Shown here one piece after another: positions 1-64,000 of a stretch of DNA of 64,000 nucleotides (positions are counted from its first letter, which is position 1; the number at the start of each line of letters is the position of its first letter). This stretch comes from Nodosilinea sp. E11 (GTDB lineage Bacteria; Cyanobacteriota; Cyanobacteriia; Phormidesmidales; Phormidesmidaceae): contig NZ_CP136520.1 in NCBI RefSeq assembly GCF_032813545.1, positions 3,776,001-3,840,000 on the forward strand. The letters run 5' to 3'. The position numbers and the translations under genes were made by a program. The notes beneath the pieces were generated by a model that saw nothing but the letters and a program-made list of their open reading frames with translations, ran no database searches and was not told the origin of the DNA.

Positions 1-236
1 TGGTCAACCTGGGCCTGCTTTTGGTTAACTTCGGCTTCCAGGGCATTGCGCTGCTCTTGGACTGGCTGAACGACAAAGTTGTAGAGCGCAAAGGCTCCGA
101 TTAAGCCCAGAATGGCGATGCCAATGCCCTGTACCTTTGGCGTTAGCTCTATGCCAAAGGCCGTAGGGTAAGTGGGGCCAACTTGTTCTAAGCCCTGATT
201 CTCTTCTGCGGGGAGAAAATCACCGGTTGCGGTCAT
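1..236 (-). CDS. pilO: PilO, type IV pilus inner-membrane alignment protein (partial, N-terminus only)
   Basis: Reading the minus strand from the ATG at 236 gives about 78 residues before the window edge. They comprise a short acidic cytoplasmic start, one hydrophobic segment at about residues 38-56, and the beginning of a charged, Gln/Glu-rich stretch that looks coiled-coil. This is the usual architecture of PilO, which pairs with PilN in the periplasm to link the pilus motor platform to the secretin. The start codon overlaps the pilN stop by four bases (ATGA), so the two are translationally coupled. Identity rests mainly on gene order pilM-pilN-pilO; the C-terminal part lies outside the window. 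Confidence 0.85.
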   Translation of the reverse strand, partial: MTATGDFLPAEENQGLEQVGPTYPTAFGIELTPKVQGIGIAILGLIGAFALYNFVVQPVQEQRNALEAEVNQKQAQVD

Positions 237-1006
237 TCGATTACTCCTTTTTCTCGTAGGGCCTGCAAGCGACTCACTAAACCAACGGTGCCCTGGCGCT
301 CTAGCTCATCGACGAGCTGAGAGGCCGGGGTGTTGGTGATGTTTGCACCAATGGTGTAGTCAATTAAAAAGTCAGCGTCGCCTACTGCGGTACCAGGGCA
401 GCGGCCTTGGGTTTGGGGGTCGAGCAGGGTGGGCTGCTGCTGGGCCTGGCTGATGGCAACAGTTTGGGACTGCAACAGGGGCGATCGCTGAAGCACCAGG
501 GCAAAGTCGTTGATGTCGTCGTAGGAGCAGGCTACGCCGTCGATGGCAATGCCTCCAGCTCGGGGTGGGGTGGTATTAGGGTCAGTCTCTAGGGTGGTGC
601 CTTCCCCCTGGTTAAGACTAACGATTTGAATGCGGGCGGGGGTACGGCTGCGAATATCTTGCAGCAGGGCCGACCAAGGGACGATCTCATTGAAGACAGA
701 CACAAAGGCGTTGTTCTCGGCTCGAATAGCCTCAATTTGCCCTTGAATAGTGCTGATCTCTTGGAGCTGCCCCTGGAGCTGAGCCAGTTCACCATCAAGC
801 TCAATACTGCGCGCCTGGAGCTGGTTGATCTGGTTGCGAGTGACGGCCCAGTAGCCCCCCACGAGCGCCAGCGGAATCAGCGCTGCCGCCAGACCCAGAT
901 ACAGCGGTCGGCGATCGCCCTGGACGACTGGACCGCGGGCTCGAGGCCTAGCTTCAAAAACCCGCACCTCGCGGTCTTTAAGGAAATTAATATCGAGACT
1001 ATACAT
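233..1006 (-). CDS. pilN: PilN, type IV pilus assembly protein
   Basis: The 257-residue protein begins with a short cytoplasmic stretch resembling the PilN peptide that docks onto PilM (DINFLKDRE near residues 5-13). A membrane segment follows at about 35-55, then a predicted coiled coil (Gln/Glu-rich, about 56-100) and a periplasmic alpha/beta domain. PilN bridges cytoplasmic PilM and periplasmic PilO in the alignment subcomplex for twitching motility and DNA uptake. The start at 1006 lies two bases after the pilM stop, with a GGGAGG-like ribosome site inside the end of pilM. It overlaps pilO by four bases, so the three genes form a tight operon. Confidence 0.93.
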   Translation of the reverse strand: MYSLDINFLKDREVRVFEARPRARGPVVQGDRRPLYLGLAAALIPLALVGGYWAVTRNQINQLQARSIELDGELAQLQGQLQEISTIQGQIEAIRAENNAFVSVFNEIVPWSALLQDIRSRTPARIQIVSLNQGEGTTLETDPNTTPPRAGGIAIDGVACSYDDINDFALVLQRSPLLQSQTVAISQAQQQPTLLDPQTQGRCPGTAVGDADFLIDYTIGANITNTPASQLVDELERQGTVGLVSRLQALREKGVIE

Positions 1007-1008
1007 GG

Positions 1009-2109
1009 CTATACCTCCCGCAGGCCAAGACCGATTACCGTTGCTAACCCGGCTCGCTGCCCTGGAGGGATGTCTTCATCGACCTGTAGGGCCAGGGCTG
1101 AAATGGGGTCAATCTGGCTAGCGGGCAGACTGAGCCGCTGGGCCAGAAACTCGTCGAGCTGGCCAATCGACGCCCCTGGCCCCGCCAGCAGTAGCTGGGC
1201 TACCTCCATATCGTCACCCTGGTTGAGGTAGAAGTCGATGGAGCGACGCAGTTCGTCAGACAGTTCGCCCAGCACCCGCAGCATGGCCGTGGTGCCAGGG
1301 TTGGTGTTGCCCATCTGGGGCGCACCTACAGTGTCCATCGTTTGAATGGGGACAGTCATGCCCTGGAGTAGCTCAGTATTGCGCGAGGGCGGCAGATTCA
1401 TGGCGCGGCTGAGGGCGCTTTGAATTTGAAAGGTGCCAATGGGCACGGTGCGCGAAAAGTGGGGTACCCCATCTACCACGATGGAGATTTCGGTGCTTTC
1501 AAACTCGATATCGACCACGGCGGCGGCTTCTTGGGGGGTGAACTGGCGCAGCTGCTCGCGAATCGTGCGAATTAGCGCAAAGCTCGACGTCTCTAGCACG
1601 TTGAGCATCAGCCCTGCCTGCTGAAACACCTCAATGTAAGGATCGGTGAGGTCTTTGCGCACGGCTACCAGCAGCACCTGCACCTTCTCAATGCCGTCTT
1701 CATCGACGAAATAGCCAAGTTTCTGGTAGTCTACGTCGGCTTCTTCCCGGGGAAAAGGCAGGTAGAGACTGGCTTCTTGGTTAAGCACCATTTCTCGCAG
1801 CTCGTCATCGTCGAGCTCGGCGGGCACCGGAATCACGCGGGTAATGGCTCGGCCTGGAATTGAGGTGGTGGCTTGCTTAACCTTCAGCTTGCTTTCGGTC
1901 AGCACCATTTGAATGGCGTCGGCCATGGCAGCCGTGTCTAAGATCTGCCCTTCTTCATAGATGCCCTCCGCCAGTTCTACCGAGGCCAGGGTGTCTAGCT
2001 TGAGGGCTGTCCCCTGCTTTTTGATGTGGGCTAAGTTAACTTTTTCCGGGGTCAGCTCAATGCCAACACCCCGAGGCTTGCGATTAAAAATGGCTTTGAG
2101 ACTATCCAC
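1009..2109 (-). CDS. pilM: PilM, actin-like ATPase of the type IV pilus platform
   Basis: PilM is a cytoplasmic actin/FtsA-fold protein that binds ATP and the N-terminus of PilN. The product shows the early VGIELTPEKVNLA strand, a phosphate-loop-like VVDIEFESTEISIVVDG segment mid-protein and a late LLLAGPGASIGQLDEFL segment, as in the family. The GTG at 2109 (giving M-DSLKAIFNRK) is chosen as start. The longer reading from an ATG at 2169 adds 20 residues with no family resemblance. At 366 residues the chosen form matches typical PilM length. It is the first gene of the pilMNO operon and is divergent from purT. Confidence 0.93.
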   Translation of the reverse strand: MDSLKAIFNRKPRGVGIELTPEKVNLAHIKKQGTALKLDTLASVELAEGIYEEGQILDTAAMADAIQMVLTESKLKVKQATTSIPGRAITRVIPVPAELDDDELREMVLNQEASLYLPFPREEADVDYQKLGYFVDEDGIEKVQVLLVAVRKDLTDPYIEVFQQAGLMLNVLETSSFALIRTIREQLRQFTPQEAAAVVDIEFESTEISIVVDGVPHFSRTVPIGTFQIQSALSRAMNLPPSRNTELLQGMTVPIQTMDTVGAPQMGNTNPGTTAMLRVLGELSDELRRSIDFYLNQGDDMEVAQLLLAGPGASIGQLDEFLAQRLSLPASQIDPISALALQVDEDIPPGQRAGLATVIGLGLREV

Positions 2110-2501
2110 GGCAGTATCCGAAAAACAGGTGGGTAACCAGAAAACCTGCCCGGTCAATACGACAACCAAGCAGACCCAAACAAACCAGCTAACTCTCTAG
2201 AGAAGCGACGTTGCAGATGCTTCAAGAGAGCTACAGTGGCTTAGCAACCATCCCTGGGGAAAAAGTGCTAACGAATGGTACACAATTTAATTCAGAATTT
2301 CCACTTTTCTTCTTTAAGGGATAGAAAACCCGATCTCCCGACTACGCACCCGATGATTTCGTTGCTGCTTCTGGCAGAATGCCGCGCAAACTATCGCTTG
2401 GCATCACCAGCGATGTTACACACAATTCTGAAAAGTGAGCACTTAATATTGAGAAAATATTGCTTGCCTGCCGTATTTCTTCACGCTTGGAGTCTCTCCC
2501 T
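2110..2501. promoter_or_regulatory. Divergent intergenic region between pilM and purT
   Basis: This 392-bp gap separates two divergently transcribed genes, so it must carry promoters for both. It is more AT-rich than its neighbours, especially at 2270-2330 and 2440-2470, where AATATT occurs twice around 2445-2460. No convincing -35/-10 pair, operator or RNA gene was recognised. Short reading frames here have no family features and are not called. Confidence 0.4.
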
Positions 2502-3710
2502 ATGACCGATCCTGTGACCGTTCTCGGTACCCCCCTGCAAGACAAGGCCCAGCGGCTGCTGCTGCTCGGCTCGGGAGAACTCGGTCGGGAGGTAGCTCTG
2601 GAGGCCGTGCGCCTGGGGCTGGAAGTGGTTGCCGTCGATCGCTACGATCGCGCCCCTGCCATGGCCCTAGCCCATCGTCGCCACGTAATCGACATGCTCG
2701 ACGGCGAAGCGCTGCGGCGGGTAGTTGAGCTAGAGCGCCCCAGCCTGATTGTGCCGGAGGTGGAGGCGATCGCCACCGATACCCTGGTCGCTCTAGAGGC
2801 CGAGGGCTGGCGAATCATCCCCACCGCCCGCGCTACCCAGCTAACCATGAACCGTGAGGGCATTCGTCGCCTGGCGGCAGAAGCGCTGGGGCTAAAGACC
2901 TCACCCTTTCGCTTTGCCAGCACCGAGGCCGAGTATCTAGAAGCGGTGGCAGCCATTGGCTTGCCCTGCGTGGTCAAGCCGATCATGAGTTCGTCGGGCA
3001 AGGGGCAGAGCACCGTACGGCAAGAAACTGAGGTGTTACCCGCCTGGAAGTATGCGGCAGAAGCGGGCCGGGGCAAGAGCGATCGCGTCATCGTAGAAGG
3101 GTTTGTGCCCTTTGACGCTGAAATCACGCTGCTGACGGTGCGGGCGATCGACGGCACCCACTTCTGCCCTCCCATCGGCCACCGCCAGGAGTCTGGTGAC
3201 TACTGTGAGTCGTGGCAGCCCTGTGCCCTGCACCCAGACACCCTAGCGGCCTGCCAAGCCATGGCCAAAGCCGTCACCGATGCCCTGGGCGGCTGGGGCC
3301 TATTTGGGGTCGAGCTATTTATTGCCGGAGAGGCAGATCAACCTCAGACTGTTTATTTTAGCGAGGTCAGCCCCCGCCCCCACGACACGGGCATGGTTAC
3401 CCTGGTCAGCCAGCACCAGTCAGAATTTGAGCTGCATGTGCGGGCGATCATGGGCCTGCCCATTGGCGAGATTTCTCTGGTGCAGCCCGGTGCTTCGGCG
3501 GTAATTTTGGCCCCTGGCCAGAGTGACCATCCCTGCTACTCCGGCCTCGATCAGGCGCTTCAGGTGCCCACCAGCAAGGTACGGCTGTTTGGCAAACCTA
3601 CGGCCCATCCTCACCGCCGCATGGGGGTAGCCTTAGCCCTGGGCGACACAGTGGAGCAGGCCAAAGAACGGGCGATCGCCTGTGCTAGCGCTGTGCAGGT
3701 CATCCTCTAG
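2502..3710 (+). CDS. purT: Formate-dependent phosphoribosylglycinamide formyltransferase (PurT)
   Basis: PurT makes formyl-GAR from GAR, formate and ATP, the folate-independent form of the third step of purine synthesis. The 402-residue protein has the N-terminal pre-ATP-grasp fold ([17 protein letters not shown]) and an ATP-grasp domain with [14 protein letters not shown] at about residues 155-168. The metal-binding strand [16 protein letters not shown] follows at about 285. Length is close to the 392 residues of E. coli PurT. The ATG at 2502 is preferred over one at 2460 because the first 14 residues of the longer form are unlike the family. It appears monocistronic. Confidence 0.97.
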
Positions 3711-3819
3711 GGGAAGCAAGCATTCGCTGGATTGGTCCTATAGATCCACCAATGCCGCCCACTTTAAGGGAAAATGAACAACCATATTGCAGCAAAAATC
3801 TTGCAGCAAAAATCCTTTG

Positions 3820-3848
3820 GTAGGGGCATTGCACTGCAATGCCCCTAC
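3820..3848. repeat. 29-bp perfect palindromic dispersed repeat
   Basis: A perfect palindrome has 14-nt arms GTAGGGGCATTGCA and TGCAATGCCCCTAC around a single C. It lies in the 262-bp gap between purT and the solute-binding protein gene. Just upstream (3788-3814) a 14-nt sequence, TTGCAGCAAAAATC, is repeated in tandem. GTAGGGGCA...TGCCCCTAC elements are a common type of dispersed palindromic repeat in cyanobacterial genomes. There is no T-run on either side, so it is not an obvious terminator. Confidence 0.8.
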
Positions 3849-3972
3849 GTCTAACCTGTTTTAACTGTACAGACGTTTGAAAGCCATTCACTCGTCAGCG
3901 CCCCTAAGCGTTTGGCTGAGTTGAGGTTGACTGCGTTGCGGTAGCCCCTCTCTTTAGAAACCGAACCCACCC

Positions 3973-5253
3973 ATGAAACTACGCCCCTATGCCCGCTTTG
4001 GTTTGTTTGCCCTGCTGGGGCTGATGCTGAGCTGGCTAGTGGCCTGTGGCAGCGGCCAGCCCACCGCCACGGCTCCCGCCGATGGCCGTCAAGAGGTCGA
4101 GTTTTGGACGATGCAGCTTCAGCCAGACTTTACCGACTACTTCAACGGGCTAATTGCCGACTACGAAACCCAAAACCCCAACATCACCGTGCGCTGGGTC
4201 GATGTGCCCTGGGCCGATATGCAGAGCAAAATTCTCACCGCCGTCACCGCTAGCACCGCCCCCGATGTGGTCAACCTTAACCCAGACTTTGCTGCTCAGC
4301 TAGCCAGCCGCAACGCCTGGTTGCCCCTCGATGAGCGGGTTTCTGAAGCCGATAAACAGGTCTACTTACCCAACATCTGGCAGGCCAACACCCTCAACGG
4401 CCAAAGCTTTGGGTTTCCCTGGTACCTGACTACCAACGTCACCCTCCACAATCAGGCGCTGCTCGATGCAGCGGGCGTCGAGCCGCCCACCACCTACGCC
4501 GAGTTAGCTGAGGTCGCCCGCCAAGTGAAACAGGCGACTGGTAAGTATGCCTTCTTCACCACCTTTGTGCCCGAAGATGCCGCCGATGTGCTGCAATCCT
4601 TTGTGCAGATGGGAGTTGACCTAGTCGATGACCAGGGCCAGGCCGCCTTTGACACTGCCGAGGGGCGGGCCGTTTTTCAGTACTGGACCGATCTCTACCA
4701 GCAAGAGTTGCTGCCTCGGGAGGTGCTGACCCAGGGCCACCGCCGTGCGATCGAGCTCTACCAGGCCGGAGAAGTTGCCCTGCTCTCAACCGGGGCAGAA
4801 TTTTTCCCCACTATTGAAGCCAACGCCCCCGATATTGCTGCTGTGACTGGCAGCGGCCCCCAGATCACCGGCGACACTGGCAAAACCAACGTGGCGGTGA
4901 TGAATCTGGTGATTCCAGCGGCGACCGACGTGCCCGAGGCGGCGATCGACTTTGCCCTGTATGTCACCAACGACGCCAACCAGCTCAGCTTTGCCCAAGC
5001 CGCCAATGTGTTGCCCTCCACCGCCGGTGCTTTAGAAGACAGCTACTTTGCCGCCGAGGGCACCAAGGGAGTTGACAAGGCCCGCTCGGTCAGCGCCGAG
5101 CAGATGAACCAGGCCGAAGTGTTGATTCCAGCTATGGATGGGGTCAAAGACCTCCAGTCAATCATCTACGACAACCTGCAAGCCGCCATGCTGGGCCAAA
5201 AAACCGTAGACCAGGCGGTCACCGATGCCGCTGCCGCCTGGAATGGGCGTTAA
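3973..5253 (+). CDS. Extracellular solute-binding lipoprotein, sugar ABC transporter type
   Basis: The 426-residue protein starts with a signal peptide and lipobox LVAC (Cys25). A mature domain of the family 1 (maltose/UgpB-like) binding-protein fold follows: EVEFWTMQLQPDF at the start, VDVPWADMQSKI and repeated aromatic residues suited to sugar binding. It would be lipid-anchored outside the inner membrane and deliver a sugar or glycerol-phosphate-like ligand to an ABC permease. No permease or ATPase gene flanks it, which is unusual: the next gene is a convergent tenA. The ligand cannot be assigned. Confidence 0.9.
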   Translation: MKLRPYARFGLFALLGLMLSWLVACGSGQPTATAPADGRQEVEFWTMQLQPDFTDYFNGLIADYETQNPNITVRWVDVPWADMQSKILTAVTASTAPDVVNLNPDFAAQLASRNAWLPLDERVSEADKQVYLPNIWQANTLNGQSFGFPWYLTTNVTLHNQALLDAAGVEPPTTYAELAEVARQVKQATGKYAFFTTFVPEDAADVLQSFVQMGVDLVDDQGQAAFDTAEGRAVFQYWTDLYQQELLPREVLTQGHRRAIELYQAGEVALLSTGAEFFPTIEANAPDIAAVTGSGPQITGDTGKTNVAVMNLVIPAATDVPEAAIDFALYVTNDANQLSFAQAANVLPSTAGALEDSYFAAEGTKGVDKARSVSAEQMNQAEVLIPAMDGVKDLQSIIYDNLQAAMLGQKTVDQAVTDAAAAWNGR

Positions 5254-5259
5254 CGGCCC

Positions 5260-5883
5260 TCACTGACCCTGCCAGGCCGCCTCAAAAAAGGCCAGTTCGC
5301 AGTCCATGGCGTAGCGATAGGCAGCATGGTGGGTAGGGGTATCGGCTGACTGGGTATCGATCAACGTTTCTAGCTGGGCGGCCAGGGGTTCAAACTGGTC
5401 GCTACTGTAGGTTTCGATCCAGTCGCTATAGCGGTGGGGGGGTGGGTTGAGCTGAGCTAGCGATCGCCCCAAAAAGGCGTAGAGCCGCATGCAGGGGGCC
5501 ATGGCCACCGCTGTAGCATCGGAAGCTTGGCCCCAGGCGGTGCTGAGCAAAAAATCGGTATAGCGGCGGGTAGCGGCACCGGGGGTGACGGTAGTGAGAT
5601 CTACCCCCCAGGTTTGGGCATAGCCGCTGTGTAGATTCAACTCAGCCAGCACCCCATCGGCTAGCCGGTGAAACACCTGAAAGGTCTCCCAGGTAGGGGC
5701 TTTGGCAGCGGCAATACTGTAGGCGCGGGCAAAGGCTTCGAGAAAAAAGGCGTCTTGACCCACGTAGTCGGCAAATTTCTCTACGGGCAGGGTGCCATCG
5801 CCAAGGCCCTGAACGAAGGGATGCTGGAGGAAGGCGGTGGCAAGGTCTTGGTTAGCCTGCCAGAGAGCTTGAGAGAGGGGCAT
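5260..5883 (-). CDS. tenA: TenA family protein with active-site Cys (TenA_C type)
   Basis: TenA proteins hydrolyse thiamin or, physiologically, aminopyrimidine breakdown products to salvage HMP for thiamin synthesis. This 207-residue all-helical protein has the catalytic cysteine in MAPCMRLYAF (Cys131 counting from the ATG at 5883) and the C-terminal glutamate in DCELAFFEAAW, matching the Cys-containing TenA class. The longer frame begins upstream in the GTGGATGG microsatellite and is unlikely to be translated, so the start MPLSQALW is used. A second, Glu-type TenA lies at 12899. No TPP riboswitch was seen upstream. Confidence 0.9.
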   Translation of the reverse strand: MPLSQALWQANQDLATAFLQHPFVQGLGDGTLPVEKFADYVGQDAFFLEAFARAYSIAAAKAPTWETFQVFHRLADGVLAELNLHSGYAQTWGVDLTTVTPGAATRRYTDFLLSTAWGQASDATAVAMAPCMRLYAFLGRSLAQLNPPPHRYSDWIETYSSDQFEPLAAQLETLIDTQSADTPTHHAAYRYAMDCELAFFEAAWQGQ

Positions 5884-5895
5884 GGGGGTGAATGA

Positions 5896-5923
5896 GTAGA
5901 TGGGTGGATGGGTGGATGGGTAG
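5896..5923. repeat. GTGGATGG octamer microsatellite
   Basis: Three tandem octamers (GTAGATGG then GTGGATGG twice) followed by GTAG lie directly in front of the tenA start at 5883. The same octamer recurs at 31953-32003 and inside gcvP near 50193. Because it overlaps the tenA leader, a change in copy number could alter the ribosome-binding region; that is inference. Confidence 0.8.
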
Positions 5924-5933
5924 TAGAGCGTAG

Positions 5934-5950
5934 GGTGGGCAATGCCCACC
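5934..5950. repeat. Short palindromic repeat GGTGGGCA-A-TGCCCACC
   Basis: An 8-bp stem around one A lies between tenA and the HAD gene, next to GTAGGGTGGGC. This resembles the widespread cyanobacterial GTAGGGTGGGCA...TGCCCACC dispersed element. No poly-T follows it. Confidence 0.65.
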
Positions 5951-5988
5951 ATGGCCTTGGGCTATCAACACAGGGCAAACTCGCTGAC

Positions 5989-6753
5989 TTACCTCTGAGG
6001 TAGCACAAGGGTTTGAGCCAGATCTAAAGAAAAATAATAGGCCTGGGCGGCATCGCCGTGGAGCACTTCAAAGGGCAGGTTGGGTTCGCCCAGGTGATTG
6101 ATCACCAGGCGGGCGCTGGCGAAGGCATGGTTGCGGGTGTAGTCGTTGACGGTGACGACGGTTGTTAGCCCGGCGGCATTGGACGCCTCTAGCCCCTGCT
6201 GGCTGTCTTCAATCACTAGACAGTTTGCCGGAGTCAGATCCATGGCGTTGATCACCAGTTCGTAAATATCTGGGGCGGGCTTTTTGGTGGCGACCATGTC
6301 TCCGGCGGCAATCACCTCAAACCAGCGGGGCGAGTCTGGCCCCAGCAAATTTTCTAGCAAGGGAATCACACTGGCCTTGGCGCTGGTGGTGGCGATCGCC
6401 AACCGTACCTCCGCCTGCTGAGCCGCCTCAATTAACCGCCGCACCCCTGGCCGTAAAGGAATCACATTGTTCTCGACGAGAGATTGAAAATGCTTGGCCT
6501 TAGCCTGGTGCAGTGCGATCACTAACCCGTCGATATCCTCAGCTTCAAACTTGGTTTGGTAGCGGTGAATATAGTAGCGAATCCGCTCTTTGCCCCCGGC
6601 TACCCGCAGTAACTGGCCGTAGAGGCCAACGGGCCAGTGCCAGGCCAGACCAAATTCTTGAAAAGCTTGGTTAAAGGCAACCCGGTGGCCGTCGCGTTCA
6701 GTTTCGGCCAGGGTGCCATCGACATCAAAAATCAGCGCCTCAAGGGTTTTCAT
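5989..6753 (-). CDS. HAD-superfamily hydrolase, CbbY-like sugar-phosphate phosphatase
   Basis: The 254-residue protein has the HAD nucleophile motif FDVDGTLAE (Asp10, Asp12) and an alpha-helical cap with the CbbY-like segment VAGGKERIRYYI. Motif II is in AIATTSAK, and motifs III/IV are in TKKPAPDIY and CLVIEDSQQGLEASNAAG. In plants and Rhodobacter, CbbY dephosphorylates xylulose-1,5-bisphosphate, a Rubisco inhibitor; the same role is plausible in this CO2-fixing organism but unproven. The start MKTLEALIF at 6753 is chosen; the upstream extension lacks similarity. Confidence 0.88.
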   Translation of the reverse strand: MKTLEALIFDVDGTLAETERDGHRVAFNQAFQEFGLAWHWPVGLYGQLLRVAGGKERIRYYIHRYQTKFEAEDIDGLVIALHQAKAKHFQSLVENNVIPLRPGVRRLIEAAQQAEVRLAIATTSAKASVIPLLENLLGPDSPRWFEVIAAGDMVATKKPAPDIYELVINAMDLTPANCLVIEDSQQGLEASNAAGLTTVVTVNDYTRNHAFASARLVINHLGEPNLPFEVLHGDAAQAYYFSLDLAQTLVLPQR

Positions 6754-7054
6754 CGGGGATATAAACGCAGCAAGGGTTCCCACCTGGGGAAGAGTTGAGG
6801 GGCTAACCCGGCCTGGGCCATGCACCCAGAGCTGAGGGAGGGGTACCCAGCGGTAGACCTACCTAAGTCTCAAGAGCGATCGCGTCTCAGCACCCAGCCA
6901 ACCCACCCAGAAAGCCCCCCGATTCTAGCCGAGAAGCCAGCCGTTTCACCGTAGGATGAAGAAGCGACCTACACTGGAATATTCAGAGCTAACCTCAGGA
7001 TGGGCGATCGCCTGACCCCGGTGCAGGAGGCTGTTATCAACGGTTACGAAAGGC
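6754..7054. promoter_or_regulatory. Divergent intergenic region between the CbbY-like gene and cysK
   Basis: About 300 bp between divergent genes, so promoters for both are expected. It holds two HIP1-like sites and a weak 5-bp GTAGG/CCTAC inverted repeat at about 6952-6973. A GAAAGG ribosome site precedes the cysK ATG. No gene or structured RNA was recognised. Confidence 0.35.
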
Positions 7055-8053
7055 ATGGATATTAAACACGGTTTTGTCGCCACAGTCGGCAACACTCCCC
7101 TGATTCGTCTCAACAGCGTCAGCGAAGCTACCGGCTGTGACATTTTGGGCAAAGCAGAATTTCTCAACCCCGGCGGGTCGGTCAAAGATCGTGCGGCCCT
7201 CTACATCATTCAGGATGCCGAAGCTAAGGGCTTACTCAAGCCCGGTGGCACCGTGGTCGAAGGCACCGCAGGCAACACCGGTATCGGCCTGGCTCACATC
7301 TGCAACGCCAAGGGCTACCGCTGCCTGATCGTCATTCCCGATACTCAGTCTCAAGAAAAAATTGACCTGCTGCGGACCCTGGGCGCTGAGGTGCGCCCGG
7401 TGCCCGCTGTGCCCTACCGCGACCCCAACAACTACGTGAAGCTGTCGGGTCGCATCGCCGCCGACCTCGATAATGCCATTTGGGCCAACCAGTTCGACAA
7501 TTTGGCCAACCGCCTAGCCCACTACGAAACCACCGGCCCTGAAATCTGGGCTCAAACCGAGGGCACTATCGACGCCTGGGTTACGGCCACCGGCACTGGC
7601 GGCACCTATGCTGGCGTGGCTATGTTTCTCAAAGAGCAAAACCCCAACATTCGCTGTGTAGTGGCTGACCCTATGGGCAGTGGGCTGTACAGTTACATCA
7701 AAACCGGCGAAGTCAACAGTGAGGGCAACTCGATCACCGAAGGCATTGGCAATAGCCGCATCACCGCCAATATGGCCGAGGTGCCCATCGACGACGCCAT
7801 CCAAATTGAAGATCCAGAGGCCCTGCGTACTATCTATCAACTGCTCTATAACGACGGGCTGTTTATGGGCGGTTCGGTGGGCATCAACGTGGCGGCGGCA
7901 GTTAAACTGGCCCAGCAGCTCGGCCCTGGCCACAAAATTGTCACTGTGCTGTGCGATGGTGGCTCTCGCTACCAGTCGCGCCTCTACAGTCGCCCCTGGC
8001 TCGAAGCCAAAGGGCTGTGGTCCGAGGATCTGGCCCCCGCCGCTAATGCTTAA
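7055..8053 (+). CDS. cysK: Cysteine synthase (O-acetylserine sulfhydrylase), CysK family
   Basis: This PLP enzyme makes cysteine from O-acetylserine and sulfide. The Schiff-base lysine is in NPGGSVKDRAA (Lys44), the substrate loop is GTAGNTGIGLA and the phosphate-binding segment is TGTGGTYAG. The 332 residues are slightly longer than classic CysK (about 310-320). The loop reads TAGNTG rather than TSGNTG, as in a subgroup of cyanobacterial and fungal cysteine-synthase-like proteins, so the sulfur donor or acceptor could differ. It is followed by lepB on the same strand, 169 bp away. Confidence 0.92.
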   Translation: MDIKHGFVATVGNTPLIRLNSVSEATGCDILGKAEFLNPGGSVKDRAALYIIQDAEAKGLLKPGGTVVEGTAGNTGIGLAHICNAKGYRCLIVIPDTQSQEKIDLLRTLGAEVRPVPAVPYRDPNNYVKLSGRIAADLDNAIWANQFDNLANRLAHYETTGPEIWAQTEGTIDAWVTATGTGGTYAGVAMFLKEQNPNIRCVVADPMGSGLYSYIKTGEVNSEGNSITEGIGNSRITANMAEVPIDDAIQIEDPEALRTIYQLLYNDGLFMGGSVGINVAAAVKLAQQLGPGHKIVTVLCDGGSRYQSRLYSRPWLEAKGLWSEDLAPAANA

Positions 8054-8222
8054 GCTACCTCCGGTCTTTGGGGCTAGCCGTAACCGTCCACCGGGGTCGC
8101 CTGGTTACAGAACAGATCGACTACACTAGGACAGATTCGGCGGGTACGATCTTCTGGGCGTACGCTCCAAAAGCTAGTCTAGATTAGCCTTCATCTCAAT
8201 CTCTACTTTCGGGGACACACCT

Positions 8223-8831
8223 GTGACCGATCAGTCTGATAAATCTTCGCTGCCACCCGACTCTGCTCTCAATTCTGCCCCGGCGGCAAAAAAGCAAGCA
8301 CCCCAGCCTAACCCCTGGGTCGAAGGCCTGCAAACCATCGGGCTCAGTGTTGTGCTGGCCTTGGGCATTCGCCACTTTGTGGCAGAGGCCCGCTATATTC
8401 CCTCCGGCTCTATGGAACCCACGCTCCAGGTCAGAGACCGCTTGGTAATCGAGAAAATCAGCTACCACTTCAACCCGCCTAGGCATGAAGATATTGTCGT
8501 GTTTTGGCCGCCGGAGAGTCTTACTGCTCCTGGTCAGCGGCGCGATGCCTTCATTAAACGCGTGATTGGCCTGCCGGGAGATGTGGTTGAAGTGCGCAAC
8601 GGTGAAGTCATTCGCAACGGCGAAGTGTTGACCGAACCATACATCGAAGCGCCCCCCGATTATGAGTGGGGGCCTGAAACGGTTCCCGAGGCGTCTTATT
8701 TGGTGCTGGGCGACAATCGCAACAGCAGCTATGACAGCCACTCCTGGGGATTTGTGCCCGAAGAAAATATCATTGGCAGAGCTGTGGTGCGCTTCTGGCC
8801 GGTGAATCGGGTGGGGTTGATCGATGACTAA
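8223..8831 (+). CDS. lepB: Signal peptidase I
   Basis: LepB cleaves Sec and Tat signal peptides at the outer face of the membrane. The 202-residue protein has one N-terminal membrane segment (about 36-50), the nucleophile in SGSMEPTL (Ser63), the general-base lysine in KRVIGLPGD (Lys112) and the GDNRNSSYDSHSWG box. The start is GTG at 8223. A Ser/Pro-rich cytoplasmic leader precedes the membrane helix, as in other cyanobacterial LepB proteins. It lies between cysK and metG. Confidence 0.96.
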   Translation: MTDQSDKSSLPPDSALNSAPAAKKQAPQPNPWVEGLQTIGLSVVLALGIRHFVAEARYIPSGSMEPTLQVRDRLVIEKISYHFNPPRHEDIVVFWPPESLTAPGQRRDAFIKRVIGLPGDVVEVRNGEVIRNGEVLTEPYIEAPPDYEWGPETVPEASYLVLGDNRNSSYDSHSWGFVPEENIIGRAVVRFWPVNRVGLIDD

Positions 8832-9091
8832 AGCACTGTTGAATCAGGTGGCCTGAGTACAGATGCTTAAATCTTCCGGGGCTTATATCGGGAACCCTAA
8901 CATAGCAAGCTAGGATGCAAGCTGTCTTGATGGTTTAGAGGCTGCCGTCGTTAGCTGTTTTCCGCCGCTGCTATCCTTATGGTTTGTTGGTGTTAGCCCT
9001 AGGGATCTAATTCCTCGGGGCTGATGTGTTTTTTGGTTTGCTGTTGCTGTTACTCAGAGGCCTCTCTGAAGGCTAATGTTCCGGTTTTTGT

Positions 9092-10699
9092 ATGACTCTT
9101 TCCCCTGTAGATAAGCCGCCCTTTGCCATTACTACGCCGTTGTACTACGTCAATGGCTTGCCTCACATTGGCAGTGCCTACACCACCATCGCCGCTGACG
9201 TAGTGGCTCGGTTTTATCGTTTGATGGGCCACCCGGTGCTGATGATTACGGGCACCGACGAGCATGGCCAAAAAATTCAGCGCACCGCTGAAGAGCGCGG
9301 CGTCTCACCCCAGGCCCACTGCGACGAGTATGTGGCTGGGTTTGAACATCTGTGGGAGTTGCTCAACATTAACTGCGATCGCTTCATTCGCACCACCGAC
9401 CCCCGCCACAACACCATCGTCAACGAGTTTTTTCAGCGGGTTTGGGCGCGGGGAGATATTTACCAGGGGCAACAGCAGGGCTGGTATTGCGTCTCCTGCG
9501 AAGAGTTTAAAGAAGAGCGTGACCTGCTCCCCGACCAGCGCTGCCCTATTCACACCAATAAAACGGTCGAGTGGCGCGATGAGTCTAACTACTTCTTTAA
9601 GCTGTCTAACTACCAGGCGCAGCTAGAGCAGCTCTACGCTGAACGCCCCGACTTTATTCAGCCCGAGTCGCGCCGCAATGAGGTGCTGAGCTTCGTCAAG
9701 CGGGGGCTACAAGATTTCTCGATTTCGCGCATCAACCTCGACTGGGGGTTTCCGGTGCCCACCGACCCTGGCCATACGCTCTACGTCTGGTTTGATGCCC
9801 TGCTGGGCTATATCACTGCTCTGCAAGACTCGAACGAACCGCCCAGCCTAGAGCAGGCCATTGCCCACTGGTGGCCGATCAACATTCACCTGATTGGCAA
9901 AGACATTTTGCGCTTTCACGCGGTGTATTGGCCTGCCATGCTGATGTCGGCGGGGTTGCCGGTGCCAGGGCGGGTCTATGGCCACGGCTTTCTGACCAAG
10001 GACGGCCAAAAGATGGGTAAAAGCCAGGGCAACACCCTGGACCCGGTGGATCTGGTCAAGCGCTATGGCCCGGACGCAGTCCGCTACTACTTCATGCGTG
10101 AAATTGAGTTTGGCAAAGACGGCGATTTCAACGAAACTCGCTTCATCAACGTGCTCAATGCTGATCTGGCCAACGATTTGGGCAACTTGCTCAACCGCAC
10201 CCTGAAGATGGCTGGGCGTTACTGCGACGGCAAGGTGCCAGGGGTTGACCCTCAGGCAATGGCGGATGGCCATCCACTCCGGGCGATCGGGCGATCGCTG
10301 ACTGAAACCGTGCCTAAAGCCTACTCCTGCTTGGCGTTTAGCCAGGCTTGCAATGCCGTTTTGACCCTGGTGCAGGCCAGTAACAAATTCTTGGATGACC
10401 AAGCTCCTTGGAGTCTTTACAAACAGGGGAAACAGGCGGAAACCGAGGTCGTCTTATACGCTGTACTCGAATCGGTGCGGCAGGCTGCTTACCTGCTGTC
10501 GCCGATCATTCCCGGCATTAGCAATCAGATTTATGCTCAGCTGGGCTTTGCCGTTGACTTTAACGATCGGGCGATTGGTCAAGCGTTGGGCTATGACGAT
10601 CAAGTCGGCTGGGGTTTGTTGCCCCCTGGCCAACCCTTGGGAGAAGCGTCTCCGGTGTTTCAGCGGCTAGAGCTGCCTGAGCCAGTGGCCAGCGCTTAG
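9092..10699 (+). CDS. metG: Methionyl-tRNA synthetase
   Basis: A class I aminoacyl-tRNA synthetase that charges tRNA-Met. The HIGH motif is HIGS at 25-28 and the KMSKS loop is KMGKS at about 307-311, with a zinc-knuckle-like CVSCEEF...CPIH segment between. The anticodon-binding helical domain follows (about 390-520). At 535 residues it is the short bacterial form without the C-terminal tRNA-binding (Arc1p-like) domain. The 260-bp region upstream, after lepB, shows no recognised riboswitch or T-box. Confidence 0.97.
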   Translation: MTLSPVDKPPFAITTPLYYVNGLPHIGSAYTTIAADVVARFYRLMGHPVLMITGTDEHGQKIQRTAEERGVSPQAHCDEYVAGFEHLWELLNINCDRFIRTTDPRHNTIVNEFFQRVWARGDIYQGQQQGWYCVSCEEFKEERDLLPDQRCPIHTNKTVEWRDESNYFFKLSNYQAQLEQLYAERPDFIQPESRRNEVLSFVKRGLQDFSISRINLDWGFPVPTDPGHTLYVWFDALLGYITALQDSNEPPSLEQAIAHWWPINIHLIGKDILRFHAVYWPAMLMSAGLPVPGRVYGHGFLTKDGQKMGKSQGNTLDPVDLVKRYGPDAVRYYFMREIEFGKDGDFNETRFINVLNADLANDLGNLLNRTLKMAGRYCDGKVPGVDPQAMADGHPLRAIGRSLTETVPKAYSCLAFSQACNAVLTLVQASNKFLDDQAPWSLYKQGKQAETEVVLYAVLESVRQAAYLLSPIIPGISNQIYAQLGFAVDFNDRAIGQALGYDDQVGWGLLPPGQPLGEASPVFQRLELPEPVASA

Positions 10700-10765
10700 G
10701 GTGGATCTCAATCTATGTTTTTAGCTTTTCTTTCAAATCTCGCTTAACACACTTAATAAAAACTC

Positions 10766-11416
10766 ATGTTAGACACCCACGCCCATTCTCTCCTTAGCGA
10801 CGACTCTATCTTTACCCCCGAGCAGGTGCTCGACAACCGGGGGCGAGTGGCCATCTTTATTGATGGCTCTAACCTGTTCTACGCGGCGCTGCAACTAGGC
10901 ATTGAGATTGATTACACCAAGCTGCTGTGCAAGCTGACGGCCGGGTCACGACTATTTCGCTCGTTTTTCTACACCGGGGTAGATCGCACCAACGAAAAGC
11001 AGCAGGGGTTTTTGCTGTGGATGCGGCGCAATGGCTACCGGGTGATTGCCAAAGACCTGGTGCAGCTGCCCGATGGCTCGAAAAAGGCCAATTTAGATGT
11101 TGAAATCGCCGTAGATCTAGTGGCTCTAGTCGATTATTACGATACGGCTGTGTTGGTGAGTGGCGATGGCGATCTGGCCTATGCTGCTGATGCTGCCAGC
11201 TATCGAGGGGCACGGGTGGAAGTGGTCAGTCTGCGATCGATGACGAGCGACAGTCTGATCAATGTGGCCGATCGCTACATTGACCTCGAAGGGGTTAAAG
11301 ACGACATTCGCAAGCTGCCTCGCGGCTCGAGCCATAGCTACACCTATCGCCCGCTGTCTAACGTAGCCTCTAGCAACGAGCCCACACCAGAAGACGGCAT
11401 CGCCGTTAGCGAATAA
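10766..11416 (+). CDS. NYN-domain (PIN-like) protein of the LabA/DUF88 family
   Basis: The 216-residue protein has a PIN-like NYN fold with acidic residues placed as in metal-dependent RNases: IFIDGSNLFYA (Asp33), DVEIAVDLVAL (about 111-121) and VSGDGDLAYA (Asp134, Asp136). LabA of Synechococcus elongatus, a related protein, acts in circadian output feedback, and other family members are RNases. Which role this one has is not visible. The C-terminal 30 residues are polar and probably disordered. It sits 19 bp before the lptC-like gene and may be cotranscribed with it. Confidence 0.88.
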   Translation: MLDTHAHSLLSDDSIFTPEQVLDNRGRVAIFIDGSNLFYAALQLGIEIDYTKLLCKLTAGSRLFRSFFYTGVDRTNEKQQGFLLWMRRNGYRVIAKDLVQLPDGSKKANLDVEIAVDLVALVDYYDTAVLVSGDGDLAYAADAASYRGARVEVVSLRSMTSDSLINVADRYIDLEGVKDDIRKLPRGSSHSYTYRPLSNVASSNEPTPEDGIAVSE

Positions 11417-11435
11417 TCTCTACAGGCGCAGCAGG

Positions 11436-12584
11436 ATGGCACGGTGGCGACAACTGATTCTGGGCGGCCTGGCGATCGCGGCCCTAGTCGTGGGGCTAAG
11501 TAGTCTGCTTACCCAGGGGCCTCGCTCTGGCGATGGGACTACCCCGGTGGGAGAGGAGGTCGAACCTGGGCTCACCCTGCGCGATGTCACCCTTGAGCAA
11601 CCCGATGACCAGGGGCGGCTGCTCTGGCGGGTCAAGGGCAGTGAAGTTACTTACAGCGCCAACCAGCAGGTGGCCTTCATTACCCGCCCTGATGGCGAAC
11701 TGTTTCAGGATGGTGAGCCCATTTATGAAGTGATTGCCGACACGGGTGAGGTGCGCGAAAATGGCAGCGTAATTTTGCTACGGGGCAATATCGTGGCCAC
11801 TGGCATTAAAAATGGCGCAATTCTGCGGGGCAACGAGATGGAATGGCGGCCCCAGGATGACATGCTGATTATGCGCGATCAGATCACCGGCACTCACCCC
11901 CAGCTACGGGCCACAGCCGGTGAAGCCCGAGTCTTTAACCGCGAAAACCGAATGGAGCTGGCGGGGAATGTGGTAGCCAGCACGGTGGTAGAAAACCCTC
12001 AAACTACTCCCTGGCTCAAGCTTCAGGCGCAGGAGCTGGTTTGGTTTTGGCAGGAAGAGCGCATTGACAGTGCCCAACCGCTGCGGGTTGAGCAGTTTAA
12101 GCAAAATGCGATTACCGATGTAGTCACCGGTCAGCAGGGGACGGTAAATCTGGCTGATCAGCTGGTGCAACTGCGGGGGCAGGTGGCTATGCAGATGTTA
12201 GAGATGCCGCTGACCATGACTAGCGAAGCCCTAGATTGGCAGGTAGCTGAAGAACAGGTTACCGTCAACCAGCCCCTGACTCTCGTGCATCCCGAAAATA
12301 GAATTCGGGTTACGGCTCGTCAGGGCCGGATGGATTTGGCCCAAGAGCAGATTTTCCTCTCCCAGGAGGTGGTGGCTGTGGGCGAAGAAAACCAGGCTCG
12401 CATGACCAGCGATCGCCTGACCTGGGATGTCAACGCCCAGCAGGTGGTGGCCGAAGGGCGGGTCAACTACCGCCAGGTCAACCCCTCCGTGAACCTCAAT
12501 GGAGCGCGGGCGGTGGGTCGCCTCGACGACCAAACCATCGTCGTTGACGGTGGCCGGGTGGTCACCGAGATTGTGCCCAACTAG
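11436..12584 (+). CDS. lptC: LptC-like LPS export periplasmic protein
   Basis: LptC is a membrane-anchored periplasmic beta-jellyroll that passes lipopolysaccharide from LptBFG to LptA. The 382-residue product has one N-terminal transmembrane anchor (about 7-25). Two stretches of the LptC/OstA beta-repeat follow, with phrases such as GSEVTYSANQQ, GNIVATGIKNGAIL and ARMTSDRLTWD. It is about twice the length of E. coli LptC, as is usual for cyanobacterial members, and so may contain LptC- and LptA-like repeats in one chain. Confidence 0.88.
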   Translation: MARWRQLILGGLAIAALVVGLSSLLTQGPRSGDGTTPVGEEVEPGLTLRDVTLEQPDDQGRLLWRVKGSEVTYSANQQVAFITRPDGELFQDGEPIYEVIADTGEVRENGSVILLRGNIVATGIKNGAILRGNEMEWRPQDDMLIMRDQITGTHPQLRATAGEARVFNRENRMELAGNVVASTVVENPQTTPWLKLQAQELVWFWQEERIDSAQPLRVEQFKQNAITDVVTGQQGTVNLADQLVQLRGQVAMQMLEMPLTMTSEALDWQVAEEQVTVNQPLTLVHPENRIRVTARQGRMDLAQEQIFLSQEVVAVGEENQARMTSDRLTWDVNAQQVVAEGRVNYRQVNPSVNLNGARAVGRLDDQTIVVDGGRVVTEIVPN

Positions 12585-12898
12585 GCTCATCCTAAATCCT
12601 GCTTGGTTACCCCCGATTTGGCAGGGCCAAGGTCATTTGTCCCTACAGGTTGACCTTTTGGGAACTGGGTTTATGCGATCCGGATTCGGTAGCAAGCCGT
12701 CGCTGCCTCTCTCGACCTGGGCCTTTCTCGATCTGGAGCCAACTGGGCTCTGTTCTCTCTATCGATTATCTATAGCTGTAGCCAGTCCGGTTAAGACATT
12801 TCTCCCTAGGAACGTTTGAACGTTCAAACGTTTCTAAGATTTCTGGATGTCCTAACCTAGGTGACTATGGCTATATGTCACTGATCACGGAGATTACC
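12585..12898. promoter_or_regulatory. Intergenic region between lptC and tenA2
   Basis: This gap of about 300 bp contains the 22-bp palindrome described separately and otherwise no gene. Short frames here lack family features. No TPP-riboswitch core was found before the downstream tenA. Confidence 0.4.
12812..12833. promoter_or_regulatory. 22-bp perfect palindrome, candidate operator
   Basis: AACGTTTGAAC followed by its exact reverse complement GTTCAAACGTT. Allowing one wobble, the symmetry extends to 12808-12837. It lies 66 bp upstream of the preferred tenA2 start. With no loop and no T-run it is a better fit to a dimeric repressor operator than to a terminator. The binding protein is unknown. 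Confidence 0.55.
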
Positions 12899-13528
12899 AT
12901 GGTGCTCACTTGCCAATCGCTCTTGCACACCCACCCCAATGCCTGGTCCCAGGCCACCACTCACCCGTTTTTGACCGGATGCCACAGCGGTACCCTGCAC
13001 TCGGCCCAGTTCAATACCTGGCTGGTGCAAGATTATTTATTTGTGAAAGACTTTACCCGCATGGTGGGGCGCGTGCTGGGGGCTGCTCCCGATGCCGATA
13101 TCGATGTGCTGCTGGCTGGGCTGGGTGCCCTCAAAGACGAGCTGCTGTGGTTTGAGGCCAAGGCGGCTGAGCGATCGCTCGACTTAGCCACGCCACCCCA
13201 GCCCACTTGCCAGCGTTACTGCGAGTTTATGGCTAGCCTGACTAACCAGCCTTATTCTGTTCAGGCTACGGCCCTGTGGGCGATCGAATACGCCTACAAC
13301 CAGGGCTGGCAGCGGCCCGGCCCAATGCCCGAACCCTACACCGAGTTTGCCGATCGCTGGGGGAATCCCGGCTTTACAGACTACGTACACCTGCTGGCTA
13401 CCCAGGCCGACGATGCCCTTGTCACCGCCAGTCCTGAGGTTCAGACTCAGGCAGAGGCGGCTTTTCTGCAAGTTGCCGAACTTGAGGCTGCCTTCTGGCA
13501 GATGGCCTTTGAGGCGGCTAACCCCTAG
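12899..13528 (+). CDS. TenA family protein without the active-site Cys (TenA_E type)
   Basis: The 209-residue helical protein belongs to the TenA/THI-4 family. At the position of the catalytic cysteine it has a glutamate-containing helix (ALWAIEYAYNQGW), characteristic of the TenA_E class. Members of that class in plants hydrolyse N-formyl-aminomethyl or aminomethyl pyrimidines in thiamin salvage. An ATG at 12875 in the same frame would add eight residues; 12899 aligns better with the family. The palindrome at 12812-12833 lies upstream. Only about 30% of positions seem shared with the first tenA, so this is not a recent duplicate. Confidence 0.87.
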   Translation: MVLTCQSLLHTHPNAWSQATTHPFLTGCHSGTLHSAQFNTWLVQDYLFVKDFTRMVGRVLGAAPDADIDVLLAGLGALKDELLWFEAKAAERSLDLATPPQPTCQRYCEFMASLTNQPYSVQATALWAIEYAYNQGWQRPGPMPEPYTEFADRWGNPGFTDYVHLLATQADDALVTASPEVQTQAEAAFLQVAELEAAFWQMAFEAANP

Positions 13529-13617
13529 GTAAAGACACTGTCAGGGGCATTGGCGTGCCGTCTCCTTCAACTGATATCCAACCTGAGTCCAACCTGCGCC
13601 TACACCCTTGCAACCTC

Positions 13618-13953
13618 CTACTCGGCTGGGGAGGGGGAAGGACTGCGATCGCCCCCACGCTCTGCCCCGGCCCGCCCCTGCACTACTGCCTGGCGAAAGC
13701 CCAGCACCACAAAAATATTTGACAGGGTTAAAAAAGCCTCAGCACTTCCGTGGAGCCAGTCTACATTGGCCAATTCTTCCCCGAGGCCTACCTTGGCGTA
13801 GAGGCCTGCCGGAATAGTCACCGCCACAAAGACTAGCAGCGCGTAGAAGCCAATGAGCGCTAGTCTGGGGGTCGTTTTCGTGCGGGTCATAAACCACAAA
13901 AACCCCAGGTAGGGGAAGAGAGACATGGCGAAGAGCGTGTTTTTGTCGAGCAT
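13618..13953 (-). CDS. DUF3593 family membrane protein
   Basis: A hydrophobic protein of 111 residues starting at MLDKNTLFAMSLFPYLGFLWFM (ATG at 13953). It has about three membrane segments: 5-22, 30-50 and a last one near 78-93. The sequence matches my memory of the cyanobacterial and chloroplast family DUF3593, whose function is unknown. It lies on the same strand directly downstream of a DUF2499 gene, a pairing that recurs in cyanobacteria. The longer frame to 14088 is rejected because its extra N-terminus is unlike a membrane protein start. The last 20 residues are low-complexity. Confidence 0.75.
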   Translation of the reverse strand: MLDKNTLFAMSLFPYLGFLWFMTRTKTTPRLALIGFYALLVFVAVTIPAGLYAKVGLGEELANVDWLHGSAEAFLTLSNIFVVLGFRQAVVQGRAGAERGGDRSPSPSPAE

Positions 13954-14098
13954 GATTGGAGGTCTGACAGGAAGGGGTAAAGCGTTGAAGAAGTGCGCCT
14001 GTAGCGTTAGCGGCCTCTGTCGCATTGGCGATGGAGGCGCAACTTGGTCTGGCAACCGCCAGTTGCCCAGCCAATGAGAGGGATTCAACCCCTATCGA

Positions 14099-14407
14099 TC
14101 AGCTCTCTGCTGATTGTTGCTCCTGCCGCCAAATCCACCAGGCTGCTAGGCACAGCGTTCCGTTGCCTACCACCGTCATCGCGGCTTGCAGAGTCACCAG
14201 CCAAGCTAAAGTGGGGGCATTGTCAAACAGGTGCCAGGTGCAGGCGGCCATGGCACTCACCAGGGCTGGAAACATGCCGATCGCCAGCCATCGCCACACT
14301 GGGCGCTGGGTCACTGTGGCAAACTGCCAGATAAACCACATCGCCACCATCCACTCCAACACGCTTGAGACATGAATCATCCAGGTGGGTAGCGAGAGGG
14401 CATGCAT
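14099..14407 (-). CDS. DUF2499 family membrane protein
   Basis: The 102-residue protein has about three hydrophobic helices and conserved-looking polar residues within them: MIHVSSVLEWMVAMWFIW and CTWHLFDNAPTLAWLV. This agrees with DUF2499, found in cyanobacteria and plastid-bearing eukaryotes, function unknown. The embedded His, Glu and Trp residues could bind a cofactor or pigment, which is speculation. The gene starts 95 bp from the divergent csaB and runs towards the DUF3593 gene 145 bp downstream, so the two are probably cotranscribed. Confidence 0.78.
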   Translation of the reverse strand: MHALSLPTWMIHVSSVLEWMVAMWFIWQFATVTQRPVWRWLAIGMFPALVSAMAACTWHLFDNAPTLAWLVTLQAAMTVVGNGTLCLAAWWIWRQEQQSAES

Positions 14408-14502
14408 GGGGTTCAGGCGGTAACAACAGCCTCTATTGTAGAGAGGTCAGTGTGCTGCGCATAGCGATTTAGCGATCTGACGATGGGGTTAATTCTGGGC
14501 AG

Positions 14503-15567
14503 GTGAGCATGCGAGCGGTTTTGTGTGGTTACTACGGTTTGGGCAACGGCGGCGACGAAGCCCTGCTGGCCACCCTGCTGCAAATGCTGCCGCCCACGGT
14601 CACACCAGTGGTGCTGTCGGCTACCCCTGTGCAAACAGCCCAGCGCTACGGGGTCGAAGCCGTGCCCCGCAAAGACCTTAAGGCCGTCATTAAAGCTCTG
14701 CGGGGAGCCGATGTCTTAATTTTGGGCGGGGGGAGTCTACTGCAAGATGCCACTAGCTTGCAAAACCCGATCTACTATGGGGGGCTGCTGGTGCTGGCCC
14801 AGTGGCTAGGGCTAAAAACCATTGCCTGGGGGCAGGGCATTGGCCCCCTCACCCACCCTCTGAGTCAGGGGCTGGGGCGCTATGCCCTCGGCCACTGCAA
14901 CGCTGTGAGCGTGCGCGACAATGGGTCAGCGGCCTGGTTGGCGCGCTGGCAAGTGCCGGGTATGCAGGCCCCTGACCCGGTATGGGCCTTGGCCGGAACG
15001 CCCTTAGACGGGTTGTGGGATCTGCCTGCGCCTCGGGTCGCGGTGGCGCTGCGTCCGCATCCCTGGCTGACTGAAGCCCGCCTCGATCAGTTCACCCAGG
15101 CGCTGGCTTCTTTTCAAAAGGCGACCCAGACCTGCTTGCTGCTGGTGCCCTTTCAGCCTGCTAAAGACTTGGCGATCGCCGAATACATCCAGCCCCGGCT
15201 ACCGGGGCCGAGCCATATTTATACCCTTAGTGACCCTTGCCAGCTCAAGGGTCTGTTTCGCGGGGTCGACATGGCGATCGCTATGCGGCTGCACGCCTTG
15301 ATTATGGCGGCCGCTGAGGGCTGTCGCTGCTTTGGGCTGAGCTATGACCCCAAGGTCAGCTACTTGATGACCGACCTCGATCTGCCCTGGACAGATCTCA
15401 ACCCTCAGGGGGCGAACCACCGCTGGCCAGACACCCCCGAGCAGATGACTACCACCTGGCTAGAGGTCTATGCCAACGGCGATCCGCTGTCGCCCGACCA
15501 AATCAGGTCGCGGGTAGACCGCGCCCTGATGCATCAAGATCTGCTGCGAGATGTGCTAACCCAGTAG
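14503..15567 (+). CDS. csaB: CsaB, polysaccharide pyruvyl transferase family
   Basis: CsaB transfers pyruvate from PEP to a cell-wall-associated polysaccharide, creating ketal groups that anchor S-layer-homology-domain proteins. The 354 residues show the two half-domains of the family: GYYGLGNGGDEALLATLL at the N-terminus, LILGGGSLLQD at about 75, and the C-terminal MRLHALIMAAAEGCRCFGLSYDPKV segment. The start is GTG at 14503 or ATG at 14509. Cyanobacteria carry SLH-domain outer-membrane porins, the likely partner system. Confidence 0.93.
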   Translation: MSMRAVLCGYYGLGNGGDEALLATLLQMLPPTVTPVVLSATPVQTAQRYGVEAVPRKDLKAVIKALRGADVLILGGGSLLQDATSLQNPIYYGGLLVLAQWLGLKTIAWGQGIGPLTHPLSQGLGRYALGHCNAVSVRDNGSAAWLARWQVPGMQAPDPVWALAGTPLDGLWDLPAPRVAVALRPHPWLTEARLDQFTQALASFQKATQTCLLLVPFQPAKDLAIAEYIQPRLPGPSHIYTLSDPCQLKGLFRGVDMAIAMRLHALIMAAAEGCRCFGLSYDPKVSYLMTDLDLPWTDLNPQGANHRWPDTPEQMTTTWLEVYANGDPLSPDQIRSRVDRALMHQDLLRDVLTQ

Positions 15568-15585
15568 GGTGAAACCCATAGGCAA

Positions 15586-16050
15586 TTAACCCAGTGCCTG
15601 TTCGATCGCGGTCTTGAGGGCCGGATCGTTGGGGGCAGTCTGGGGCTCAAAGCGGCCAATCACTTCGCCGTTGCGACCCACGAGAAATTTGCCGAAGTTC
15701 CAGCCGATATCGGGGCCGTCGCCGACTAGAAACTGGTAGAGCGGGCTGCGATCGGGGCCGTTGACATCCTGCTTTTCGAGCAGGGTGAAATCGACGTCGT
15801 ACTTGGTTTTGGTGAAGTCTTTGATCTCGTCGGGGCTGCCGGGTTCTTGCTGGCCAAACTGGTTGCAGGGCACGCCCACAATCACCAGGCCGCGATCGCC
15901 GTAGGCCTGATCGAGTTCGACTAGGCCCGAATACTGCGGGGTGAGGCCGCACTTGCTGGCCACATTCACAAAGAGCACAACTTTGTCAGTCAGCGACTCG
16001 GGGGCCAACGGGGCACCGTCTAGGGTCGCTAGATTACTAGGAAGAGACAT
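15586..16050 (-). CDS. Glutathione peroxidase family peroxidase
   Basis: A thiol peroxidase with the complete GPx tetrad: Cys34 in SKCGLTPQ, Gln69 in NQFGQQEPG, and Trp117-Asn118 in IGWNFGKFLVG. It uses Cys, not selenocysteine. The 154-residue length from the ATG at 16050 matches cyanobacterial GPx-like enzymes, which reduce lipid hydroperoxides with NADPH or thioredoxin as donor. The longer frame beginning at 16170 has an unrelated N-terminus and is not used. Confidence 0.95.
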   Translation of the reverse strand: MSLPSNLATLDGAPLAPESLTDKVVLFVNVASKCGLTPQYSGLVELDQAYGDRGLVIVGVPCNQFGQQEPGSPDEIKDFTKTKYDVDFTLLEKQDVNGPDRSPLYQFLVGDGPDIGWNFGKFLVGRNGEVIGRFEPQTAPNDPALKTAIEQALG

Positions 16051-16162
16051 AGGAGAGTAACGGTCTGCACAACGGTTTTTATTATCGGTGATCTCCGACC
16101 GGTTGTTGGGCGATGCTGCTGGGTGTTTGCCCCTTGCCAGGGTCAGTGCCGTTTGCCCCCAG

Positions 16163-16199
16163 ACCCTCACCTCCTCACCTCCTCACTCCCTCACTCCCC
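16163..16199. repeat. CCTCACCT/CCTCACTC octamer run
   Basis: Four imperfect octamers (CCTCACCT twice, then CTCACTCC-like twice) lie at the 3' end of the PEP-synthase-like gene. They encode its last residues (GVRE) and its stop codon on the minus strand. A change in copy number would change the C-terminus of that protein. Confidence 0.6.
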
Positions 16200-18579
16200 G
16201 TGCCCCGCTGCCTTGCTCATCTACCTCGGCCCCCGACTGCTCCGCCTGCCACACCGACTCCAGGGTAAAGGGCAGCGCAGCGGCTTCGACAGAAATGGAG
16301 CCAATTCCCCAGGCCACCAGATCAGCGATCAGCTCGGGGTGACGTACCGGTGCCTGACCGCAGATCGAGCACAATAGGCCACAGCGCTCAGCTTCCTGTA
16401 CGAGGTGGGCCATGGCCAGGCGCACCACTGGATGGCGTTCGTCGTAGGCCGAGGCCATAATCGGCTGATCGCGATCGACGGCTAGCAGCAGCTGGGTGAG
16501 GTCGTTGGAGCCGATGGCAATACCCTGCACTCCAGCCTTGGCGTAGGCAGGCAGCAAAAACAGCACTGAGGGCACTTCGGCCATAATCCACAGGGCAAAG
16601 TCGTTATAGTCTCTCAGACCTGCCTGTTCGATCGGCTGGCGACAGGCAATCACTTCTTCAACAGTGCGAACAAAGGGCAAAATCAATTGCAGATTGGTAT
16701 AGCCGGCCCGCTGAAGAGTAGCTAGTGCCCCGAGCTCGACCTGAAACAGGCGATCGTCGATGTCGTAGCTGAGGGTGCCTCGCAGGCCCAGCATGGGATT
16801 GGGCTCGACTGGAGGGCTGCCAGCCAGTCCCTGCCACTCGTGCGATCGCAAATCTAAGCTGCGGTAGCGTAGCGGTTTGTTCCCTAAGGCCTGCAAAATG
16901 GGCTCTAGCTGTTGCACAATATGCCCCTGTAGCTCAGCTTCCTGACCCCGGTTGATCCAGTCCCACGGGTGTCGGCCTTCTAAAATATCGAGCAGCAGCC
17001 ATTCGGAGCGCAGTAGCCCAACGCCAGCAATGTGGTCGAGGGGCAGCGCCGATAGCTGACGGGTTTGGCTCAGATTAATCATCACTTTAGTGGTGAGTCG
17101 CCGGTAGCGGCTCCACTGTTCGACCGACAGCGAGCCAACTGTTGCCGATGCCGGAGGCACCTGGGCGATCGCCGCTTGAAACCTACGGTCGGTAGCGGCG
17201 TCTTCTGGCAGGCCATAGACTACCCCGCGATCGCCATCAAGCCAGAGCACCATGCCATCGTCTAGCAGCTGGGTGGCCTGGGGAGCCCCCACCACCGCTG
17301 GAATGCCCATCTCGCGGGCTAAGATAGCGGCGTGGCAGGTGGCTCCGCCCCGCTCAGTCACAATGCCCGCGATGGTGCCGAGCTGCAAAAATACATCGGG
17401 TTGGAGGTCAGGCAGCACTACAACGCACCGGGGCGGTAGGGGTTTGGGCAGATCTTGAGGAGTTTGGGCGACGACGGCCACGCCTTGGGCACGCCCCGCC
17501 GAGGCCCCAATACCCTGTACAACAGTGCTGGCTAGGGGAAGTAGCGGCGGTTGGCGGCGGGGGCGGGGGGGTGGGGCAACCCCGGCTGAGTCGATCCAGG
17601 GGTCGGCCTGGGTAATCACCAGCGTAGGCCGGCTGGGGTTCGGGCCAGGATAGAGCAGCCACTCAAGGCGCACGCTGGGCGTATTAAGTGCCGATTGGGT
17701 GGCGTCGCCGATCGCTAAGAGTTGGGCAAGTTGGGCATTGTCGAGGGGGGGCGAAAGCTCAGGGCGATCGCGCTGCACTACTTGAATAGCCTGGGCAATG
17801 GTGGTTTGGCGACTGCGGTACTTGGAGGCTGGCATCAGCTGATGTCGACGCTCCTGAAAGCCTACTTCCCAAACCACATCAGCTACTCTGCCCTGGCTAA
17901 CGCAGCAGCGCGCCGGAATCGCCTCTCCCTGGCTGAGGGCTAGCCCCAACCCTTCCACTACGGCTACCTGGGCCTGCCCGTGGGCAAAGGTCAGGGTCCC
18001 TGACACCAGAGCGGGGTACACCGGCATAATCAACGTAGCGAGGCTTAGATCTTGCAAATGTTGGCAATGGGCTGCCCAAACGACAAGACAACGGGCTGTT
18101 AGCGCCTGACTCCAAAACTGGGGTAAAACCTGGGGTAAAGCGTCAAAGTCGGCCTCAATTTGGGCCGCTAAAAGGCCACTGGCGGCAGCGATTGTGCTGT
18201 TGAACCGCGACTTAGCCTCCATCCACACAGAAGCCCGCAGCATCCAGGCAGCGGGAACAAACTCGGTGATGCTAGTGCGGCTCTGCCAATCGGCAGGGGC
18301 GGGGGCGATCGCCGGAATTTCCCGCAGGGCCTGTTGCCACTGCTGACTCGTGTGCTGTAGGGCTTGAAACCCACCTTGGGTGAGTGGCGCTAGGCGATCG
18401 CCCGTCGATTCTGGCCACGGCATTTGTGCCAGGCTATGGTGCCAGGCCGCCGCTGTCAGCACCCACCCCTGGGCCACGGGCAAGCCCTGCTGCCGTAGCA
18501 CACTCAGGTGATAGGCCTTATGGCCAACGGCGCGAAGGTTCGCTACATCTAGCTCATCCAGAGATCGAAGCCAGGTCAT
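16183..18579 (-). CDS. PEP synthase / PPDK-like protein with divergent N-terminal ATP-grasp domain
   Basis: The 798-residue protein has an intact swivelling phosphohistidine domain (GGATCHAAILAREMG, His416). The C-terminal PEP/pyruvate TIM barrel is also intact (GVGLLRSEWLL, IAIGSNDLTQLLLAVDRD and catalytic-type CGQAP near 741). The N-terminal third keeps the VGHKAYHLSVLRQQGLPV opening of PPDK_N but lacks a recognisable RSSA...E ATP-binding motif; the equivalent region reads LRASVWMEAKSRFNST. It may therefore interconvert PEP and pyruvate differently from PpsA, use another phosphate donor, or be regulatory. It is monocistronic, upstream of nothing on its strand except gpx. Confidence 0.8.
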   Translation of the reverse strand: MTWLRSLDELDVANLRAVGHKAYHLSVLRQQGLPVAQGWVLTAAAWHHSLAQMPWPESTGDRLAPLTQGGFQALQHTSQQWQQALREIPAIAPAPADWQSRTSITEFVPAAWMLRASVWMEAKSRFNSTIAAASGLLAAQIEADFDALPQVLPQFWSQALTARCLVVWAAHCQHLQDLSLATLIMPVYPALVSGTLTFAHGQAQVAVVEGLGLALSQGEAIPARCCVSQGRVADVVWEVGFQERRHQLMPASKYRSRQTTIAQAIQVVQRDRPELSPPLDNAQLAQLLAIGDATQSALNTPSVRLEWLLYPGPNPSRPTLVITQADPWIDSAGVAPPPRPRRQPPLLPLASTVVQGIGASAGRAQGVAVVAQTPQDLPKPLPPRCVVVLPDLQPDVFLQLGTIAGIVTERGGATCHAAILAREMGIPAVVGAPQATQLLDDGMVLWLDGDRGVVYGLPEDAATDRRFQAAIAQVPPASATVGSLSVEQWSRYRRLTTKVMINLSQTRQLSALPLDHIAGVGLLRSEWLLLDILEGRHPWDWINRGQEAELQGHIVQQLEPILQALGNKPLRYRSLDLRSHEWQGLAGSPPVEPNPMLGLRGTLSYDIDDRLFQVELGALATLQRAGYTNLQLILPFVRTVEEVIACRQPIEQAGLRDYNDFALWIMAEVPSVLFLLPAYAKAGVQGIAIGSNDLTQLLLAVDRDQPIMASAYDERHPVVRLAMAHLVQEAERCGLLCSICGQAPVRHPELIADLVAWGIGSISVEAAALPFTLESVWQAEQSGAEVDEQGSGARGVRE

Positions 18580-19013
18580 GCAAAGGGAAGAAAGCGATTC
18601 GGCAGGCCTGATCGACTGCCGGGGGCAACCAATTATTGGGGGCGCTTAAGGTATGGGTGGCGCTTACTTTAATTAAATAGGTAATTACGTCTGGCCATAG
18701 GCTATGGGTGCAGGTGGTCAACCCCAGACCTTTTACTCAAGGCCGGGGCGGCCAGACTCAGCCGCGATCGCAAGGCGTCAGTATTTTTATCGAATCTAAA
18801 TCTTATGTCTATTTATTCTACCTAATTGGCGCAATCACTACTGCCCTGACGCTCTGGTACTGCCCAACGCTCAAAAGTAATGCAGCGTTCAAATTCCCTA
18901 GTTTTACCCACGCCGCGCCCCCCGACCTCCAGCAACAATAGACCCAAGATCACGTTTTCTAGCCAGGTGCTCTAGCCAGCGATCGCGATCGGGGCAGTTT
19001 GGGGAAAGAATCT
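18580..19013. other. Gene-free stretch before comF
   Basis: This 434-bp divergent region lies between the PEP-synthase-like gene and comF. It has an AT-rich patch around 18670-18690 and 18790-18840. A 77-codon frame at 18708-18941 has one hydrophobic stretch but no ribosome site or family signal, and I do not call it. Promoters for both flanking genes must be here but none is convincing. Confidence 0.35.
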
Positions 19014-19781
19014 ATGCATCGATTGTTGCCAGCCACCTGGCTGCGCCAAGGGCAGCCGCCGCTGTTGAGTCTATTTTTGGCCAGCTCCTGCCCCCTGTGC
19101 CAGCGGTCTACCACAACTCCCCTGTGCCCTAGCTGTCGTCGCCAGGTGAGCCAGTGCCAGACGGCTACCCCTTGCGATCGCAGTCAGCCCGGCCTGCCGG
19201 TGGTGAGCTGGGGGCGCTACGAAGGCAGCCTGCGTCAGCTCATCGGCCACCTCAAATACGATGGTCATACCGACATTGCCCAATATCTAGGTACCGAACT
19301 GGGGCAAACCTGGCTAGATCAGCGCCTTACTCCAGGGCAAGGCGCGCGCCCAGTGGCGATCGTCCCCATTCCCCTTCACCCGGCTAAACTTCAGCAGCGA
19401 GGCTTTAATCAGGCTGATTTAATCGCCCGGTGGTTTTGCCGCCTTACCCGGTTGCCGCTGCACAGTCATGGCTTACTCCGGGTGCAGGCCACCCAAGCCC
19501 AGCACAGCCTCAGTCGCGCCGATCGCCAGCGAAACCTCAGCCAGGCCTTTGCCGTCTCCCCTGAGCAGATCAACGCGCTACGGCAAAGCACGGTGTGGCT
19601 GATCGACGATATCTTTACCACTGGAGCTACCGCCCAATCGGCCGCTCAAACCCTCCGTCGCTGCGGCATTTCCGTCGGCGGTATTTGCACCGTGTCCCGC
19701 GCCGTAGTTTGGGCACAGACTCATCCTCAGGCCAACTCTGAACACATACCGTCCCCTCGACAGATGGGGCACGGTGGCTGA
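19014..19781 (+). CDS. comF: ComF family phosphoribosyltransferase-like protein
   Basis: ComF proteins are needed for uptake of transforming DNA in competent bacteria. The 255-residue protein carries a four-cysteine zinc finger (CPLC and CPSC, Cys26/29/38/41) and a type I phosphoribosyltransferase domain. The PRPP motif is VWLIDDIFTTGAT at about 193-205. The ATG at 19014 is used; an in-frame TTG at 18999 is an alternative. With PilMNO and ComFB elsewhere in the window, this fits a naturally competent, piliated cell. Confidence 0.93.
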   Translation: MHRLLPATWLRQGQPPLLSLFLASSCPLCQRSTTTPLCPSCRRQVSQCQTATPCDRSQPGLPVVSWGRYEGSLRQLIGHLKYDGHTDIAQYLGTELGQTWLDQRLTPGQGARPVAIVPIPLHPAKLQQRGFNQADLIARWFCRLTRLPLHSHGLLRVQATQAQHSLSRADRQRNLSQAFAVSPEQINALRQSTVWLIDDIFTTGATAQSAAQTLRRCGISVGGICTVSRAVVWAQTHPQANSEHIPSPRQMGHGG

Positions 19782-19867
19782 GTGGGGCATATTAGTAATT
19801 CTTCGGCCCTGGTGCACTGGGGAGATAGTGCATTACTATAAATCTAAAGAAATTATTAACAGTTTCT

Positions 19868-20077
19868 ATGAGTCCCCACCTCCTACGGCACCTGTGGTCC
19901 CTGGTAGAGCGGTCCCAAAGCAGTCATCTCTTAGCCTTAGATGACAACAGCCTAGTGCACTGGCTGCTAGAGCAGTTCTCTGGGCAGCGCCCCATTGACC
20001 AAGCTGAAACTGACCAGCTCAACCACTACATTCGCGCCAAGATTCCCCTGATTCGCGATCTCGCTCAAGAGCGATAG
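19868..20077 (+). CDS. Small conserved-looking hypothetical protein (69 aa)
   Basis: Not recognised. The 69-residue product is predicted helical, with a Leu-rich N-terminal half (HLLRHLWSLVERSQSSHLL) and an amphipathic C-terminus ending RAKIPLIRDLAQER. It has codon usage like its neighbours and an ATG start. It follows comF by 86 bp. The 27-bp repeat array begins 20 bp after its stop, in another frame, and would encode nine-residue LGAELSRSK-like repeats if read. It is probably a real cyanobacterial gene, but without a functional clue. Confidence 0.6.
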   Translation: MSPHLLRHLWSLVERSQSSHLLALDDNSLVHWLLEQFSGQRPIDQAETDQLNHYIRAKIPLIRDLAQER

Positions 20078-20097
20078 GCTTTTCTGCTTCAATCAAT

Positions 20098-20222
20098 TTG
20101 GCGCTGAGCCAAGAAGCCGCAAGCTTGGTGCTGAGTTGAGCCGTAGTAAACTCGGTGCCGAGCTAAGCACAATTAGACTTGGCATGAGGCCAAGCAAACC
20201 CAAAAATTTGATATTGAGTCAG
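20098..20222. repeat. Degenerate 27-bp tandem repeat with TTGGNGCTGAGCCAA core
   Basis: Five copies of a 15-nt core start at 20098, 20125, 20152, 20179 and 20208, giving steps of 27, 27, 27 and 29 bp. The clearest copy reads TTGGCGCTGAGCCAA, with TTGG/CCAA ends in inverted orientation. The 12-nt intervening parts are less conserved but share a GC/AAGC flavour. It lies between the 69-aa gene and the bztA leader, so it could be a protein-binding array or a decaying minisatellite. Confidence 0.75.
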
Positions 20223-20340
20223 GTAAATCAGTCACTATCAAAAGTTTAATAGTACTGACTGGATCCGTGTTTAATGATTAAGTAGCCGGCTGAGTTTATT
20301 GCTCTGCCGGTATATTGTTATCTCTGATGCAAAATGAAAA

Positions 20341-20388
20341 CCCAAACCATTGGAGTGTTAAGCAAGTGCAACACTCCAATGGTTTGGG
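20341..20388 (+). promoter_or_regulatory. 19-bp perfect stem-loop in the bztA leader
   Basis: CCCAAACCATTGGAGTGTT at 20341-20359 is exactly complementary to 20370-20388, with a 10-nt loop. The helix can extend by four more positions with one mismatch. It ends 86 bp before the bztA ATG. No U-run follows immediately; the nearest T8 is at 20449-20456. It may be a transcript-stabilising or attenuating hairpin or a mini-transposon remnant; sequence alone does not decide. Confidence 0.7.
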
Positions 20389-20474
20389 TGTTAATTCCGG
20401 CTTGCCTAGGAATAGTATCCGGCTGGTTTGGATACAAACTTTGCAATGTTTTTTTTGTGAGTGAGGATCAATGT

Positions 20475-21539
20475 ATGCGTAAGTGGGGTTTACTCGCAGC
20501 TGCCTTAGGGCTGACTTTGGCGGCCTGCGGCGGTGGCACAACTACTGCCGGTGGAGACGGTAGCACGACCGCTGGCGGCGGTGGCGGCGGTAGTCGTTTA
20601 GATGTAGTTAAGAGCCGTGGGCAACTCATCTGTGGCGTTGATGGCGGCATCCCAGGCTTTAGCTTTGTCGACGAAAGCGGCACCTATTCTGGCTTAGATG
20701 TCGATGTCTGTAAGGCCGTGGCTGCCGCCGTGCTGGGCGATGCCGAAGCTGTAGAGTATCGTCGACTAGACTCTACCGAGCGTTTTACTGCGTTGACCGG
20801 GGGTGAGGTAGACATGCTCTCCCGCAACACCACTTGGACCATCAGCCGCGACACCAGCGTGGGCTTAGAGTTTGCCCCCACTACTTTTTTTGATGGTCAG
20901 GGCATGTTGGTGCGTGCCGATAGCGGCATTACCAGTCTGGAAGATTTTGCCGGGCAGGCCGTGTGTGTGGAAACCGGAACCACCACTGAGCTCAACCTGA
21001 CCGATCAAATGCGCCAACTCAACGTTGACTTTGAACCGGTGGTGTTTCAGGATGCCGACGCGGCCTATGCGGCCTACGACGAAGGTCGCTGCGAAGGGAT
21101 GACCTCTGACAAGTCGCAGCTCATTGCCCGCCGTAGCACCCTGCCCAACCCCGACGAGCACACCCTGCTCGAAGTGACTATGTCGAAGGAGCCTCTAGGC
21201 CCCGTCACCACCAATAACGATTCTGCCTGGTACGACGTAGTTAAGTGGGTTACCTACGGTTTGATTCAGGCTGAAGAGTTTGGCATCAGTTCTGACAATA
21301 TCACTACCTTCGAAGGCACTGATAACCCCGATATTGCCCGTTTCTTGGGTCAAGAAGGGACCTTAGGTACCGACATGGGTTTGCCTAATGACTTTATGGC
21401 CCAGGTGATTACCCAGGTGGGTAACTACGGCGAGGTGTTTGATCGCAACCTGGGTGCAGATTCTCAATTTGCCCTAGAGCGTGGCCAAAACGCGCTATGG
21501 ACCGAGGGTGGCCTCATGTATGCGCCTCCCTTCCGCTAA
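20475..21539 (+). CDS. bztA: Polar amino acid ABC transporter, substrate-binding lipoprotein (BztA/AapJ/NatF type)
   Basis: The 354-residue periplasmic binding protein is of the family 3 fold. It has a lipobox signal peptide (LAAC, Cys18) and a flexible Gly/Thr-rich linker (about 19-39). The mature core includes LICGVDGGIPGFSF, SGLDVDVCKAVAAAV and FTALTGGEVDMLSRNTTWT. This matches the BztA/AapJ group, which binds Glu/Gln/Asp/Asn and related amino acids. The start MRKWGLL at 20475 is preferred because it gives a proper signal peptide. The longer frame from 20334 would translate through the leader hairpin. Permeases and an ATPase follow. Confidence 0.93.
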   Translation: MRKWGLLAAALGLTLAACGGGTTTAGGDGSTTAGGGGGGSRLDVVKSRGQLICGVDGGIPGFSFVDESGTYSGLDVDVCKAVAAAVLGDAEAVEYRRLDSTERFTALTGGEVDMLSRNTTWTISRDTSVGLEFAPTTFFDGQGMLVRADSGITSLEDFAGQAVCVETGTTTELNLTDQMRQLNVDFEPVVFQDADAAYAAYDEGRCEGMTSDKSQLIARRSTLPNPDEHTLLEVTMSKEPLGPVTTNNDSAWYDVVKWVTYGLIQAEEFGISSDNITTFEGTDNPDIARFLGQEGTLGTDMGLPNDFMAQVITQVGNYGEVFDRNLGADSQFALERGQNALWTEGGLMYAPPFR

Positions 21540-21572
21540 AAAGACGCTTGAGAACCAGTTGATGGTTCTGGC

Positions 21573-21611
21573 CTAAGTTTTTAGGGAAGCATTGCTTCCC
21601 TAAAAACTTAG
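21573..21611 (+). promoter_or_regulatory. 18-bp perfect hairpin after bztA
   Basis: CTAAGTTTTTAGGGAAGC and its exact complement enclose a three-base ATT loop, 33 bp after the bztA stop. No T-run follows. It probably protects the 3' end of a separate bztA transcript or slows readthrough into bztB, as intercistronic hairpins do in many transporter operons; that role is inference. Confidence 0.75.
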
Positions 21612-21641
21612 CTGTCGGTACATTTGGAAACGCGATCTGAG

Positions 21642-21667
21642 AAGGCGCAGCGCGGCTGCGCCTTTTT
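21642..21667 (+). terminator. Rho-independent terminator between bztA and bztB
   Basis: A GC-rich stem AAGGCGCAGC / GCTGCGCCTT with a GCG loop is followed by TTTTT ending at 21667. It is the second hairpin after bztA and should end most bztA transcripts before the permease genes. Confidence 0.85.
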
Positions 21668-21678
21668 CATAAAACCTT

Positions 21679-21721
21679 GTAACAAATTGAACTTTTCTTG
21701 ACATCTCTCTTAGATTATTTT
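21679..21721 (+). promoter_or_regulatory. Possible NtcA-type promoter for bztB
   Basis: GTA-N8-AAC at 21679-21692 differs by one base from the NtcA consensus GTAN8TAC. A TAN3T-like -10 box (TATTTT, 21716-21721) lies 23 bp downstream, the spacing usual for NtcA-activated cyanobacterial promoters. A TTGACA at 21698 has no well-spaced -10. Nitrogen control would suit an amino-acid transporter, but the match is imperfect. Confidence 0.3.
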
Positions 21722-21774
21722 GCTTACAGGTTGTCTGCTAAGCCAACCTGTTGAATCCGACACAGGTGACATAA

Positions 21775-22953
21775 ATGGCCCACGATAGTGGTGGCAGGTC
21801 CTTCGATTTGAAGGCGATGCTGCGCGACGAGCGGTTTTGGAAGATTGCCTTCCAGGTGATTACGCTAATCGTTGTCATTGCCCTACTGAGCTTTTTCCTC
21901 GGCAACCTCAACCGCAACTTGCTCCAGCAGGGACGTGCCTTTAGCTTCAACTTCCTGCGCAACCCGGCTGGCTTCAGTATTGGCGAGAGCCTGATTCGAT
22001 ATCGGCCCAACGATCCCTACTGGCGGGCATTGATGGTGGGCCTCGGCAATACCATCACCCTAGTGGCGGGCGGCATTGCACTGACCACGCTGCTGGGAAC
22101 CGTAGCCGGAATTGCCAGCTTTTCTAAGAATTGGTTGGTGCACAAACTCAGCCGGTTGTACGTAGGGCTGGTGCGCAACATTCCACTGCTGCTACAGCTA
22201 TTTTTTTGGTATTTCGCCATCTATGGCACCCTACCCCGACCTGTCGATCAAATTAGTGTGTTGGGTATCGCCTTCTTGAATAACCGAGGGGTCTATATTC
22301 CTTGGGCTGGGAGTGCGGTGTTAGCTCTGCTGGGAATTGCGGCGACAATCGGGGCGGCGATCGCGGCTCTATACCTCTGGCAGTGGCGCACTAAAATTCG
22401 CATTGAAACTGGGGTTGGTGGCAAGGCCCAATCAATTGCTTTAGCCGTGCTCGGTGTAGTGTGGCTGGGCATTGTCGTGCTGGGCATGAACTGGACGATT
22501 CCCTCGGGGCTGGAGGCGGGGGGGGTAACCGGTGGGTTGCGCCTGTCGCGAGAATATGTGGCGGCCCTCACGGCCTTGGTGTTTTATACCTCTGCCTTTG
22601 TGGCCGAGATTGTGCGAGCGGGCATTCAGTCGGTGTCAAAGGGCCAGTGGGAAGCCGCCCGCTCCCTAGGGTTGCATGCGGGTATCGTCATGCGGCTGGT
22701 GGTGTTTCCCCAGGCGCTGCGGGTGATCATTCCGCCGATGAACAGCGAGTACATGAACCTGACCAAGAACACGAGTTTGGCGTTTGCGATCGCCTTTCCC
22801 GAGATGTATTCCATCGCTACCACCACCTACAACCAGACCGGTCGACCGGTGGAGGTGTTTGTGGTGCTGATGGCCACCTACCTGATTCTTTGTCTGCTGA
22901 TCACCCTAGTGATGAACCAGCTCAACCGCACTGTGCAGTTTAAGGAGCGCTAA
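21775..22953 (+). CDS. bztB: Polar amino acid ABC transporter permease 1 (BztB/NatG type)
   Basis: The 392-residue inner-membrane protein has about eight hydrophobic segments and the HisM/GlnP-type signature: VGLGNTITLVAGGIALTT, VRNIPLLLQLFFW, and the EAA loop around FVAEIVRAGIQSVSKGQWEAARSLGL. The long N-terminal extension and the insert between the first helices are typical of BztB/AapQ. It forms the channel with BztC. It starts after the double hairpin region and ends four bases before bztC. Confidence 0.94.
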   Translation: MAHDSGGRSFDLKAMLRDERFWKIAFQVITLIVVIALLSFFLGNLNRNLLQQGRAFSFNFLRNPAGFSIGESLIRYRPNDPYWRALMVGLGNTITLVAGGIALTTLLGTVAGIASFSKNWLVHKLSRLYVGLVRNIPLLLQLFFWYFAIYGTLPRPVDQISVLGIAFLNNRGVYIPWAGSAVLALLGIAATIGAAIAALYLWQWRTKIRIETGVGGKAQSIALAVLGVVWLGIVVLGMNWTIPSGLEAGGVTGGLRLSREYVAALTALVFYTSAFVAEIVRAGIQSVSKGQWEAARSLGLHAGIVMRLVVFPQALRVIIPPMNSEYMNLTKNTSLAFAIAFPEMYSIATTTYNQTGRPVEVFVVLMATYLILCLLITLVMNQLNRTVQFKER

Positions 22954-22956
22954 GCT

Positions 22957-24171
22957 ATGACCTCCGTTACCCCCGATTCTTTCTCTGCACCTCCCGATAT
23001 TGTGGCGCTTGGGCCGGTAGCCTGGGCCAAAAAGAACCTGTTTAGCGATTGGTTCAACAGCCTGTTGACCATTGTGCTTGTGCTGATCTTTGGCTGGGGG
23101 ATCTTTCGGTTGGGGTTTTGGGCGTTGACCACCGCCCAATGGCAGGTGATTCCCAACAACTTTGGTCTGTTTATGACCGGTACCTATCCCGCCCGGCTGT
23201 ACCCGCGTATTTGGGCGCTGCTGGCTATTGTTTGCGGCCTAGCCGGGCTGTCGTGGGGGGTGCTGGGGCGCAATATCTCGACCCTGTTTAGCCGCAATGT
23301 GCTGATTGGCCTAGGAGTGGTGTGCGCGTTTATCGTGCTATTTCCGCCGACTCGACCCAGTTCGCTTAAGCTGCTGCCAATGGTGGCGCTGGTGGCCGGG
23401 GCAGCCGCAGGCGGGCGGCAACTGGGCCGACGGTTTCCCGGAATAGGTAGCCTGCTGTCTTTGGCCTGGTTTTTGTCCTACTTTGTAGCCCTGTGGCTGA
23501 TTGGCGGTGGCCTCGGTCTAACCCGCGTATCGACCAATGACTGGGGTGGCCTAGTGCTCACCCTATTTACAGCAGTGAGTGGCATTGTTCTGTGCTTTCC
23601 TCTGGGGCTGCTGCTGGCCCTGGGGCGACGCAGTGCGCTGCCGGTGGTGCGCTGGTTGTCCACCATTTACATTGAGCTAGTGCGGGGTGTGCCCCTGGTG
23701 GCCCTGTTGTTTATGGGCCAGGTGATGATTCCGCTGTTTTTGCCCCTGGGGTCGCGGCCCGATCGCATTTTGCGAGCCATCATTGCTCTGGCGCTGTTTA
23801 GCGCGGCCTACTTAGCCGAAAACGTGCGGGCAGGTTTGCAGGCGGTGCCCCGAGGCCAGAATGAGGCGGCGGCGTCTTTAGGGCTTAACACGCCGACCAC
23901 CCTGGGGTTGATTGTGCTGCCTCAAGCGTTAAAGATTGCCATTCCGGCGATCGTAGGCCAGTTCATTAGTCTGTTTCAAGACACTACGCTGCTGTCGATT
24001 GTGGGGCTGGCTGAGCTGCTGGGCATTGGTAGATCGATCTTGGCCAACCCGACTTACCTAGGGCGCTATGCTGAGGTTTACCTGTTCTTGGCGGTGATCT
24101 ACTGGCTATTTTGCTATGCGATGTCGTTAGCTAGCCGCAAGCTAGAGGAAAAGCTCAATACCGATCATTAA
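22957..24171 (+). CDS. bztC: Polar amino acid ABC transporter permease 2 (BztC/NatH type)
   Basis: The 404-residue partner permease has about eight to nine membrane helices and the conserved EAA-type loop LAENVRAGLQAVPRGQNEAAASLGLN. The preceding VRGVPLVALLFMGQVMIPLF segment is also present. The N-terminal half (about 1-200) is the long BztC/AapM-specific extension. It begins three bases after bztB ends, so the permeases are cotranscribed. A hairpin at 24173-24205 follows immediately. Confidence 0.94.
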   Translation: MTSVTPDSFSAPPDIVALGPVAWAKKNLFSDWFNSLLTIVLVLIFGWGIFRLGFWALTTAQWQVIPNNFGLFMTGTYPARLYPRIWALLAIVCGLAGLSWGVLGRNISTLFSRNVLIGLGVVCAFIVLFPPTRPSSLKLLPMVALVAGAAAGGRQLGRRFPGIGSLLSLAWFLSYFVALWLIGGGLGLTRVSTNDWGGLVLTLFTAVSGIVLCFPLGLLLALGRRSALPVVRWLSTIYIELVRGVPLVALLFMGQVMIPLFLPLGSRPDRILRAIIALALFSAAYLAENVRAGLQAVPRGQNEAAASLGLNTPTTLGLIVLPQALKIAIPAIVGQFISLFQDTTLLSIVGLAELLGIGRSILANPTYLGRYAEVYLFLAVIYWLFCYAMSLASRKLEEKLNTDH

Positions 24172-24172
24172 C

Positions 24173-24205
24173 AGACAGTCTGCCTATGCTGATGGCCGAC
24201 TGTCT
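24173..24205 (+). promoter_or_regulatory. Intercistronic hairpin between bztC and bztD
   Basis: AGACAGTC and GACTGTCT form an 8-bp stem, with an inner GCC/GGC pair after one mismatch. It overlaps the end of the bztC coding region and lacks a poly-T tail, so it is more likely an RNA-processing or attenuation element than a full terminator. Confidence 0.5.
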
Positions 24206-24364
24206 CTCCGTGTAACAGTTAACAGTCTGGAATCTGGAAACCCCCTAGGGTTAAGGCAAAATAGCACTATCAGCCGACAGTGACGGTGCTTAACACCTTG
24301 ATGTGTGGTTTATGCGGCGTTGTTAATGGCCCCCTTCGGGCCTGAAGTTAAGAGGAAACCTTTC

Positions 24365-25144
24365 ATGACACAGTTTCAGACGGAGCAACCCTCTGCCCAA
24401 CATACGGGTACTGAGCCGGTCATCGTAGCCCGTGACGTCGAGAAGTGGTACGACAATGGCTTTCACGTGCTCAAGGGTGTCAGCATGACGGTCTATAAGG
24501 GCGAAGTGCTGGTAGTGATGGGGCCGTCTGGATCAGGCAAGTCCACCTTTATCCGTACGTTTAATGCTTTAGAACCCTACCAAAAAGGCACCATTGAGGT
24601 TGATGGCATTACCATTTCCCATGACCTCAAAAATATTGAGGCCATCCGCCGCGAGGTGGGCATGGTGTTTCAGCAGTTCAACCTGTTCCCTCACCTAACA
24701 GTGCTACAAAATGTGACCCTAGCCCCGATTTGGGTGCGCCGCTGGCCCAAGGCCAAGGCCCAAGAGGTGGCGATGCAGCTGCTAGAGCGCGTCGGCATTT
24801 TAGAACAGGCCCACAAGTTTCCGGGGCAGCTGTCGGGGGGGCAACAGCAGCGAGTTGCGATCGCGCGATCCCTGGCCATGCAGCCCAAGGTGATGTTGTT
24901 TGACGAACCCACCTCCGCCCTTGACCCCGAGATGGTGCGAGAGGTGCTTGATGTAATGAGGGGCCTAGCCAATTCTGGTATGACCATGGTGTGCGTCACC
25001 CACGAGGTCGGCTTTGCCCGCGAGGTGGCCGATCGCGTCGTACTGATGGATGGGGGCTACCTGGTCGAAGAAAATACCCCCCAAGAGTTCTTCAGCAACC
25101 CTCGCGAAGACCGCACCCAAAAGTTCCTTTCCCAGATTTTGTAG
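24365..25144 (+). CDS. bztD: Polar amino acid ABC transporter ATP-binding protein (BztD/AapP/GlnQ type)
   Basis: This ATPase energises BztABC. It carries Walker [10 protein letters not shown] (about 53-61), Q-loop [10 protein letters not shown], signature [13 protein letters not shown] (about 157) and Walker [14 protein letters not shown] (about 177), followed by the H-loop VTHE. The ATG at 24365 sits after an AGAGGAAA ribosome site and gives 259 residues; the longer frame from 24305 is not supported. It lies 193 bp after bztC and may have its own promoter. Confidence 0.96.
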
Positions 25145-25239
25145 GCAGCTGGTGATCCGATCAGTTCCTGCAGAATTAGGCTTAGACCCCAGTTACCGTA
25201 GTCATAATAGAGACGGTACTCGTCTAGGAAGGTAGCTGC

Positions 25240-25626
25240 GTGGATATCCTGGAACAGATTCGGCTCGACTACGAACGGTTTCCTCAAGATCAGAGCTATC
25301 ACCTGTACGCCGACGATGTGTACTTCAAAGACCCGCTCAACGAGTTTCGCGGCGTCGATCGCTACCGGCGCATGATTGGCTTTATCAGCCAGTGGTTTAA
25401 AGATGTTGATTTGCAACTGCACGACATTCAATACGCCAGCCCCAGCCAAATCAACAGCCGTTGGACTCTGAGTTGGGTGGCCCCTGTGCCTTGGCAGCCG
25501 CCCATGAGCATTCCCGGTCGCAGCGAGCTGGGGCTAAGTGAAGACGGCAAAGTCATCTCCCACATCGACTATTGGGATTGCTCTCGCCTCTCGGTAGTAG
25601 GGCAATTGTTTTCGCGCAATGGCTAA
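25240..25626 (+). CDS. DUF2358 family protein
   Basis: The 128-residue soluble protein has an SnoaL/NTF2-like look: an N-terminal helix (LEQIRLDYERFP), then VYFKDPLNEFRGVDRYRRMIGFI, and beta strands ending in GKVISHIDYWDCSRLSVVGQLF. This agrees with DUF2358, conserved in cyanobacteria and plastids, function unknown. The start is GTG at 25240. It lies 95 bp after bztD and may be independent. Confidence 0.85.
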   Translation: MDILEQIRLDYERFPQDQSYHLYADDVYFKDPLNEFRGVDRYRRMIGFISQWFKDVDLQLHDIQYASPSQINSRWTLSWVAPVPWQPPMSIPGRSELGLSEDGKVISHIDYWDCSRLSVVGQLFSRNG

Positions 25627-25841
25627 ATTGAGTCGGGGTCAACGCCTAGCTCTCATGTCAAATCCGAATCGAATGAACCCGATTCTAAACAGGTGGATTG
25701 GCGTAGGGGTAAACGGTGTTTGCCCAGCCTAACCGGGACTAGCCAAGTCGGATTTGGTATCACAGGTGCTGGGGCAGGGTTGCCTGCGGCGATCGCCGCA
25801 ATGACTATCAAAGTTGAGACCGATCGGTAGAGGATAAGGCT

Positions 25842-26258
25842 ATGCGAAGGCTACAAAAGGCACTGGCTGGGGCTTGTTTGCTATTTGGGCTATCGATCGC
25901 ACTGCTAGCGACCACCCAACTGCTAGACTCCGACGATGACGATTGGGAAGACCGAGCCGAGACGGGGGTCGCGTTAGTCGTGTTTGGCATAGCCCCTACA
26001 GTGCTGGGCACCTGGCTAGCCTGGAATTTGCGCCACAACCATGAGCAATCATCCCAAATGCTGGCGCTCCAGCAGGAGCAGCTTTTTTTACAGCTGCTTC
26101 AGAGCCAGGCGGGCGATCTCACCATCGTCCAGTTTGCGGCAGCGGCCCAGATACCGGTGGAGCAGGCCAAGGCCTTTCTCGATCAAAAGGCCCAGGTGCT
26201 CAACGCTTCCTTTGAGGTCAAAGATACCGGCGCAATGGTCTATCGCTTTCCGCTGTAG
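25842..26258 (+). CDS. Hypothetical small membrane protein (138 aa)
   Basis: Not recognised by family. It has two N-terminal membrane helices (about 7-27 and 43-63) separated by an acidic DSDDDDWED loop. A cytoplasmic part follows: a Gln/Leu-rich helix (QSSQMLALQQEQLFLQLLQSQ) and a small winged-helix-like module (DLTIVQFAAAAQIPVEQAKAFLDQKAQVLNASF). This layout resembles other short cyanobacterial membrane proteins that end in a helix-turn-helix-like tail. It is convergent with serS; the stop codons are four bases apart. Confidence 0.7.
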   Translation: MRRLQKALAGACLLFGLSIALLATTQLLDSDDDDWEDRAETGVALVVFGIAPTVLGTWLAWNLRHNHEQSSQMLALQQEQLFLQLLQSQAGDLTIVQFAAAAQIPVEQAKAFLDQKAQVLNASFEVKDTGAMVYRFPL

Positions 26259-26262
26259 CGGT

Positions 26263-27549
<1,287 letters not shown>

Positions 27550-27605
27550 CTACAACTTGGCCCTTGGGCAACAACGCCAAGAGACTAGGATATCAGCAAA
27601 TACAG

Positions 27606-27665
27606 TAGGTGTTGGGTATCGGGGGGCGGCTGTCAGGTATCAGGTACCCGATACCCGATACCTAC
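27606..27665. repeat. Heptamer-type repeat and hairpin (family member A)
   Basis: Begins GTAGGTGTTGGGTATCGGG and closes with CCCGATACCCGATACCTAC. The arms pair at 16 of 19 positions and contain heptamer-like units GTATCGG and GTATCAG. It shares the AGGTGTTGGGT opening with elements at 47790 and 52740. It lies between nfu and serS and could act as an intercistronic hairpin. Confidence 0.65.
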
Positions 27666-27672
27666 TCTTGCC

Positions 27673-27912
27673 CTAAAACACCTGTTCAATCTCAGCGATT
27701 TCAGGAATAAATTCGCGCAGTCGACGCTCAATGCCCATGCGCAGGGTCATCGCAGAGCTGGGGCAAGAGCCGCAGGCCCCTTGCAGGCGGAGCTTCACGA
27801 CGGGGCCATCAATTTCAACGAGCTCTACGTTGCCACCGTCAGCAAGCAGGTAGGGGCGCAGTTCGTCTAATACCTGCTCCACATTGGGAGGAGTAAGGGC
27901 GAGGGTTTCCAT
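27673..27912 (-). CDS. NifU C-terminal-domain iron-sulfur scaffold (Nfu type)
   Basis: The 79-residue protein is a single Nfu domain with the cluster-binding CGSC motif (Cys47, Cys50) in [14 protein letters not shown]. In cyanobacteria such stand-alone Nfu proteins are important Fe-S scaffolds delivering clusters to photosystem I and other targets. Length and motif fit that group. It has its own upstream region of about 600 bp shared with ocp. Confidence 0.94.
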
Positions 27913-28517
27913 AGAGATATATCTGCCTAACGCGATTGTGAACTATTTCTATTCTAGAGATTTTGCCCCCAAATCAAAGCATTAGATCGAATCGTTTCGA
28001 TAGAGGGGTGGGGAATAAGCCAGGAAGTTGAGGTGGGAGAAGCCGGCTAGTACCCTGCGGCATAAATGGGCCAACCGTTCCTGAAACCTGAAACCTAGTA
28101 CCGGAAAACTAGTACCGGAAACCCTCCCTAGGGCTTGTCTTCTGTCTAGCAACTAGTACTAGGGAAAACCGTCATTGCTAAATCTGTGGCCCCTACTGCG
28201 TGGTCGGTGGCTATAACTCAAGCCGCTACGGTTTGGGCAGGTTTTGAGGAGAGAATACTTCAATTTTTAACCCTCACTTGCACAGATTTATGACTAGTTA
28301 TTTGGTGGCGATCGCCGCCGTCATTTTCCTATCCCTCCCCCCGGGATAGGGCCGAAATTTAGGCATTTGGGCGATCGCGCTTCTCATTTCTTCACGGGAA
28401 GTTGTTCCCTTCTTGCTTAAACTAAGCTTTGGACGGTCAAGCTTTGATCACAAAAAATATCTCAGCTTTATTGGTACCTATTCATTACGCTCCTATCAGC
28501 TCCCAAGGAAGTCACCT
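27913..28517. promoter_or_regulatory. Divergent region between nfu and ocp, with repeats and hairpins
   Basis: About 600 bp without a gene. It holds a heptamer-like patch (CCTGAAA twice and TAGTACCGGAAA twice, 28079-28122) and an 8-bp hairpin CCTATCCC/GGGATAGG (28328-28350). A small hairpin GGGAA-gttg-TTCCC lies at 28396-28409. A direct repeat of AAGCTTTG with 15-bp period (28424-28446), about 75-95 bp before the ocp ATG, could be a regulator site. Confidence 0.5.
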
Positions 28518-29477
28518 ATGCCGTTCACTCTCGATTCAGCCCGCAATATTTTTCCCAGCACCCTCACTGCCGATGCGGTACCCGCCACTATTGCCCGCTT
28601 CACTCAACTCAGTGCAGAAGACCAGCTGGCGTTAATTTGGTTCGCCTACCTCGATATGGGTAAAGGCATCACCATTGCGGCTCCTGGGGCAGCCAGCATG
28701 CAGTTTGCTGAAGCTACCATGAACGAGATTCGAGCTATGTCGTTTCAGGAGCAGTCGCAGGCGATGTGCGACTTGGCCAACCGGGCCGACACCCCCATTG
28801 GCCGCACCTACTCTACGTGGTCGCCCAACATCAAGCTAGGCTTCTGGTACAAACTGGGTCAGTGGATGGAAGAAGGTTTCGTCGCCCCTATTCCTGAAGG
28901 GTATCAGCTGTCAGCCAATGCCTCAGCGGTGCTGCAATCCATTCGCAACCTAGAGTCGGGGCAGCAGATTACAGTGTTGCGCAATGCCGTAGTCGATATG
29001 GGCTTTGACCCCAAACAGATGGGCTCTTACACCCGAGTTGCCGAGCCGGTGGTGCCGCCCCAAGACACCGACAAGCGCCGTCAGGTCACCATTGAGGGTG
29101 TCACAGACCCGACGGTGTTGGCCTATATGAACAACCTCAACGCCAACGATTTCGACGCGCTGATTGAGCTGTTTACCGATGACGGTGCCCTCCAGCCCCC
29201 CTTCCAGCGGCCCATTGTGGGCAAACCCAACGTGCTGCGGTTCTTTCAAGAAGACTGTCAGAACCTCAATTTAATTCCTGAGCGCGGGGTTACCGAGCCC
29301 GCCGCTGATGGCTTTACCCAAATTAAAGTGACCGGTAAGGTGCAAACGCCCTGGTTTGGGGCCGGAGTGGGCATGAACATTGCCTGGCGGTTCTTAATTA
29401 ACCCCGACGGCAAAATTTTCTTTGTCGCGATCGATCTGCTGGCATCACCGAAGGAACTGCTGAACTTAGTCCGCTAG
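28518..29477 (+). CDS. ocp: Orange carotenoid protein
   Basis: OCP binds a ketocarotenoid and, when activated by strong blue-green light, docks on phycobilisomes and dissipates energy as heat. The 319-residue protein has the helical N-terminal domain, with ligand residues Tyr44 and Trp110, and the NTF2-like C-terminal domain. Tyr203 and Trp290 correspond to Tyr201 and Trp288 of Synechocystis OCP, the residues hydrogen-bonding the keto group. Arg155 of the interdomain salt bridge is present; its partner, Glu244 in Synechocystis, seems to be Asp246 here. The start at 28518 is set by homology. A following frp gene suggests OCP1 type. Confidence 0.97.
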   Translation: MPFTLDSARNIFPSTLTADAVPATIARFTQLSAEDQLALIWFAYLDMGKGITIAAPGAASMQFAEATMNEIRAMSFQEQSQAMCDLANRADTPIGRTYSTWSPNIKLGFWYKLGQWMEEGFVAPIPEGYQLSANASAVLQSIRNLESGQQITVLRNAVVDMGFDPKQMGSYTRVAEPVVPPQDTDKRRQVTIEGVTDPTVLAYMNNLNANDFDALIELFTDDGALQPPFQRPIVGKPNVLRFFQEDCQNLNLIPERGVTEPAADGFTQIKVTGKVQTPWFGAGVGMNIAWRFLINPDGKIFFVAIDLLASPKELLNLVR

Positions 29478-29499
29478 ACAGGTTCCCTGATCTCTAGTC

Positions 29500-29530
29500 A
29501 ACAGCCACCCCCAACCGGGGGTGGCTGTTT
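29500..29530 (+). terminator. Terminator after ocp
   Basis: AACAGCCACCCCC and GGGGGTGGCTGTT form a 13-bp stem with an AACC loop, followed by a short T tract. It lies 22 bp after the ocp stop and separates ocp from frp, implying largely independent transcription. Confidence 0.85.
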
Positions 29531-29747
29531 GATTATGAGAATTTGCAAAATTCTGTAATATATCCTTAATATAGATAGGTATACATGGTTACTAGCCAGA
29601 AAAAAGCCAGGGGCTGACGATCGCTGAGGGGTTACCCTGGGTCTTCTATCGTCGCCGTTGTGGCATTGATGGCGGCGGCAATGCCGGGTAATGATCTGCG
29701 TAGCCCTCTGTAGCGGTTTTAAACCCTTTTATTTCACCCCTCTAACC

Positions 29748-30077
29748 ATGCAGACTAGCGAACTCCAATGGACGGCTCAGGAGCAGTCTATTGCTAAAGC
29801 CGCCTTTGCTAAGGCCTACCAGCGAGAGATTCAGGCCCTAGTGCAGCTAGTGCGACAACAGGCCAGCACGATTGCTGGCACGGACGATATCTGGCATCTC
29901 CACGATTTTCTCAGCGCCCGACGCCACGAACTCGACGGCAAGTATGATGATCGCGAGTCGGCCTTGTTATTTGTGCTGGCTGATCTGGTTAAAGAAAATT
30001 GGCTCAGTTTTGCCGATTTAGAGGGCCTTGATGCCTTAAAGCTATCGAAAATAACGGCCCTAACCCGCATGATGTGA
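29748..30077 (+). CDS. frp: Fluorescence recovery protein (FRP)
   Basis: FRP is a small helical dimer that binds activated OCP, detaches it from phycobilisomes and speeds its return to the orange form. The 109-residue protein contains the family core FAKAYQREIQAL and WHLHDFLSARRHELDGKYDDR, with the Trp, His-Asp and Arg residues known to be functional in Synechocystis FRP. The ATG at 29748 is chosen because homologues begin shortly before the first helix. It lies 270 bp after ocp, with a terminator between. Confidence 0.95.
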   Translation: MQTSELQWTAQEQSIAKAAFAKAYQREIQALVQLVRQQASTIAGTDDIWHLHDFLSARRHELDGKYDDRESALLFVLADLVKENWLSFADLEGLDALKLSKITALTRMM

Positions 30078-30120
30078 GTGGGTGGGCCGATGCGGCCGCG
30101 ATAACTGTTGAAACCTACAC

Positions 30121-30154
30121 AAAAAAGGGGAGTGAACGTTCACTCCCCTTTTTT
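30121..30154. terminator. Bidirectional terminator between frp and hli1
   Basis: A 34-bp perfect palindrome: A6, GGGGAGTGAAC, its complement, T6. The symmetric A and T tracts allow it to terminate frp on the plus strand and the convergent hli gene on the minus strand. Confidence 0.9.
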
Positions 30155-30196
30155 CTATTCAATTGTGATTGATTTGCTAACTAAGGCACAGATGAC

Positions 30197-30340
30197 TTAC
30201 ATCAAGCCAATCTGAGACAGAATACCCTGACCGGTCACAAACTCGGTAGCGACACCAATCACAAAGCCCAGCATGGCTAGACGACCATTCCAGGTTTCCG
30301 CAAAGTTAACAAAGCCAAACTTGGTTTCGTTGGTTTCCAT
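30197..30340 (-). CDS. hli1: High-light-inducible protein (one-helix Hli/Scp), 47 aa
   Basis: This small gene encodes 47 residues. It has the chlorophyll a/b-binding signature FAETWNGRLAMLGFVIGVATEFVTG split over one membrane helix; the Glu and Asn-Arg ligands ExxNGRxAM are intact. Hli proteins bind chlorophyll and carotenoid in the thylakoid and protect photosystem II assembly intermediates. The ATG at 30340 follows a good ribosome site (AGGAG). A degenerate HLR1-like element lies upstream at 30382-30404. Confidence 0.93.
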   Translation of the reverse strand: METNETKFGFVNFAETWNGRLAMLGFVIGVATEFVTGQGILSQIGLM

Positions 30341-30381
30341 GGTGGATATCTCCTAGTTGATGAAAGGACGGAAATCAATAT

Positions 30382-30404
30382 CCTGTTACTTAACGTAACA
30401 CAGG
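30382..30404 (-). promoter_or_regulatory. Inverted-repeat, weak HLR1-like element upstream of hli1
   Basis: On the minus strand GTTACGTT-AA-GTAACAGG resembles the RpaB HLR1 consensus (two (G/T)TTACA(T/A)(T/A) units two bases apart). It matches 7 of 8 positions in the first unit and about 5 of 8 in the second. The same bases form an imperfect palindrome CCTGTTAC/GTAACACAGG. It lies about 40-65 bp before the hli1 start. Confidence 0.35.
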
Positions 30405-30509
30405 TTTTTCGAGCCTTGGGTCTGAGAATGATGACTTTATCTAAGGTTGACGATTGAATCGCTCAATGAGGCTTTAGGAAAAGATCTCGGGCTCTAAAAA
30501 GGTGATGGA

Positions 30510-30722
30510 CTATAGGTTGGTTAGCCAGGTGACGACGCCATGACCCGTGAGCGCTTCAAACAGCACCGCCGATACAAAGCCAATCATAGCCAGCCGACCA
30601 TTCAACTTTTCGGCATACTCGTTGAAACCAAATTGCTGACTGTCATCGACATAAACCTTGGGCTCGACGGCGTAGTTATTTAAGCGACCGCCATCTTCGG
30701 TGGTGTATCCGCTAGTGGTCAT
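30510..30722 (-). CDS. hli2: High-light-inducible protein (Hli), 70 aa
   Basis: The 70-residue product has a polar N-terminal arm followed by the chlorophyll-binding helix FNEYAEKLNGRLAMIGFVSAVLFEALTGHG with intact ExxNGR. It is longer at the N-terminus than hli1, like HliA/B-type proteins. The ATG at 30722 follows GGAGG. An HLR1 site with a probable promoter lies just upstream (30753-30770). hli1 and hli2 are in tandem on the minus strand, 169 bp apart. Confidence 0.94.
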   Translation of the reverse strand: MTTSGYTTEDGGRLNNYAVEPKVYVDDSQQFGFNEYAEKLNGRLAMIGFVSAVLFEALTGHGVVTWLTNL

Positions 30723-30752
30723 GGTGAGAGCCTCCGGTGTGTTTCTGGGTGA

Positions 30753-30770
30753 ATTGTAACGCAGTGTAAA
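30753..30770 (-). promoter_or_regulatory. HLR1 (RpaB-binding) element within the hli2 promoter
   Basis: On the minus strand TTTACACT-GC-GTTACAAT fits the HLR1 consensus with a single mismatch. The second unit contains a good -10 (TACAAT); a TTGCAA -35 lies 18 bp upstream. The site thus overlaps the core promoter 30-48 bp before the ATG. That placement is expected if RpaB represses in low light and releases under high light. Confidence 0.7.
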
Positions 30771-30932
30771 CAAATGTTGCAAAACTTGTGATGATTTGGC
30801 GCGCGATCGCCACTGTGAGATAGCGGCTTTAAGCCCTACCATCCCCTAGGATGGGCTGGAGTAAAGGGCCGCAGGTCGCGGGAGCGGGTAACTCCAAATT
30901 CTGACCTAAGGGCCGCCGATGAGGACACAGGT

Positions 30933-31697
30933 ATGACCTTGATTGATTTACGCAACCGCACTGTTTTAGTCACAGGGGCTTCGCGGGGCATTGGCGCAGC
31001 GATCGCCCAGTCGCTCCATGGGGCCGGGGCGGCGGTGGTGCTGCACTACAGCCAGGGGCAGGCCGAGGCTAGGCAGATTGCGGCTGAGTTGGGGAGCGAT
31101 CGCACGCATCTGGTGCAGGCTGATCTGTCGGTGCCGGGGGCGGCGCGATCGCTGTGGCAGCAGGCGTTAGACTGGCGCGGCAGCATTAGCGCGGTTGTGA
31201 ATAATGCCGCCACTATGCCCGCCGCCCCGATCGAGGGGGCCTGGGAGCCGTGGTCTAGCGCCTGGCAAGAGACCTTACAGGTCAATCTGGTGGCGATGGC
31301 TGACCTGTGTCGAGAGGCTATCCCGCATTTTCAAGCCAACGGGGGTGGCACGCTGATCAACCTGGCCAGTCGAGCGGCTTTTCGGGGCGATGGGCCAGAG
31401 TTTATGGCCTACGCCGCCTCAAAGGGGGGAGTGATTGGGCTGACCCGCACGATCGCCAAGGGGTTTGCCGCCGATGGGGTGCGGGCCTATGCGATCGCCC
31501 CTGGGTTTGTACGTACCGATCGCATTGAGCAGGTGATGGCTGAGCGAGGAGCTGATTATGTCACCCGCGATATCCCGATGGGGGCACCGGCGGAGCCGCA
31601 GGATATTGCTAACCTGGTGGCGTTTTTGGTGGCGGGGTTAGCGCCCCACGCGACGGGGGCGACGTTTGATGTGAATGGGGCGTCGTATTTTCATTGA
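30933..31697 (+). CDS. Short-chain dehydrogenase/reductase
   Basis: The 254-residue Rossmann-fold oxidoreductase has the NAD(P)-binding motif TGASRGIG (14-21), the NNAA motif, and catalytic Tyr160 and Lys164 in YAASKGG. The late segment DIPMGAPAEPQDIANLVAFLVAGL and final GATFDVNGASY are typical of FabG-like classical SDRs. The substrate cannot be told; 3-ketoacyl, sugar or aldehyde reduction are all possible. It appears monocistronic. Confidence 0.9.
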   Translation: MTLIDLRNRTVLVTGASRGIGAAIAQSLHGAGAAVVLHYSQGQAEARQIAAELGSDRTHLVQADLSVPGAARSLWQQALDWRGSISAVVNNAATMPAAPIEGAWEPWSSAWQETLQVNLVAMADLCREAIPHFQANGGGTLINLASRAAFRGDGPEFMAYAASKGGVIGLTRTIAKGFAADGVRAYAIAPGFVRTDRIEQVMAERGADYVTRDIPMGAPAEPQDIANLVAFLVAGLAPHATGATFDVNGASYFH

Positions 31698-32003
31698 GGG
31701 TTGGTCAGACCTTCTCAGCTCAAAAGCTTGGCTGGCGGCGCACAATAGGGATTGAAAGCCAGATCTGCTGCTGGGGCCATTTCGCTGGCCCCAGACCCCC
31801 ATCGACCAGGGACGTTCCGCCGCCCTGGACCCGACGGAAAGGACTGGCTGCTCATCGGTTTAAACCTCTGTTTTGCCAATGAACTTGTAGGGAATATTCA
31901 ACTGGGCGGTTCACGACCCCGACTTTAATTTCCCCTCAACCCTTCAACTTCCTCATCCACCCATCCACCCATCCACCCATCCACCCATCCACCCATCCAC
32001 CCC
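31698..32003. repeat. Intergenic region with CCATCCAC octamer microsatellite (31953-32000)
   Basis: The convergent region between the SDR and deaminase-like genes ends in six tandem octamers: five perfect CCATCCAC plus one TCATCCAC, immediately after the deaminase stop codon. The rest of the 306 bp shows no gene; the 62-codon frame at 31694 has no family signal. Confidence 0.75.
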
Positions 32004-33236
32004 CTACTCCCACTTCACCTCTGGGGGCTTTGTCTGCACCAGCAATTTGCCGTGCGAGAAAACATGGGTGACTGTGGCGCGGCGGCGAATGGCGTCGTAG
32101 GGGCTGTCGGCGTCGAGGACGATGAGATTGGCGGGTTTGCCGACGGCTAGGCCGTAGGATTCGCCTAGGGCCAGGGTTTTAGCGCCGTTGGTGGTAATCA
32201 TGTCGAAGCAGGCGGCGATTTCGGCTTGGCCGGTCATTTGGCAGACGTGAACGGCCATGGAGGCGACATCGAGCATGTTGCCAGAGCCGAGGCTATACCA
32301 GGGATCTTGAACGCAGTCGTGGCCTAGGCTGACGTTTAAACCCTGCTGCCAGAGCTCTTTAACTCGGGTGACGCCGCGCCGTTTGGGGTAAGTATCGGTA
32401 CGTCCCTGAAGGGTGATGTTGATCAGCGGGTTGGCGATGAAATTAATCTGCGATCGCGCCAGCAGGCCCATGAGCTTGAAGGCGTAGGCGTTGTTGTAGC
32501 TGGCAAAGGCGGTGGTGTGACTGGCCGTGGTTCGAGATCCTAAGCCCGATCGCACGGCGCAGGCAGCAACTACTTCTAGAAAGCGCGACTGGTCGTCGTC
32601 GATTTCGTCACAGTGGATGTCGATCAGGCGATCGTAGCGCTGGGCTAGCTCAAAAATGTGGTGCACCGATTCGACGCCGTCTTCGCGGGTCATTTCGTAG
32701 TGGGGAATGCCGCCCACGGCATCGGCCCCTAGCTTCAGGGCTTCTTCCATCAGCTCAAGGTTGCCAGGGCTGCCGTAGAGGCCGTCCTGGGGAAAGGCCA
32801 CCACCTGCACGGTGATCCAGTCTTTGACAATATCGCGTACCTCAAGCAATGCTTTGAGCGCGATTAGATTAGCTTCGCTGACGTCGGCGTGGCTACGCAC
32901 AAACAGCACTCCCTGCTGGGCCTGAAGCTTGAGGGTGGCGATCGCCCGGGCTTTGACATCGTCTAAGGTAAGCGATTGTTTGCGATCGCGCCAAATCTCA
33001 ATCCCCTCAAACAGCGTGCCGCTCTGGTTCCAGCGGGGTTGGCCTACGGTGAGGGCTGAGTCGAGGTGAATGTGTGACTCGACAAACGGAGGACTCACCA
33101 GCTTGCCGCCCAGCGTAATTTCTGCTGCCGCTGAGGCCGCCAGGTGAGGCTCTAAGGCACAAATACTGCCATGATCTAGGCCGATGTCTATCGACTCACC
33201 GTTCGGCAACCGACCATCCCGCAAGATGAGTTCCAT
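32004..33236 (-). CDS. Cytosine deaminase-like amidohydrolase (CodA family)
   Basis: The 410-residue metal-dependent hydrolase has the ESHIHLD metal motif (His55, His57), DIHCDEIDDDQ with a His and catalytic-type Glu, SHTTAF, and the metal/catalytic Asp in LGHDCVQDPW. These match the layout of E. coli CodA, which deaminates cytosine to uracil; related members act on isocytosine, creatinine or triazine products. The start MELILRDG at 33236 is chosen; the longer frame from 33305 has an unrelated N-terminus. No cytosine permease (codB) adjoins it. Confidence 0.88.
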   Translation of the reverse strand: MELILRDGRLPNGESIDIGLDHGSICALEPHLAASAAAEITLGGKLVSPPFVESHIHLDSALTVGQPRWNQSGTLFEGIEIWRDRKQSLTLDDVKARAIATLKLQAQQGVLFVRSHADVSEANLIALKALLEVRDIVKDWITVQVVAFPQDGLYGSPGNLELMEEALKLGADAVGGIPHYEMTREDGVESVHHIFELAQRYDRLIDIHCDEIDDDQSRFLEVVAACAVRSGLGSRTTASHTTAFASYNNAYAFKLMGLLARSQINFIANPLINITLQGRTDTYPKRRGVTRVKELWQQGLNVSLGHDCVQDPWYSLGSGNMLDVASMAVHVCQMTGQAEIAACFDMITTNGAKTLALGESYGLAVGKPANLIVLDADSPYDAIRRRATVTHVFSHGKLLVQTKPPEVKWE

Positions 33237-33418
33237 AGGTTTAGAGTATCCCCAACAATTCGGTCTGATGCTATCTACGGCCTTGACTATATCAAGTCTG
33301 CCCATGGGGCAGGGTAGACCAAGACCCCCTTCAGCTCAAATCCCCAGCTTTGCCGCAAGGACAAAACTGGGGATCGTCATCTATATAGATTTGAGGTGGG
33401 TGCCGATAGGGTTTAGCC

Positions 33419-33607
33419 CTATCGCGCGGAGGCAGCAAATAGCCCTGGAGCATGGGCCTCAATGACTTTGCCAGTGCGGGCACAGGTAATCATGAGATAG
33501 TCGCAGGCCGCACACTGGGTGCGCACTAGCTGATCAGGATTAATGTGGTGCCTTTCGGCTAAGTTTCCACAATTAGGGCAATGTACCTGTTGAAAATGGC
33601 CAATCAT
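33419..33607 (-). CDS. Small double CxxC zinc-ribbon protein, cyanobacterial
   Basis: The 62-residue protein has CPNCG (Cys10, Cys13) and CAACD (Cys32, Cys35), which would bind one zinc, followed by YLMITCARTGKVIEAHAPG. Homologues are common in cyanobacteria and are sometimes mislabelled as a piece of PriA helicase; the real function is unknown. It has its own promoter region with a potential structured RNA upstream (33639-33781). Confidence 0.8.
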   Translation of the reverse strand: MIGHFQQVHCPNCGNLAERHHINPDQLVRTQCAACDYLMITCARTGKVIEAHAPGLFAASAR

Positions 33608-34107
33608 TTTTATAACTCCAGCAGTGCTTTGACGAGATAAATCAGAGATATTATTTGGAAACTAGTTTTAATCAAAAATAAACTCGCAATGGTATCACTC
33701 ATTGCGAGAGTTGTTTGAATGCTATTGAAAAATCGCAAGCCAAAAGACTGGGTTCCTTATCCTTTATTATGTCTCTGATTTTTCGAGGATGCAACTTTAT
33801 TTTATAAAGGCTTAATCTTGGGATCAACCTCTGGGCAATGATCCCCGCCTTTAGATAGAGCAATTAAGGGAATGGTTGTTTTTGAGGTTTGAACGCCAAA
33901 GTTGGCTAAGAGTGTCTTAATATTGTGTCGTTCTTTACCATTTTGGTTGGGATCCTAGCAGTAATGACTGATCAGTATCTCACTCACTTATTGCTGCGAT
34001 CGCAGCTAAGCTCTAGGGGAGGAGTATCCGTTCACCCATGTTTTATTTTGTAAAGATGTAGGCCGATTTGATGGCCAATAACCGCCCGGTTCAAACTATT
34101 ACTGTTT
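33608..34107. other. AT-rich gene-free region with a candidate structured RNA
   Basis: This 500-bp divergent region is clearly more AT-rich than the flanking genes. At 33639-33648 and 33772-33781 a 10-bp inverted repeat AAATCAGAGA/TCTCTGATTT encloses 123 bp, and within it is a 9-bp perfect hairpin CTCGCAATG/CATTGCGAG (33683-33708). On the plus strand the outer repeat is followed by T's. It could be a small RNA or a small non-autonomous element. No reading frame is convincing. Confidence 0.45.
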
Positions 34108-34965
34108 ATGCGTTACCAAATTCGCCACCTGACTCGCTACCGGTATCAGCAGCCAGTAACCCTACGGCCCCATACGCTCCGCCTGCGGCCCCGCAGCGAC
34201 GGTGCCCAGCAGTTGCTGAGCTTTGACCTAGCGGTGACTCCTACTCCGCGTCAGCAAAGCACCATTACCGATACCGACGGTAACGCCACCACGGGCCTGT
34301 GGTTTGCTTCAGACCCTGGGGATCAGCTAGAAATTGTCGCTACCGCCGAGGTGGTAACCTGCCGAACCAATCCCTTTGACTATCTGGCCGAACCCTGGGC
34401 CGCTACGCTGCCTATCGACTATCCAACCACCCTAAAAACGGTTTTGGCCCCCTATTTAGACCCTGGCGAGGCGCTGTCTCCTGGCGTGGTTGATCTAGCT
34501 CAGACCATTGCGGCTGAGGTAGAGGGCAATGTGGGTGTCTTTTTAACTACCCTGACCACCAAAATCTATCAAGCCTGTGACTATACCGTCCGGCCTACGG
34601 GTAACCCTTGGCCAGCGGGGGTGACCTGGGGCCGGAGACGGGGGAGTTGCCGCGATTTTGCGGTGGTATTTATGGAAGCCTGTCGAGCTGTGGGGTTGGC
34701 GGCTCGGTTTGTCAGTGGCTATGAGGAAGGCGATGCGACGAGTCTCGATCGCGACCTGCACGCCTGGGCCGAGGTCTATGTGCCCGGCGGCGGTTGGCGT
34801 GGCTTTGACCCCACCCATGGGCTGGCGGTGAGCGATCGCCACATTGCTCTCGTGGCTAGTCCCTTTCCGGCCCAAACCCTGCCGATTAGTGGTGCAATCC
34901 AGGAGGGTAGCCGAGTGGGCTCTACCCTAGAGGCCGAGATCCGGGTAACGGTCCTCGACGATTGA
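34108..34965 (+). CDS. Transglutaminase-like cysteine peptidase family protein
   Basis: The 285-residue protein has the N-terminal beta domain seen in bacterial transglutaminase-like proteins (MRYQIRHLTRYRYQQPV). The core has a full triad: Cys181 in RRGSCRDFAVVF, His218 in DLHAWAEVYV and Asp234 in GFDPTHG. Such proteins are thought to be proteases or amidases and often sit next to circularly permuted ATP-grasp and alpha-E genes, which are absent here. No signal peptide is seen, so it is probably cytoplasmic. Confidence 0.9.
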   Translation: MRYQIRHLTRYRYQQPVTLRPHTLRLRPRSDGAQQLLSFDLAVTPTPRQQSTITDTDGNATTGLWFASDPGDQLEIVATAEVVTCRTNPFDYLAEPWAATLPIDYPTTLKTVLAPYLDPGEALSPGVVDLAQTIAAEVEGNVGVFLTTLTTKIYQACDYTVRPTGNPWPAGVTWGRRRGSCRDFAVVFMEACRAVGLAARFVSGYEEGDATSLDRDLHAWAEVYVPGGGWRGFDPTHGLAVSDRHIALVASPFPAQTLPISGAIQEGSRVGSTLEAEIRVTVLDD

Positions 34966-35050
34966 ATCGAGCCGCTGTCTTTTGGGGGCTGGGATTGTTT
35001 GGGCTCGGGCTGGGCTCGGGAAGCTGAAGTCGGCCATAGCTCGGCTTGGT

Positions 35051-36883
35051 TCACCGGCCCAACAGTCTTCGCGCCCGCTGGCGTAGGTCTTGGGCGGGGC
35101 CATAGTCGGGGTCGATTTGTAATGCCTTTTCTAGGGCGATGATGGCGTGGTCGTAGCGCTTTAGGGCCAGGGCAGCTTCGCCGCGCACCGTCCAGGCCTC
35201 TGCCGACTCGCGATCGCGGGCGATCGCCTGGTCAATTGCAGCCAGAGCCTCTGCCGAGCGGCCGAGCTTTTGCAGCACCCGTCCCCGATCGAGCCAGGCC
35301 TCAGCCATAGCGGGCATGAGACGGTTTGCACTTTCGTAGAGTTCTAGCGCAGCTAGGAGATGGCCTTGCTGTTCTTCGGCATTGCCTTTACTGCGTACGG
35401 CTTCGGGATAGTAGGTGCTATAGGCCAGGGCATCGTCGCAGGCCGCGATGGCCTCGACCGGGCGTTTAAGGCTAATCAATGTCTTGCAACGACCTAGATA
35501 GGCGGGGGCGTAATCAATTTGGACTTCTACCGCTTCGTTATAGATGTCTAGGGCATCGGGATAGCTGCCCTGGTCCCACAGGCGATCGCCCTGACGACTC
35601 AGGTAGGTAGCCTTTTCTTCGGGGGGCAGCAGCATACTGAGGTCAGTGGCCAAAGACGGTGTGCCAGCCCGCTGAAAGGGGATAGTCACAGTCTGATTAG
35701 AGGGTTCAAAGGCGATAGTCAGTCCACTACGCCAGATCACCAAACCAAAGCCAAAGGTGCTGAGCAGGCCAACGGCCAATAGCGAGCCGAGGCGAACCGG
35801 TAGCTTGAACTCTTCCTCAAGGACGTCTGGAACCACTAGCGGCAGCGCTCCAGAGGTACTGCCGTTACTGTAGGCCAGATCGACCGGAAACAAAGAGGTC
35901 GAGTCTTGGTCGTCAGCGAAAGCCGTGGGTTCTGAGGTTTCAGTCGGGCCAAGGGTGCTGTCGTAGTCATCTCCAGGAAACGTTGGCCCTCGCCCCTGGC
36001 TTCCCCTCATCCAGGTTTGGTAGATTTGGGTGCCTACTAGTCCGTGCAACGGATTAGGCAAGTTTTGCAGCGCTTCTAGGGCCTCTTGGGCCGTGGGGTA
36101 GCGATCGCGAAAGTCGTAGCGCACCATCTTGTCGAGCACTGCCGTCAGCGCTGAAGAGGTCTCTGGGGCATGGTGCCGCCAAGCTAGTTCGCTGGTGACC
36201 GGGTCTTCGTCAATTTTTTGCGGGTGTAGGCCAGTCAGCGCCCGAATGCCCAGCATGCCCACTGCGTAGACATCGCTACTAAAACGGGGCTTGCCCGCAT
36301 ACTGCTCATTGGGCATATAGCCGTGGGTGCCAATGGCCACGGTGATGTTGGTCGCTCCGGTTTCGGCATCGAGTAAGGGAGACGAGGTCACCTGTTTGAC
36401 CGCCCCAAAGTCGATCAGTACCAGTTTGCCGTCGCGGTGGCGGCGAATCAAGTTAGAGGGCTTAATGTCGCGGTGAATCACCTGCTGGCGGTGCACAAAA
36501 GAGAGAATTTCCAGCACTTCTTGCAGCAGCAGCACCACTCGCGTTTCTGACCAGGGTTTACCCTCTTCTACCTGGCGGTTGAGTCGGCTACCCTCGATAT
36601 ACTCCTGGGCCAAATAAAATTCTTGATCTTCTTCGAAGTGAGCCAGCAGGGCTGGAATTTGAGGGTGATTGCCCAGCTGATAGAGCACTCTAGCCTCAGT
36701 ATCGAAGAGGCGGCGAGCCATATCGAGGGTGCCGGTGTCCTTGTCTTGCACCTTCAGCTGTTTGATCACGCACCGAGGGTGATTCGGGAGGTGCAAATCG
36801 CTCACTAAAAAGGTGCGGCTGAATCCTCCAGACCCCAGCCGCCGGACAACTTGGTACCGACCACCCAGTAATGTTTGCTCCAT
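35051..36883 (-). CDS. Serine/threonine protein kinase with C-terminal TPR repeats
   Basis: A 610-residue receptor-like kinase. The kinase domain (about 8-275) has Gly-loop GSGGFSRTF, Lys41, HRDIKPSN (Asp139, Asn144) and DFG (Asp158), so it should be active. A membrane helix at about 365-385 is followed by about five TPR-like repeats (about 420-610) outside the membrane. Cyanobacterial SpkB/F-like proteins have related layouts. The start is at 36883 (MEQTLLGGRYQ, the usual opening); an ATG at 36895 adds four residues. Confidence 0.94.
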   Translation of the reverse strand: MEQTLLGGRYQVVRRLGSGGFSRTFLVSDLHLPNHPRCVIKQLKVQDKDTGTLDMARRLFDTEARVLYQLGNHPQIPALLAHFEEDQEFYLAQEYIEGSRLNRQVEEGKPWSETRVVLLLQEVLEILSFVHRQQVIHRDIKPSNLIRRHRDGKLVLIDFGAVKQVTSSPLLDAETGATNITVAIGTHGYMPNEQYAGKPRFSSDVYAVGMLGIRALTGLHPQKIDEDPVTSELAWRHHAPETSSALTAVLDKMVRYDFRDRYPTAQEALEALQNLPNPLHGLVGTQIYQTWMRGSQGRGPTFPGDDYDSTLGPTETSEPTAFADDQDSTSLFPVDLAYSNGSTSGALPLVVPDVLEEEFKLPVRLGSLLAVGLLSTFGFGLVIWRSGLTIAFEPSNQTVTIPFQRAGTPSLATDLSMLLPPEEKATYLSRQGDRLWDQGSYPDALDIYNEAVEVQIDYAPAYLGRCKTLISLKRPVEAIAACDDALAYSTYYPEAVRSKGNAEEQQGHLLAALELYESANRLMPAMAEAWLDRGRVLQKLGRSAEALAAIDQAIARDRESAEAWTVRGEAALALKRYDHAIIALEKALQIDPDYGPAQDLRQRARRLLGR

Positions 36884-37450
36884 GCTGCCCAGCATTGCGT
36901 CGTCAGCTCGGTGATTGAACTACAGATTCACCGATCGGCCCCTTCTCCTAGATGTGGCACATCCGTAGTCTGAGGGCGATTGGTGCTTGTCAAACAGTGA
37001 CTACCCCAAGGCTGGCATTGATTACGGTAATTACGGCTACCCATCTCGAATTTGGCTGAATGTGTGCGCTTATCGTTGCAATAGATTTTGTGACAAGTAA
37101 GGTCCGCTTTGGCAATGCACCCGTTTTAGTTTAGGACTTAGGGGCACAACTGCATTGGGCTATCTGGGTAACCCCAGGAGGGATTACGAGTCCTTCACAG
37201 CACTTTATCCTAAGTTTTACAAATGGGTGGTCAAAGCGACGTCAAATCTTGACCTAGACAGATTGTGTCCGGGTGTGGGGCCAGCTGCGCTAAATCAGCT
37301 TGGGCTAAGGGCAGGCCCGCTGCCTTTTGGGCAAACTAAACTTAACCCCACCGCGATCGCTGTTTTCGCATCAGCCTCAGACCAACCTCGTTGAGAGTGA
37401 GTTTGAGGCTATTGCCCGTGCCGCTGTTCTAACCCTTGTACCGCTGCCCT
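36884..37450. other. Gene-free region between the kinase and the GGDEF-EAL gene
   Basis: 567 bp between divergent genes. The only structure noted is a 5-bp hairpin CTGGG-taac-CCCAG at 37164-37177. A 79-codon frame at 37155 has no family signal. No riboswitch of the c-di-GMP type was recognised. Confidence 0.3.
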
Positions 37451-39190
37451 ATGCTACAGCCCGCCTGCCTAGACACCGAGATGTACTTGGCTTTGATCAA
37501 CCATTTGCCAGAGGCAATCATTGTAGTTGATCAAGGCGGCGCACCCCTATTCTGTAACACTGCCGCTTTGGCAATGCTGCCAGGGGGCATCGCTGGCCTA
37601 GGTGGCCTGGGCAACACCTCTAACTACCAGCTGCTTGACGGTCACCATCGCCCGCTGCCCCCTGCTGAACTGCCTGTGACGCGAGTGTTAGCAGGCCAGA
37701 GTTTCCACGATGAAGAACTGCTGCTGGTAGTAGGGTCGCCGCCTTACCCCTGCTGGGTGGCGGTCACAGGAGGGCCTTACCCTGGATCAGGCGCTGGCGC
37801 TGCTCTGCTTACTCTGCGAGAGATTTCGGCGGCCAAGCAGCAAGGGGTTGCTCTGCTTCAGCAACCGTTCCATGATGGGCTAACCGGGTTGCCGAACCAT
37901 AAACTGTTTATGGATCGGCTCAGCCATGCCATGGCCCGTACCCGTGACCATAGTCCAGAGGCAATGGCGCTGCTGGTGATCAATCTCAACGACTTTAAGA
38001 CCATTAACGAAGATCTGGGCCATCAAATCGGCGATCATCTCCTGGTAGAGCTAGGGGCTCGGCTGCAAGCCCAGATTCTCCCAAAGCACACCATTGCCCG
38101 TTTGGGGGGGGATGAGTTTGCGGTCTTGCTTGAAGATATTGACACCAGCTCCAAGGCGATCGATTTAGCTGAGCAGTTCCACGTTGCTATTCAGCAGCCG
38201 TTTTTGCCGCAGCAGATCTATCTGGATGCCCGCATCGGCATTGCCATCGGCCCAGCTGACTACCAAAACGCGGATGCCTGGCTCCGCGATGCCAAGATCG
38301 CGATGCACCAAATTAAGGATAGCTCTGACCAAAACTGGCATGTATTCGATAGTTCGCTACGGATGCAGCAAGACCTGCGTCTAAAAACCGAAATCGATCT
38401 CCGCCGGGCCTTAGAGCGGGGTGAACTGCGGCTACACTATCAGCCCATTGTCACCATTAGTAATCAAGAAATTTGTGGATTTGAGGCCCTGGTGCGCTGG
38501 CAGCATCCTACTCGCGGGCTGCTAATGCCCAGCGAGTTTATTCATATTGCTGAGGCTACAGGGCTAATCATTCCCCTGGGCCGATGGGTGATGACTGAGG
38601 CTTGCCGTCAGATGCAGCGGTGGACTTCTCTGTACCCGGTGATGGCCAACTTTACGGTCAGCGTTAACATGTCGAGCAAGCAGTTTTCTCAGCCGCATTT
38701 GGTCGAAGAAATTCAGCAACTGCTGGCTGAAACGGGGTTTGCCGCCAATCGCCTCAAGATTGAAATTACCGAGGGCGTATTGATCGAAAACTCAAACACG
38801 ATCATCGAAATCCTTGAGCAGATTAAGGCTATGGGCATTGAGCTGCTGGTGGATGACTTTGGTACGGGCTATTCGTCCTTGAGCTACCTCCACCGGTTTC
38901 CCTTCGACTGCCTGAAGATCGACCGTTCGTTTATAGAAAACGCCGACCAAGACTTTGAAAAACTAGAGATCTTACAATCGGTGGTGCGTTTGGCTTGGAA
39001 TTTGGGCCTTAACGTGGTTGCTGAAGGTATTGAAACCTCTCGTCACCATGCTCAGCTCAAAGCTCTGCGGTGTGAGCTGGGGCAGGGCTACCTGTTTTCT
39101 CGCCCCCTTGCCCCTGAGGCGGTAGAGGTTATGATAACGGAGAAAATTGCTCAATCCCTTCCCTCTACCCCAACAGACTCAGAGAGCTAG
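37451..39190 (+). CDS. PAS-like / GGDEF / EAL c-di-GMP turnover protein
   Basis: The 579-residue cytoplasmic protein has an N-terminal PAS-like sensor (about 10-125; INHLPEAIIVVDQGGAPLFCN), a GGDEF domain with intact GGDEF at 219-223, and an EAL domain with EAL at 345-347. The EAL domain keeps the catalytic and metal residues NMS, EITE, DDFGTGYSS, LKIDRSF, EGIET and QGYLFSRP. Both synthesis and hydrolysis of c-di-GMP are possible; which dominates cannot be read. There is no membrane segment. It probably affects motility, pili or aggregation. Confidence 0.94.
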   Translation: MLQPACLDTEMYLALINHLPEAIIVVDQGGAPLFCNTAALAMLPGGIAGLGGLGNTSNYQLLDGHHRPLPPAELPVTRVLAGQSFHDEELLLVVGSPPYPCWVAVTGGPYPGSGAGAALLTLREISAAKQQGVALLQQPFHDGLTGLPNHKLFMDRLSHAMARTRDHSPEAMALLVINLNDFKTINEDLGHQIGDHLLVELGARLQAQILPKHTIARLGGDEFAVLLEDIDTSSKAIDLAEQFHVAIQQPFLPQQIYLDARIGIAIGPADYQNADAWLRDAKIAMHQIKDSSDQNWHVFDSSLRMQQDLRLKTEIDLRRALERGELRLHYQPIVTISNQEICGFEALVRWQHPTRGLLMPSEFIHIAEATGLIIPLGRWVMTEACRQMQRWTSLYPVMANFTVSVNMSSKQFSQPHLVEEIQQLLAETGFAANRLKIEITEGVLIENSNTIIEILEQIKAMGIELLVDDFGTGYSSLSYLHRFPFDCLKIDRSFIENADQDFEKLEILQSVVRLAWNLGLNVVAEGIETSRHHAQLKALRCELGQGYLFSRPLAPEAVEVMITEKIAQSLPSTPTDSES

Positions 39191-39234
39191 TGGGGCTGTT
39201 GAAAAGGGCGATCTAGGCTCCTGTTTGTCTGCCT

Positions 39235-39603
39235 ATGCTAATTCGCAAATTGCTTGACTGTCCCGAATTTATAGCAGGGGACGGTACCCAACTGCGGGAG
39301 TTGCTGCACCCTGATAAGCAATCGATTGATCTGCGCTATAGCCTCGCCCATGCGGTGGTGCCGGTGGGGCAAGTGTCTACCCCCCACGCTCTAACCACCT
39401 CCGAGGTCTACTACATTTTGGCTGGTCAGGGTGAGATGCATATTGACGGTGAAACCAGCCTGGTAGAGCCGGGGGATGCGGTGTATATTCCGCCCAACGC
39501 GCGGCAGCATATTCGCAATACTGGCGATCGCCCTCTGGTATTTATCTGCCTGGTCGACCCAGCCTGGCGACAGGAGGATGAAACGGTCTTTGACCCGGCC
39601 TAG
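39235..39603 (+). CDS. Single-domain cupin protein
   Basis: The 122-residue beta-barrel has cupin motif 1 (TPHALTTSEVYYILAGQGEMHIDG) and motif 2 (GDAVYIPPNARQHIRNTGD). The motif 1 metal ligands are partly altered: one His, and Ser/Glu where a second His is common. Binding of a metal and a small molecule is likely; no function can be given. It starts 45 bp after the GGDEF-EAL gene and may be cotranscribed. Confidence 0.88.
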   Translation: MLIRKLLDCPEFIAGDGTQLRELLHPDKQSIDLRYSLAHAVVPVGQVSTPHALTTSEVYYILAGQGEMHIDGETSLVEPGDAVYIPPNARQHIRNTGDRPLVFICLVDPAWRQEDETVFDPA

Positions 39604-40124
39604 GCTGCCGTAGCCCTAACCCCAAAGCTTGAGCCTTGACCACCGACGGTGCTGGCTTGACCGCCAGAACGTCTTGATCTGCTGCCCGATCGTCCGGCGG
39701 CGAGATCTGAGGCTACAGTGTTGGAGCTGCCCTAGGAGTTGGGCTAAGGCCGCATCACCCTGAGCTAGTTGAGCGGCCACACAGTGGGATTTGTTTTGGC
39801 AAGACGTGCATAACATGGCGGTGGTTGAGTCTAGCCGACTCGATAACAGAACAGATCGCCTCTGGAAGCGATGGGAGAACGCAGGAGCGAATGACTAACT
39901 TTCCTATAGTTTGCTTCGCCCAAAAGAAAAGCTGTTCGTCACGAACCGAAGACTTTCTAAAGCTTGCCGGATGGCAAGAGCGCTGAATGGTATCGGCCTC
40001 GCCCAGGGGTAACCAGTTCGAATTCTGGAACGGCCAATGTTAAGGCCCTTAAGCTTTAGGGCTAGCCTAAAGCCAGGCTGCGGTACTATGGCCGCAAGCC
40101 TTTCGTGAGTTTTTGGGGGTCGCT
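39604..40124. other. Mostly gene-free region, with one possible 66-aa minus-strand frame
   Basis: The stretch holds a minus-strand frame (39616-39816) beginning MLCTSCQNKSHC, with a Cys-rich start reminiscent of short metal-binding proteins; its basic tail is featureless and I give it low weight. A hairpin CTTGCC-ggat-GGCAAG is near 39963-39978. A tRNA-T-arm-like patch follows near 40010-40036 but cannot be folded into a tRNA. Confidence 0.3.
39616..39816 (-). CDS. Possible small Cys-containing protein (66 aa), doubtful
   Basis: An ATG-initiated frame with CxxC...C at its start (CTSCQNKSHC) and a further Cys at 34, then an Arg-rich tail. It has no recognised family. The region lacks a competing gene, which makes a small protein possible. 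Confidence 0.3.
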   Translation of the reverse strand: MLCTSCQNKSHCVAAQLAQGDAALAQLLGQLQHCSLRSRRRTIGQQIKTFWRSSQHRRWSRLKLWG

Positions 40125-42095
40125 ATGTCTGTATCCACAACTGCGTTGCAAGAGGTGCGTCAGCGCGATCGCGCCTGTCTAGAAGCCCACAACCCCTACG
40201 AACGGCTTCAGGCCCTGCACGAAATTTGGCCGATTGTGGCTGAACGATTTGGCGATACCGTAGCGCTCAACGATCCCCACGGCAAGCCTGCGGCGACGCT
40301 GACCTACCGCCAACTAGCCGAAGCTATTCGCACCTTTGCCAGCGGTTTGCAGGCCCTAGGGATCGAAAACCGCGCCCATGTGGCTCTTTTTGCCGATAAC
40401 AGCCACCGTTGGTTCATTGCCGACCAGGGCATCATGACCGCTGGGGGCATGAACGCCGTGCGTAGCGCCACCGCTGACAAAGAAGAGCTGATTTACATTG
40501 CCGAACACAGCGAAAGCACGGTGTTAGTGGTAGAAACGGTAGCTCTACTGGGGCAGCTGCGCGATCGCCTCGACAGCCTTCCCATCCCCCTGGTGATTTT
40601 GCTGTCAGACGAAACCCCACCCGCTGACGATCGCCTAAAAATTCTCAACTTTAGCCAGCTTATGACCCTCGGGGCTGAGCGTCCCTACACCCCGGTTACC
40701 CTTCAGCCTGAAGACTTGGCGACGCTGATCTACACCTCGGGCACCACGGGGCAGCCCAAGGGGGTGATGCTCAGCCACCGCAACCTGCTGCACCAGATCA
40801 ACACCCTAGAGTCGGTGGTGCAGCCGGTGCCGGGCGATCGCGTGGTGGGTATTTTGCCCTCCTGGCACAGCTTTGAGCGCACCGCCGAATATTTTTTGCT
40901 GTCGCGGGGCTGCACCCAGACCTATAGCAGCATTCGCCATCTCAAGGCTGACCTCAAGGCCACTAAGCCCCAGTACATGGTCGGCGTACCTCGCCTTTGG
41001 GAATCGATCTATGAAGGGGCACAAAAGCAGTTTCGCGAGCAAAGCCCCGGTAAGCAAAAGCTGATCTTCACCTTCTTTGGCCTCAGCCAGCGCTACGTCG
41101 AAAACCTCTGGCGCTGGCAAGACATGAAAATTGACGAACCTAGCCTACCGTCGCTGAAGCGGCTAGGATCAGGGCTGATGGCGCTGGTGCTCTGGCCTCT
41201 GCACCAGTTGGGCAAGAAGCTAGTCTACGGTAAGGTGAGCGAGGCCACGGGTGGTCAGGTCAAGCAGTTGATTAGCGGCGGCGGTTCGCTGGCCCGGCAT
41301 ATCGACATTTTCTTTGAAATTATTGGCGTACAGCTAATAGTGGGCTACGGTCTCACCGAAACCGCCCCGGTGCTCTCGGCCCGGCGGCCCTGGCGTAATC
41401 TGCGCGGGGCGGCAGGGCAACCGATTCCTTTCACCGAAATCAAAATCGTCGACCCTGAGACTCGTCAAGAGCTGCCCCAGGGCGGCCAGGGGCTGGTGCT
41501 GGCCCGAGGGCCGCAGGTGATGGAGGGCTACTACCGCAACCCCGAAGCCACCCAAAAGGCGATCGACCCCGAGGGCTGGTTCGACACGGGCGACCTGGGC
41601 TGGATTAGCCGCGACGGCAATGTGGTGCTCACCGGGCGGGCCAAAGATACGATTGTGCTCACCAACGGCGAGAATATTGAACCGCAGCCGATCGAAGACG
41701 CCTGCATTCGTAGCCCTTACATCGATCAGATTATGCTGGTGGGCCAAGACCAGCGATCGCTCGGCGCGCTGATCGTGCCCAATGTCGATGCCCTGCAAGG
41801 CTGGGCCGCTACCCAATCGCTCTTTCTTGCCGTGCCGGGCGACGACACTCCCGCCCCCGCCGACTGCATCGCCATCACCCTCGACGATGACCGAGTGCAG
41901 AAGCTGTTTCGCAACGAACTGGGCCGCGAGGTCAAAGACCGTCCTGGCTATCGCCCCGACGATCGCGTTGGACCTTTCCGCCTAATCTTGGAGCCGTTTT
42001 CGATCGAAAATGGTCTGCTCACTCAAACCCTAAAAGTGCGTCGTCCCGTGGTTACCGACCGGTATCGCGATATGATTGACGCGATGTTTGTGTAG
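40125..42095 (+). CDS. AMP-binding long-chain acyl-activating enzyme (acyl-ACP/acyl-CoA synthetase type)
   Basis: The 656-residue ANL-superfamily enzyme has the P-loop LIYTSGTTGQPKG (about 202-214), VGYGLTETAPVLSARR, and the hinge motif FDTGDLGWI with a late GRAKDTIVLTNGENIEP. In cyanobacteria this single enzyme (Aas) activates free fatty acids with ATP and loads them onto ACP, recycling membrane lipids. The ATG at 40125 follows a GGGGGT ribosome-site-like sequence; the upstream frame start at 40113 is less likely. Confidence 0.92.
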   Translation: MSVSTTALQEVRQRDRACLEAHNPYERLQALHEIWPIVAERFGDTVALNDPHGKPAATLTYRQLAEAIRTFASGLQALGIENRAHVALFADNSHRWFIADQGIMTAGGMNAVRSATADKEELIYIAEHSESTVLVVETVALLGQLRDRLDSLPIPLVILLSDETPPADDRLKILNFSQLMTLGAERPYTPVTLQPEDLATLIYTSGTTGQPKGVMLSHRNLLHQINTLESVVQPVPGDRVVGILPSWHSFERTAEYFLLSRGCTQTYSSIRHLKADLKATKPQYMVGVPRLWESIYEGAQKQFREQSPGKQKLIFTFFGLSQRYVENLWRWQDMKIDEPSLPSLKRLGSGLMALVLWPLHQLGKKLVYGKVSEATGGQVKQLISGGGSLARHIDIFFEIIGVQLIVGYGLTETAPVLSARRPWRNLRGAAGQPIPFTEIKIVDPETRQELPQGGQGLVLARGPQVMEGYYRNPEATQKAIDPEGWFDTGDLGWISRDGNVVLTGRAKDTIVLTNGENIEPQPIEDACIRSPYIDQIMLVGQDQRSLGALIVPNVDALQGWAATQSLFLAVPGDDTPAPADCIAITLDDDRVQKLFRNELGREVKDRPGYRPDDRVGPFRLILEPFSIENGLLTQTLKVRRPVVTDRYRDMIDAMFV

Positions 42096-42211
42096 CTGCG
42101 GGTGGTGCAAAGACTTCACCAACCTGCCGCTGTGCCAGGCAGAACAGTCCGGCTGCCCCTGCCAGGGAGTCGTAGGCGATATTGGTGATTTCTTTACTAA
42201 AGTCAAAGATT

Positions 42212-42664
42212 ATGGATGAAAATCAATCGTTGCTGCTCAAGCGGGTAGTCAACATTAAGGCGATTGTGACCCCTCTGTGGAAAGAGGAAGCCCAGAAGCA
42301 GCTGCAAGCCCAAATTAACCAGATTGATGGTCGGTTGCAGCAGCTCGAAATGCAGGGACAGCGTATGGTAGCTGAGCTGCAAAAGCAGGCTGAAACCCAG
42401 CCCAACAGCGGGGCGGCCATTCAGCAGCAGATGGGCAATATTCAAAACCAGCTCAACCAAGACAAGAGCAAGTTGCTTCAGCAAAAAAATCAAAGTCTCC
42501 AGCAGCTGCAAGAAGTGCAGACCCTAGCGGTGGATGCCGAGGTTGACCAGGGCAAGGTCGAGAGCTTCTTTAACGTTGCGGTGGGCGATAACTTGGTGCG
42601 CAAGCTTCAAGTCGAGATCTTGATCAAAGACGGTGTGATTCAAGAAATTCGCGGCGAACTCTAG
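42212..42664 (+). CDS. YlqD-like coiled-coil protein
   Basis: The 150-residue soluble protein is dominated by a long Gln/Lys/Glu-rich coiled coil (about 20-105). A small C-terminal beta/helical end follows (FFNVAVGDNLVRKLQVEILIKDGVIQEIRGEL). It resembles the YlqD family of unknown function found in Firmicutes and cyanobacteria. The start is the ATG at 42212, after which the family-like LLLKRVVNIKAIVTPLWKEE begins. Confidence 0.8.
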   Translation: MDENQSLLLKRVVNIKAIVTPLWKEEAQKQLQAQINQIDGRLQQLEMQGQRMVAELQKQAETQPNSGAAIQQQMGNIQNQLNQDKSKLLQQKNQSLQQLQEVQTLAVDAEVDQGKVESFFNVAVGDNLVRKLQVEILIKDGVIQEIRGEL

Positions 42665-42816
42665 CGCCAGGCTGGGGTCAGGTCTGCGCTCACCCCGCTC
42701 ACCGCCATCCTCCAATTTGACCACTGATGACCTAAAGGTTCCAGCCTTAGGGATAGAATAATTCCCTGGTATCTCTACTGATCTGTCGTTTTAACCCCGT
42801 TTCGGAAGTCACCTCC

Positions 42817-44121
42817 ATGATTCGCGAAGTCTTCATGCCTGCCCTGAGTTCAACTATGACCGAAGGCAAGATTGTGTCTTGGGTCAAAGCCCCCGGTGAC
42901 AAGGTTGAAAAGGGCGAGACGGTGGTCATTGTCGAATCGGACAAGGCCGACATGGACGTAGAGTCCTTCCACGAGGGTATTTTGGCGGCCATTGTGGTGG
43001 AGGCCGGGGGTACAGCTCCGGTGGGTGAGGCGATCGCGCTTTTGGCTGAAACCGAAGCCGAGGTCGAGGCCGCGAAGCAGCAAGCCGCCGCTAAAGCTAG
43101 TAATGCCGGTGGGGAAGCTGCCCCTGCCGCTGCTGCCCCTGTGGCGGTAGCTGAAGCTCCTGCCCCCGCTACCCAAAATGGTTCAACCTCTACGGGCAGT
43201 CCCAGCGGACGGGTGGTTATCTCTCCCCGCGCCCGCAAGCTGGCCAAAGATCTCAAGGTAGACCTGTCTACCCTACAAGGCAGTGGCCCCCACGGCCGCA
43301 TTGTCGCTCAAGATGTTGAACTGGCGGCAGGCAAAACCCCGACCCCAACGGCTAGCTCGGCCCCCGTCGCCCCCGCTCCTGCCGCTGCTTCAATGCCTGT
43401 CGCCCCGACCCCTGCCGCTGCTGCCCCAGCCCCCAGTGCTGCACCCCTGGGCCAGATGGTGCCCTTCAACACCCTTCAGCAGGCTGTTGTACGCAATATG
43501 GCGGCTAGTCTGGCGGTGCCTACCTTCCACGTGGGCTACACCATTACCACCGATGCTCTAGATGGGCTCTATAAGCAAATCAAGTCTAAGGGCGTGACCA
43601 TGACCGGGCTTTTGGCCAAGGCCGTGGCTGTCACGTTGCAAAAGCACCCCCTACTCAATGCGGGCTACACCGACCAGGGTATTCAGTACCGCTCGGGCAT
43701 CAATATTGCTGTAGCCGTGGCGATGGAAGGTGGCGGGCTGATCACCCCTGTGCTCAAAAATGCTGATCAGTCCGATATTTATTCCCTCTCGCGGACCTGG
43801 GCCGATCTGGTGGCGCGATCGCGCTCCAAGCAGCTGCAGCCCGATGAGTACAATTCCGGCACCTTTACCCTGTCGAACCTGGGCATGTTTGGCGTCGATC
43901 GCTTTGATGCCATTTTGCCCCCAGGTCAAGGGTCAATTTTGGCGATCGGAGCCTCTCGCCCTACGGTGGTCGCCACCGCCGATGGCTTGATGGGCGTGAA
44001 GCGTCAGATGCAGGTCAATATCACCTGTGATCACCGCATCATCTACGGAGCCGATGCTGCCGCCTTCCTGAAAGATCTAGCTAACGTGATTGAGAACAAT
44101 CCCCAGTCGCTGACCCTGTAG
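42817..44121 (+). CDS. pdhC: Pyruvate dehydrogenase E2 (dihydrolipoamide acetyltransferase)
   Basis: The 434-residue E2 subunit moves acetyl groups to CoA. The N-terminal lipoyl domain has the lipoylated lysine in ESDKADMD (Lys43). Ala/Pro-rich linkers, the E1/E3-binding domain (about 130-165) and the acetyltransferase core follow, with the catalytic DHRIIYG (His406). With a single lipoyl domain it matches cyanobacterial and plastid E2. It overlaps nothing but is only three bases from the amidase gene downstream. Confidence 0.95.
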   Translation: MIREVFMPALSSTMTEGKIVSWVKAPGDKVEKGETVVIVESDKADMDVESFHEGILAAIVVEAGGTAPVGEAIALLAETEAEVEAAKQQAAAKASNAGGEAAPAAAAPVAVAEAPAPATQNGSTSTGSPSGRVVISPRARKLAKDLKVDLSTLQGSGPHGRIVAQDVELAAGKTPTPTASSAPVAPAPAAASMPVAPTPAAAAPAPSAAPLGQMVPFNTLQQAVVRNMAASLAVPTFHVGYTITTDALDGLYKQIKSKGVTMTGLLAKAVAVTLQKHPLLNAGYTDQGIQYRSGINIAVAVAMEGGGLITPVLKNADQSDIYSLSRTWADLVARSRSKQLQPDEYNSGTFTLSNLGMFGVDRFDAILPPGQGSILAIGASRPTVVATADGLMGVKRQMQVNITCDHRIIYGADAAAFLKDLANVIENNPQSLTL

Positions 44122-44123
44122 CT

Positions 44124-45584
44124 ATGAATTCAGTCGACCTGGCCTTCTTGCCCGCCCTCGAACAAGCCCGGCTGATTCGCAGTAAAGAAATCTCGCCGCT
44201 AGAACTCACAGAAGTGTATCTAGAGCGGATTGGGCGGCTTAACCCAGCTCTCGGGGCCTACGTCACGGTGATGGCAGACCAGGCCTTAGCCGATGCTAGG
44301 GCCAAAACCGAGCATTTGGTCAGCAACCCCGATGACCTGCCGCCCCTGTTTGGGGTCACCGTGTCGGTCAAGGACCTAAACCCCGTCGAGGGGGTAGCTT
44401 GTGCCTATGGCATCAAGGCGGCCTGCGATCGCATTGCCGATCAAGACGACTACATTGTCAGTAAGCTGCGCCAGGCCGGCATGGTCATTTTGGGCAAAAC
44501 GGCCACCTCCCAGCTGGGATCGCTGCCCTATACCGAGCCACCGGGCTTTCCCCCCGCCCGCAACCCCTGGAATTTAGACTACACGCCCGGCGGCTCTAGC
44601 GGCGGCGGTGCGGCAGCTTTAGCCGCTGGGCTATGTGCTCTATCCCAGGGGTCTGACGGCGGCGGTTCGCTGCGCGGACCAGCCTTTTGCTGTGGGTTGG
44701 TGGGCCTGAAGGCCTCTCGCGGGCGAATTAGCTTTTCTCCGGTGGGAGAGCGATTGAGCGGGCTGGCAGCCAATGGCCCCCTGGGGCGCACTGTGGCTGA
44801 CACTGCGGCCCTCTTAGATGTTCTCAGCGGCTACGAAGTGGGCGACCCCTACTGGCTGCCCGACCCAGACCCTTCCTTCCTGGACGGCTTGCACACCCCG
44901 CTGAAGCCCCTGCGCATTGGCTATGTCACTCGCCTCGACCCTATTGGCGAGATTCACCCAGTCTGTCGTCAGGCTATCTACGAAACGGTGCAGAAGGTCG
45001 AAGACCTGGGCCACACGGCTGAGGAAGTTAGTTTTCCCAACCTGGCAGATCTGATTGAGCCCTTCACGGTGCTGTGGGAATGTGTCATTGCCGAGGTGGG
45101 AGTGCCCTTTGTGGTGCTAGAGAAGATGAACCGCTGGCTCTACTGGCGGGCCTGGCGCATTAATAGTGGCGCTTACCTGCGGGCGGTGGCCAAGCTTCAG
45201 CGGGTGGCGCGGCAGATTGTGCAGTTTTGCCAGCCCTACGACGTGCTGCTAATGCCGGTATATATGCATCCGGTCATCAAAGTCGGTGCCTGGAAAGGAC
45301 TGCGATCGCCCAAAATTCTCGACAATGTGATCAACTGGGTGGCTCCCTGCCCACCCTTCAACGCCAGCGGTCAACCCGCTCTGGCCATACCCACTGGCTT
45401 TGACCCCAACGGCGTACCGGTGGGGGTGCAGCTGGTGGGCCGCCCCGCCGCTGAGGCGACAATCTTAGCCCTGGCGGCTCAGCTAGAGCAGGCTAGCCCC
45501 TGGAGCCATCAGCGACCGGCTTTTGCCACTGATCCCCCGCCTACATCCGATACCACCAAACTACTCATACCAAAGCCTGGTTAG
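44124..45584 (+). CDS. Amidase-signature family hydrolase
   Basis: The 486-residue enzyme has the Ser-cisSer-Lys triad of the amidase family: Lys83 in VSVKDLNP, Ser158 in GGSSGGG and Ser182 in GGGSLRGPAFCCG. The order and spacing resemble GatA and fatty-acid or indole-acetamide amidases, but no gatB or gatC adjoins. The last residue of the GGSSGG(S) box is Gly, as in other non-GatA amidases. It starts three bases after the pdhC stop, so the two are cotranscribed. The substrate is unknown. Confidence 0.92.
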   Translation: MNSVDLAFLPALEQARLIRSKEISPLELTEVYLERIGRLNPALGAYVTVMADQALADARAKTEHLVSNPDDLPPLFGVTVSVKDLNPVEGVACAYGIKAACDRIADQDDYIVSKLRQAGMVILGKTATSQLGSLPYTEPPGFPPARNPWNLDYTPGGSSGGGAAALAAGLCALSQGSDGGGSLRGPAFCCGLVGLKASRGRISFSPVGERLSGLAANGPLGRTVADTAALLDVLSGYEVGDPYWLPDPDPSFLDGLHTPLKPLRIGYVTRLDPIGEIHPVCRQAIYETVQKVEDLGHTAEEVSFPNLADLIEPFTVLWECVIAEVGVPFVVLEKMNRWLYWRAWRINSGAYLRAVAKLQRVARQIVQFCQPYDVLLMPVYMHPVIKVGAWKGLRSPKILDNVINWVAPCPPFNASGQPALAIPTGFDPNGVPVGVQLVGRPAAEATILALAAQLEQASPWSHQRPAFATDPPPTSDTTKLLIPKPG

Positions 45585-45809
45585 CTACCCCCGGTTCAGC
45601 AGGACGCATGCCATGCGCTCCTGCGGGTTGGTCTTTTGAGAAGCGGGGTTTTGTGAATTGGATTTGGTATGGGACCAAGCTTTTAGAGGGGATGGCGATT
45701 TATCGCCTTTAAAACTAACCAGGGCCGCGATCGCGCCGAGCAAACTGGCTAGATCGAGACCCTGGTTTAGCGGTATTGCACCGGGCTACGGTGCCCACCT
45801 GGACAAAAT

Positions 45810-46355
45810 CTACGCCTTGGATGCCGGCTCGAATTTGTGGGCGTGGTCTTGCAGCAGTGAGCTCACCTGGCTGAGCACATTCTCGCCACCCTTCTTTTGA
45901 ATGGTCTGGCGCTCAGGGTAGAAGTCAGGTTGGTCAAGGTTGCGGGAAATCGCCTGCTGCACCTGGGTCGCGATCAGATCAGATAGCTCACCTCGGGCAT
46001 TTTCGCGCTGGAAGTTGGCCCCTTCTTCGGTGGTGGCGTACAGGGGCGGTAGCCGGTTGAGGGCATAGGCCGCAATGTCGCCTAGATCTAAAGTTTTGTC
46101 CGAGTTAGATTCAATTTCGGCTACCCGTGAGATGGCCTCGGTGAGCACCAGTTCTTCCATGACGTTGATGAACTGTTTGCGGGGTACTGCCACAACTTCG
46201 CCAGTTAGCAGCGCGCCCATGAGGCGATCGAGGGCCATGTATTCTTCAATGGAAAGCTCAGCGGCGGTGTCGCAGATGCGGCCGACTTCAGCTTCCATGG
46301 CAGGGGTCAGGTAGCCGTCTTGCAGGGCTTGTTCAACAATTTTTTCGATAGTCAT
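45810..46355 (-). CDS. ComFB family protein
   Basis: The 181-residue protein has the ComFB-like core: MEELVLTEAISRV, then a Leu/Pro-rich LDLGDIAAYALNRLPPLYATTEEG, preceded by an extra N-terminal helical part. ComFB proteins of cyanobacteria have been described as receptors of cyclic dinucleotides that influence pili and DNA uptake, whereas Bacillus ComFB has no clear role. It lies downstream of hfq on the same strand. The last 30 residues look unstructured. Confidence 0.85.
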   Translation of the reverse strand: MTIEKIVEQALQDGYLTPAMEAEVGRICDTAAELSIEEYMALDRLMGALLTGEVVAVPRKQFINVMEELVLTEAISRVAEIESNSDKTLDLGDIAAYALNRLPPLYATTEEGANFQRENARGELSDLIATQVQQAISRNLDQPDFYPERQTIQKKGGENVLSQVSSLLQDHAHKFEPASKA

Positions 46356-46463
46356 TTGGCCAAACGCTCCATAAAACTGGCGGATTAACGGCTTTACTGA
46401 AATCTGGGGGGCTGGAAGATTAACTGGGGTAAGTATCCACCTGGGTTTAGTGTGCCCCGATCA

Positions 46464-46503
46464 CCTAGGCAGACGACAGGCAAAGATGTAAAGACTGCTT
46501 AGG
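46464..46503 (-). promoter_or_regulatory. Weak hairpin between hfq and comFB
   Basis: CCTAGGCAG and CTGCTTAGG form a 9-bp stem with one G-U pair and a 22-nt loop, 15 bp after the hfq stop on the minus strand. No poly-T follows; it may be a processing or partial termination element. Confidence 0.35.
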
Positions 46504-46517
46504 GGCAGCATGGCAAA

Positions 46518-46730
46518 CTACGAATATTTGAGGAAGCCAATGGCCTGCTTCCAAATTTGGTGCTTGCTCTGATCATCGGTTTCTACGCAGATGCATTGGG
46601 GATCTTGCCAAACGACCCGACCAGAGATGAGGTCGCCAGTGATGAGTTTGACGTCAACGGTAGATTTGTCTCGAATCAGGGTTTGAACCTGTCGAACGCT
46701 CGGGAAACCAGTGGCAAACTCTTGGGACAT
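46518..46730 (-). CDS. hfq: Hfq-like Sm-fold protein (cyanobacterial type)
   Basis: The 70-residue Sm-fold protein is of the divergent cyanobacterial type, with GDLISGRVVWQDPQCICVETDDQSKHQIWKQAIGFL. Residues for poly-U binding differ from the enterobacterial protein. In Synechocystis, Hfq is needed for type IV pilus function and binds the pilus ATPase rather than acting as a general sRNA chaperone. It is divergent from dapF, a neighbourhood I recall from other cyanobacteria. Confidence 0.92.
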   Translation of the reverse strand: MSQEFATGFPSVRQVQTLIRDKSTVDVKLITGDLISGRVVWQDPQCICVETDDQSKHQIWKQAIGFLKYS

Positions 46731-46928
46731 GGCATTAGATCAGTAAACTCATGCTGGTCTTACGGTACCCTGTTCTTTCGGCTTAGGCGACAGGTTGGGG
46801 AGAATTTGTTGAGCAAAGTGCATCGGTGAGGCAGGGGATGGTGATCAGTCGATGGTCATGTCTCCGGGCCTGCCCATCTACCCAATTTGGTCGATAATTA
46901 AAGTCTACTCATTCAGCATCGGCGCACT

Positions 46929-47774
46929 ATGGAATTTAGCAAGTACCACGGTCTGGGCAACGACTTTATCTTGGTGGACAATCGCCATCAGTCAGAGCCG
47001 GTGCTCTCTCCTGAGCAGGCGGCGGCTTGGTGCGATCGCCACTTTGGCATTGGTGCTGACGGAGTGATCTTTGCGCTGCCAGGGCAGGGAGGCACCGACT
47101 ACACCATGCGCATCTACAATTCTGATGGCTCAGAGCCGGAGATGTGCGGCAATGGTATTCGCTGTCTGGCCAAATTCTTAGAAACCCTAGAGACGGCTGA
47201 CGGCAGCACCCCCCAGGCCCCCCACACCTACCGAATTCACACGCTGGCGGGGCTAATTTCACCGACCCTTCAGCCCGATGGTCAAGTCACGGTAGACATG
47301 GGACCGCCCCATCTGTTGGCCAAAGACATTCCGACTACCCTGGCGGCGGCTGAGGAAAAGGTCGTGGGTGTACCTCTGACCGTGGCTGATCAAACCTGGT
47401 CGGTCACCTGCGTCAGCATGGGCAACCCCCACTGCATCACTTTTGTCGATGAGGTGGCGACCATTTCCCTAGAAGCTATCGGGCCGCAATTTGAGCACCA
47501 TGAGGCGTTTCCCCAACGCATCAACACTGAGTTCATTCAGGTGGTGCGGCCTGACTATCTCAAGATGCGGGTCTGGGAGCGGGGGGCTGGCATTACGCTC
47601 GCCTGCGGTACTGGAGCCTGCGCGTCGCTGGTGGCCGGGGTGCTGAGTGGGGTATGCGATCGCGCCGCTACCGTAGAGCTCCCCGGTGGCCCCCTGCATA
47701 TTGAATGGTCTGCCGCCGACAATCGCGTCTATATGACTGGCCCGGCAGAGCTGGTGTTTCAGGGGAGTCGGTAG
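46929..47774 (+). CDS. dapF: Diaminopimelate epimerase
   Basis: DapF converts L,L- to meso-diaminopimelate for lysine and peptidoglycan synthesis. The 281-residue protein has the two catalytic cysteines in EMCGNGIRC (Cys73) and [10 protein letters not shown] (Cys226) and the [11 protein letters not shown] opening. Length is normal. Divergent from hfq with a 198-bp shared upstream region. Confidence 0.97.
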
Positions 47775-47787
47775 CGGGCGTATGGGG

Positions 47788-47863
47788 GCAGGTGTTGGGT
47801 GTCAGGTGTCAGGTGTCAGGAAATAGCCTGTTACCCGAAACCTGACACCCGAAACCCGGTTTC
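47788..47863. repeat. Heptamer repeat GGTGTCA and hairpin (family member B)
   Basis: GGTGTTGGGT is followed by three GGTGTCA heptamers and then, after a short loop, complementary ACCTGACACCC and CCCGAAACC units. It lies between convergent dapF and a HAD gene and can fold into a hairpin, perhaps serving as their shared terminator. It opens like the elements at 27606 and 52740. Confidence 0.7.
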
Positions 47864-47870
47864 TCGCGCT

Positions 47871-48521
47871 CTAGCGTTTTACTAAAATTCCCTGTAGTCC
47901 GGCGGCTTTGGCCCCTTCGAAATCGTCGGCTTTGCTGTCGCCCACGTGCCAGGCTTGACTGGCCTCGCAGCCATGCTTTTGTAGCGCTGTGGCAAAAATC
48001 AGCGGGTCGGGCTTGGCGGCTCCGGCCTCGGAGGAAATTGTGATCGAGCTGAAATAGTTGATCAAATCGAGGGCTTCGAGCACGGCGTATAGCCGGGTGT
48101 CGAAGTTAGAAATAACGCCTAGAGCAATGCCCCGCCGCCGCCACCGCTCTAGGGCTGGTGGAACGTCGGGGTACAGTACCCAGGGTGTGGCTGTGGCAAA
48201 GTGAGCGTAGAGGTCGGCAAAGAAACTGTCGAAGTCGACAAAGCGATCGAGCACCCCAGCACTGCTGAAGGTCTGCTGGGCCAGCACCCGCCACCACAGA
48301 TACTCCTGCTCGGGCACCGTGGCTGGGTCACTACCGGGAAAGGCCATCTCTGGGGCAGCCTTAAACGTGCGAAAAAAGGCTTGGTTGAGAGTTGTTGGGT
48401 CGGCAATTACGCCGTAGTGCTGGGCTAAGTCAGCATAGATTTCACCAACGCTGCCCGCCACCCCAAACAGTGTGCCAACCGCATCTAAAAAAATGACCTT
48501 AGGTTGAGGTGTATTGGCCAT
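47871..48521 (-). CDS. HAD-superfamily hydrolase
   Basis: The 216-residue phosphatase-like protein has IFLDAVGTLFG, where the second Asp of the usual DxD is replaced by Val (D-A-V-G-T). The segment VISNFD, Lys in KPDPLIF and HVGDSKADDFEGAK are normal. Loss of the second Asp, the usual acid/base, occurs in some dehalogenase-like or inactive HADs, so activity is uncertain. The neighbour upstream is gcvP. Confidence 0.85.
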   Translation of the reverse strand: MANTPQPKVIFLDAVGTLFGVAGSVGEIYADLAQHYGVIADPTTLNQAFFRTFKAAPEMAFPGSDPATVPEQEYLWWRVLAQQTFSSAGVLDRFVDFDSFFADLYAHFATATPWVLYPDVPPALERWRRRGIALGVISNFDTRLYAVLEALDLINYFSSITISSEAGAAKPDPLIFATALQKHGCEASQAWHVGDSKADDFEGAKAAGLQGILVKR

Positions 48522-48549
48522 TGGGGATACCGTCGCAAAAAAATCAACA

Positions 48550-48626
48550 GCTTTAGCTTAAAGGCAAAGCTACCGGTTGCAGCCTTTGCGGCATCTACAG
48601 AAACGATTTAAAGGCTGAGCTAAAGC
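48550..48626 (-). promoter_or_regulatory. Inverted repeat downstream of gcvP
   Basis: GCTTTAGCT (48550-48558) and AGCTAAAGC (48618-48626) enclose a further AAAGGC/GCCTTT pair (about 48560-48587). The structure lies 44-120 bp after the gcvP stop on the minus strand and before the HAD gene. It lacks a clear U-tract, so only a possible terminator or RNA-stability element. Confidence 0.4.
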
Positions 48627-48669
48627 GCCCTGAAAATGCCTCACCGTTGAACCCATGGCGGGCAGAGCC

Positions 48670-51636
48670 CTAGGCTTCCCCATAGGCATCCATGCCGATG
48701 CAAGAGCAGACGAGGTTGCGATCGCCGTAGGCCTGGTCAATCCGGTTGACGGCGGGCCAAAACTTAGCGCTGCGGGTAAACGGAGTAGGAAAGACAGCTT
48801 GCTCGCGGCTGTAGGGCCGGTTCCAGTCGGCGACTAGGTCAGCGACGGTATGGGGAGCGTGCTTGAGTGGGTTGTGGGTGCGATCGCTCTCACCCGCCTC
48901 AATGGCGCGAATCTCATCGCGAATGGCAATCATGGCGTCGCAGAAGCGATCGAGCTCTGCCTTAGACTCACTCTCTGTTGGTTCTACCATCAGCGTGCCC
49001 GCCACTGGCCACGACATCGTCGGTGGGTGAAAGCCGTAGTCGATGAGTCGCTTCGCCACGTCCTCCACGCCAATATCTGCCGATTTCTTAAAGGGTCGCA
49101 GGTCGAGAATACACTCGTGGGCCACCCGGCCATTTTGCCCGGTGTAAAGAATGTCGTAGTGCCCCGCTAGACGCTGGGCAATGTAGTTGGCGTTGAGAAT
49201 AGCGACCTCAGTCGCCTTGGTTAGCCCCGCTCCCCCCATCATGGCGATATACATCCATGAAATCGGCAGAATACTGGCGCTACCCCAGGGGGCCGACGTC
49301 ACCGCGCCAATGCCCTGGTCGCCGCCAACCCCCGCCACCAGGCTATGCCCCGGCAGATAGGGCACCAGGTGCGCCTTCACCCCAATGGGCCCCACCCCTG
49401 GCCCGCCGCCACCGTGGGGAATACAGAAGGTCTTGTGCAGGTTGAGGTGACAGACATCAGCTCCAAAGTCGGCGGGGCGACAGAGGCCCACCTGGGCGTT
49501 CATGTTGGCTCCATCCATATAGACCTGGCCACCGTGGGCGTGAATCGTGGCGCAGATTTCGGTAATGTCGGCCTCAAACACTCCGTGGGTAGAGGGGTAG
49601 GTGACCATCAGCGCTGCCAGGTTGGCGCTATGTTTTTCAGCTTTGGCTTGGAGGTCGGCTAGGTCGATGTTGCCATCCTCGTCACAAGCCACGGGAATCA
49701 CCTTCATGCCTGCCATCACGGCGCTGGCGGGGTTAGTGCCGTGGGCCGACTGAGGAATCAGACAGAGGTTGCGGTGATGGTCGCCCCGCTGCTGGTGATA
49801 TTCCCGGATGACTAGGAGACCGGTGTATTCTCCCTGCGCCCCGGCGTTGGGCTGAAGCGATACACCGTCAAAGCCGGTGATTTCTGCCAACCAGGCTTCT
49901 AGATCGGCAAACAGCTGGCGATAGCCCTGAACCTGTTCGGCTGGGGCAAAGGGGTGAATTTGCCCAAATTCTGGCCAGGTGACGGGCACCATCTCGGCGG
50001 TGGCGTTGAGCTTCATGGTGCAAGAGCCCAGCGGAATCATTGCTGTGGCCAGGGAGAGATCTTTAGTTTGCAGGCGATGCAGGTACCGCAGCATCTCGGT
50101 TTCAGAGTGGTAGCGGTGGAAGGTGGGGTGAGTGAGGTAGGGGGTGGTGCGGGTGAGGGACTGGGGGAGAGGGGGAGTGGGAGCGTGGGCGGGTGGATGG
50201 GTGGATGGGTTGCCGGTAAAGACGGTGATTAGGTCTTGGAGATCGCGCTCGGTGACGGTTTCGTCGAGGGCGACGATTAGGGTTTCGGCATCCAGTACAC
50301 GCAGGTTGATGCGGTGGTCGGTGGCGCGGGTGAGAATGGCGGCCTGGGCGTCGCCCACAGTTACCCGCAGCGTGTCGAAGGTGGGGGCTTGGCCCAGTTC
50401 AAAGCCAGCTTCAGAGAGGGCTGTGGCCAGGGTTTGGGTGTGGTGGTAAAGGCGGGCTGCGATCGCTCTCAGACCCTCTGGCCCGTGGTAAACCGCATAC
50501 ATGCTCGCCATAATGGCCAGCAGCACCTGGGCAGTGCAGATATTGCTGGTGGCCGCATCGCGGCGAATATGCTGCTCGCGGGTTTGCAGGGTGAGGCGCA
50601 GGGCGGGGTTGCCGTAGGTGTCTTTAGAGACGCCCACCAGCCGACCGGGCAGCTTGCGGGCAAAGCTGTTTCGCGTGGCAAAGAAGGCCGCATGGGGGCC
50701 ACCAAAGCCCAGGGGCACGCCAAACCGCTGGGTGTTGCCCACCACAATATCGGCCCCAAACTCGCCGGGAGGTCGCAGCAGGGTGAGGCTGAGCAGGTCA
50801 GCGGCAACGGTAACGAGGGTGTTGGCCGCGTGGGCTTGGGCGACAAAGTCTTCGTAGTCATAGATCGCCCCATCGGTGGCGGGGTATTGCAGTAGCACCC
50901 CAAAGACAGGGGTATCAAAGCTAAAGGCACGGTGATCGCTAACCATCACCTCGATGCCCAGGGGCAGGGCGCGGGTTTTGACCACGGCAATGGTTTGGGG
51001 GTGGCAGGCGCTAGAGACCCAGAAGGTGTTAGCGTCTTTCTGTTTGCGGGCGTTAAAGGCCAGGGTCATGGCCTCGGCGGCGGCGGTGCCTTCGTCTAGC
51101 AGAGACGCGTTGGCAATTTCCATCCCGGTTAAGTCGGTCACCAGGGTTTGATAGTTCAGCAGGGCCTCTAGCCGCCCCTGGGCAATTTCGGGCTGGTAGG
51201 GGGTGTATTGGGTGTACCAGCCGGGGTTCTCAAGGACGTTGCGCTGAATCACCGCTGGGGTCAGGGTGTTGGCGTAGCCCAGGCCCAGGTACGATCGCCA
51301 CACCTGATTTTGGGTAGCTAGGGCCTGGAGCGCCGCTAAGGCCGCCGCTTCGTCTAGCCCCTGGGGCAGATTTAGCGGCTGGGGTAGGCGGATCGCAGCG
51401 GGAACGGTGGCACTGATCAGATCGGCGAGGGAGGCGTATCCAAGGGCCTCTAGCATGGCGTTCGTGTCCTCTGCCGTTGGCCCCAGGTGGCGGGCGACAA
51501 AGGGGCTGAGGGGATCCGTCGAGTCTGAAGTTTGGGGAGGCTGGCTAGGGGGGCTTGTGTGCTTAGAGGCGGCCTCTGAGGCGGCCTCCGAGTCAGCGGA
51601 CTTTGGGGTGCTGGTCTGGGGAAAAAGTTGCGTCAT
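48670..51636 (-). CDS. gcvP: Glycine dehydrogenase (decarboxylating), P protein of the glycine cleavage system
   Basis: GcvP uses PLP to decarboxylate glycine and load the methylamine onto the H protein; in cyanobacteria this supports photorespiration. The 988-residue protein is the fused single-chain form with two PLP-enzyme-like halves. The PLP lysine is Lys735 in [16 protein letters not shown]. At the junction of the halves (about 474-495) is a Pro/Thr/His-rich stretch ([15 protein letters not shown]) encoded by octamer repeats. The first 40 residues are a Ser/Pro/Thr-rich extension. Confidence 0.96.
50193..50210. repeat. GTGGATGG octamer microsatellite inside gcvP
   Basis: Two perfect GTGGATGG units plus partial units lie in the coding strand complement of gcvP and encode part of the Pro/His/Thr-rich interdomain linker. 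It is the same octamer as at 5896 and 31953. Confidence 0.7.
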
Positions 51637-51765
51637 ACCCGTCAGATAGCTCCAAAATCAATAGCTCGAACCCGTCGTAGACCAGCATACTGGGCTACCC
51701 ACCCTTCATATCTTGAAACATCTGGTGAAAATTTGCTGGGGTAGCTAGGCAAATTGTTGGCTGCT

Positions 51766-52659
51766 TTAGGTTAGCCGAGCCACAAAGGCGGCGATCGCCG
51801 CTGCCGTTGCCTCAGGCTTTTCCAAGTGGGGCACGTGGCCGCACTGGGCTACCCAGACTAGCTCGCAGTCGGCGATCGCCTGTTCAAACCGCCGCGCGTC
51901 TTTAGTGCCCAAGATCTTGTCCTGCTCACCCCAGACCACCAGGGTAGGGCAGGCAATCTGCGAAATTTTGGCGGTCAAAAAGTTGTAGCCCCCGCTTTTG
52001 GTGAAGGCAATCAGCGATTCTTTCCAGCCGGGGCACAGTAGGTGCAGGGCAGCGCACAGTTCGGCGTCGGCGGTGACAAAGGCTTTGTCGAAGTAGGCCT
52101 GGCGGCTAATGCTGCGCCGTACCCTAGGGTTGCGCAAAAAGGCCGTGGCCCAGCTATCGAGCGGCGGCACCATCAGGTTGCCCATGGCTGGCCCAGCGGC
52201 AAACCCGGCGGCGTCGATCAGCACCAGCCCAGCTACGGCATCGGGATAGGTGAGGGCAAAGTCGATGGCGGCGGCCCCGCCCATGGAGGCCCCCACCAGC
52301 ACCACAGGGCGGTTGATGTGCTGTTGCCAAAAGCTGTGCAGGTGAAGCTTGATTGCCCCAGGGGAGAGATCGGGGCTGAGGGTGCGATCGCTAAACCCAA
52401 ATCCCAATAAATCCAATGCCCAAGCGCGGGGGGCGAGCAGGGGCAGCAGGCGGCGAAACTCAAACAGCGAGCTGTCAAACCCGTGGATCAGCAGCAGCGG
52501 TGGTGAACTGGCGGCATCCTCGGCGGCCACGTAGGCTGTGGGAATGGGAGTCTCAATCAATGGAGTTTGGACGGACGCTAGCTGCACTCTCGTCGCTAGG
52601 TCGAGGGAGGTTGGTTCGCTCAGGGCAGCGGCAGCGGCAGGCAGCACAGACACAGTCAT
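51766..52659 (-). CDS. Alpha/beta-fold hydrolase
   Basis: The 297-residue protein has the oxyanion-loop HGFDSSLFEFR (His59), nucleophile elbow VGASMGG (Ser125), Asp in VWGEQDKILG (about 246) and His in QCGHVPHLEKPE (about 273), a complete triad. It belongs to the epoxide hydrolase/haloperoxidase-like group with a lid domain. No substrate can be inferred. It starts 130 bp downstream of gcvP. Confidence 0.9.
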   Translation of the reverse strand: MTVSVLPAAAAALSEPTSLDLATRVQLASVQTPLIETPIPTAYVAAEDAASSPPLLLIHGFDSSLFEFRRLLPLLAPRAWALDLLGFGFSDRTLSPDLSPGAIKLHLHSFWQQHINRPVVLVGASMGGAAAIDFALTYPDAVAGLVLIDAAGFAAGPAMGNLMVPPLDSWATAFLRNPRVRRSISRQAYFDKAFVTADAELCAALHLLCPGWKESLIAFTKSGGYNFLTAKISQIACPTLVVWGEQDKILGTKDARRFEQAIADCELVWVAQCGHVPHLEKPEATAAAIAAFVARLT

Positions 52660-52738
52660 AGCAGTTCAAACACAATCAAAGCCTGCTGCATATTCTCACA
52701 GATTTTTCACTGTAAGAGGACGTATGTGGGAGCGGTGG

Positions 52739-52793
52739 TAGGTGTTGGGTTTCGGGTTTCGGGTTTCAGGTTCCAGTCCGAACTGGGAATGCA
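52739..52793. repeat. Heptamer repeat GGGTTTC and hairpin (family member C)
   Basis: AGGTGTTGGGTTTC is followed by two more GGGTTTC units and a hairpin TCAGGTT...AACCTGA with inner TTCCAGT/ACTGGGAA. The opening matches the elements at 27606 and 47790. It lies between two minus-strand genes. Confidence 0.65.
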
Positions 52794-52806
52794 ACCTGAG
52801 GTGGGA

Positions 52807-53646
52807 TTACTTATGTAAGTGAATCATGTGAGAGCCGATAGCGATGCCGTACTGGCCGTAGATGTCTTGGCCGAGTAGGCCATAGCTGCCGCCGATCGCT
52901 ACCCTAATCTTCTCGCGCCGCAGGCCGCCTAGTTCTAGGGCGTCTACATAGCCAATGGGCAGCTTTACCACGCTGCCGTCGGCAATTCTGGCCTGGGTCT
53001 CGCCTACTATGGCCACGCCTACTGCTTGGGCCATCTCCGGGGTGATTAAAGTACCGGTTGCGCCTGTGTCAAACAGCATTGGGAAGGTCTGAGTACCGCC
53101 TGTGCCCCGGAGGGTAACGGCCACTACGGGCGTGCCCCCCTGGCGGCGCTGAATGGGAATTTGAGCGGCCAGCCCAGCCGGTAGTGCTGGGCTGGCCAGG
53201 TCCGGGGCCGGGGCTGCAAGGATGTTGTCGGTGGCGCTACGCTGGGCAGCGGCCAGGTGTTGTTTGTATTCTTGGACCTTGGTTCGGGCCTGGGCATAGT
53301 TGGGGCTGCTGCTGGGAACTTGCTCCATCAGGGCGATCGCCTGTTGCCACCGGCTAGCCGCTAGCTGCCAATCGGCTGTTGACTGGGCTGACTGACCGAT
53401 GGCGACGGCGTTGGTGGCCCGATTCACGGCTTCGCGGAACGTATCGGTAGCGGGTGCTGACGGGGGCGAGGTGGCTACTTTAGCCGGGGGGGCGGCTTGC
53501 ACTGAGAGAGCTGACTCGCCAGCTTCCCCTGACAGACTATCGGCGGTTGTCGTTGGTCGCTGACCCTGGGCGAGGCTACAGCCCCCCAAACTCCAGGCCA
53601 GACTCCCGAGCATAAACCAATGTGTGATGGCCCAGGGTCTACCCAT
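52807..53646 (-). CDS. Retropepsin-like aspartic protease, lipoprotein
   Basis: The 279-residue protein begins with a signal peptide and a lipobox-like SLGGCS (Cys23). A helical middle part (about 85-135, containing AASRWQQAIALMEQ) and a retroviral-type aspartic protease domain follow. Its catalytic motif is LFDTGATGTLI (Asp about 193), with a second half ILGQDIYGQYG-like at the end. Such clan AA proteins dimerise to form the active site. It is probably anchored in the membrane facing the periplasm; its target is unknown. Confidence 0.88.
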   Translation of the reverse strand: MGRPWAITHWFMLGSLAWSLGGCSLAQGQRPTTTADSLSGEAGESALSVQAAPPAKVATSPPSAPATDTFREAVNRATNAVAIGQSAQSTADWQLAASRWQQAIALMEQVPSSSPNYAQARTKVQEYKQHLAAAQRSATDNILAAPAPDLASPALPAGLAAQIPIQRRQGGTPVVAVTLRGTGGTQTFPMLFDTGATGTLITPEMAQAVGVAIVGETQARIADGSVVKLPIGYVDALELGGLRREKIRVAIGGSYGLLGQDIYGQYGIAIGSHMIHLHK

Positions 53647-53897
53647 AAAATCCTAATTTCACCGTCTAAAGGCTGTACTTGCAGAGGCTGTACCGGCTGT
53701 ACTCAACGTCGGACTTCCCTCGACCATCGCAATTGTGGTTTTGGCTGATTTGTCTGCCAGGTCATATCCCAGTATGCCCACACAACTACTGGTAGACCAA
53801 GCCGCTGTAAACCCAAGAGATTTAATCTCTGGTTCATAGCTTAAATTTGACCTTTGGCCTTAGGATAATAGCGATTCGTAGCGCTGAGCAAATCGCC

Positions 53898-55061
53898 ATG
53901 GTTTTTCCTGATGCCCCTCCAGCCGTGCTGGTTTTAGCCGATGGTTCGGTGTTTCGCGGTTGGTCGTTTGGGGCACCGGGCACCGTAATGGGCGAGGTGG
54001 TTTTCAATACTGGCATGACTGGATATCAAGAAGTCATGACTGACCCCAGCTACTGCGGCCAGATTGTCACCTTTACCTACCCAGAGCTGGGCAATACCGG
54101 TGTAAACCCCGATGATGAGGAGTCGAGTCGCCCTCACATCACCGGTGCGATCGCCCGTAATATTTGCGAAATCCCCAGCAACTGGCGCTCTACCCAGTCG
54201 CTGCCCAACTACCTCAAGACCCACAAAATTCCCGGCATTTTTGGTATTGACACCCGCTCCCTTACCCGTAAGCTGCGTACGGTGGGAGCCATGAACGGGG
54301 CCATTTCGACTACCGTGCTCGATCCTGAAGAACTGCTGCGTCAGCTTCAGGATGCGCCTTCCATGGCGGGTCTAAATTTGGTTGATCAAGTCACCACCGA
54401 CCAGGCCTACGAGTGGACTGAGATTACCGATGCGGCCTGGGAGTTTGGCCCGACAGCACAGCCTCCGGGTGAGGCAGCCCCTCTGACGGTGGTGGCCGTT
54501 GACTTTGGGGTAAAGCGCAATATTCTGCGCCGCTTGGCCAGCTATGGTTGCCGCGTGGTGGTGGTGCCCGCCAGTACTACGCCAGAGCAAATTATGAGCT
54601 ACCAACCCGACGGCATTTTTCTCTCTAATGGTCCTGGCGACCCGGCGGCGGTGACCAAGGCTCCCGAACTGGTGCAGGCATTGTTAGACTACGCGCTGCC
54701 CACCTTTGGCATTTGCATGGGTCACCAGATTTTAGGCCTCTCTCTGGGGGCCTCGACCTTTAAGCTGCCGTTTGGCCACCGGGGCCTAAATCAGCCTTGC
54801 GGTCTAGAACGCCAGGTTGAGATTACTAGCCAAAACCACGGCTTTGCCCTCGACGCCGCCTCTATTCCTAATGATGCGGTGACGGTAACCCATCTGAATT
54901 TGAATGATCAGACCGTAGCGGGGTTAGCTCACAAGACGCTGCCGCTATTCTCGGTGCAGTACCACCCTGAGGCGAGCCCTGGCCCCCATGACGCTGACTA
55001 CCTGTTTGCCAAGTTCGTAGATACCATGCGAACCCACCGCCAGCAGCGTTTGCCAGTTTAA
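53898..55061 (+). CDS. carA: Carbamoyl-phosphate synthase small subunit
   Basis: CarA is the glutamine amidotransferase subunit that feeds ammonia to CarB for arginine and pyrimidine synthesis. The 387-residue protein has the N-terminal CPSase domain and a class I GATase with Cys273 in FGICMGHQ, His356 and Glu358 in YHPEASPG. The start [13 protein letters not shown] at 53898 is chosen; the upstream extension from 53847 is unlike the family. CarB is not in the window. Confidence 0.97.
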
Positions 55062-55282
55062 TCTCAGTATTTTTGCAGATCTGATTTTGAGGTTCTGCCA
55101 TCGGGTTGGCACAATTTGGTCAAACCGCTATATGCTATCTGTCTACGGCAGGGCGGCAACTCTAGATCTGTCTAAGGTCTAGCTCGGGTCTAGGCTCTCT
55201 GGCCGCCTCAGGTGGGGTACGGTTTCACCCCTTGCAGACGACTGTATCCTGACCTATATTTAACGTCGAAATTGGAGCACCG

Positions 55283-55297
55283 AGGAGGTTTCCCATC
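55283..55297 (+). promoter_or_regulatory. Strong ribosome-binding site with an ATC start codon
   Basis: AGGAGG at 55283-55288 sits six bases before ATC (55295-55297), the first codon of a reading frame that shows family similarity from that point on. No ATG, GTG or TTG occurs in the frame between the upstream stop at 55250 and a TTG at 55379, which would remove the first strand of the domain. Confidence 0.65.
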
Positions 55298-55672
55298 GCT
55301 GAATCTCTAACCCTGACCGTAAGCTTACGAGGCACCCGCGATGTCAGGGGAACCTATCAACTTTTTCGCCTCACGGGTTTGCTAGACGCGTTCTCAGAAC
55401 CTGCCTTTCGTAAGGTGATGTCTAAGTACGTTGAAGCAGGGCCGAAAAATATCATCTTGGATTTAGCAACTATTGACTTTGTCGATAGTTCGGGTCTTGG
55501 TGCACTGGTGCAGTTGGTGAAAAAGGCCACCACTGAGGGCGGTACCGTACAAGTGGTAACTAACCCTCGGGTGACCCAGACCGTTAAGCTAGTGCGGTTA
55601 GAGAAGTTTTTGTCGCTACAGCCCTCGGTGGATGATGCGATCGCCAACCTCGAAACCCCGCCCAGTGAATAG
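55295..55672 (+). CDS. STAS-domain anti-anti-sigma factor-like protein
   Basis: The 125-residue single STAS domain has the phosphorylatable motif DFVDSSGLGAL (Asp64, Ser65-Ser66 in this numbering) and strand-helix pattern LTLTVSLRGTRDVRGTYQLFRLTGLLDAFSE. Such proteins bind anti-sigma kinases or act in partner-switch signalling in cyanobacteria. The start is an ATC codon after a strong ribosome site (see separate entry); a TTG start at 55379 would truncate the domain. It lies 32 bp before the Mini-III gene and may be cotranscribed. Confidence 0.88.
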   Translation: MAESLTLTVSLRGTRDVRGTYQLFRLTGLLDAFSEPAFRKVMSKYVEAGPKNIILDLATIDFVDSSGLGALVQLVKKATTEGGTVQVVTNPRVTQTVKLVRLEKFLSLQPSVDDAIANLETPPSE

Positions 55673-55706
55673 CCTTAGCCAGCCATTGGCCTAGCCAGAG
55701 GTAGCT

Positions 55707-56171
55707 GTGGCCGAACTGCCCTCCAAGACGTCTACCAGCCTGCAGTGGCTGCTCCAGTTCAGCGCCCAAAGCTCTACTGCGGCCCTTACCCCAGAGCAGG
55801 TTAACGCCTTATCGCCCGTAGCCCTAGCCTATATTGGCGATGCGGTGTACGAGCTGTTTGTGCGGGGGAGTTTTTTGCTCCCTCCCAAACGCATTCAGGC
55901 TTTTCACCAGCAGGTGGTTAACCAGGTACGGGCCGAGCAGCAGGCCCGCCAGGTTCAATTGCTGTTGCCGCTGCTAACCGACACCGAGCAAGACCTGCTG
56001 CGCCGGGGCCGCAATGCCTCGTCGCGGGGGCCTCGTCGAGTGGACAGTCAAATTTATCAGCAGTCCACGGGGTTTGAAGCTTTGGTTGGTTATCTTTACT
56101 TGACTGATTTAGGCCGTCTAGTAGAGCTATTGAGCGTTTTAGATCTGTCTACCCCTCCGCCTAACGCCTAG
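55707..56171 (+). CDS. mrnC: Mini-ribonuclease III
   Basis: The 154-residue protein is an RNase III catalytic domain without a double-stranded-RNA-binding domain: ALAYIGDAVYELFVR (Asp45), VNQVRAEQQARQ, and FEALVGYLYLTDLGRL with the second Glu. Mini-III matures 23S rRNA ends in Bacillus; cyanobacteria often have two copies. The start is GTG at 55707. The N-terminal 25 residues are an extra polar tail. Confidence 0.93.
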   Translation: MAELPSKTSTSLQWLLQFSAQSSTAALTPEQVNALSPVALAYIGDAVYELFVRGSFLLPPKRIQAFHQQVVNQVRAEQQARQVQLLLPLLTDTEQDLLRRGRNASSRGPRRVDSQIYQQSTGFEALVGYLYLTDLGRLVELLSVLDLSTPPPNA

Positions 56172-56221
56172 GTGAAGGGTTAAATGAGCTAGTCATTTTT
56201 GTCGTTGGGGGCTTTCCCTGG

Positions 56222-58426
56222 CTAGGGCTGTTGTTCCAGCTGCCAGGCGGCGCGTACTAGGCGAATATCCTCGTAGCTAAAGGTGGGGCCAAGGCGATCG
56301 CGAATCTCGGTCAGTGAGCCATATTCCCCGTCTGTCAGCACCTCTACGATGGCGCGCTGGCAATCGACGGTGACTAACTGATTGATGTCGACCGTTTCTC
56401 TTTGCCGGATCAACTGTTCCAGGTGACTGGCGATGGTGGTAGCTTTGAGCCCACGTTGCTCAGCAATCTCCTCGATCGATAGCCCCTGCCGATGCAGTTC
56501 CAAGGTTTGCCGGTGGGTGTCGCCCACGCTCTGGCGCCGTTCTCTAGCAGGGCGAGATCGACCTCTGGCGGCGCTTGGGGCCGACTCTAGCCCGTAGTCA
56601 GCGCAAAACTGACGAATAGCATCGGTAAACACTTCACCATACTGGGCCAACTTGCGGCTGCCCACCCCCGACACTTGACCAAAGGCCTCAATTGTCTGGG
56701 GTCGAGTTTGGGCCATCTGCCGCAGGGCCGACTCTGGAAAGACCACGTAGGGGGGCACGCTCTGCTGGTCAGCCAATTGTTTCCGCAGGGCTTTGAGCAC
56801 GGTTAACAGCTGGGCCACCTCTGGGGTATCTTCGCCTGGGGGCGCTTCGTTGGGGCCTGGGGCAAAGTTTTGAGGGACGGCAACCTCGACTGTTAGTTGT
56901 TTGCGCAGCACCTGCCAGCTAGCGGCATTGAGCTTGAGCACTGGGTAACCGTCGGTGGTCTCATCGACCAGGTGCTGGTGCAGGAGCGATCGCCCCAACA
57001 GCCGCCACTCATCCACCGATCGATCTTTGCCAATGCCGTGGGTCGAGAGCTGGTCATGGCGTAGATCGAGAATTTTTTGCTTTTTGGAGCCCCGCAGCAC
57101 ATCGATAATGTGGGCCATGCCAAAGCGCTCTTGACAGCGGGCTACGCAGGAGAGAAACTTTTGCGCCTCAATGGTCCAGTCTTCTACCGGCGACGGGTTG
57201 GTGCAGTTATCGCATTGGTGGCACAGCCCCTCTAAGGATTCACCAAAATAGCTGAGTTGCACCCGGCGACGGCACACCGTGGTTTCGGCATAGTCAACCA
57301 TCTGTCTGAGCTGCTGGCGGGCAATGCGCTGCTCCGCTTCGTCGGGTTTTTGGCTGATCAGATAGTCGGCGGTGGCCACATCGCCGTAGGCCAAATACAG
57401 GGTGCAGTGGGCTGGTTCTCCGTCCCGTCCGGCTCGTCCGCTCTCCTGGTAATAGCCCTCAATATTGCGGGGAATGTCGTAGTGAATCACAAACCGCACG
57501 TCGGGTTTGTTGATGCCCATGCCAAAGGCCACTGTGGCTACCATCAGCCGCACGTCATCACGAATAAACCGAGTTTGGTTCTCCTGCCGCACATCGTCCG
57601 CCAGGCCAGCATGGTAGGGCAGTACCGATTCGCCATCTTCGGTGAGGCGCTGGGCCAACTCGTTGACCCGCTTGCGGCTGAGGCAGTAAATAATGCCCGA
57701 ACCCCGGTGCTGTTTAACCTGCTGCCGCAGCTCCTGATACCCATCGCGGCTCTTGGGTCTTACTTCGTAGAACAGGTTGGGCCGGTTAAAGCTCGACACT
57801 TGCACCAGGGGATCGCGGAGGCGGAGCTGCTGGGCAATATCGACCCGCACTCGTTCTGTAGCGGTGGCGGTCAACCCCATCACGGCAATTTGGGGAAAGG
57901 TCTCCCGCAGCACCGACATCTGGCGGTACTCAGGGCGAAAGTCATGGCCCCATTCTGAGACGCAGTGGGCCTCATCAATGGCAAAGCCGCTCACCCCCAC
58001 CGTTTGAATCAACCGACCCAGCAGGCCAAAAAAGCCGGGACTCATTAGCCGTTCGGGCGATACATAGAGCAATTTAATCTTGCCCGCCAGCAGATCGGCC
58101 TCTCGCTGGCGAATGGTATCAAAGGCTAGCGAGCTATTGAGGCAGGTCGCGGCTATGCCATTGTCGGTCAGGCTATCGACCTGGTCTTGCATTAGGGCAA
58201 TCAACGGTGAGATCACCACCATCACCCCGAGTTTGAGCAGGGCTGGCAGCTGGTAGCACAGCGACTTGCCGCCCCCGGTGGGCATGATCACCAGGGCATC
58301 CTGGTTTTTGAGCACCGCCTCGATCACCGATCGCTGCCCAGGCCGAAACTGGTCGTAGCCAAAATGATGTTTAAGGGCCGTTTCTAACGATGGAAACGCT
58401 GCCGTGGGTGATGCAACCCCAACCAT
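56222..58426 (-). CDS. recQ: ATP-dependent DNA helicase RecQ
   Basis: The 734-residue helicase has Walker A MPTGGGKSLCYQ (about 48-59), Walker B DEAHC (about 150), a zinc-binding region with four cysteines (ending LCHQCDNC, about 380-405), an RQC winged helix, and an HRDC domain (about 540-610). A C-terminal helix-turn-helix (GLSIEEIAEQRGLKATTIASHL, about 655-695) is present, which E. coli RecQ lacks. It unwinds DNA at stalled forks and recombination intermediates. Confidence 0.96.
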   Translation of the reverse strand: MVGVASPTAAFPSLETALKHHFGYDQFRPGQRSVIEAVLKNQDALVIMPTGGGKSLCYQLPALLKLGVMVVISPLIALMQDQVDSLTDNGIAATCLNSSLAFDTIRQREADLLAGKIKLLYVSPERLMSPGFFGLLGRLIQTVGVSGFAIDEAHCVSEWGHDFRPEYRQMSVLRETFPQIAVMGLTATATERVRVDIAQQLRLRDPLVQVSSFNRPNLFYEVRPKSRDGYQELRQQVKQHRGSGIIYCLSRKRVNELAQRLTEDGESVLPYHAGLADDVRQENQTRFIRDDVRLMVATVAFGMGINKPDVRFVIHYDIPRNIEGYYQESGRAGRDGEPAHCTLYLAYGDVATADYLISQKPDEAEQRIARQQLRQMVDYAETTVCRRRVQLSYFGESLEGLCHQCDNCTNPSPVEDWTIEAQKFLSCVARCQERFGMAHIIDVLRGSKKQKILDLRHDQLSTHGIGKDRSVDEWRLLGRSLLHQHLVDETTDGYPVLKLNAASWQVLRKQLTVEVAVPQNFAPGPNEAPPGEDTPEVAQLLTVLKALRKQLADQQSVPPYVVFPESALRQMAQTRPQTIEAFGQVSGVGSRKLAQYGEVFTDAIRQFCADYGLESAPSAARGRSRPARERRQSVGDTHRQTLELHRQGLSIEEIAEQRGLKATTIASHLEQLIRQRETVDINQLVTVDCQRAIVEVLTDGEYGSLTEIRDRLGPTFSYEDIRLVRAAWQLEQQP

Positions 58427-58528
58427 AACTACCGCTCAAAGAACTACCTTAGTGCGTTCAAGTGTACTCTTTTGACAACTTTTGGCGCTCCCCTGGTGAT
58501 CAGAAACTGGTGATCAGGAAGCCCTAAC

Positions 58529-58954
58529 TCAAGACGCCTCAACGTTGGCATAGCTCGCGTAGGCTTCTGGATAGCGCCCCAGCCGCTGGAGGGCCACGCC
58601 TCGAAACAACCAGCCTTGGGAATGGTTGGGGGCGATCGCCAAGACCCGATCGGCCATCGCCAGCGCCGACTGAAATTGCTCTAGGTGAATTAGGCAGACC
58701 GCCTGATAAATCAACGTCGGCACATCTCTAGGAGCCGCGATCGCCGCTGCCTCAAAACAGCGCAATGCCCCCGCGTAGTCTCTCGCGTTGGCTAGGGTTT
58801 CTCCCTCGGTATACCACTGCTGAAAAGTTTGAACCGACCTCTCTACTCCAGAGGCAAACTCAGAAGCGACCCCAGCTTGATCTGGAGATGGAGTGACCGG
58901 GGCCACTAGGGGCCGCAGGGCCGAGGACACACGTTGGAACACGGTAAATGTCAT
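58529..58954 (-). CDS. Small TPR protein
   Basis: The 141-residue protein has about two to three tetratricopeptide repeats (about 50-141; NARDYAGALRCFEAAAIAAP, FQSALAMADRVLAIAPNHSQGW, LGRYPEAYASYANVEAS) after a less ordered N-terminus. It probably acts as a protein-interaction adaptor. It lies 102 bp downstream of recQ's start region on the same strand. Confidence 0.82.
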   Translation of the reverse strand: MTFTVFQRVSSALRPLVAPVTPSPDQAGVASEFASGVERSVQTFQQWYTEGETLANARDYAGALRCFEAAAIAAPRDVPTLIYQAVCLIHLEQFQSALAMADRVLAIAPNHSQGWLFRGVALQRLGRYPEAYASYANVEAS

Positions 58955-59440
58955 AGCTGGCCAGCGCCTAGATTAAACGTCCATCAAGAACAATCACAGC
59001 ATTCCCCGGTTATGGGGGCGATCGCTAGGGGCACCACCGATCGCCGGATCTAACCAGCCGTTGCAGGCAATTCCCTTCGCTTGCTCAAAGGTTGGGTTTA
59101 GCCCTGTAGATCAGCCTGTAGTCAAAGCATATCGGCCGCTCTGGCGTGAATTCTCTGCGCGTCGTATAAGTTTACGTCTCTCCCCAATCGGCCCTGTCCC
59201 AGCTACGGTGATGACAGGGAACTCACCTTGCTCCCTGAAGGCCATCAATCGGGTCAGTATCAATCGGGTAAACCGAGGGGGATGCCTCCCTGCCCCAGGA
59301 AGCCCGCAGAACTAAGGAACGTTGCGCTGTGTAAAGCAATGTTACAAAAATGCTGTCATGACGGCATGCTGGCTTGACGGCGTCGGGTAGGCCGATTAAG
59401 GTGTTTACATACCCGGGTCACCCCTATTTAGAAGTGCGCT
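58955..59440. promoter_or_regulatory. Upstream region of the RHH-ycf46-ycf35 cluster, with direct repeats
   Basis: This 486-bp region has two direct-repeat pairs: ATCAATCGGGT at 59244-59254 and 59259-59269 (15-bp step), and TGACGGC at 59359-59365 and 59375-59381 (16-bp step). The second pair lies 60-82 bp before the RHH start, in a likely promoter position. RHH proteins often bind short repeats in front of their own genes, so these are candidate operators. No gene was seen; the 84-codon frame at 59061 has no family signal. Confidence 0.5.
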
Positions 59441-59800
59441 ATGGAAGAGCAGAAAGCTACTAAGGTCACGTTGTATTTACCTCCCGACCTGCACCGTCAG
59501 TTAAAGATTCGCTCCGCCGTTGAGGGTGAGGCTATGTCTTCCATTGCTAAGCGTGCGATCGATTTCTATCTGACCCATGGCGAGGTCGTCGACGAAAGTC
59601 TAGAATCTGCCTTCGGTCAGACCCATCGGGTACACAGTTGCCCAAGCTGTGCCTCGTCGGTGGTGCTCCGAGAGGGTGAGTTGGTCGAAATTTCTCAAGT
59701 GATTGGTGCTAGTACCAGAGATGATCTGGGTGCTGCCGTCGTCCCCGACGTCGTCGCTAGCCCTGGTTCCCGTGAAGAAGGGGAACTGGTTGTTTGCTAG
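59441..59800 (+). CDS. Ribbon-helix-helix (RHH) DNA-binding protein with CxxC
   Basis: The 119-residue protein starts with an RHH/CopG-type fold: KVTLYLPPDLHRQLKIRSAVEGEAMSSIAKRAIDFYLTHG. The centre has HSCPSCASSVVLREGELVE with a CxxC pair that might bind zinc, and the tail is acidic and Val-rich, ending in VVC. It is likely a homodimeric regulator that might control the adjacent ycf46 and ycf35 genes. The arrangement resembles a stress-responsive Synechocystis cluster around slr0374 (ycf46), as far as I remember. Confidence 0.82.
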   Translation: MEEQKATKVTLYLPPDLHRQLKIRSAVEGEAMSSIAKRAIDFYLTHGEVVDESLESAFGQTHRVHSCPSCASSVVLREGELVEISQVIGASTRDDLGAAVVPDVVASPGSREEGELVVC

Positions 59801-59879
59801 GTACAGATTTGGTTGGTCGGGCTGTAGTTAGCTTAGACAACGGTTTCAATGCCCCGTAAGTCTTAGAAGGGATTTGGTC

Positions 59880-61412
59880 ATGCGAGAGGATCTAAATGTA
59901 CTGGTACAGGCTCAATATCCTCTGATCTACCTGGTCACCTTCGAGGAAGAGCGCGCCGAGCAGACCATTGCCGTGGTAGCTCGCCATCTCGCTAGAGACC
60001 AAGACATCAAAGCTCCTATGCGAGTCTATACCTGGACTATGACCCGGGGCATGGTGGAGTATGGGAATCCAGGGACGGGCACTCAAAACAACAATACGGT
60101 TTCTCCCGAAGCAGCTGTGGAATGGGTGATTCGTCAGCGAGAACCCGGTATCTTCATCTTCAAAGACCTGCACCCCTTCAAAGACTCCCCAGCGGTTACC
60201 CGCTGTTTGCGCGATGCGATCGTGGCGCTTAAGGGCACTCGCAAAACCATCGTGCTCATGTCTCCAGTCCAAGAAATTCCGATCGAACTTGAGAAAGAGG
60301 TCGTGTTGCTCGACTTCCCGCTGCCTGATATGTCGGAGCTAGACGAAGTTCTCTCTACTGAAATGAATCGGGCTCGGGGTCAAAGCATTTCTACCGAAGA
60401 GCGCGAAAAGCTGCTGAAAGCGGCCTTAGGGCTCACCCGCGACGAAGCGGAGAAGGTTTATCGTAAGGCTCGGGTGATGGCCAAGCGCCTTACCGCCGAA
60501 GAAGTGGACATTGTGCTTTCGGAGAAAAAGCAGCTTATTCGTCGCAATGGCATTCTCGAATTTATGGATGTCGATGAAACCCTGAACTCTGTGGGAGGGC
60601 TAGAAGAGCTCAAGCACTGGCTTCAACAGCGCTCTGATGCGTTTACCGAACGGGCGCGAGAGTATGGTTTACCCCAGCCCAAAGGCATGCTGATCTTGGG
60701 AGTACCGGGTTGTGGCAAGTCGTTAATTGCTAAGACTACGTCTCGGCTTTGGGGGCTACCTCTGCTGCGGCTTGACCTAGGGCGCGTATACGACGGTTCT
60801 ACTGTAGGGCGCTCTGAGGCCAATCTTCGCAACGCACTCCGCACCGCTGAGTCGATCTCTCCTTGTATTTTGTTTATTGACGAGATTGACAAGGCTTTTG
60901 CTGGCGGGGTGGGGTCATCGGATTCGGACGGGGGTACTTCCAGCCGCATTTTCGGCACCTTCCTCACCTGGATGCAGGAGAAAACCTCACCGGTGTTCGT
61001 CATGGCTACTGCCAACCGCGTAGAGAAGCTACCCAGCGAGTTTTTGCGTAAGGGACGATTCGACGAGATCTTCTTTGTTGACTTGCCCAACTCCGAAGAG
61101 CGCAAAGATATTTTTCAAATCCATTTGCAGAAGCGCCGCCGCGACATTGAGCGCTTTGACCTTGACCAGCTCACGAAGGTCTGCGATGGGTTTTCAGGTG
61201 CAGAAATTGAGCAAGGACTGATTTCTGCCATGTATGAAGCATTTGCCCAAGGACGTGAGTTCACTCAGCTCGACATTATTGCGGCGATTCGCGCCACGAT
61301 GCCGCTGTCGAAGACGATGAGTGAGCAGGTTACGGCTTTACGTGACTGGGCTCGCCAGCGAGCCCGTCCGGCGGCAGCCTCCGTCGCTGAGTATCAGCGG
61401 ATGGAGTTCTAA
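59880..61412 (+). CDS. ycf46: Ycf46-type AAA+ ATPase
   Basis: The 510-residue AAA+ protein has an N-terminal half of its own type (about 1-230; YPLIYLVTFEEERAEQTI) and a C-terminal ATPase module. The module has Walker A GVPGCGKS (about 274-281), Walker B CILFIDEID (about 329-337) and an Arg-finger region LRKGRFDEIFF. It matches the cyanobacterial/plastid Ycf46 family, whose member in Synechocystis (slr0374) is light- or stress-regulated and tied to carbon utilisation. The ATG at 59880 is preferred to the TTG at 59874. Substrates are unknown. Confidence 0.92.
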   Translation: MREDLNVLVQAQYPLIYLVTFEEERAEQTIAVVARHLARDQDIKAPMRVYTWTMTRGMVEYGNPGTGTQNNNTVSPEAAVEWVIRQREPGIFIFKDLHPFKDSPAVTRCLRDAIVALKGTRKTIVLMSPVQEIPIELEKEVVLLDFPLPDMSELDEVLSTEMNRARGQSISTEEREKLLKAALGLTRDEAEKVYRKARVMAKRLTAEEVDIVLSEKKQLIRRNGILEFMDVDETLNSVGGLEELKHWLQQRSDAFTERAREYGLPQPKGMLILGVPGCGKSLIAKTTSRLWGLPLLRLDLGRVYDGSTVGRSEANLRNALRTAESISPCILFIDEIDKAFAGGVGSSDSDGGTSSRIFGTFLTWMQEKTSPVFVMATANRVEKLPSEFLRKGRFDEIFFVDLPNSEERKDIFQIHLQKRRRDIERFDLDQLTKVCDGFSGAEIEQGLISAMYEAFAQGREFTQLDIIAAIRATMPLSKTMSEQVTALRDWARQRARPAAASVAEYQRMEF

Positions 61413-61444
61413 AGGCTTTCCTCCCGGCGGTATCCGGGGGAAGG

Positions 61445-61460
61445 GCTAGCGTTTGCTAGC
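61445..61460 (+). promoter_or_regulatory. Hairpin pair between ycf46 and ycf35
   Basis: GCTAGC-gttt-GCTAGC forms a 6-bp stem, and just upstream (about 61416-61445) a GC-rich imperfect hairpin CCTCCCGG/CCGGGGG occurs. Together they may set the relative amounts of the ycf46 and ycf35 transcripts. An AGGAGG ribosome site at 61537-61542 precedes ycf35. Confidence 0.45.
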
Positions 61461-61548
61461 AGTTAGTAATCAGATAGCCCGTGGCTAGCTGGTTTTGTCT
61501 CTCTCAAACCTCGTTGTCTCTCTCATTTTCCCTACAGGAGGAAACACC

Positions 61549-61899
61549 ATGTCTCACTTCAGCACCCTTCGCACCAAAGTGACCGATGCTGAGATTCTCA
61601 AGCAGTCTCTCTCTGACTTGGGTATTGCCACTAAGACCGAAGCTGATGTTCGCGGTTACAATGGCCAGCGTGTTCGCGCCGACCTTGTCGCCGTTCTGGA
61701 TGGTGAGTACGATCTGGGTTGGTCTCGTAATGCTGATGGCTCCTTTGATCTGATTGCTGACCTCTGGGGTGTTGCTAAAAAGCACAACCAGACTGAGCTA
61801 ATCAACTCTATTAACCAAAAGTACGCGGTCAATAAGACCCTGGCTGAGGTCAAGCGTCCTGGTCTACAAAACGCCAACGTTAAGTTGGTGCTTCAGTAG
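61549..61899 (+). CDS. ycf35: Ycf35 / DUF1257 family protein
   Basis: The 116-residue soluble alpha/beta protein starts MSHFSTLRTKVTDAEILKQSLSDLGI, followed by YNGQRVRADLVAVLDGEYDLGWSRNADGSFDLIADLWG. This is the DUF1257/Ycf35 pattern found in cyanobacteria and red-algal plastids. The function is unknown; the link to ycf46 suggests a client or partner. It has a strong ribosome site and a strong terminator at 61921-61956. Confidence 0.92.
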   Translation: MSHFSTLRTKVTDAEILKQSLSDLGIATKTEADVRGYNGQRVRADLVAVLDGEYDLGWSRNADGSFDLIADLWGVAKKHNQTELINSINQKYAVNKTLAEVKRPGLQNANVKLVLQ

Positions 61900-61920
61900 A
61901 TTCATCACGCGTTCCCTAGG

Positions 61921-61956
61921 TGGGTTGGCTAGCCTGTGCTAGCCAACCCATTTTTT
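61921..61956 (+). terminator. Terminator after ycf35
   Basis: TGGGTTGGCTAGC and GCTAGCCAACCCA form a 13-bp perfect stem with a CTGT loop, followed by six T's. It ends the RHH-ycf46-ycf35 transcript. Confidence 0.93.
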
Positions 61957-62087
61957 GCACCTATTTCTTGTGGTACTCTGCAACGCTGCCAGACTACACT
62001 GACGAAGAAGCCCTTTATCCCTGTGGGGAGTAAAGGTTGCACTCTGATTTCTTATCCCAGCTGTTGGGGTTTCGCGGTTAGCCTGGT

Positions 62088-62978
62088 ATGTCGCCCATTT
62101 GTCCTTCTGACCTCTCTGCCCTGCACCAACTGCTGATGGCCTGTGGTGATTATGCCAGTCAGCAATCCCAGCGATCGTTTCAGGTATTTGAGAAAGGGGT
62201 TGATGACTATGTCACAACGGTCGATCAGCTCCTCGATCAAAAGTTGTTGTCGGGCATGCAGGTGCTTTTCCCTGAAGACGGCATTATTACTGAAGAAAAC
62301 CGAGCTACGGCCCAACAGTTTCGCCAGTGGGAGGGACAACGATTAGCTTCTGGGGGACAACGTCCCCTCTGGTTTGTCGATCCTATTGATGGCACCGATG
62401 ATTTTATCCAGGGCCGAGATCACTACTCTGTGATGGTGGGGCGGGTGGTAGCCGGGGTACCCGAAGCCGGGTGGATCTATGCGCCGGTCGGTCGGCAGTT
62501 GGTCTGGGGTGGTCCGGGCTGGGGTTTATTTGAGCAAACGGGGGAAGGCGAACCAACGGTTTTGGTACCACAGGAGGTGCCCTTTGATCTCGATCAAGCG
62601 TGGTCGATGGTAATTGGTGATAAAGATGAGCGGCGCTTTGGAGATGCGATCGCCCAGCGTTTTCCCCAAATCAAATTCTTGTCCTTGGGTAGCTTTGGCC
62701 TCAAGGTGCTGGCGGTGATTACTGGCCAGGCAGGTCTTTACATTTACCTCAATGGACGCGTCAAGCTGTGGGATACGACAGGTCCTTTAGCCCTAGCGCG
62801 GGCGGCGGGATTGATATGCTGCGATTTGTCGGGGCAGCCCATTCGCTTTACCGAACCCGACGTTGACCCCCACACGCTGATGCACCGACAGCCGATTGTG
62901 GTGGGTTGGCCGCGCTATGTAGAAGCGCTGCGATCGCCCCTAGGTGAGATTGCAGCGGCGATTGGGCTGCCCAGATAG
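62088..62978 (+). CDS. cysQ: Inositol monophosphatase superfamily, CysQ-like 3'(2'),5'-bisphosphate nucleotidase
   Basis: The 296-residue Mg-dependent phosphatase has a metal-binding Glu in GIITEEN (Glu69/70), WFVDPIDGTDDF (Asp98, Asp101) and the late KLWDTTGPLALARAAG. CysQ removes the 3'-phosphate of PAP/PAPS during sulfate assimilation; IMPase activity on inositol phosphates is the alternative. The length fits both. It is not clearly in an operon. Confidence 0.83.
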   Translation: MSPICPSDLSALHQLLMACGDYASQQSQRSFQVFEKGVDDYVTTVDQLLDQKLLSGMQVLFPEDGIITEENRATAQQFRQWEGQRLASGGQRPLWFVDPIDGTDDFIQGRDHYSVMVGRVVAGVPEAGWIYAPVGRQLVWGGPGWGLFEQTGEGEPTVLVPQEVPFDLDQAWSMVIGDKDERRFGDAIAQRFPQIKFLSLGSFGLKVLAVITGQAGLYIYLNGRVKLWDTTGPLALARAAGLICCDLSGQPIRFTEPDVDPHTLMHRQPIVVGWPRYVEALRSPLGEIAAAIGLPR

Positions 62979-63078
62979 CGACTAGGTTTCGGCCTGGCTC
63001 AGGTTTCTGGGTACCATGGAAATCGTACCCCATGAGCTTTGGCCTCGCCCAGCCAGCCCTGAGTCTCATCTCCTATCT

Positions 63079-63771
63079 ATGCTTTTTATGCAAGCTGATA
63101 CGTTGAGTGAACTATATCCTCTCTTTCAGGCGGCTAGCCCCGAAACCGTAGACTGGCTAACTTCGGTGGCCACCCACCACGATTATCCCGCTAACCGGGC
63201 TGTGGTGATGGAAGACGCATGGGGTAATGCTGTGTACTTCATTGAGGCCGGCTGGGTAAAGGTCCGCCGCCATTCCGAAGACAGCTCTATTACCCTGGCC
63301 GTACTGGGCAAAGGCGACTTTTTTGGCGAAATGGCCATTTTAGATGAGTCGCCTCGCTCTACCGATGTCGTCGCCATGACCGCTGTTAAGCTGATGAGTA
63401 TTTCGGCCCAGCGATTCATTCAAACCCTGTTTAAAGATCCTCAACTGCACCACCGACTGCTGCAAATTATGGTGCAGCGATTGCGTCAGACTAATCTACG
63501 TTTTCAGCTGCGTCATCAGCCCCCTGCCGTTAAACTTGCCAATACTCTCACCACCATCCAAGAGGCCTATGGCGAATCGGTGGAAGACGGCGTCGAGTTG
63601 GTTGACATTCCGCGCAAAGATTTGGCTGATTTGTCCGATATCACTGCCGATGAAGCCCAAAAAATCATGACTAAACTGGCCGAGAAAGGCTGGTTGGTTG
63701 AAGACCGGGCTCGGGGCGTACTGCGGCTCAAAAACACTCGTCAGCTGGCCCATCTGGCAGGACGCGTCTAG
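63079..63771 (+). CDS. Crp/Fnr family transcriptional regulator
   Basis: The protein has an N-terminal cyclic-nucleotide-binding-like beta roll (about 15-125; GDFFGEMAILDESPRSTDVVAMT), a long dimerisation helix, and a winged helix-turn-helix at the end (DIPRKDLADLSDITADEAQKIMTKLAEKGWLV). The ATG at 63079 gives 230 residues; an upstream ATG at 63016 would add 21. The phosphate-binding arginine of true CRPs is in FGEMAILDESPRSTD, so cAMP binding is possible. It has no linked partner. Confidence 0.9.
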   Translation: MLFMQADTLSELYPLFQAASPETVDWLTSVATHHDYPANRAVVMEDAWGNAVYFIEAGWVKVRRHSEDSSITLAVLGKGDFFGEMAILDESPRSTDVVAMTAVKLMSISAQRFIQTLFKDPQLHHRLLQIMVQRLRQTNLRFQLRHQPPAVKLANTLTTIQEAYGESVEDGVELVDIPRKDLADLSDITADEAQKIMTKLAEKGWLVEDRARGVLRLKNTRQLAHLAGRV

Positions 63772-63888
63772 GCGATCGCCCCTACCCCGGCAAAAAATGT
63801 AGAGATTGCTAACGTTACCCAACCCCTTGAAATCTCCGTGTTAGGTTGTCAACATTAGCCACCCGACGTAGTTACCTCGGAGCCTACC

Positions 63889-64000
63889 ATGCCATTACAA
63901 CCACCCTCTCCTCCCTCCATTAGCCCCAGCCAGATGACGTTGCTACGCATTGTGTCAACTATGGCTTGGAGCGATGGTCACCTGGCTGACGAAGAAGTTG
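63889..64000 (+). CDS. TerB-like protein, N-terminus only (partial)
   Basis: About 37 residues are visible: a Pro/Ser-rich start, then SQMTLLRIVSTMAWSDGHLADEEV. The last part resembles the first helix and metal-binding DGHLADEE loop of TerB/DjlA-N domains. The rest lies beyond the window. A TerB-like assignment is plausible but based on little sequence. Confidence 0.6.
   Translation, partial: MPLQPPSPPSISPSQMTLLRIVSTMAWSDGHLADEEV

Follow-up and report, generated by a model that had tools for sequence, protein, structure and literature searches.

What a predicted DNA-binding protein, an AAA+ ATPase and a small DUF1257 protein do together in one conserved locus is the question addressed here. 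Slr0374/Ycf46, Slr0376 and Ycf35 are conserved throughout the cyanobacteria, and the plastids of red algae still carry ycf46 and ycf35; to our knowledge, none of the three proteins has a known mechanism. The window, a 64,000-nucleotide stretch of the Nodosilinea sp. E11 genome, carries three collinear plus-strand genes (59441-61899) that encode a putative ribbon-helix-helix (RHH) protein, an AAA+ ATPase and a DUF1257 protein. The features of the locus are the following:

59340-59379, plus strand: conserved promoter block TGTTACAAAA-A-TGCTGTCATGACGGCATGCTGGCTTGACG, by match to a 29-nt core
59374-59379, plus strand: -35 hexamer TTGACG, at the end of the promoter block
59397-59402, plus strand: likely -10 element TAAGGT, 17 bp after the -35 hexamer, proposed from sequence and spacing
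59408-59420, plus strand: CATACCCGGGTCA, with dyad TACCCGGGTA, candidate operator at the predicted transcription start (28/36 loci)
59441-59800, plus strand: RHH protein of the Slr0373 family (NF052617 match), with CPxC (C67, C70) and a C-terminal Cys
59880-61412 (ATG), plus strand: Ycf46-family AAA+ ATPase, Slr0374 orthologue, 510 aa (PF00004, 104 bits)
60699-60722, plus strand: Walker A motif GVPGCGKS, invariant in 41 aligned orthologues, with the Cys278 codon at 60711-60713
61416-61460, plus strand: two adjacent hairpins in the ATPase/DUF1257 spacer, clear in single-sequence folds
61549-61899 (ATG), plus strand: Slr0376-type DUF1257 protein, 116 aa (PF06868, 80.7 bits; cutoff, 22.2)
61918-61956, plus strand: intrinsic terminator, a hairpin at about 61918-61953 followed by T6

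An earlier note on this DNA had described a cluster of three genes on one strand, a CxxC in the RHH protein (present as CPxC), an ATPase with an N-terminal domain of its own (present, lacking a P-loop), hairpins between the genes (two, both in the second spacer) and a strong terminator behind the cluster, and all of these are borne out. It had also rightly pointed to a relation to the Synechocystis cluster around slr0374: the locus is the local orthologue of the known stress operon slr0373-slr0374-slr0376, matching it in gene order and strand, and that operon is already published (Singh and Sherman 2002 and Jiang 2015, as cited in PMC7496141 and PMC7283877). Co-transcription and stress induction have been published for Synechocystis alone; there, the operon is the strongest set induced by blue light and also responds to high light, salt, oxidative stress and a limited supply of iron, sulfur or nitrogen (PMC7496141). 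A carbon-utilization phenotype of slr0374, whose product is published under the name Ycf46, is likewise cited there.

The third protein, which had been taken for Ycf35, is not Ycf35. The genuine ycf35 gene (130 aa) lies outside the window, at G000:C7:4001040, and its product scores 145 bits against PF06868, compared with the 80.7 bits of the window protein. It is flanked by genes for DUF2997 and a 4Fe-4S ferredoxin, a neighborhood described for Synechocystis ycf35/fed7 (PMC4284462); no DUF2997 gene occurs at the window locus, and the DUF2997 gene of this genome sits at the ycf35 locus. The window protein is of the Slr0376 type and has the same length as Slr0376 (116 aa; PMC2823733), and the argument from plastid conservation therefore does not extend to it. 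Its gene is preceded by AGGAGG, 8 nt upstream of the ATG. The structural model of the protein is confident (pLDDT 88) and found no match in the PDB below an E value of 0.07, so that the fold yields no function for DUF1257. Elsewhere, the slr0376-type gene is tandemly duplicated (L046; G083:C5:2291610-2292539), and a genome of the same phylum outside the class (G220) encodes a DUF1257 protein close to Slr0376 (L091:6224-6661) with no match to a Ycf46-family ATPase in that genome.

The linkage of the three genes holds across the class. Among 146 Cyanobacteriia genomes with a completeness of at least 90%, the RHH gene, the Slr0374-type ATPase and the Slr0376 type are all present in 129 and all absent in 17; 15 of these 17 belong to one family with genomes of picocyanobacterial size, and the remaining two are G073 and G090. 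The survey of gene order called for in the earlier note shows the RHH and DUF1257 genes to be collinear, 1.9 to 2.7 kb apart, in 127 of the 129 genomes with both, and in the other two (G099 and G095) they lie on different contigs. The order RHH-AAA-DUF1257 is constant in 40/40 loci, drawn from f1 and f3 to f34, that is, all 33 drawn families with the RHH gene, minus f10 (G009), whose copy, starting 891 bases into the contig, was left out. Over these 40 loci, from more than 30 families, the DUF1257 protein has a median identity of 90% to its counterpart in the window, the ATPase one of 76% and the RHH protein one of 45%. At least one Ycf46-family ATPase is found in each of the 146 genomes; picocyanobacteria-like genomes hold only a more distant one, and the B form is the only type in genomes of that size. 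Besides the Slr0374 type, a second and more distant ATPase is thus a rival candidate for the orthologue of plastid-encoded Ycf46.

The pairing of ATPase and DUF1257 extends well beyond cyanobacteria. With DUF1257 alone as the query and one genome per species, we recovered 73 outside loci from Myxococcota, Planctomycetota, Chloroflexota, Acidobacteriota, Actinomycetota, Verrucomicrobiota, Pseudomonadota and others, as well as one archaeon. A Ycf46-family ATPase is present in 61 of them, DUF2997 in 64 and both in 55, and such an ATPase stands beside DUF1257 at the window locus, too; in the other 12 no AAA gene lies in the fetched stretch, and some of these loci are short contigs. In addition, the trio occurs on plasmids of Bacillus, Nostoc, Pseudanabaena and Geminocystis. 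The adjacency in 61 of the 73 outside loci therefore indicates that the pairing is ancient and portable. A FastTree phylogeny divides the ATPases into three groups. The A type comprises the window ATPase and those of the three-gene operons and groups with ATPases of Myxococcota and Proteobacteria that, as in the window, lie directly upstream of DUF1257. The second group is often found beside Hsp70, GrpE, WD40/HEAT, radical SAM and FGE genes (examples confirmed by Pfam), and the third is the B/C type of the cyanobacterial phylum. Our literature search found no paper that joins the Ycf46-family ATPase, DUF1257 and DUF2997. We tentatively suggest, at slightly less than an even chance, that these three form one ancient, undescribed remodeling system of many bacterial phyla, plasmids and an archaeon, which was split into two loci in cyanobacteria and of which plastid ycf46 and ycf35 would be the last relics.

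Several individual loci illustrate the range of contexts. Large operons from several phyla and the archaeon (L131, L134, L153, L157, L162, L169, L189 and L197) draw, with content varying by locus, on a set of WD40/HEAT, GrpE, Hsp70, Ycf46-family AAA, DUF1257, DUF2997, radical SAM and FGE genes. In Prochlorococcus phage P-SSM2 the genes for DUF2997 and DUF1257 overlap (L078:3787-4381), and Mycobacterium phages encode a full-length Ycf46-family ATPase with 32% identity (L079:3920-5620). On a Treponema succinifaciens plasmid, a DUF1257 gene lies within a phage tail cluster (L074:5001-5408), with no ATPase found in the fetched stretch.

The ATPase, as judged from its model, combines two AAA-like modules in tandem, of which the N-terminal one has no P-loop and the C-terminal one is an active AAA+ domain. 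The chain holds a single GxxGxGK[ST] motif, in the C-terminal domain, where GVPGCGKS, ILFIDEID and the invariant R390/R393 provide the sequence hallmarks of an active AAA+ enzyme. The N-terminal module (about residues 1 to 210) shows strands and helices in AAA order. The model aligns approximately with D1-D2 of p97 and Rix7 over about 550 columns, at TM scores of about 0.45 to 0.6; the alignments behind the structure models cover the window and the genome loci. The P-loop cysteine sits at the position of p97 Cys522, whose modification inhibits that ATPase (PMC5389986). In a redox survey, Slr0374 Cys269, within peptide 260-271, was 91.6% reduced in the light versus 78.3% in the dark (PMC13214033). 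GMLILGVPGCGK fits this peptide in length and cysteine position, an apparent match judged without the Slr0374 sequence itself, and the surveyed residue appears to be the P-loop cysteine. We rejected the idea that this cysteine is a cyanobacterial invention, because 40 non-cyanobacterial ATPases have GVPGCGKS or GIPGCGKS. Within cyanobacteria it sets the Slr0374 type apart from the other sampled types, the one exception being a distant ATPase encoded in the genome that holds the window. That genome encodes two more Ycf46-family ATPases far from the window (G000:C7:4797830 and G000:C7:4820253), the latter with P-loop GIQGCGKS.

The RHH protein (119 aa) scores 133.2 bits against NF052617, slr0373_blue, for which the equivalog cutoff is 100, placing it in that family. 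Over 34 sequences K8, V9, T10 and Y12 as well as C67, P68 and C70 are invariant; the KVTLY strand motif is conserved throughout, and Pfam RHH matches are only subthreshold. Sensing of a metal or of stress by the CPxC may be supposed. Upstream, the 29-nt core ending in the -35 hexamer scores above all 1080 shuffles in 32 of 36 regions. The dyad is found 15 to 45 nt before the start codon in 28 of the 36 loci, versus 0.125 expected from shuffles, and in the variant TACCTAGGTA both sides are changed with symmetry kept; the contiguous dyad is missing from the other eight regions, all of which have the RHH gene. The exact site occurs once in the window's genome and once in each of two others checked, and this single copy per genome fits a local autoregulator. 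The dyad is a candidate target of the RHH protein; it could also be bound by another regulator.

Downstream of the ATPase gene, the first spacer hairpin has no T-run after it. Compensatory changes are seen at five of seven consensus pairs (30 sequences), and the RNAalifold energy is weak because the alignment slips. Rfam holds no family for this element, and a hairpin element in the same spacer has already been predicted in Synechocystis (PMC2662882). Since the slr0376 mRNA is mainly monocistronic there (PMC7283877), the third gene can be uncoupled, and the conserved hairpins are consistent with such a separate mRNA. The terminator region (61900-61965, 66 nt) folds at -28.6 kcal/mol.

From these genes we would predict, with about even confidence, an RHH autoregulator that controls a redox-sensitive AAA+ remodeler and its dedicated DUF1257 partner. 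The ATPase would form a ring like that of Cdc48 or NSF, with the N-terminal module in a structural role and the C-terminal domain hydrolyzing ATP to remodel a protein client. The DUF1257 protein would be its dedicated partner, an adaptor rather than a passenger, made in excess by way of a ribosome-binding site of its own and of a separate or processed mRNA. The RHH protein would bind the dyad at the start site and repress its own operon, and CPxC together with the C-terminal cysteine may let it release DNA upon oxidation or a change in metal. Reduction of the P-loop cysteine in the light would permit ATP binding, which oxidation would prevent, as with p97 Cys522; with both responses in place, transcription and activity would therefore both follow the photosynthetic redox state. 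Trio linkage, joint loss, cross-phylum AAA-DUF1257 recurrence, the cis-elements and the invariant P-loop cysteine support this prediction. Against it count the modest light/dark shift of 13 points (PMC13214033), the presence of the cysteine in many non-cyanobacterial relatives, which makes it not specific to phototrophs, the eight upstream regions without a contiguous dyad and the 12 outside loci without AAA in the stretch.

The strict pairing and the extreme conservation of DUF1257 would also suit a protein whose folding, unfolding or assembly the ATPase carries out, that is, a client and not an adaptor. The slr0376 mRNA, among the most abundant in Synechocystis (PMC3516471), looks more like that of a product than of a cofactor, and GrpE-Hsp70 genes adjoining DUF1257 in some phyla would fit folding help. 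However, diverged DUF1257 copies stay paired with different ATPase types, which suits a cofactor equally, and we consider a client unlikely. The regulated ATPase-client module of the earlier note is supported as an ATPase-partner module by the phylum-wide linkage, joint loss, cross-phylum recurrence and apparently private promoter dyad, and falls where it named the partner Ycf35.

That the three are merely co-regulated stress genes, with the RHH protein not acting on the operon and the ATPase and Slr0376 in separate jobs, would agree with the mostly monocistronic slr0376 mRNA (PMC7283877) and with the listing of slr0373 and slr0376 as Hik35-regulated (PMC7496141), which also counts against RHH control. 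Collinearity in 127 of 129 genomes, joint loss and the fact that AAA and DUF1257 genes independently lie side by side in many phyla as well as on plasmids make it improbable. A domesticated defense or conflict system is more improbable still: the larger AAA-DUF1257-DUF2997 operons with Hsp70/GrpE, WD40/HEAT, radical SAM and FGE in Chloroflexota, Planctomycetota, Acidobacteriota, Actinomycetota and Methanolinea and the copies on plasmids and phages could be read that way, and published conflict systems also include Hsp70/GrpE and FGS (PMC7159879), but no effector or nuclease was identified at the loci examined, and in the cyanobacterial branch the operon is chromosomal, nearly universal and slow to evolve. 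Protein quality control is suggested by the larger operons with Hsp70/GrpE, and the cross-phylum genetic partnership, the promoter dyad and the candidate redox cysteine make the function of Slr0374, Slr0376 and Ycf35 directly testable.

Compared with known systems, the MoxR-vWA and GTPase conflict systems that PMC7159879 describes offer, in the part of that source available, no match to the AAA-DUF1257-DUF2997 module and no use of the term DUF1257. Cdc48/p97, NSF and Rix7 share tandem AAA-like modules with the window ATPase, whose C-terminal domain is close to p97 D2, including the P-loop cysteine at the Cys522 position; the window ATPase differs in a first module without a P-loop and in having DUF1257 as its predicted partner, and no p97-type substrate-recruiting N domain is seen in it. 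The Ycf35-DUF2997-Fed7 cluster (sll0661/sll0662; PMC4284462) has the DUF1257 family in common with the window locus, which holds the other paralogue at another locus, a shorter protein without adjoining DUF2997 or ferredoxin genes. The Synechocystis operon slr0373-slr0374-slr0376 agrees with the window locus in families, order, strand, the 116-aa third protein and the spacer hairpin; nothing fundamental differs, and the window dyad, TACCCGGGTC, is one base off the consensus. The operon itself was already known, and what is added here is the cross-phylum partnership, the promoter dyad and the reading of the P-loop cysteine.
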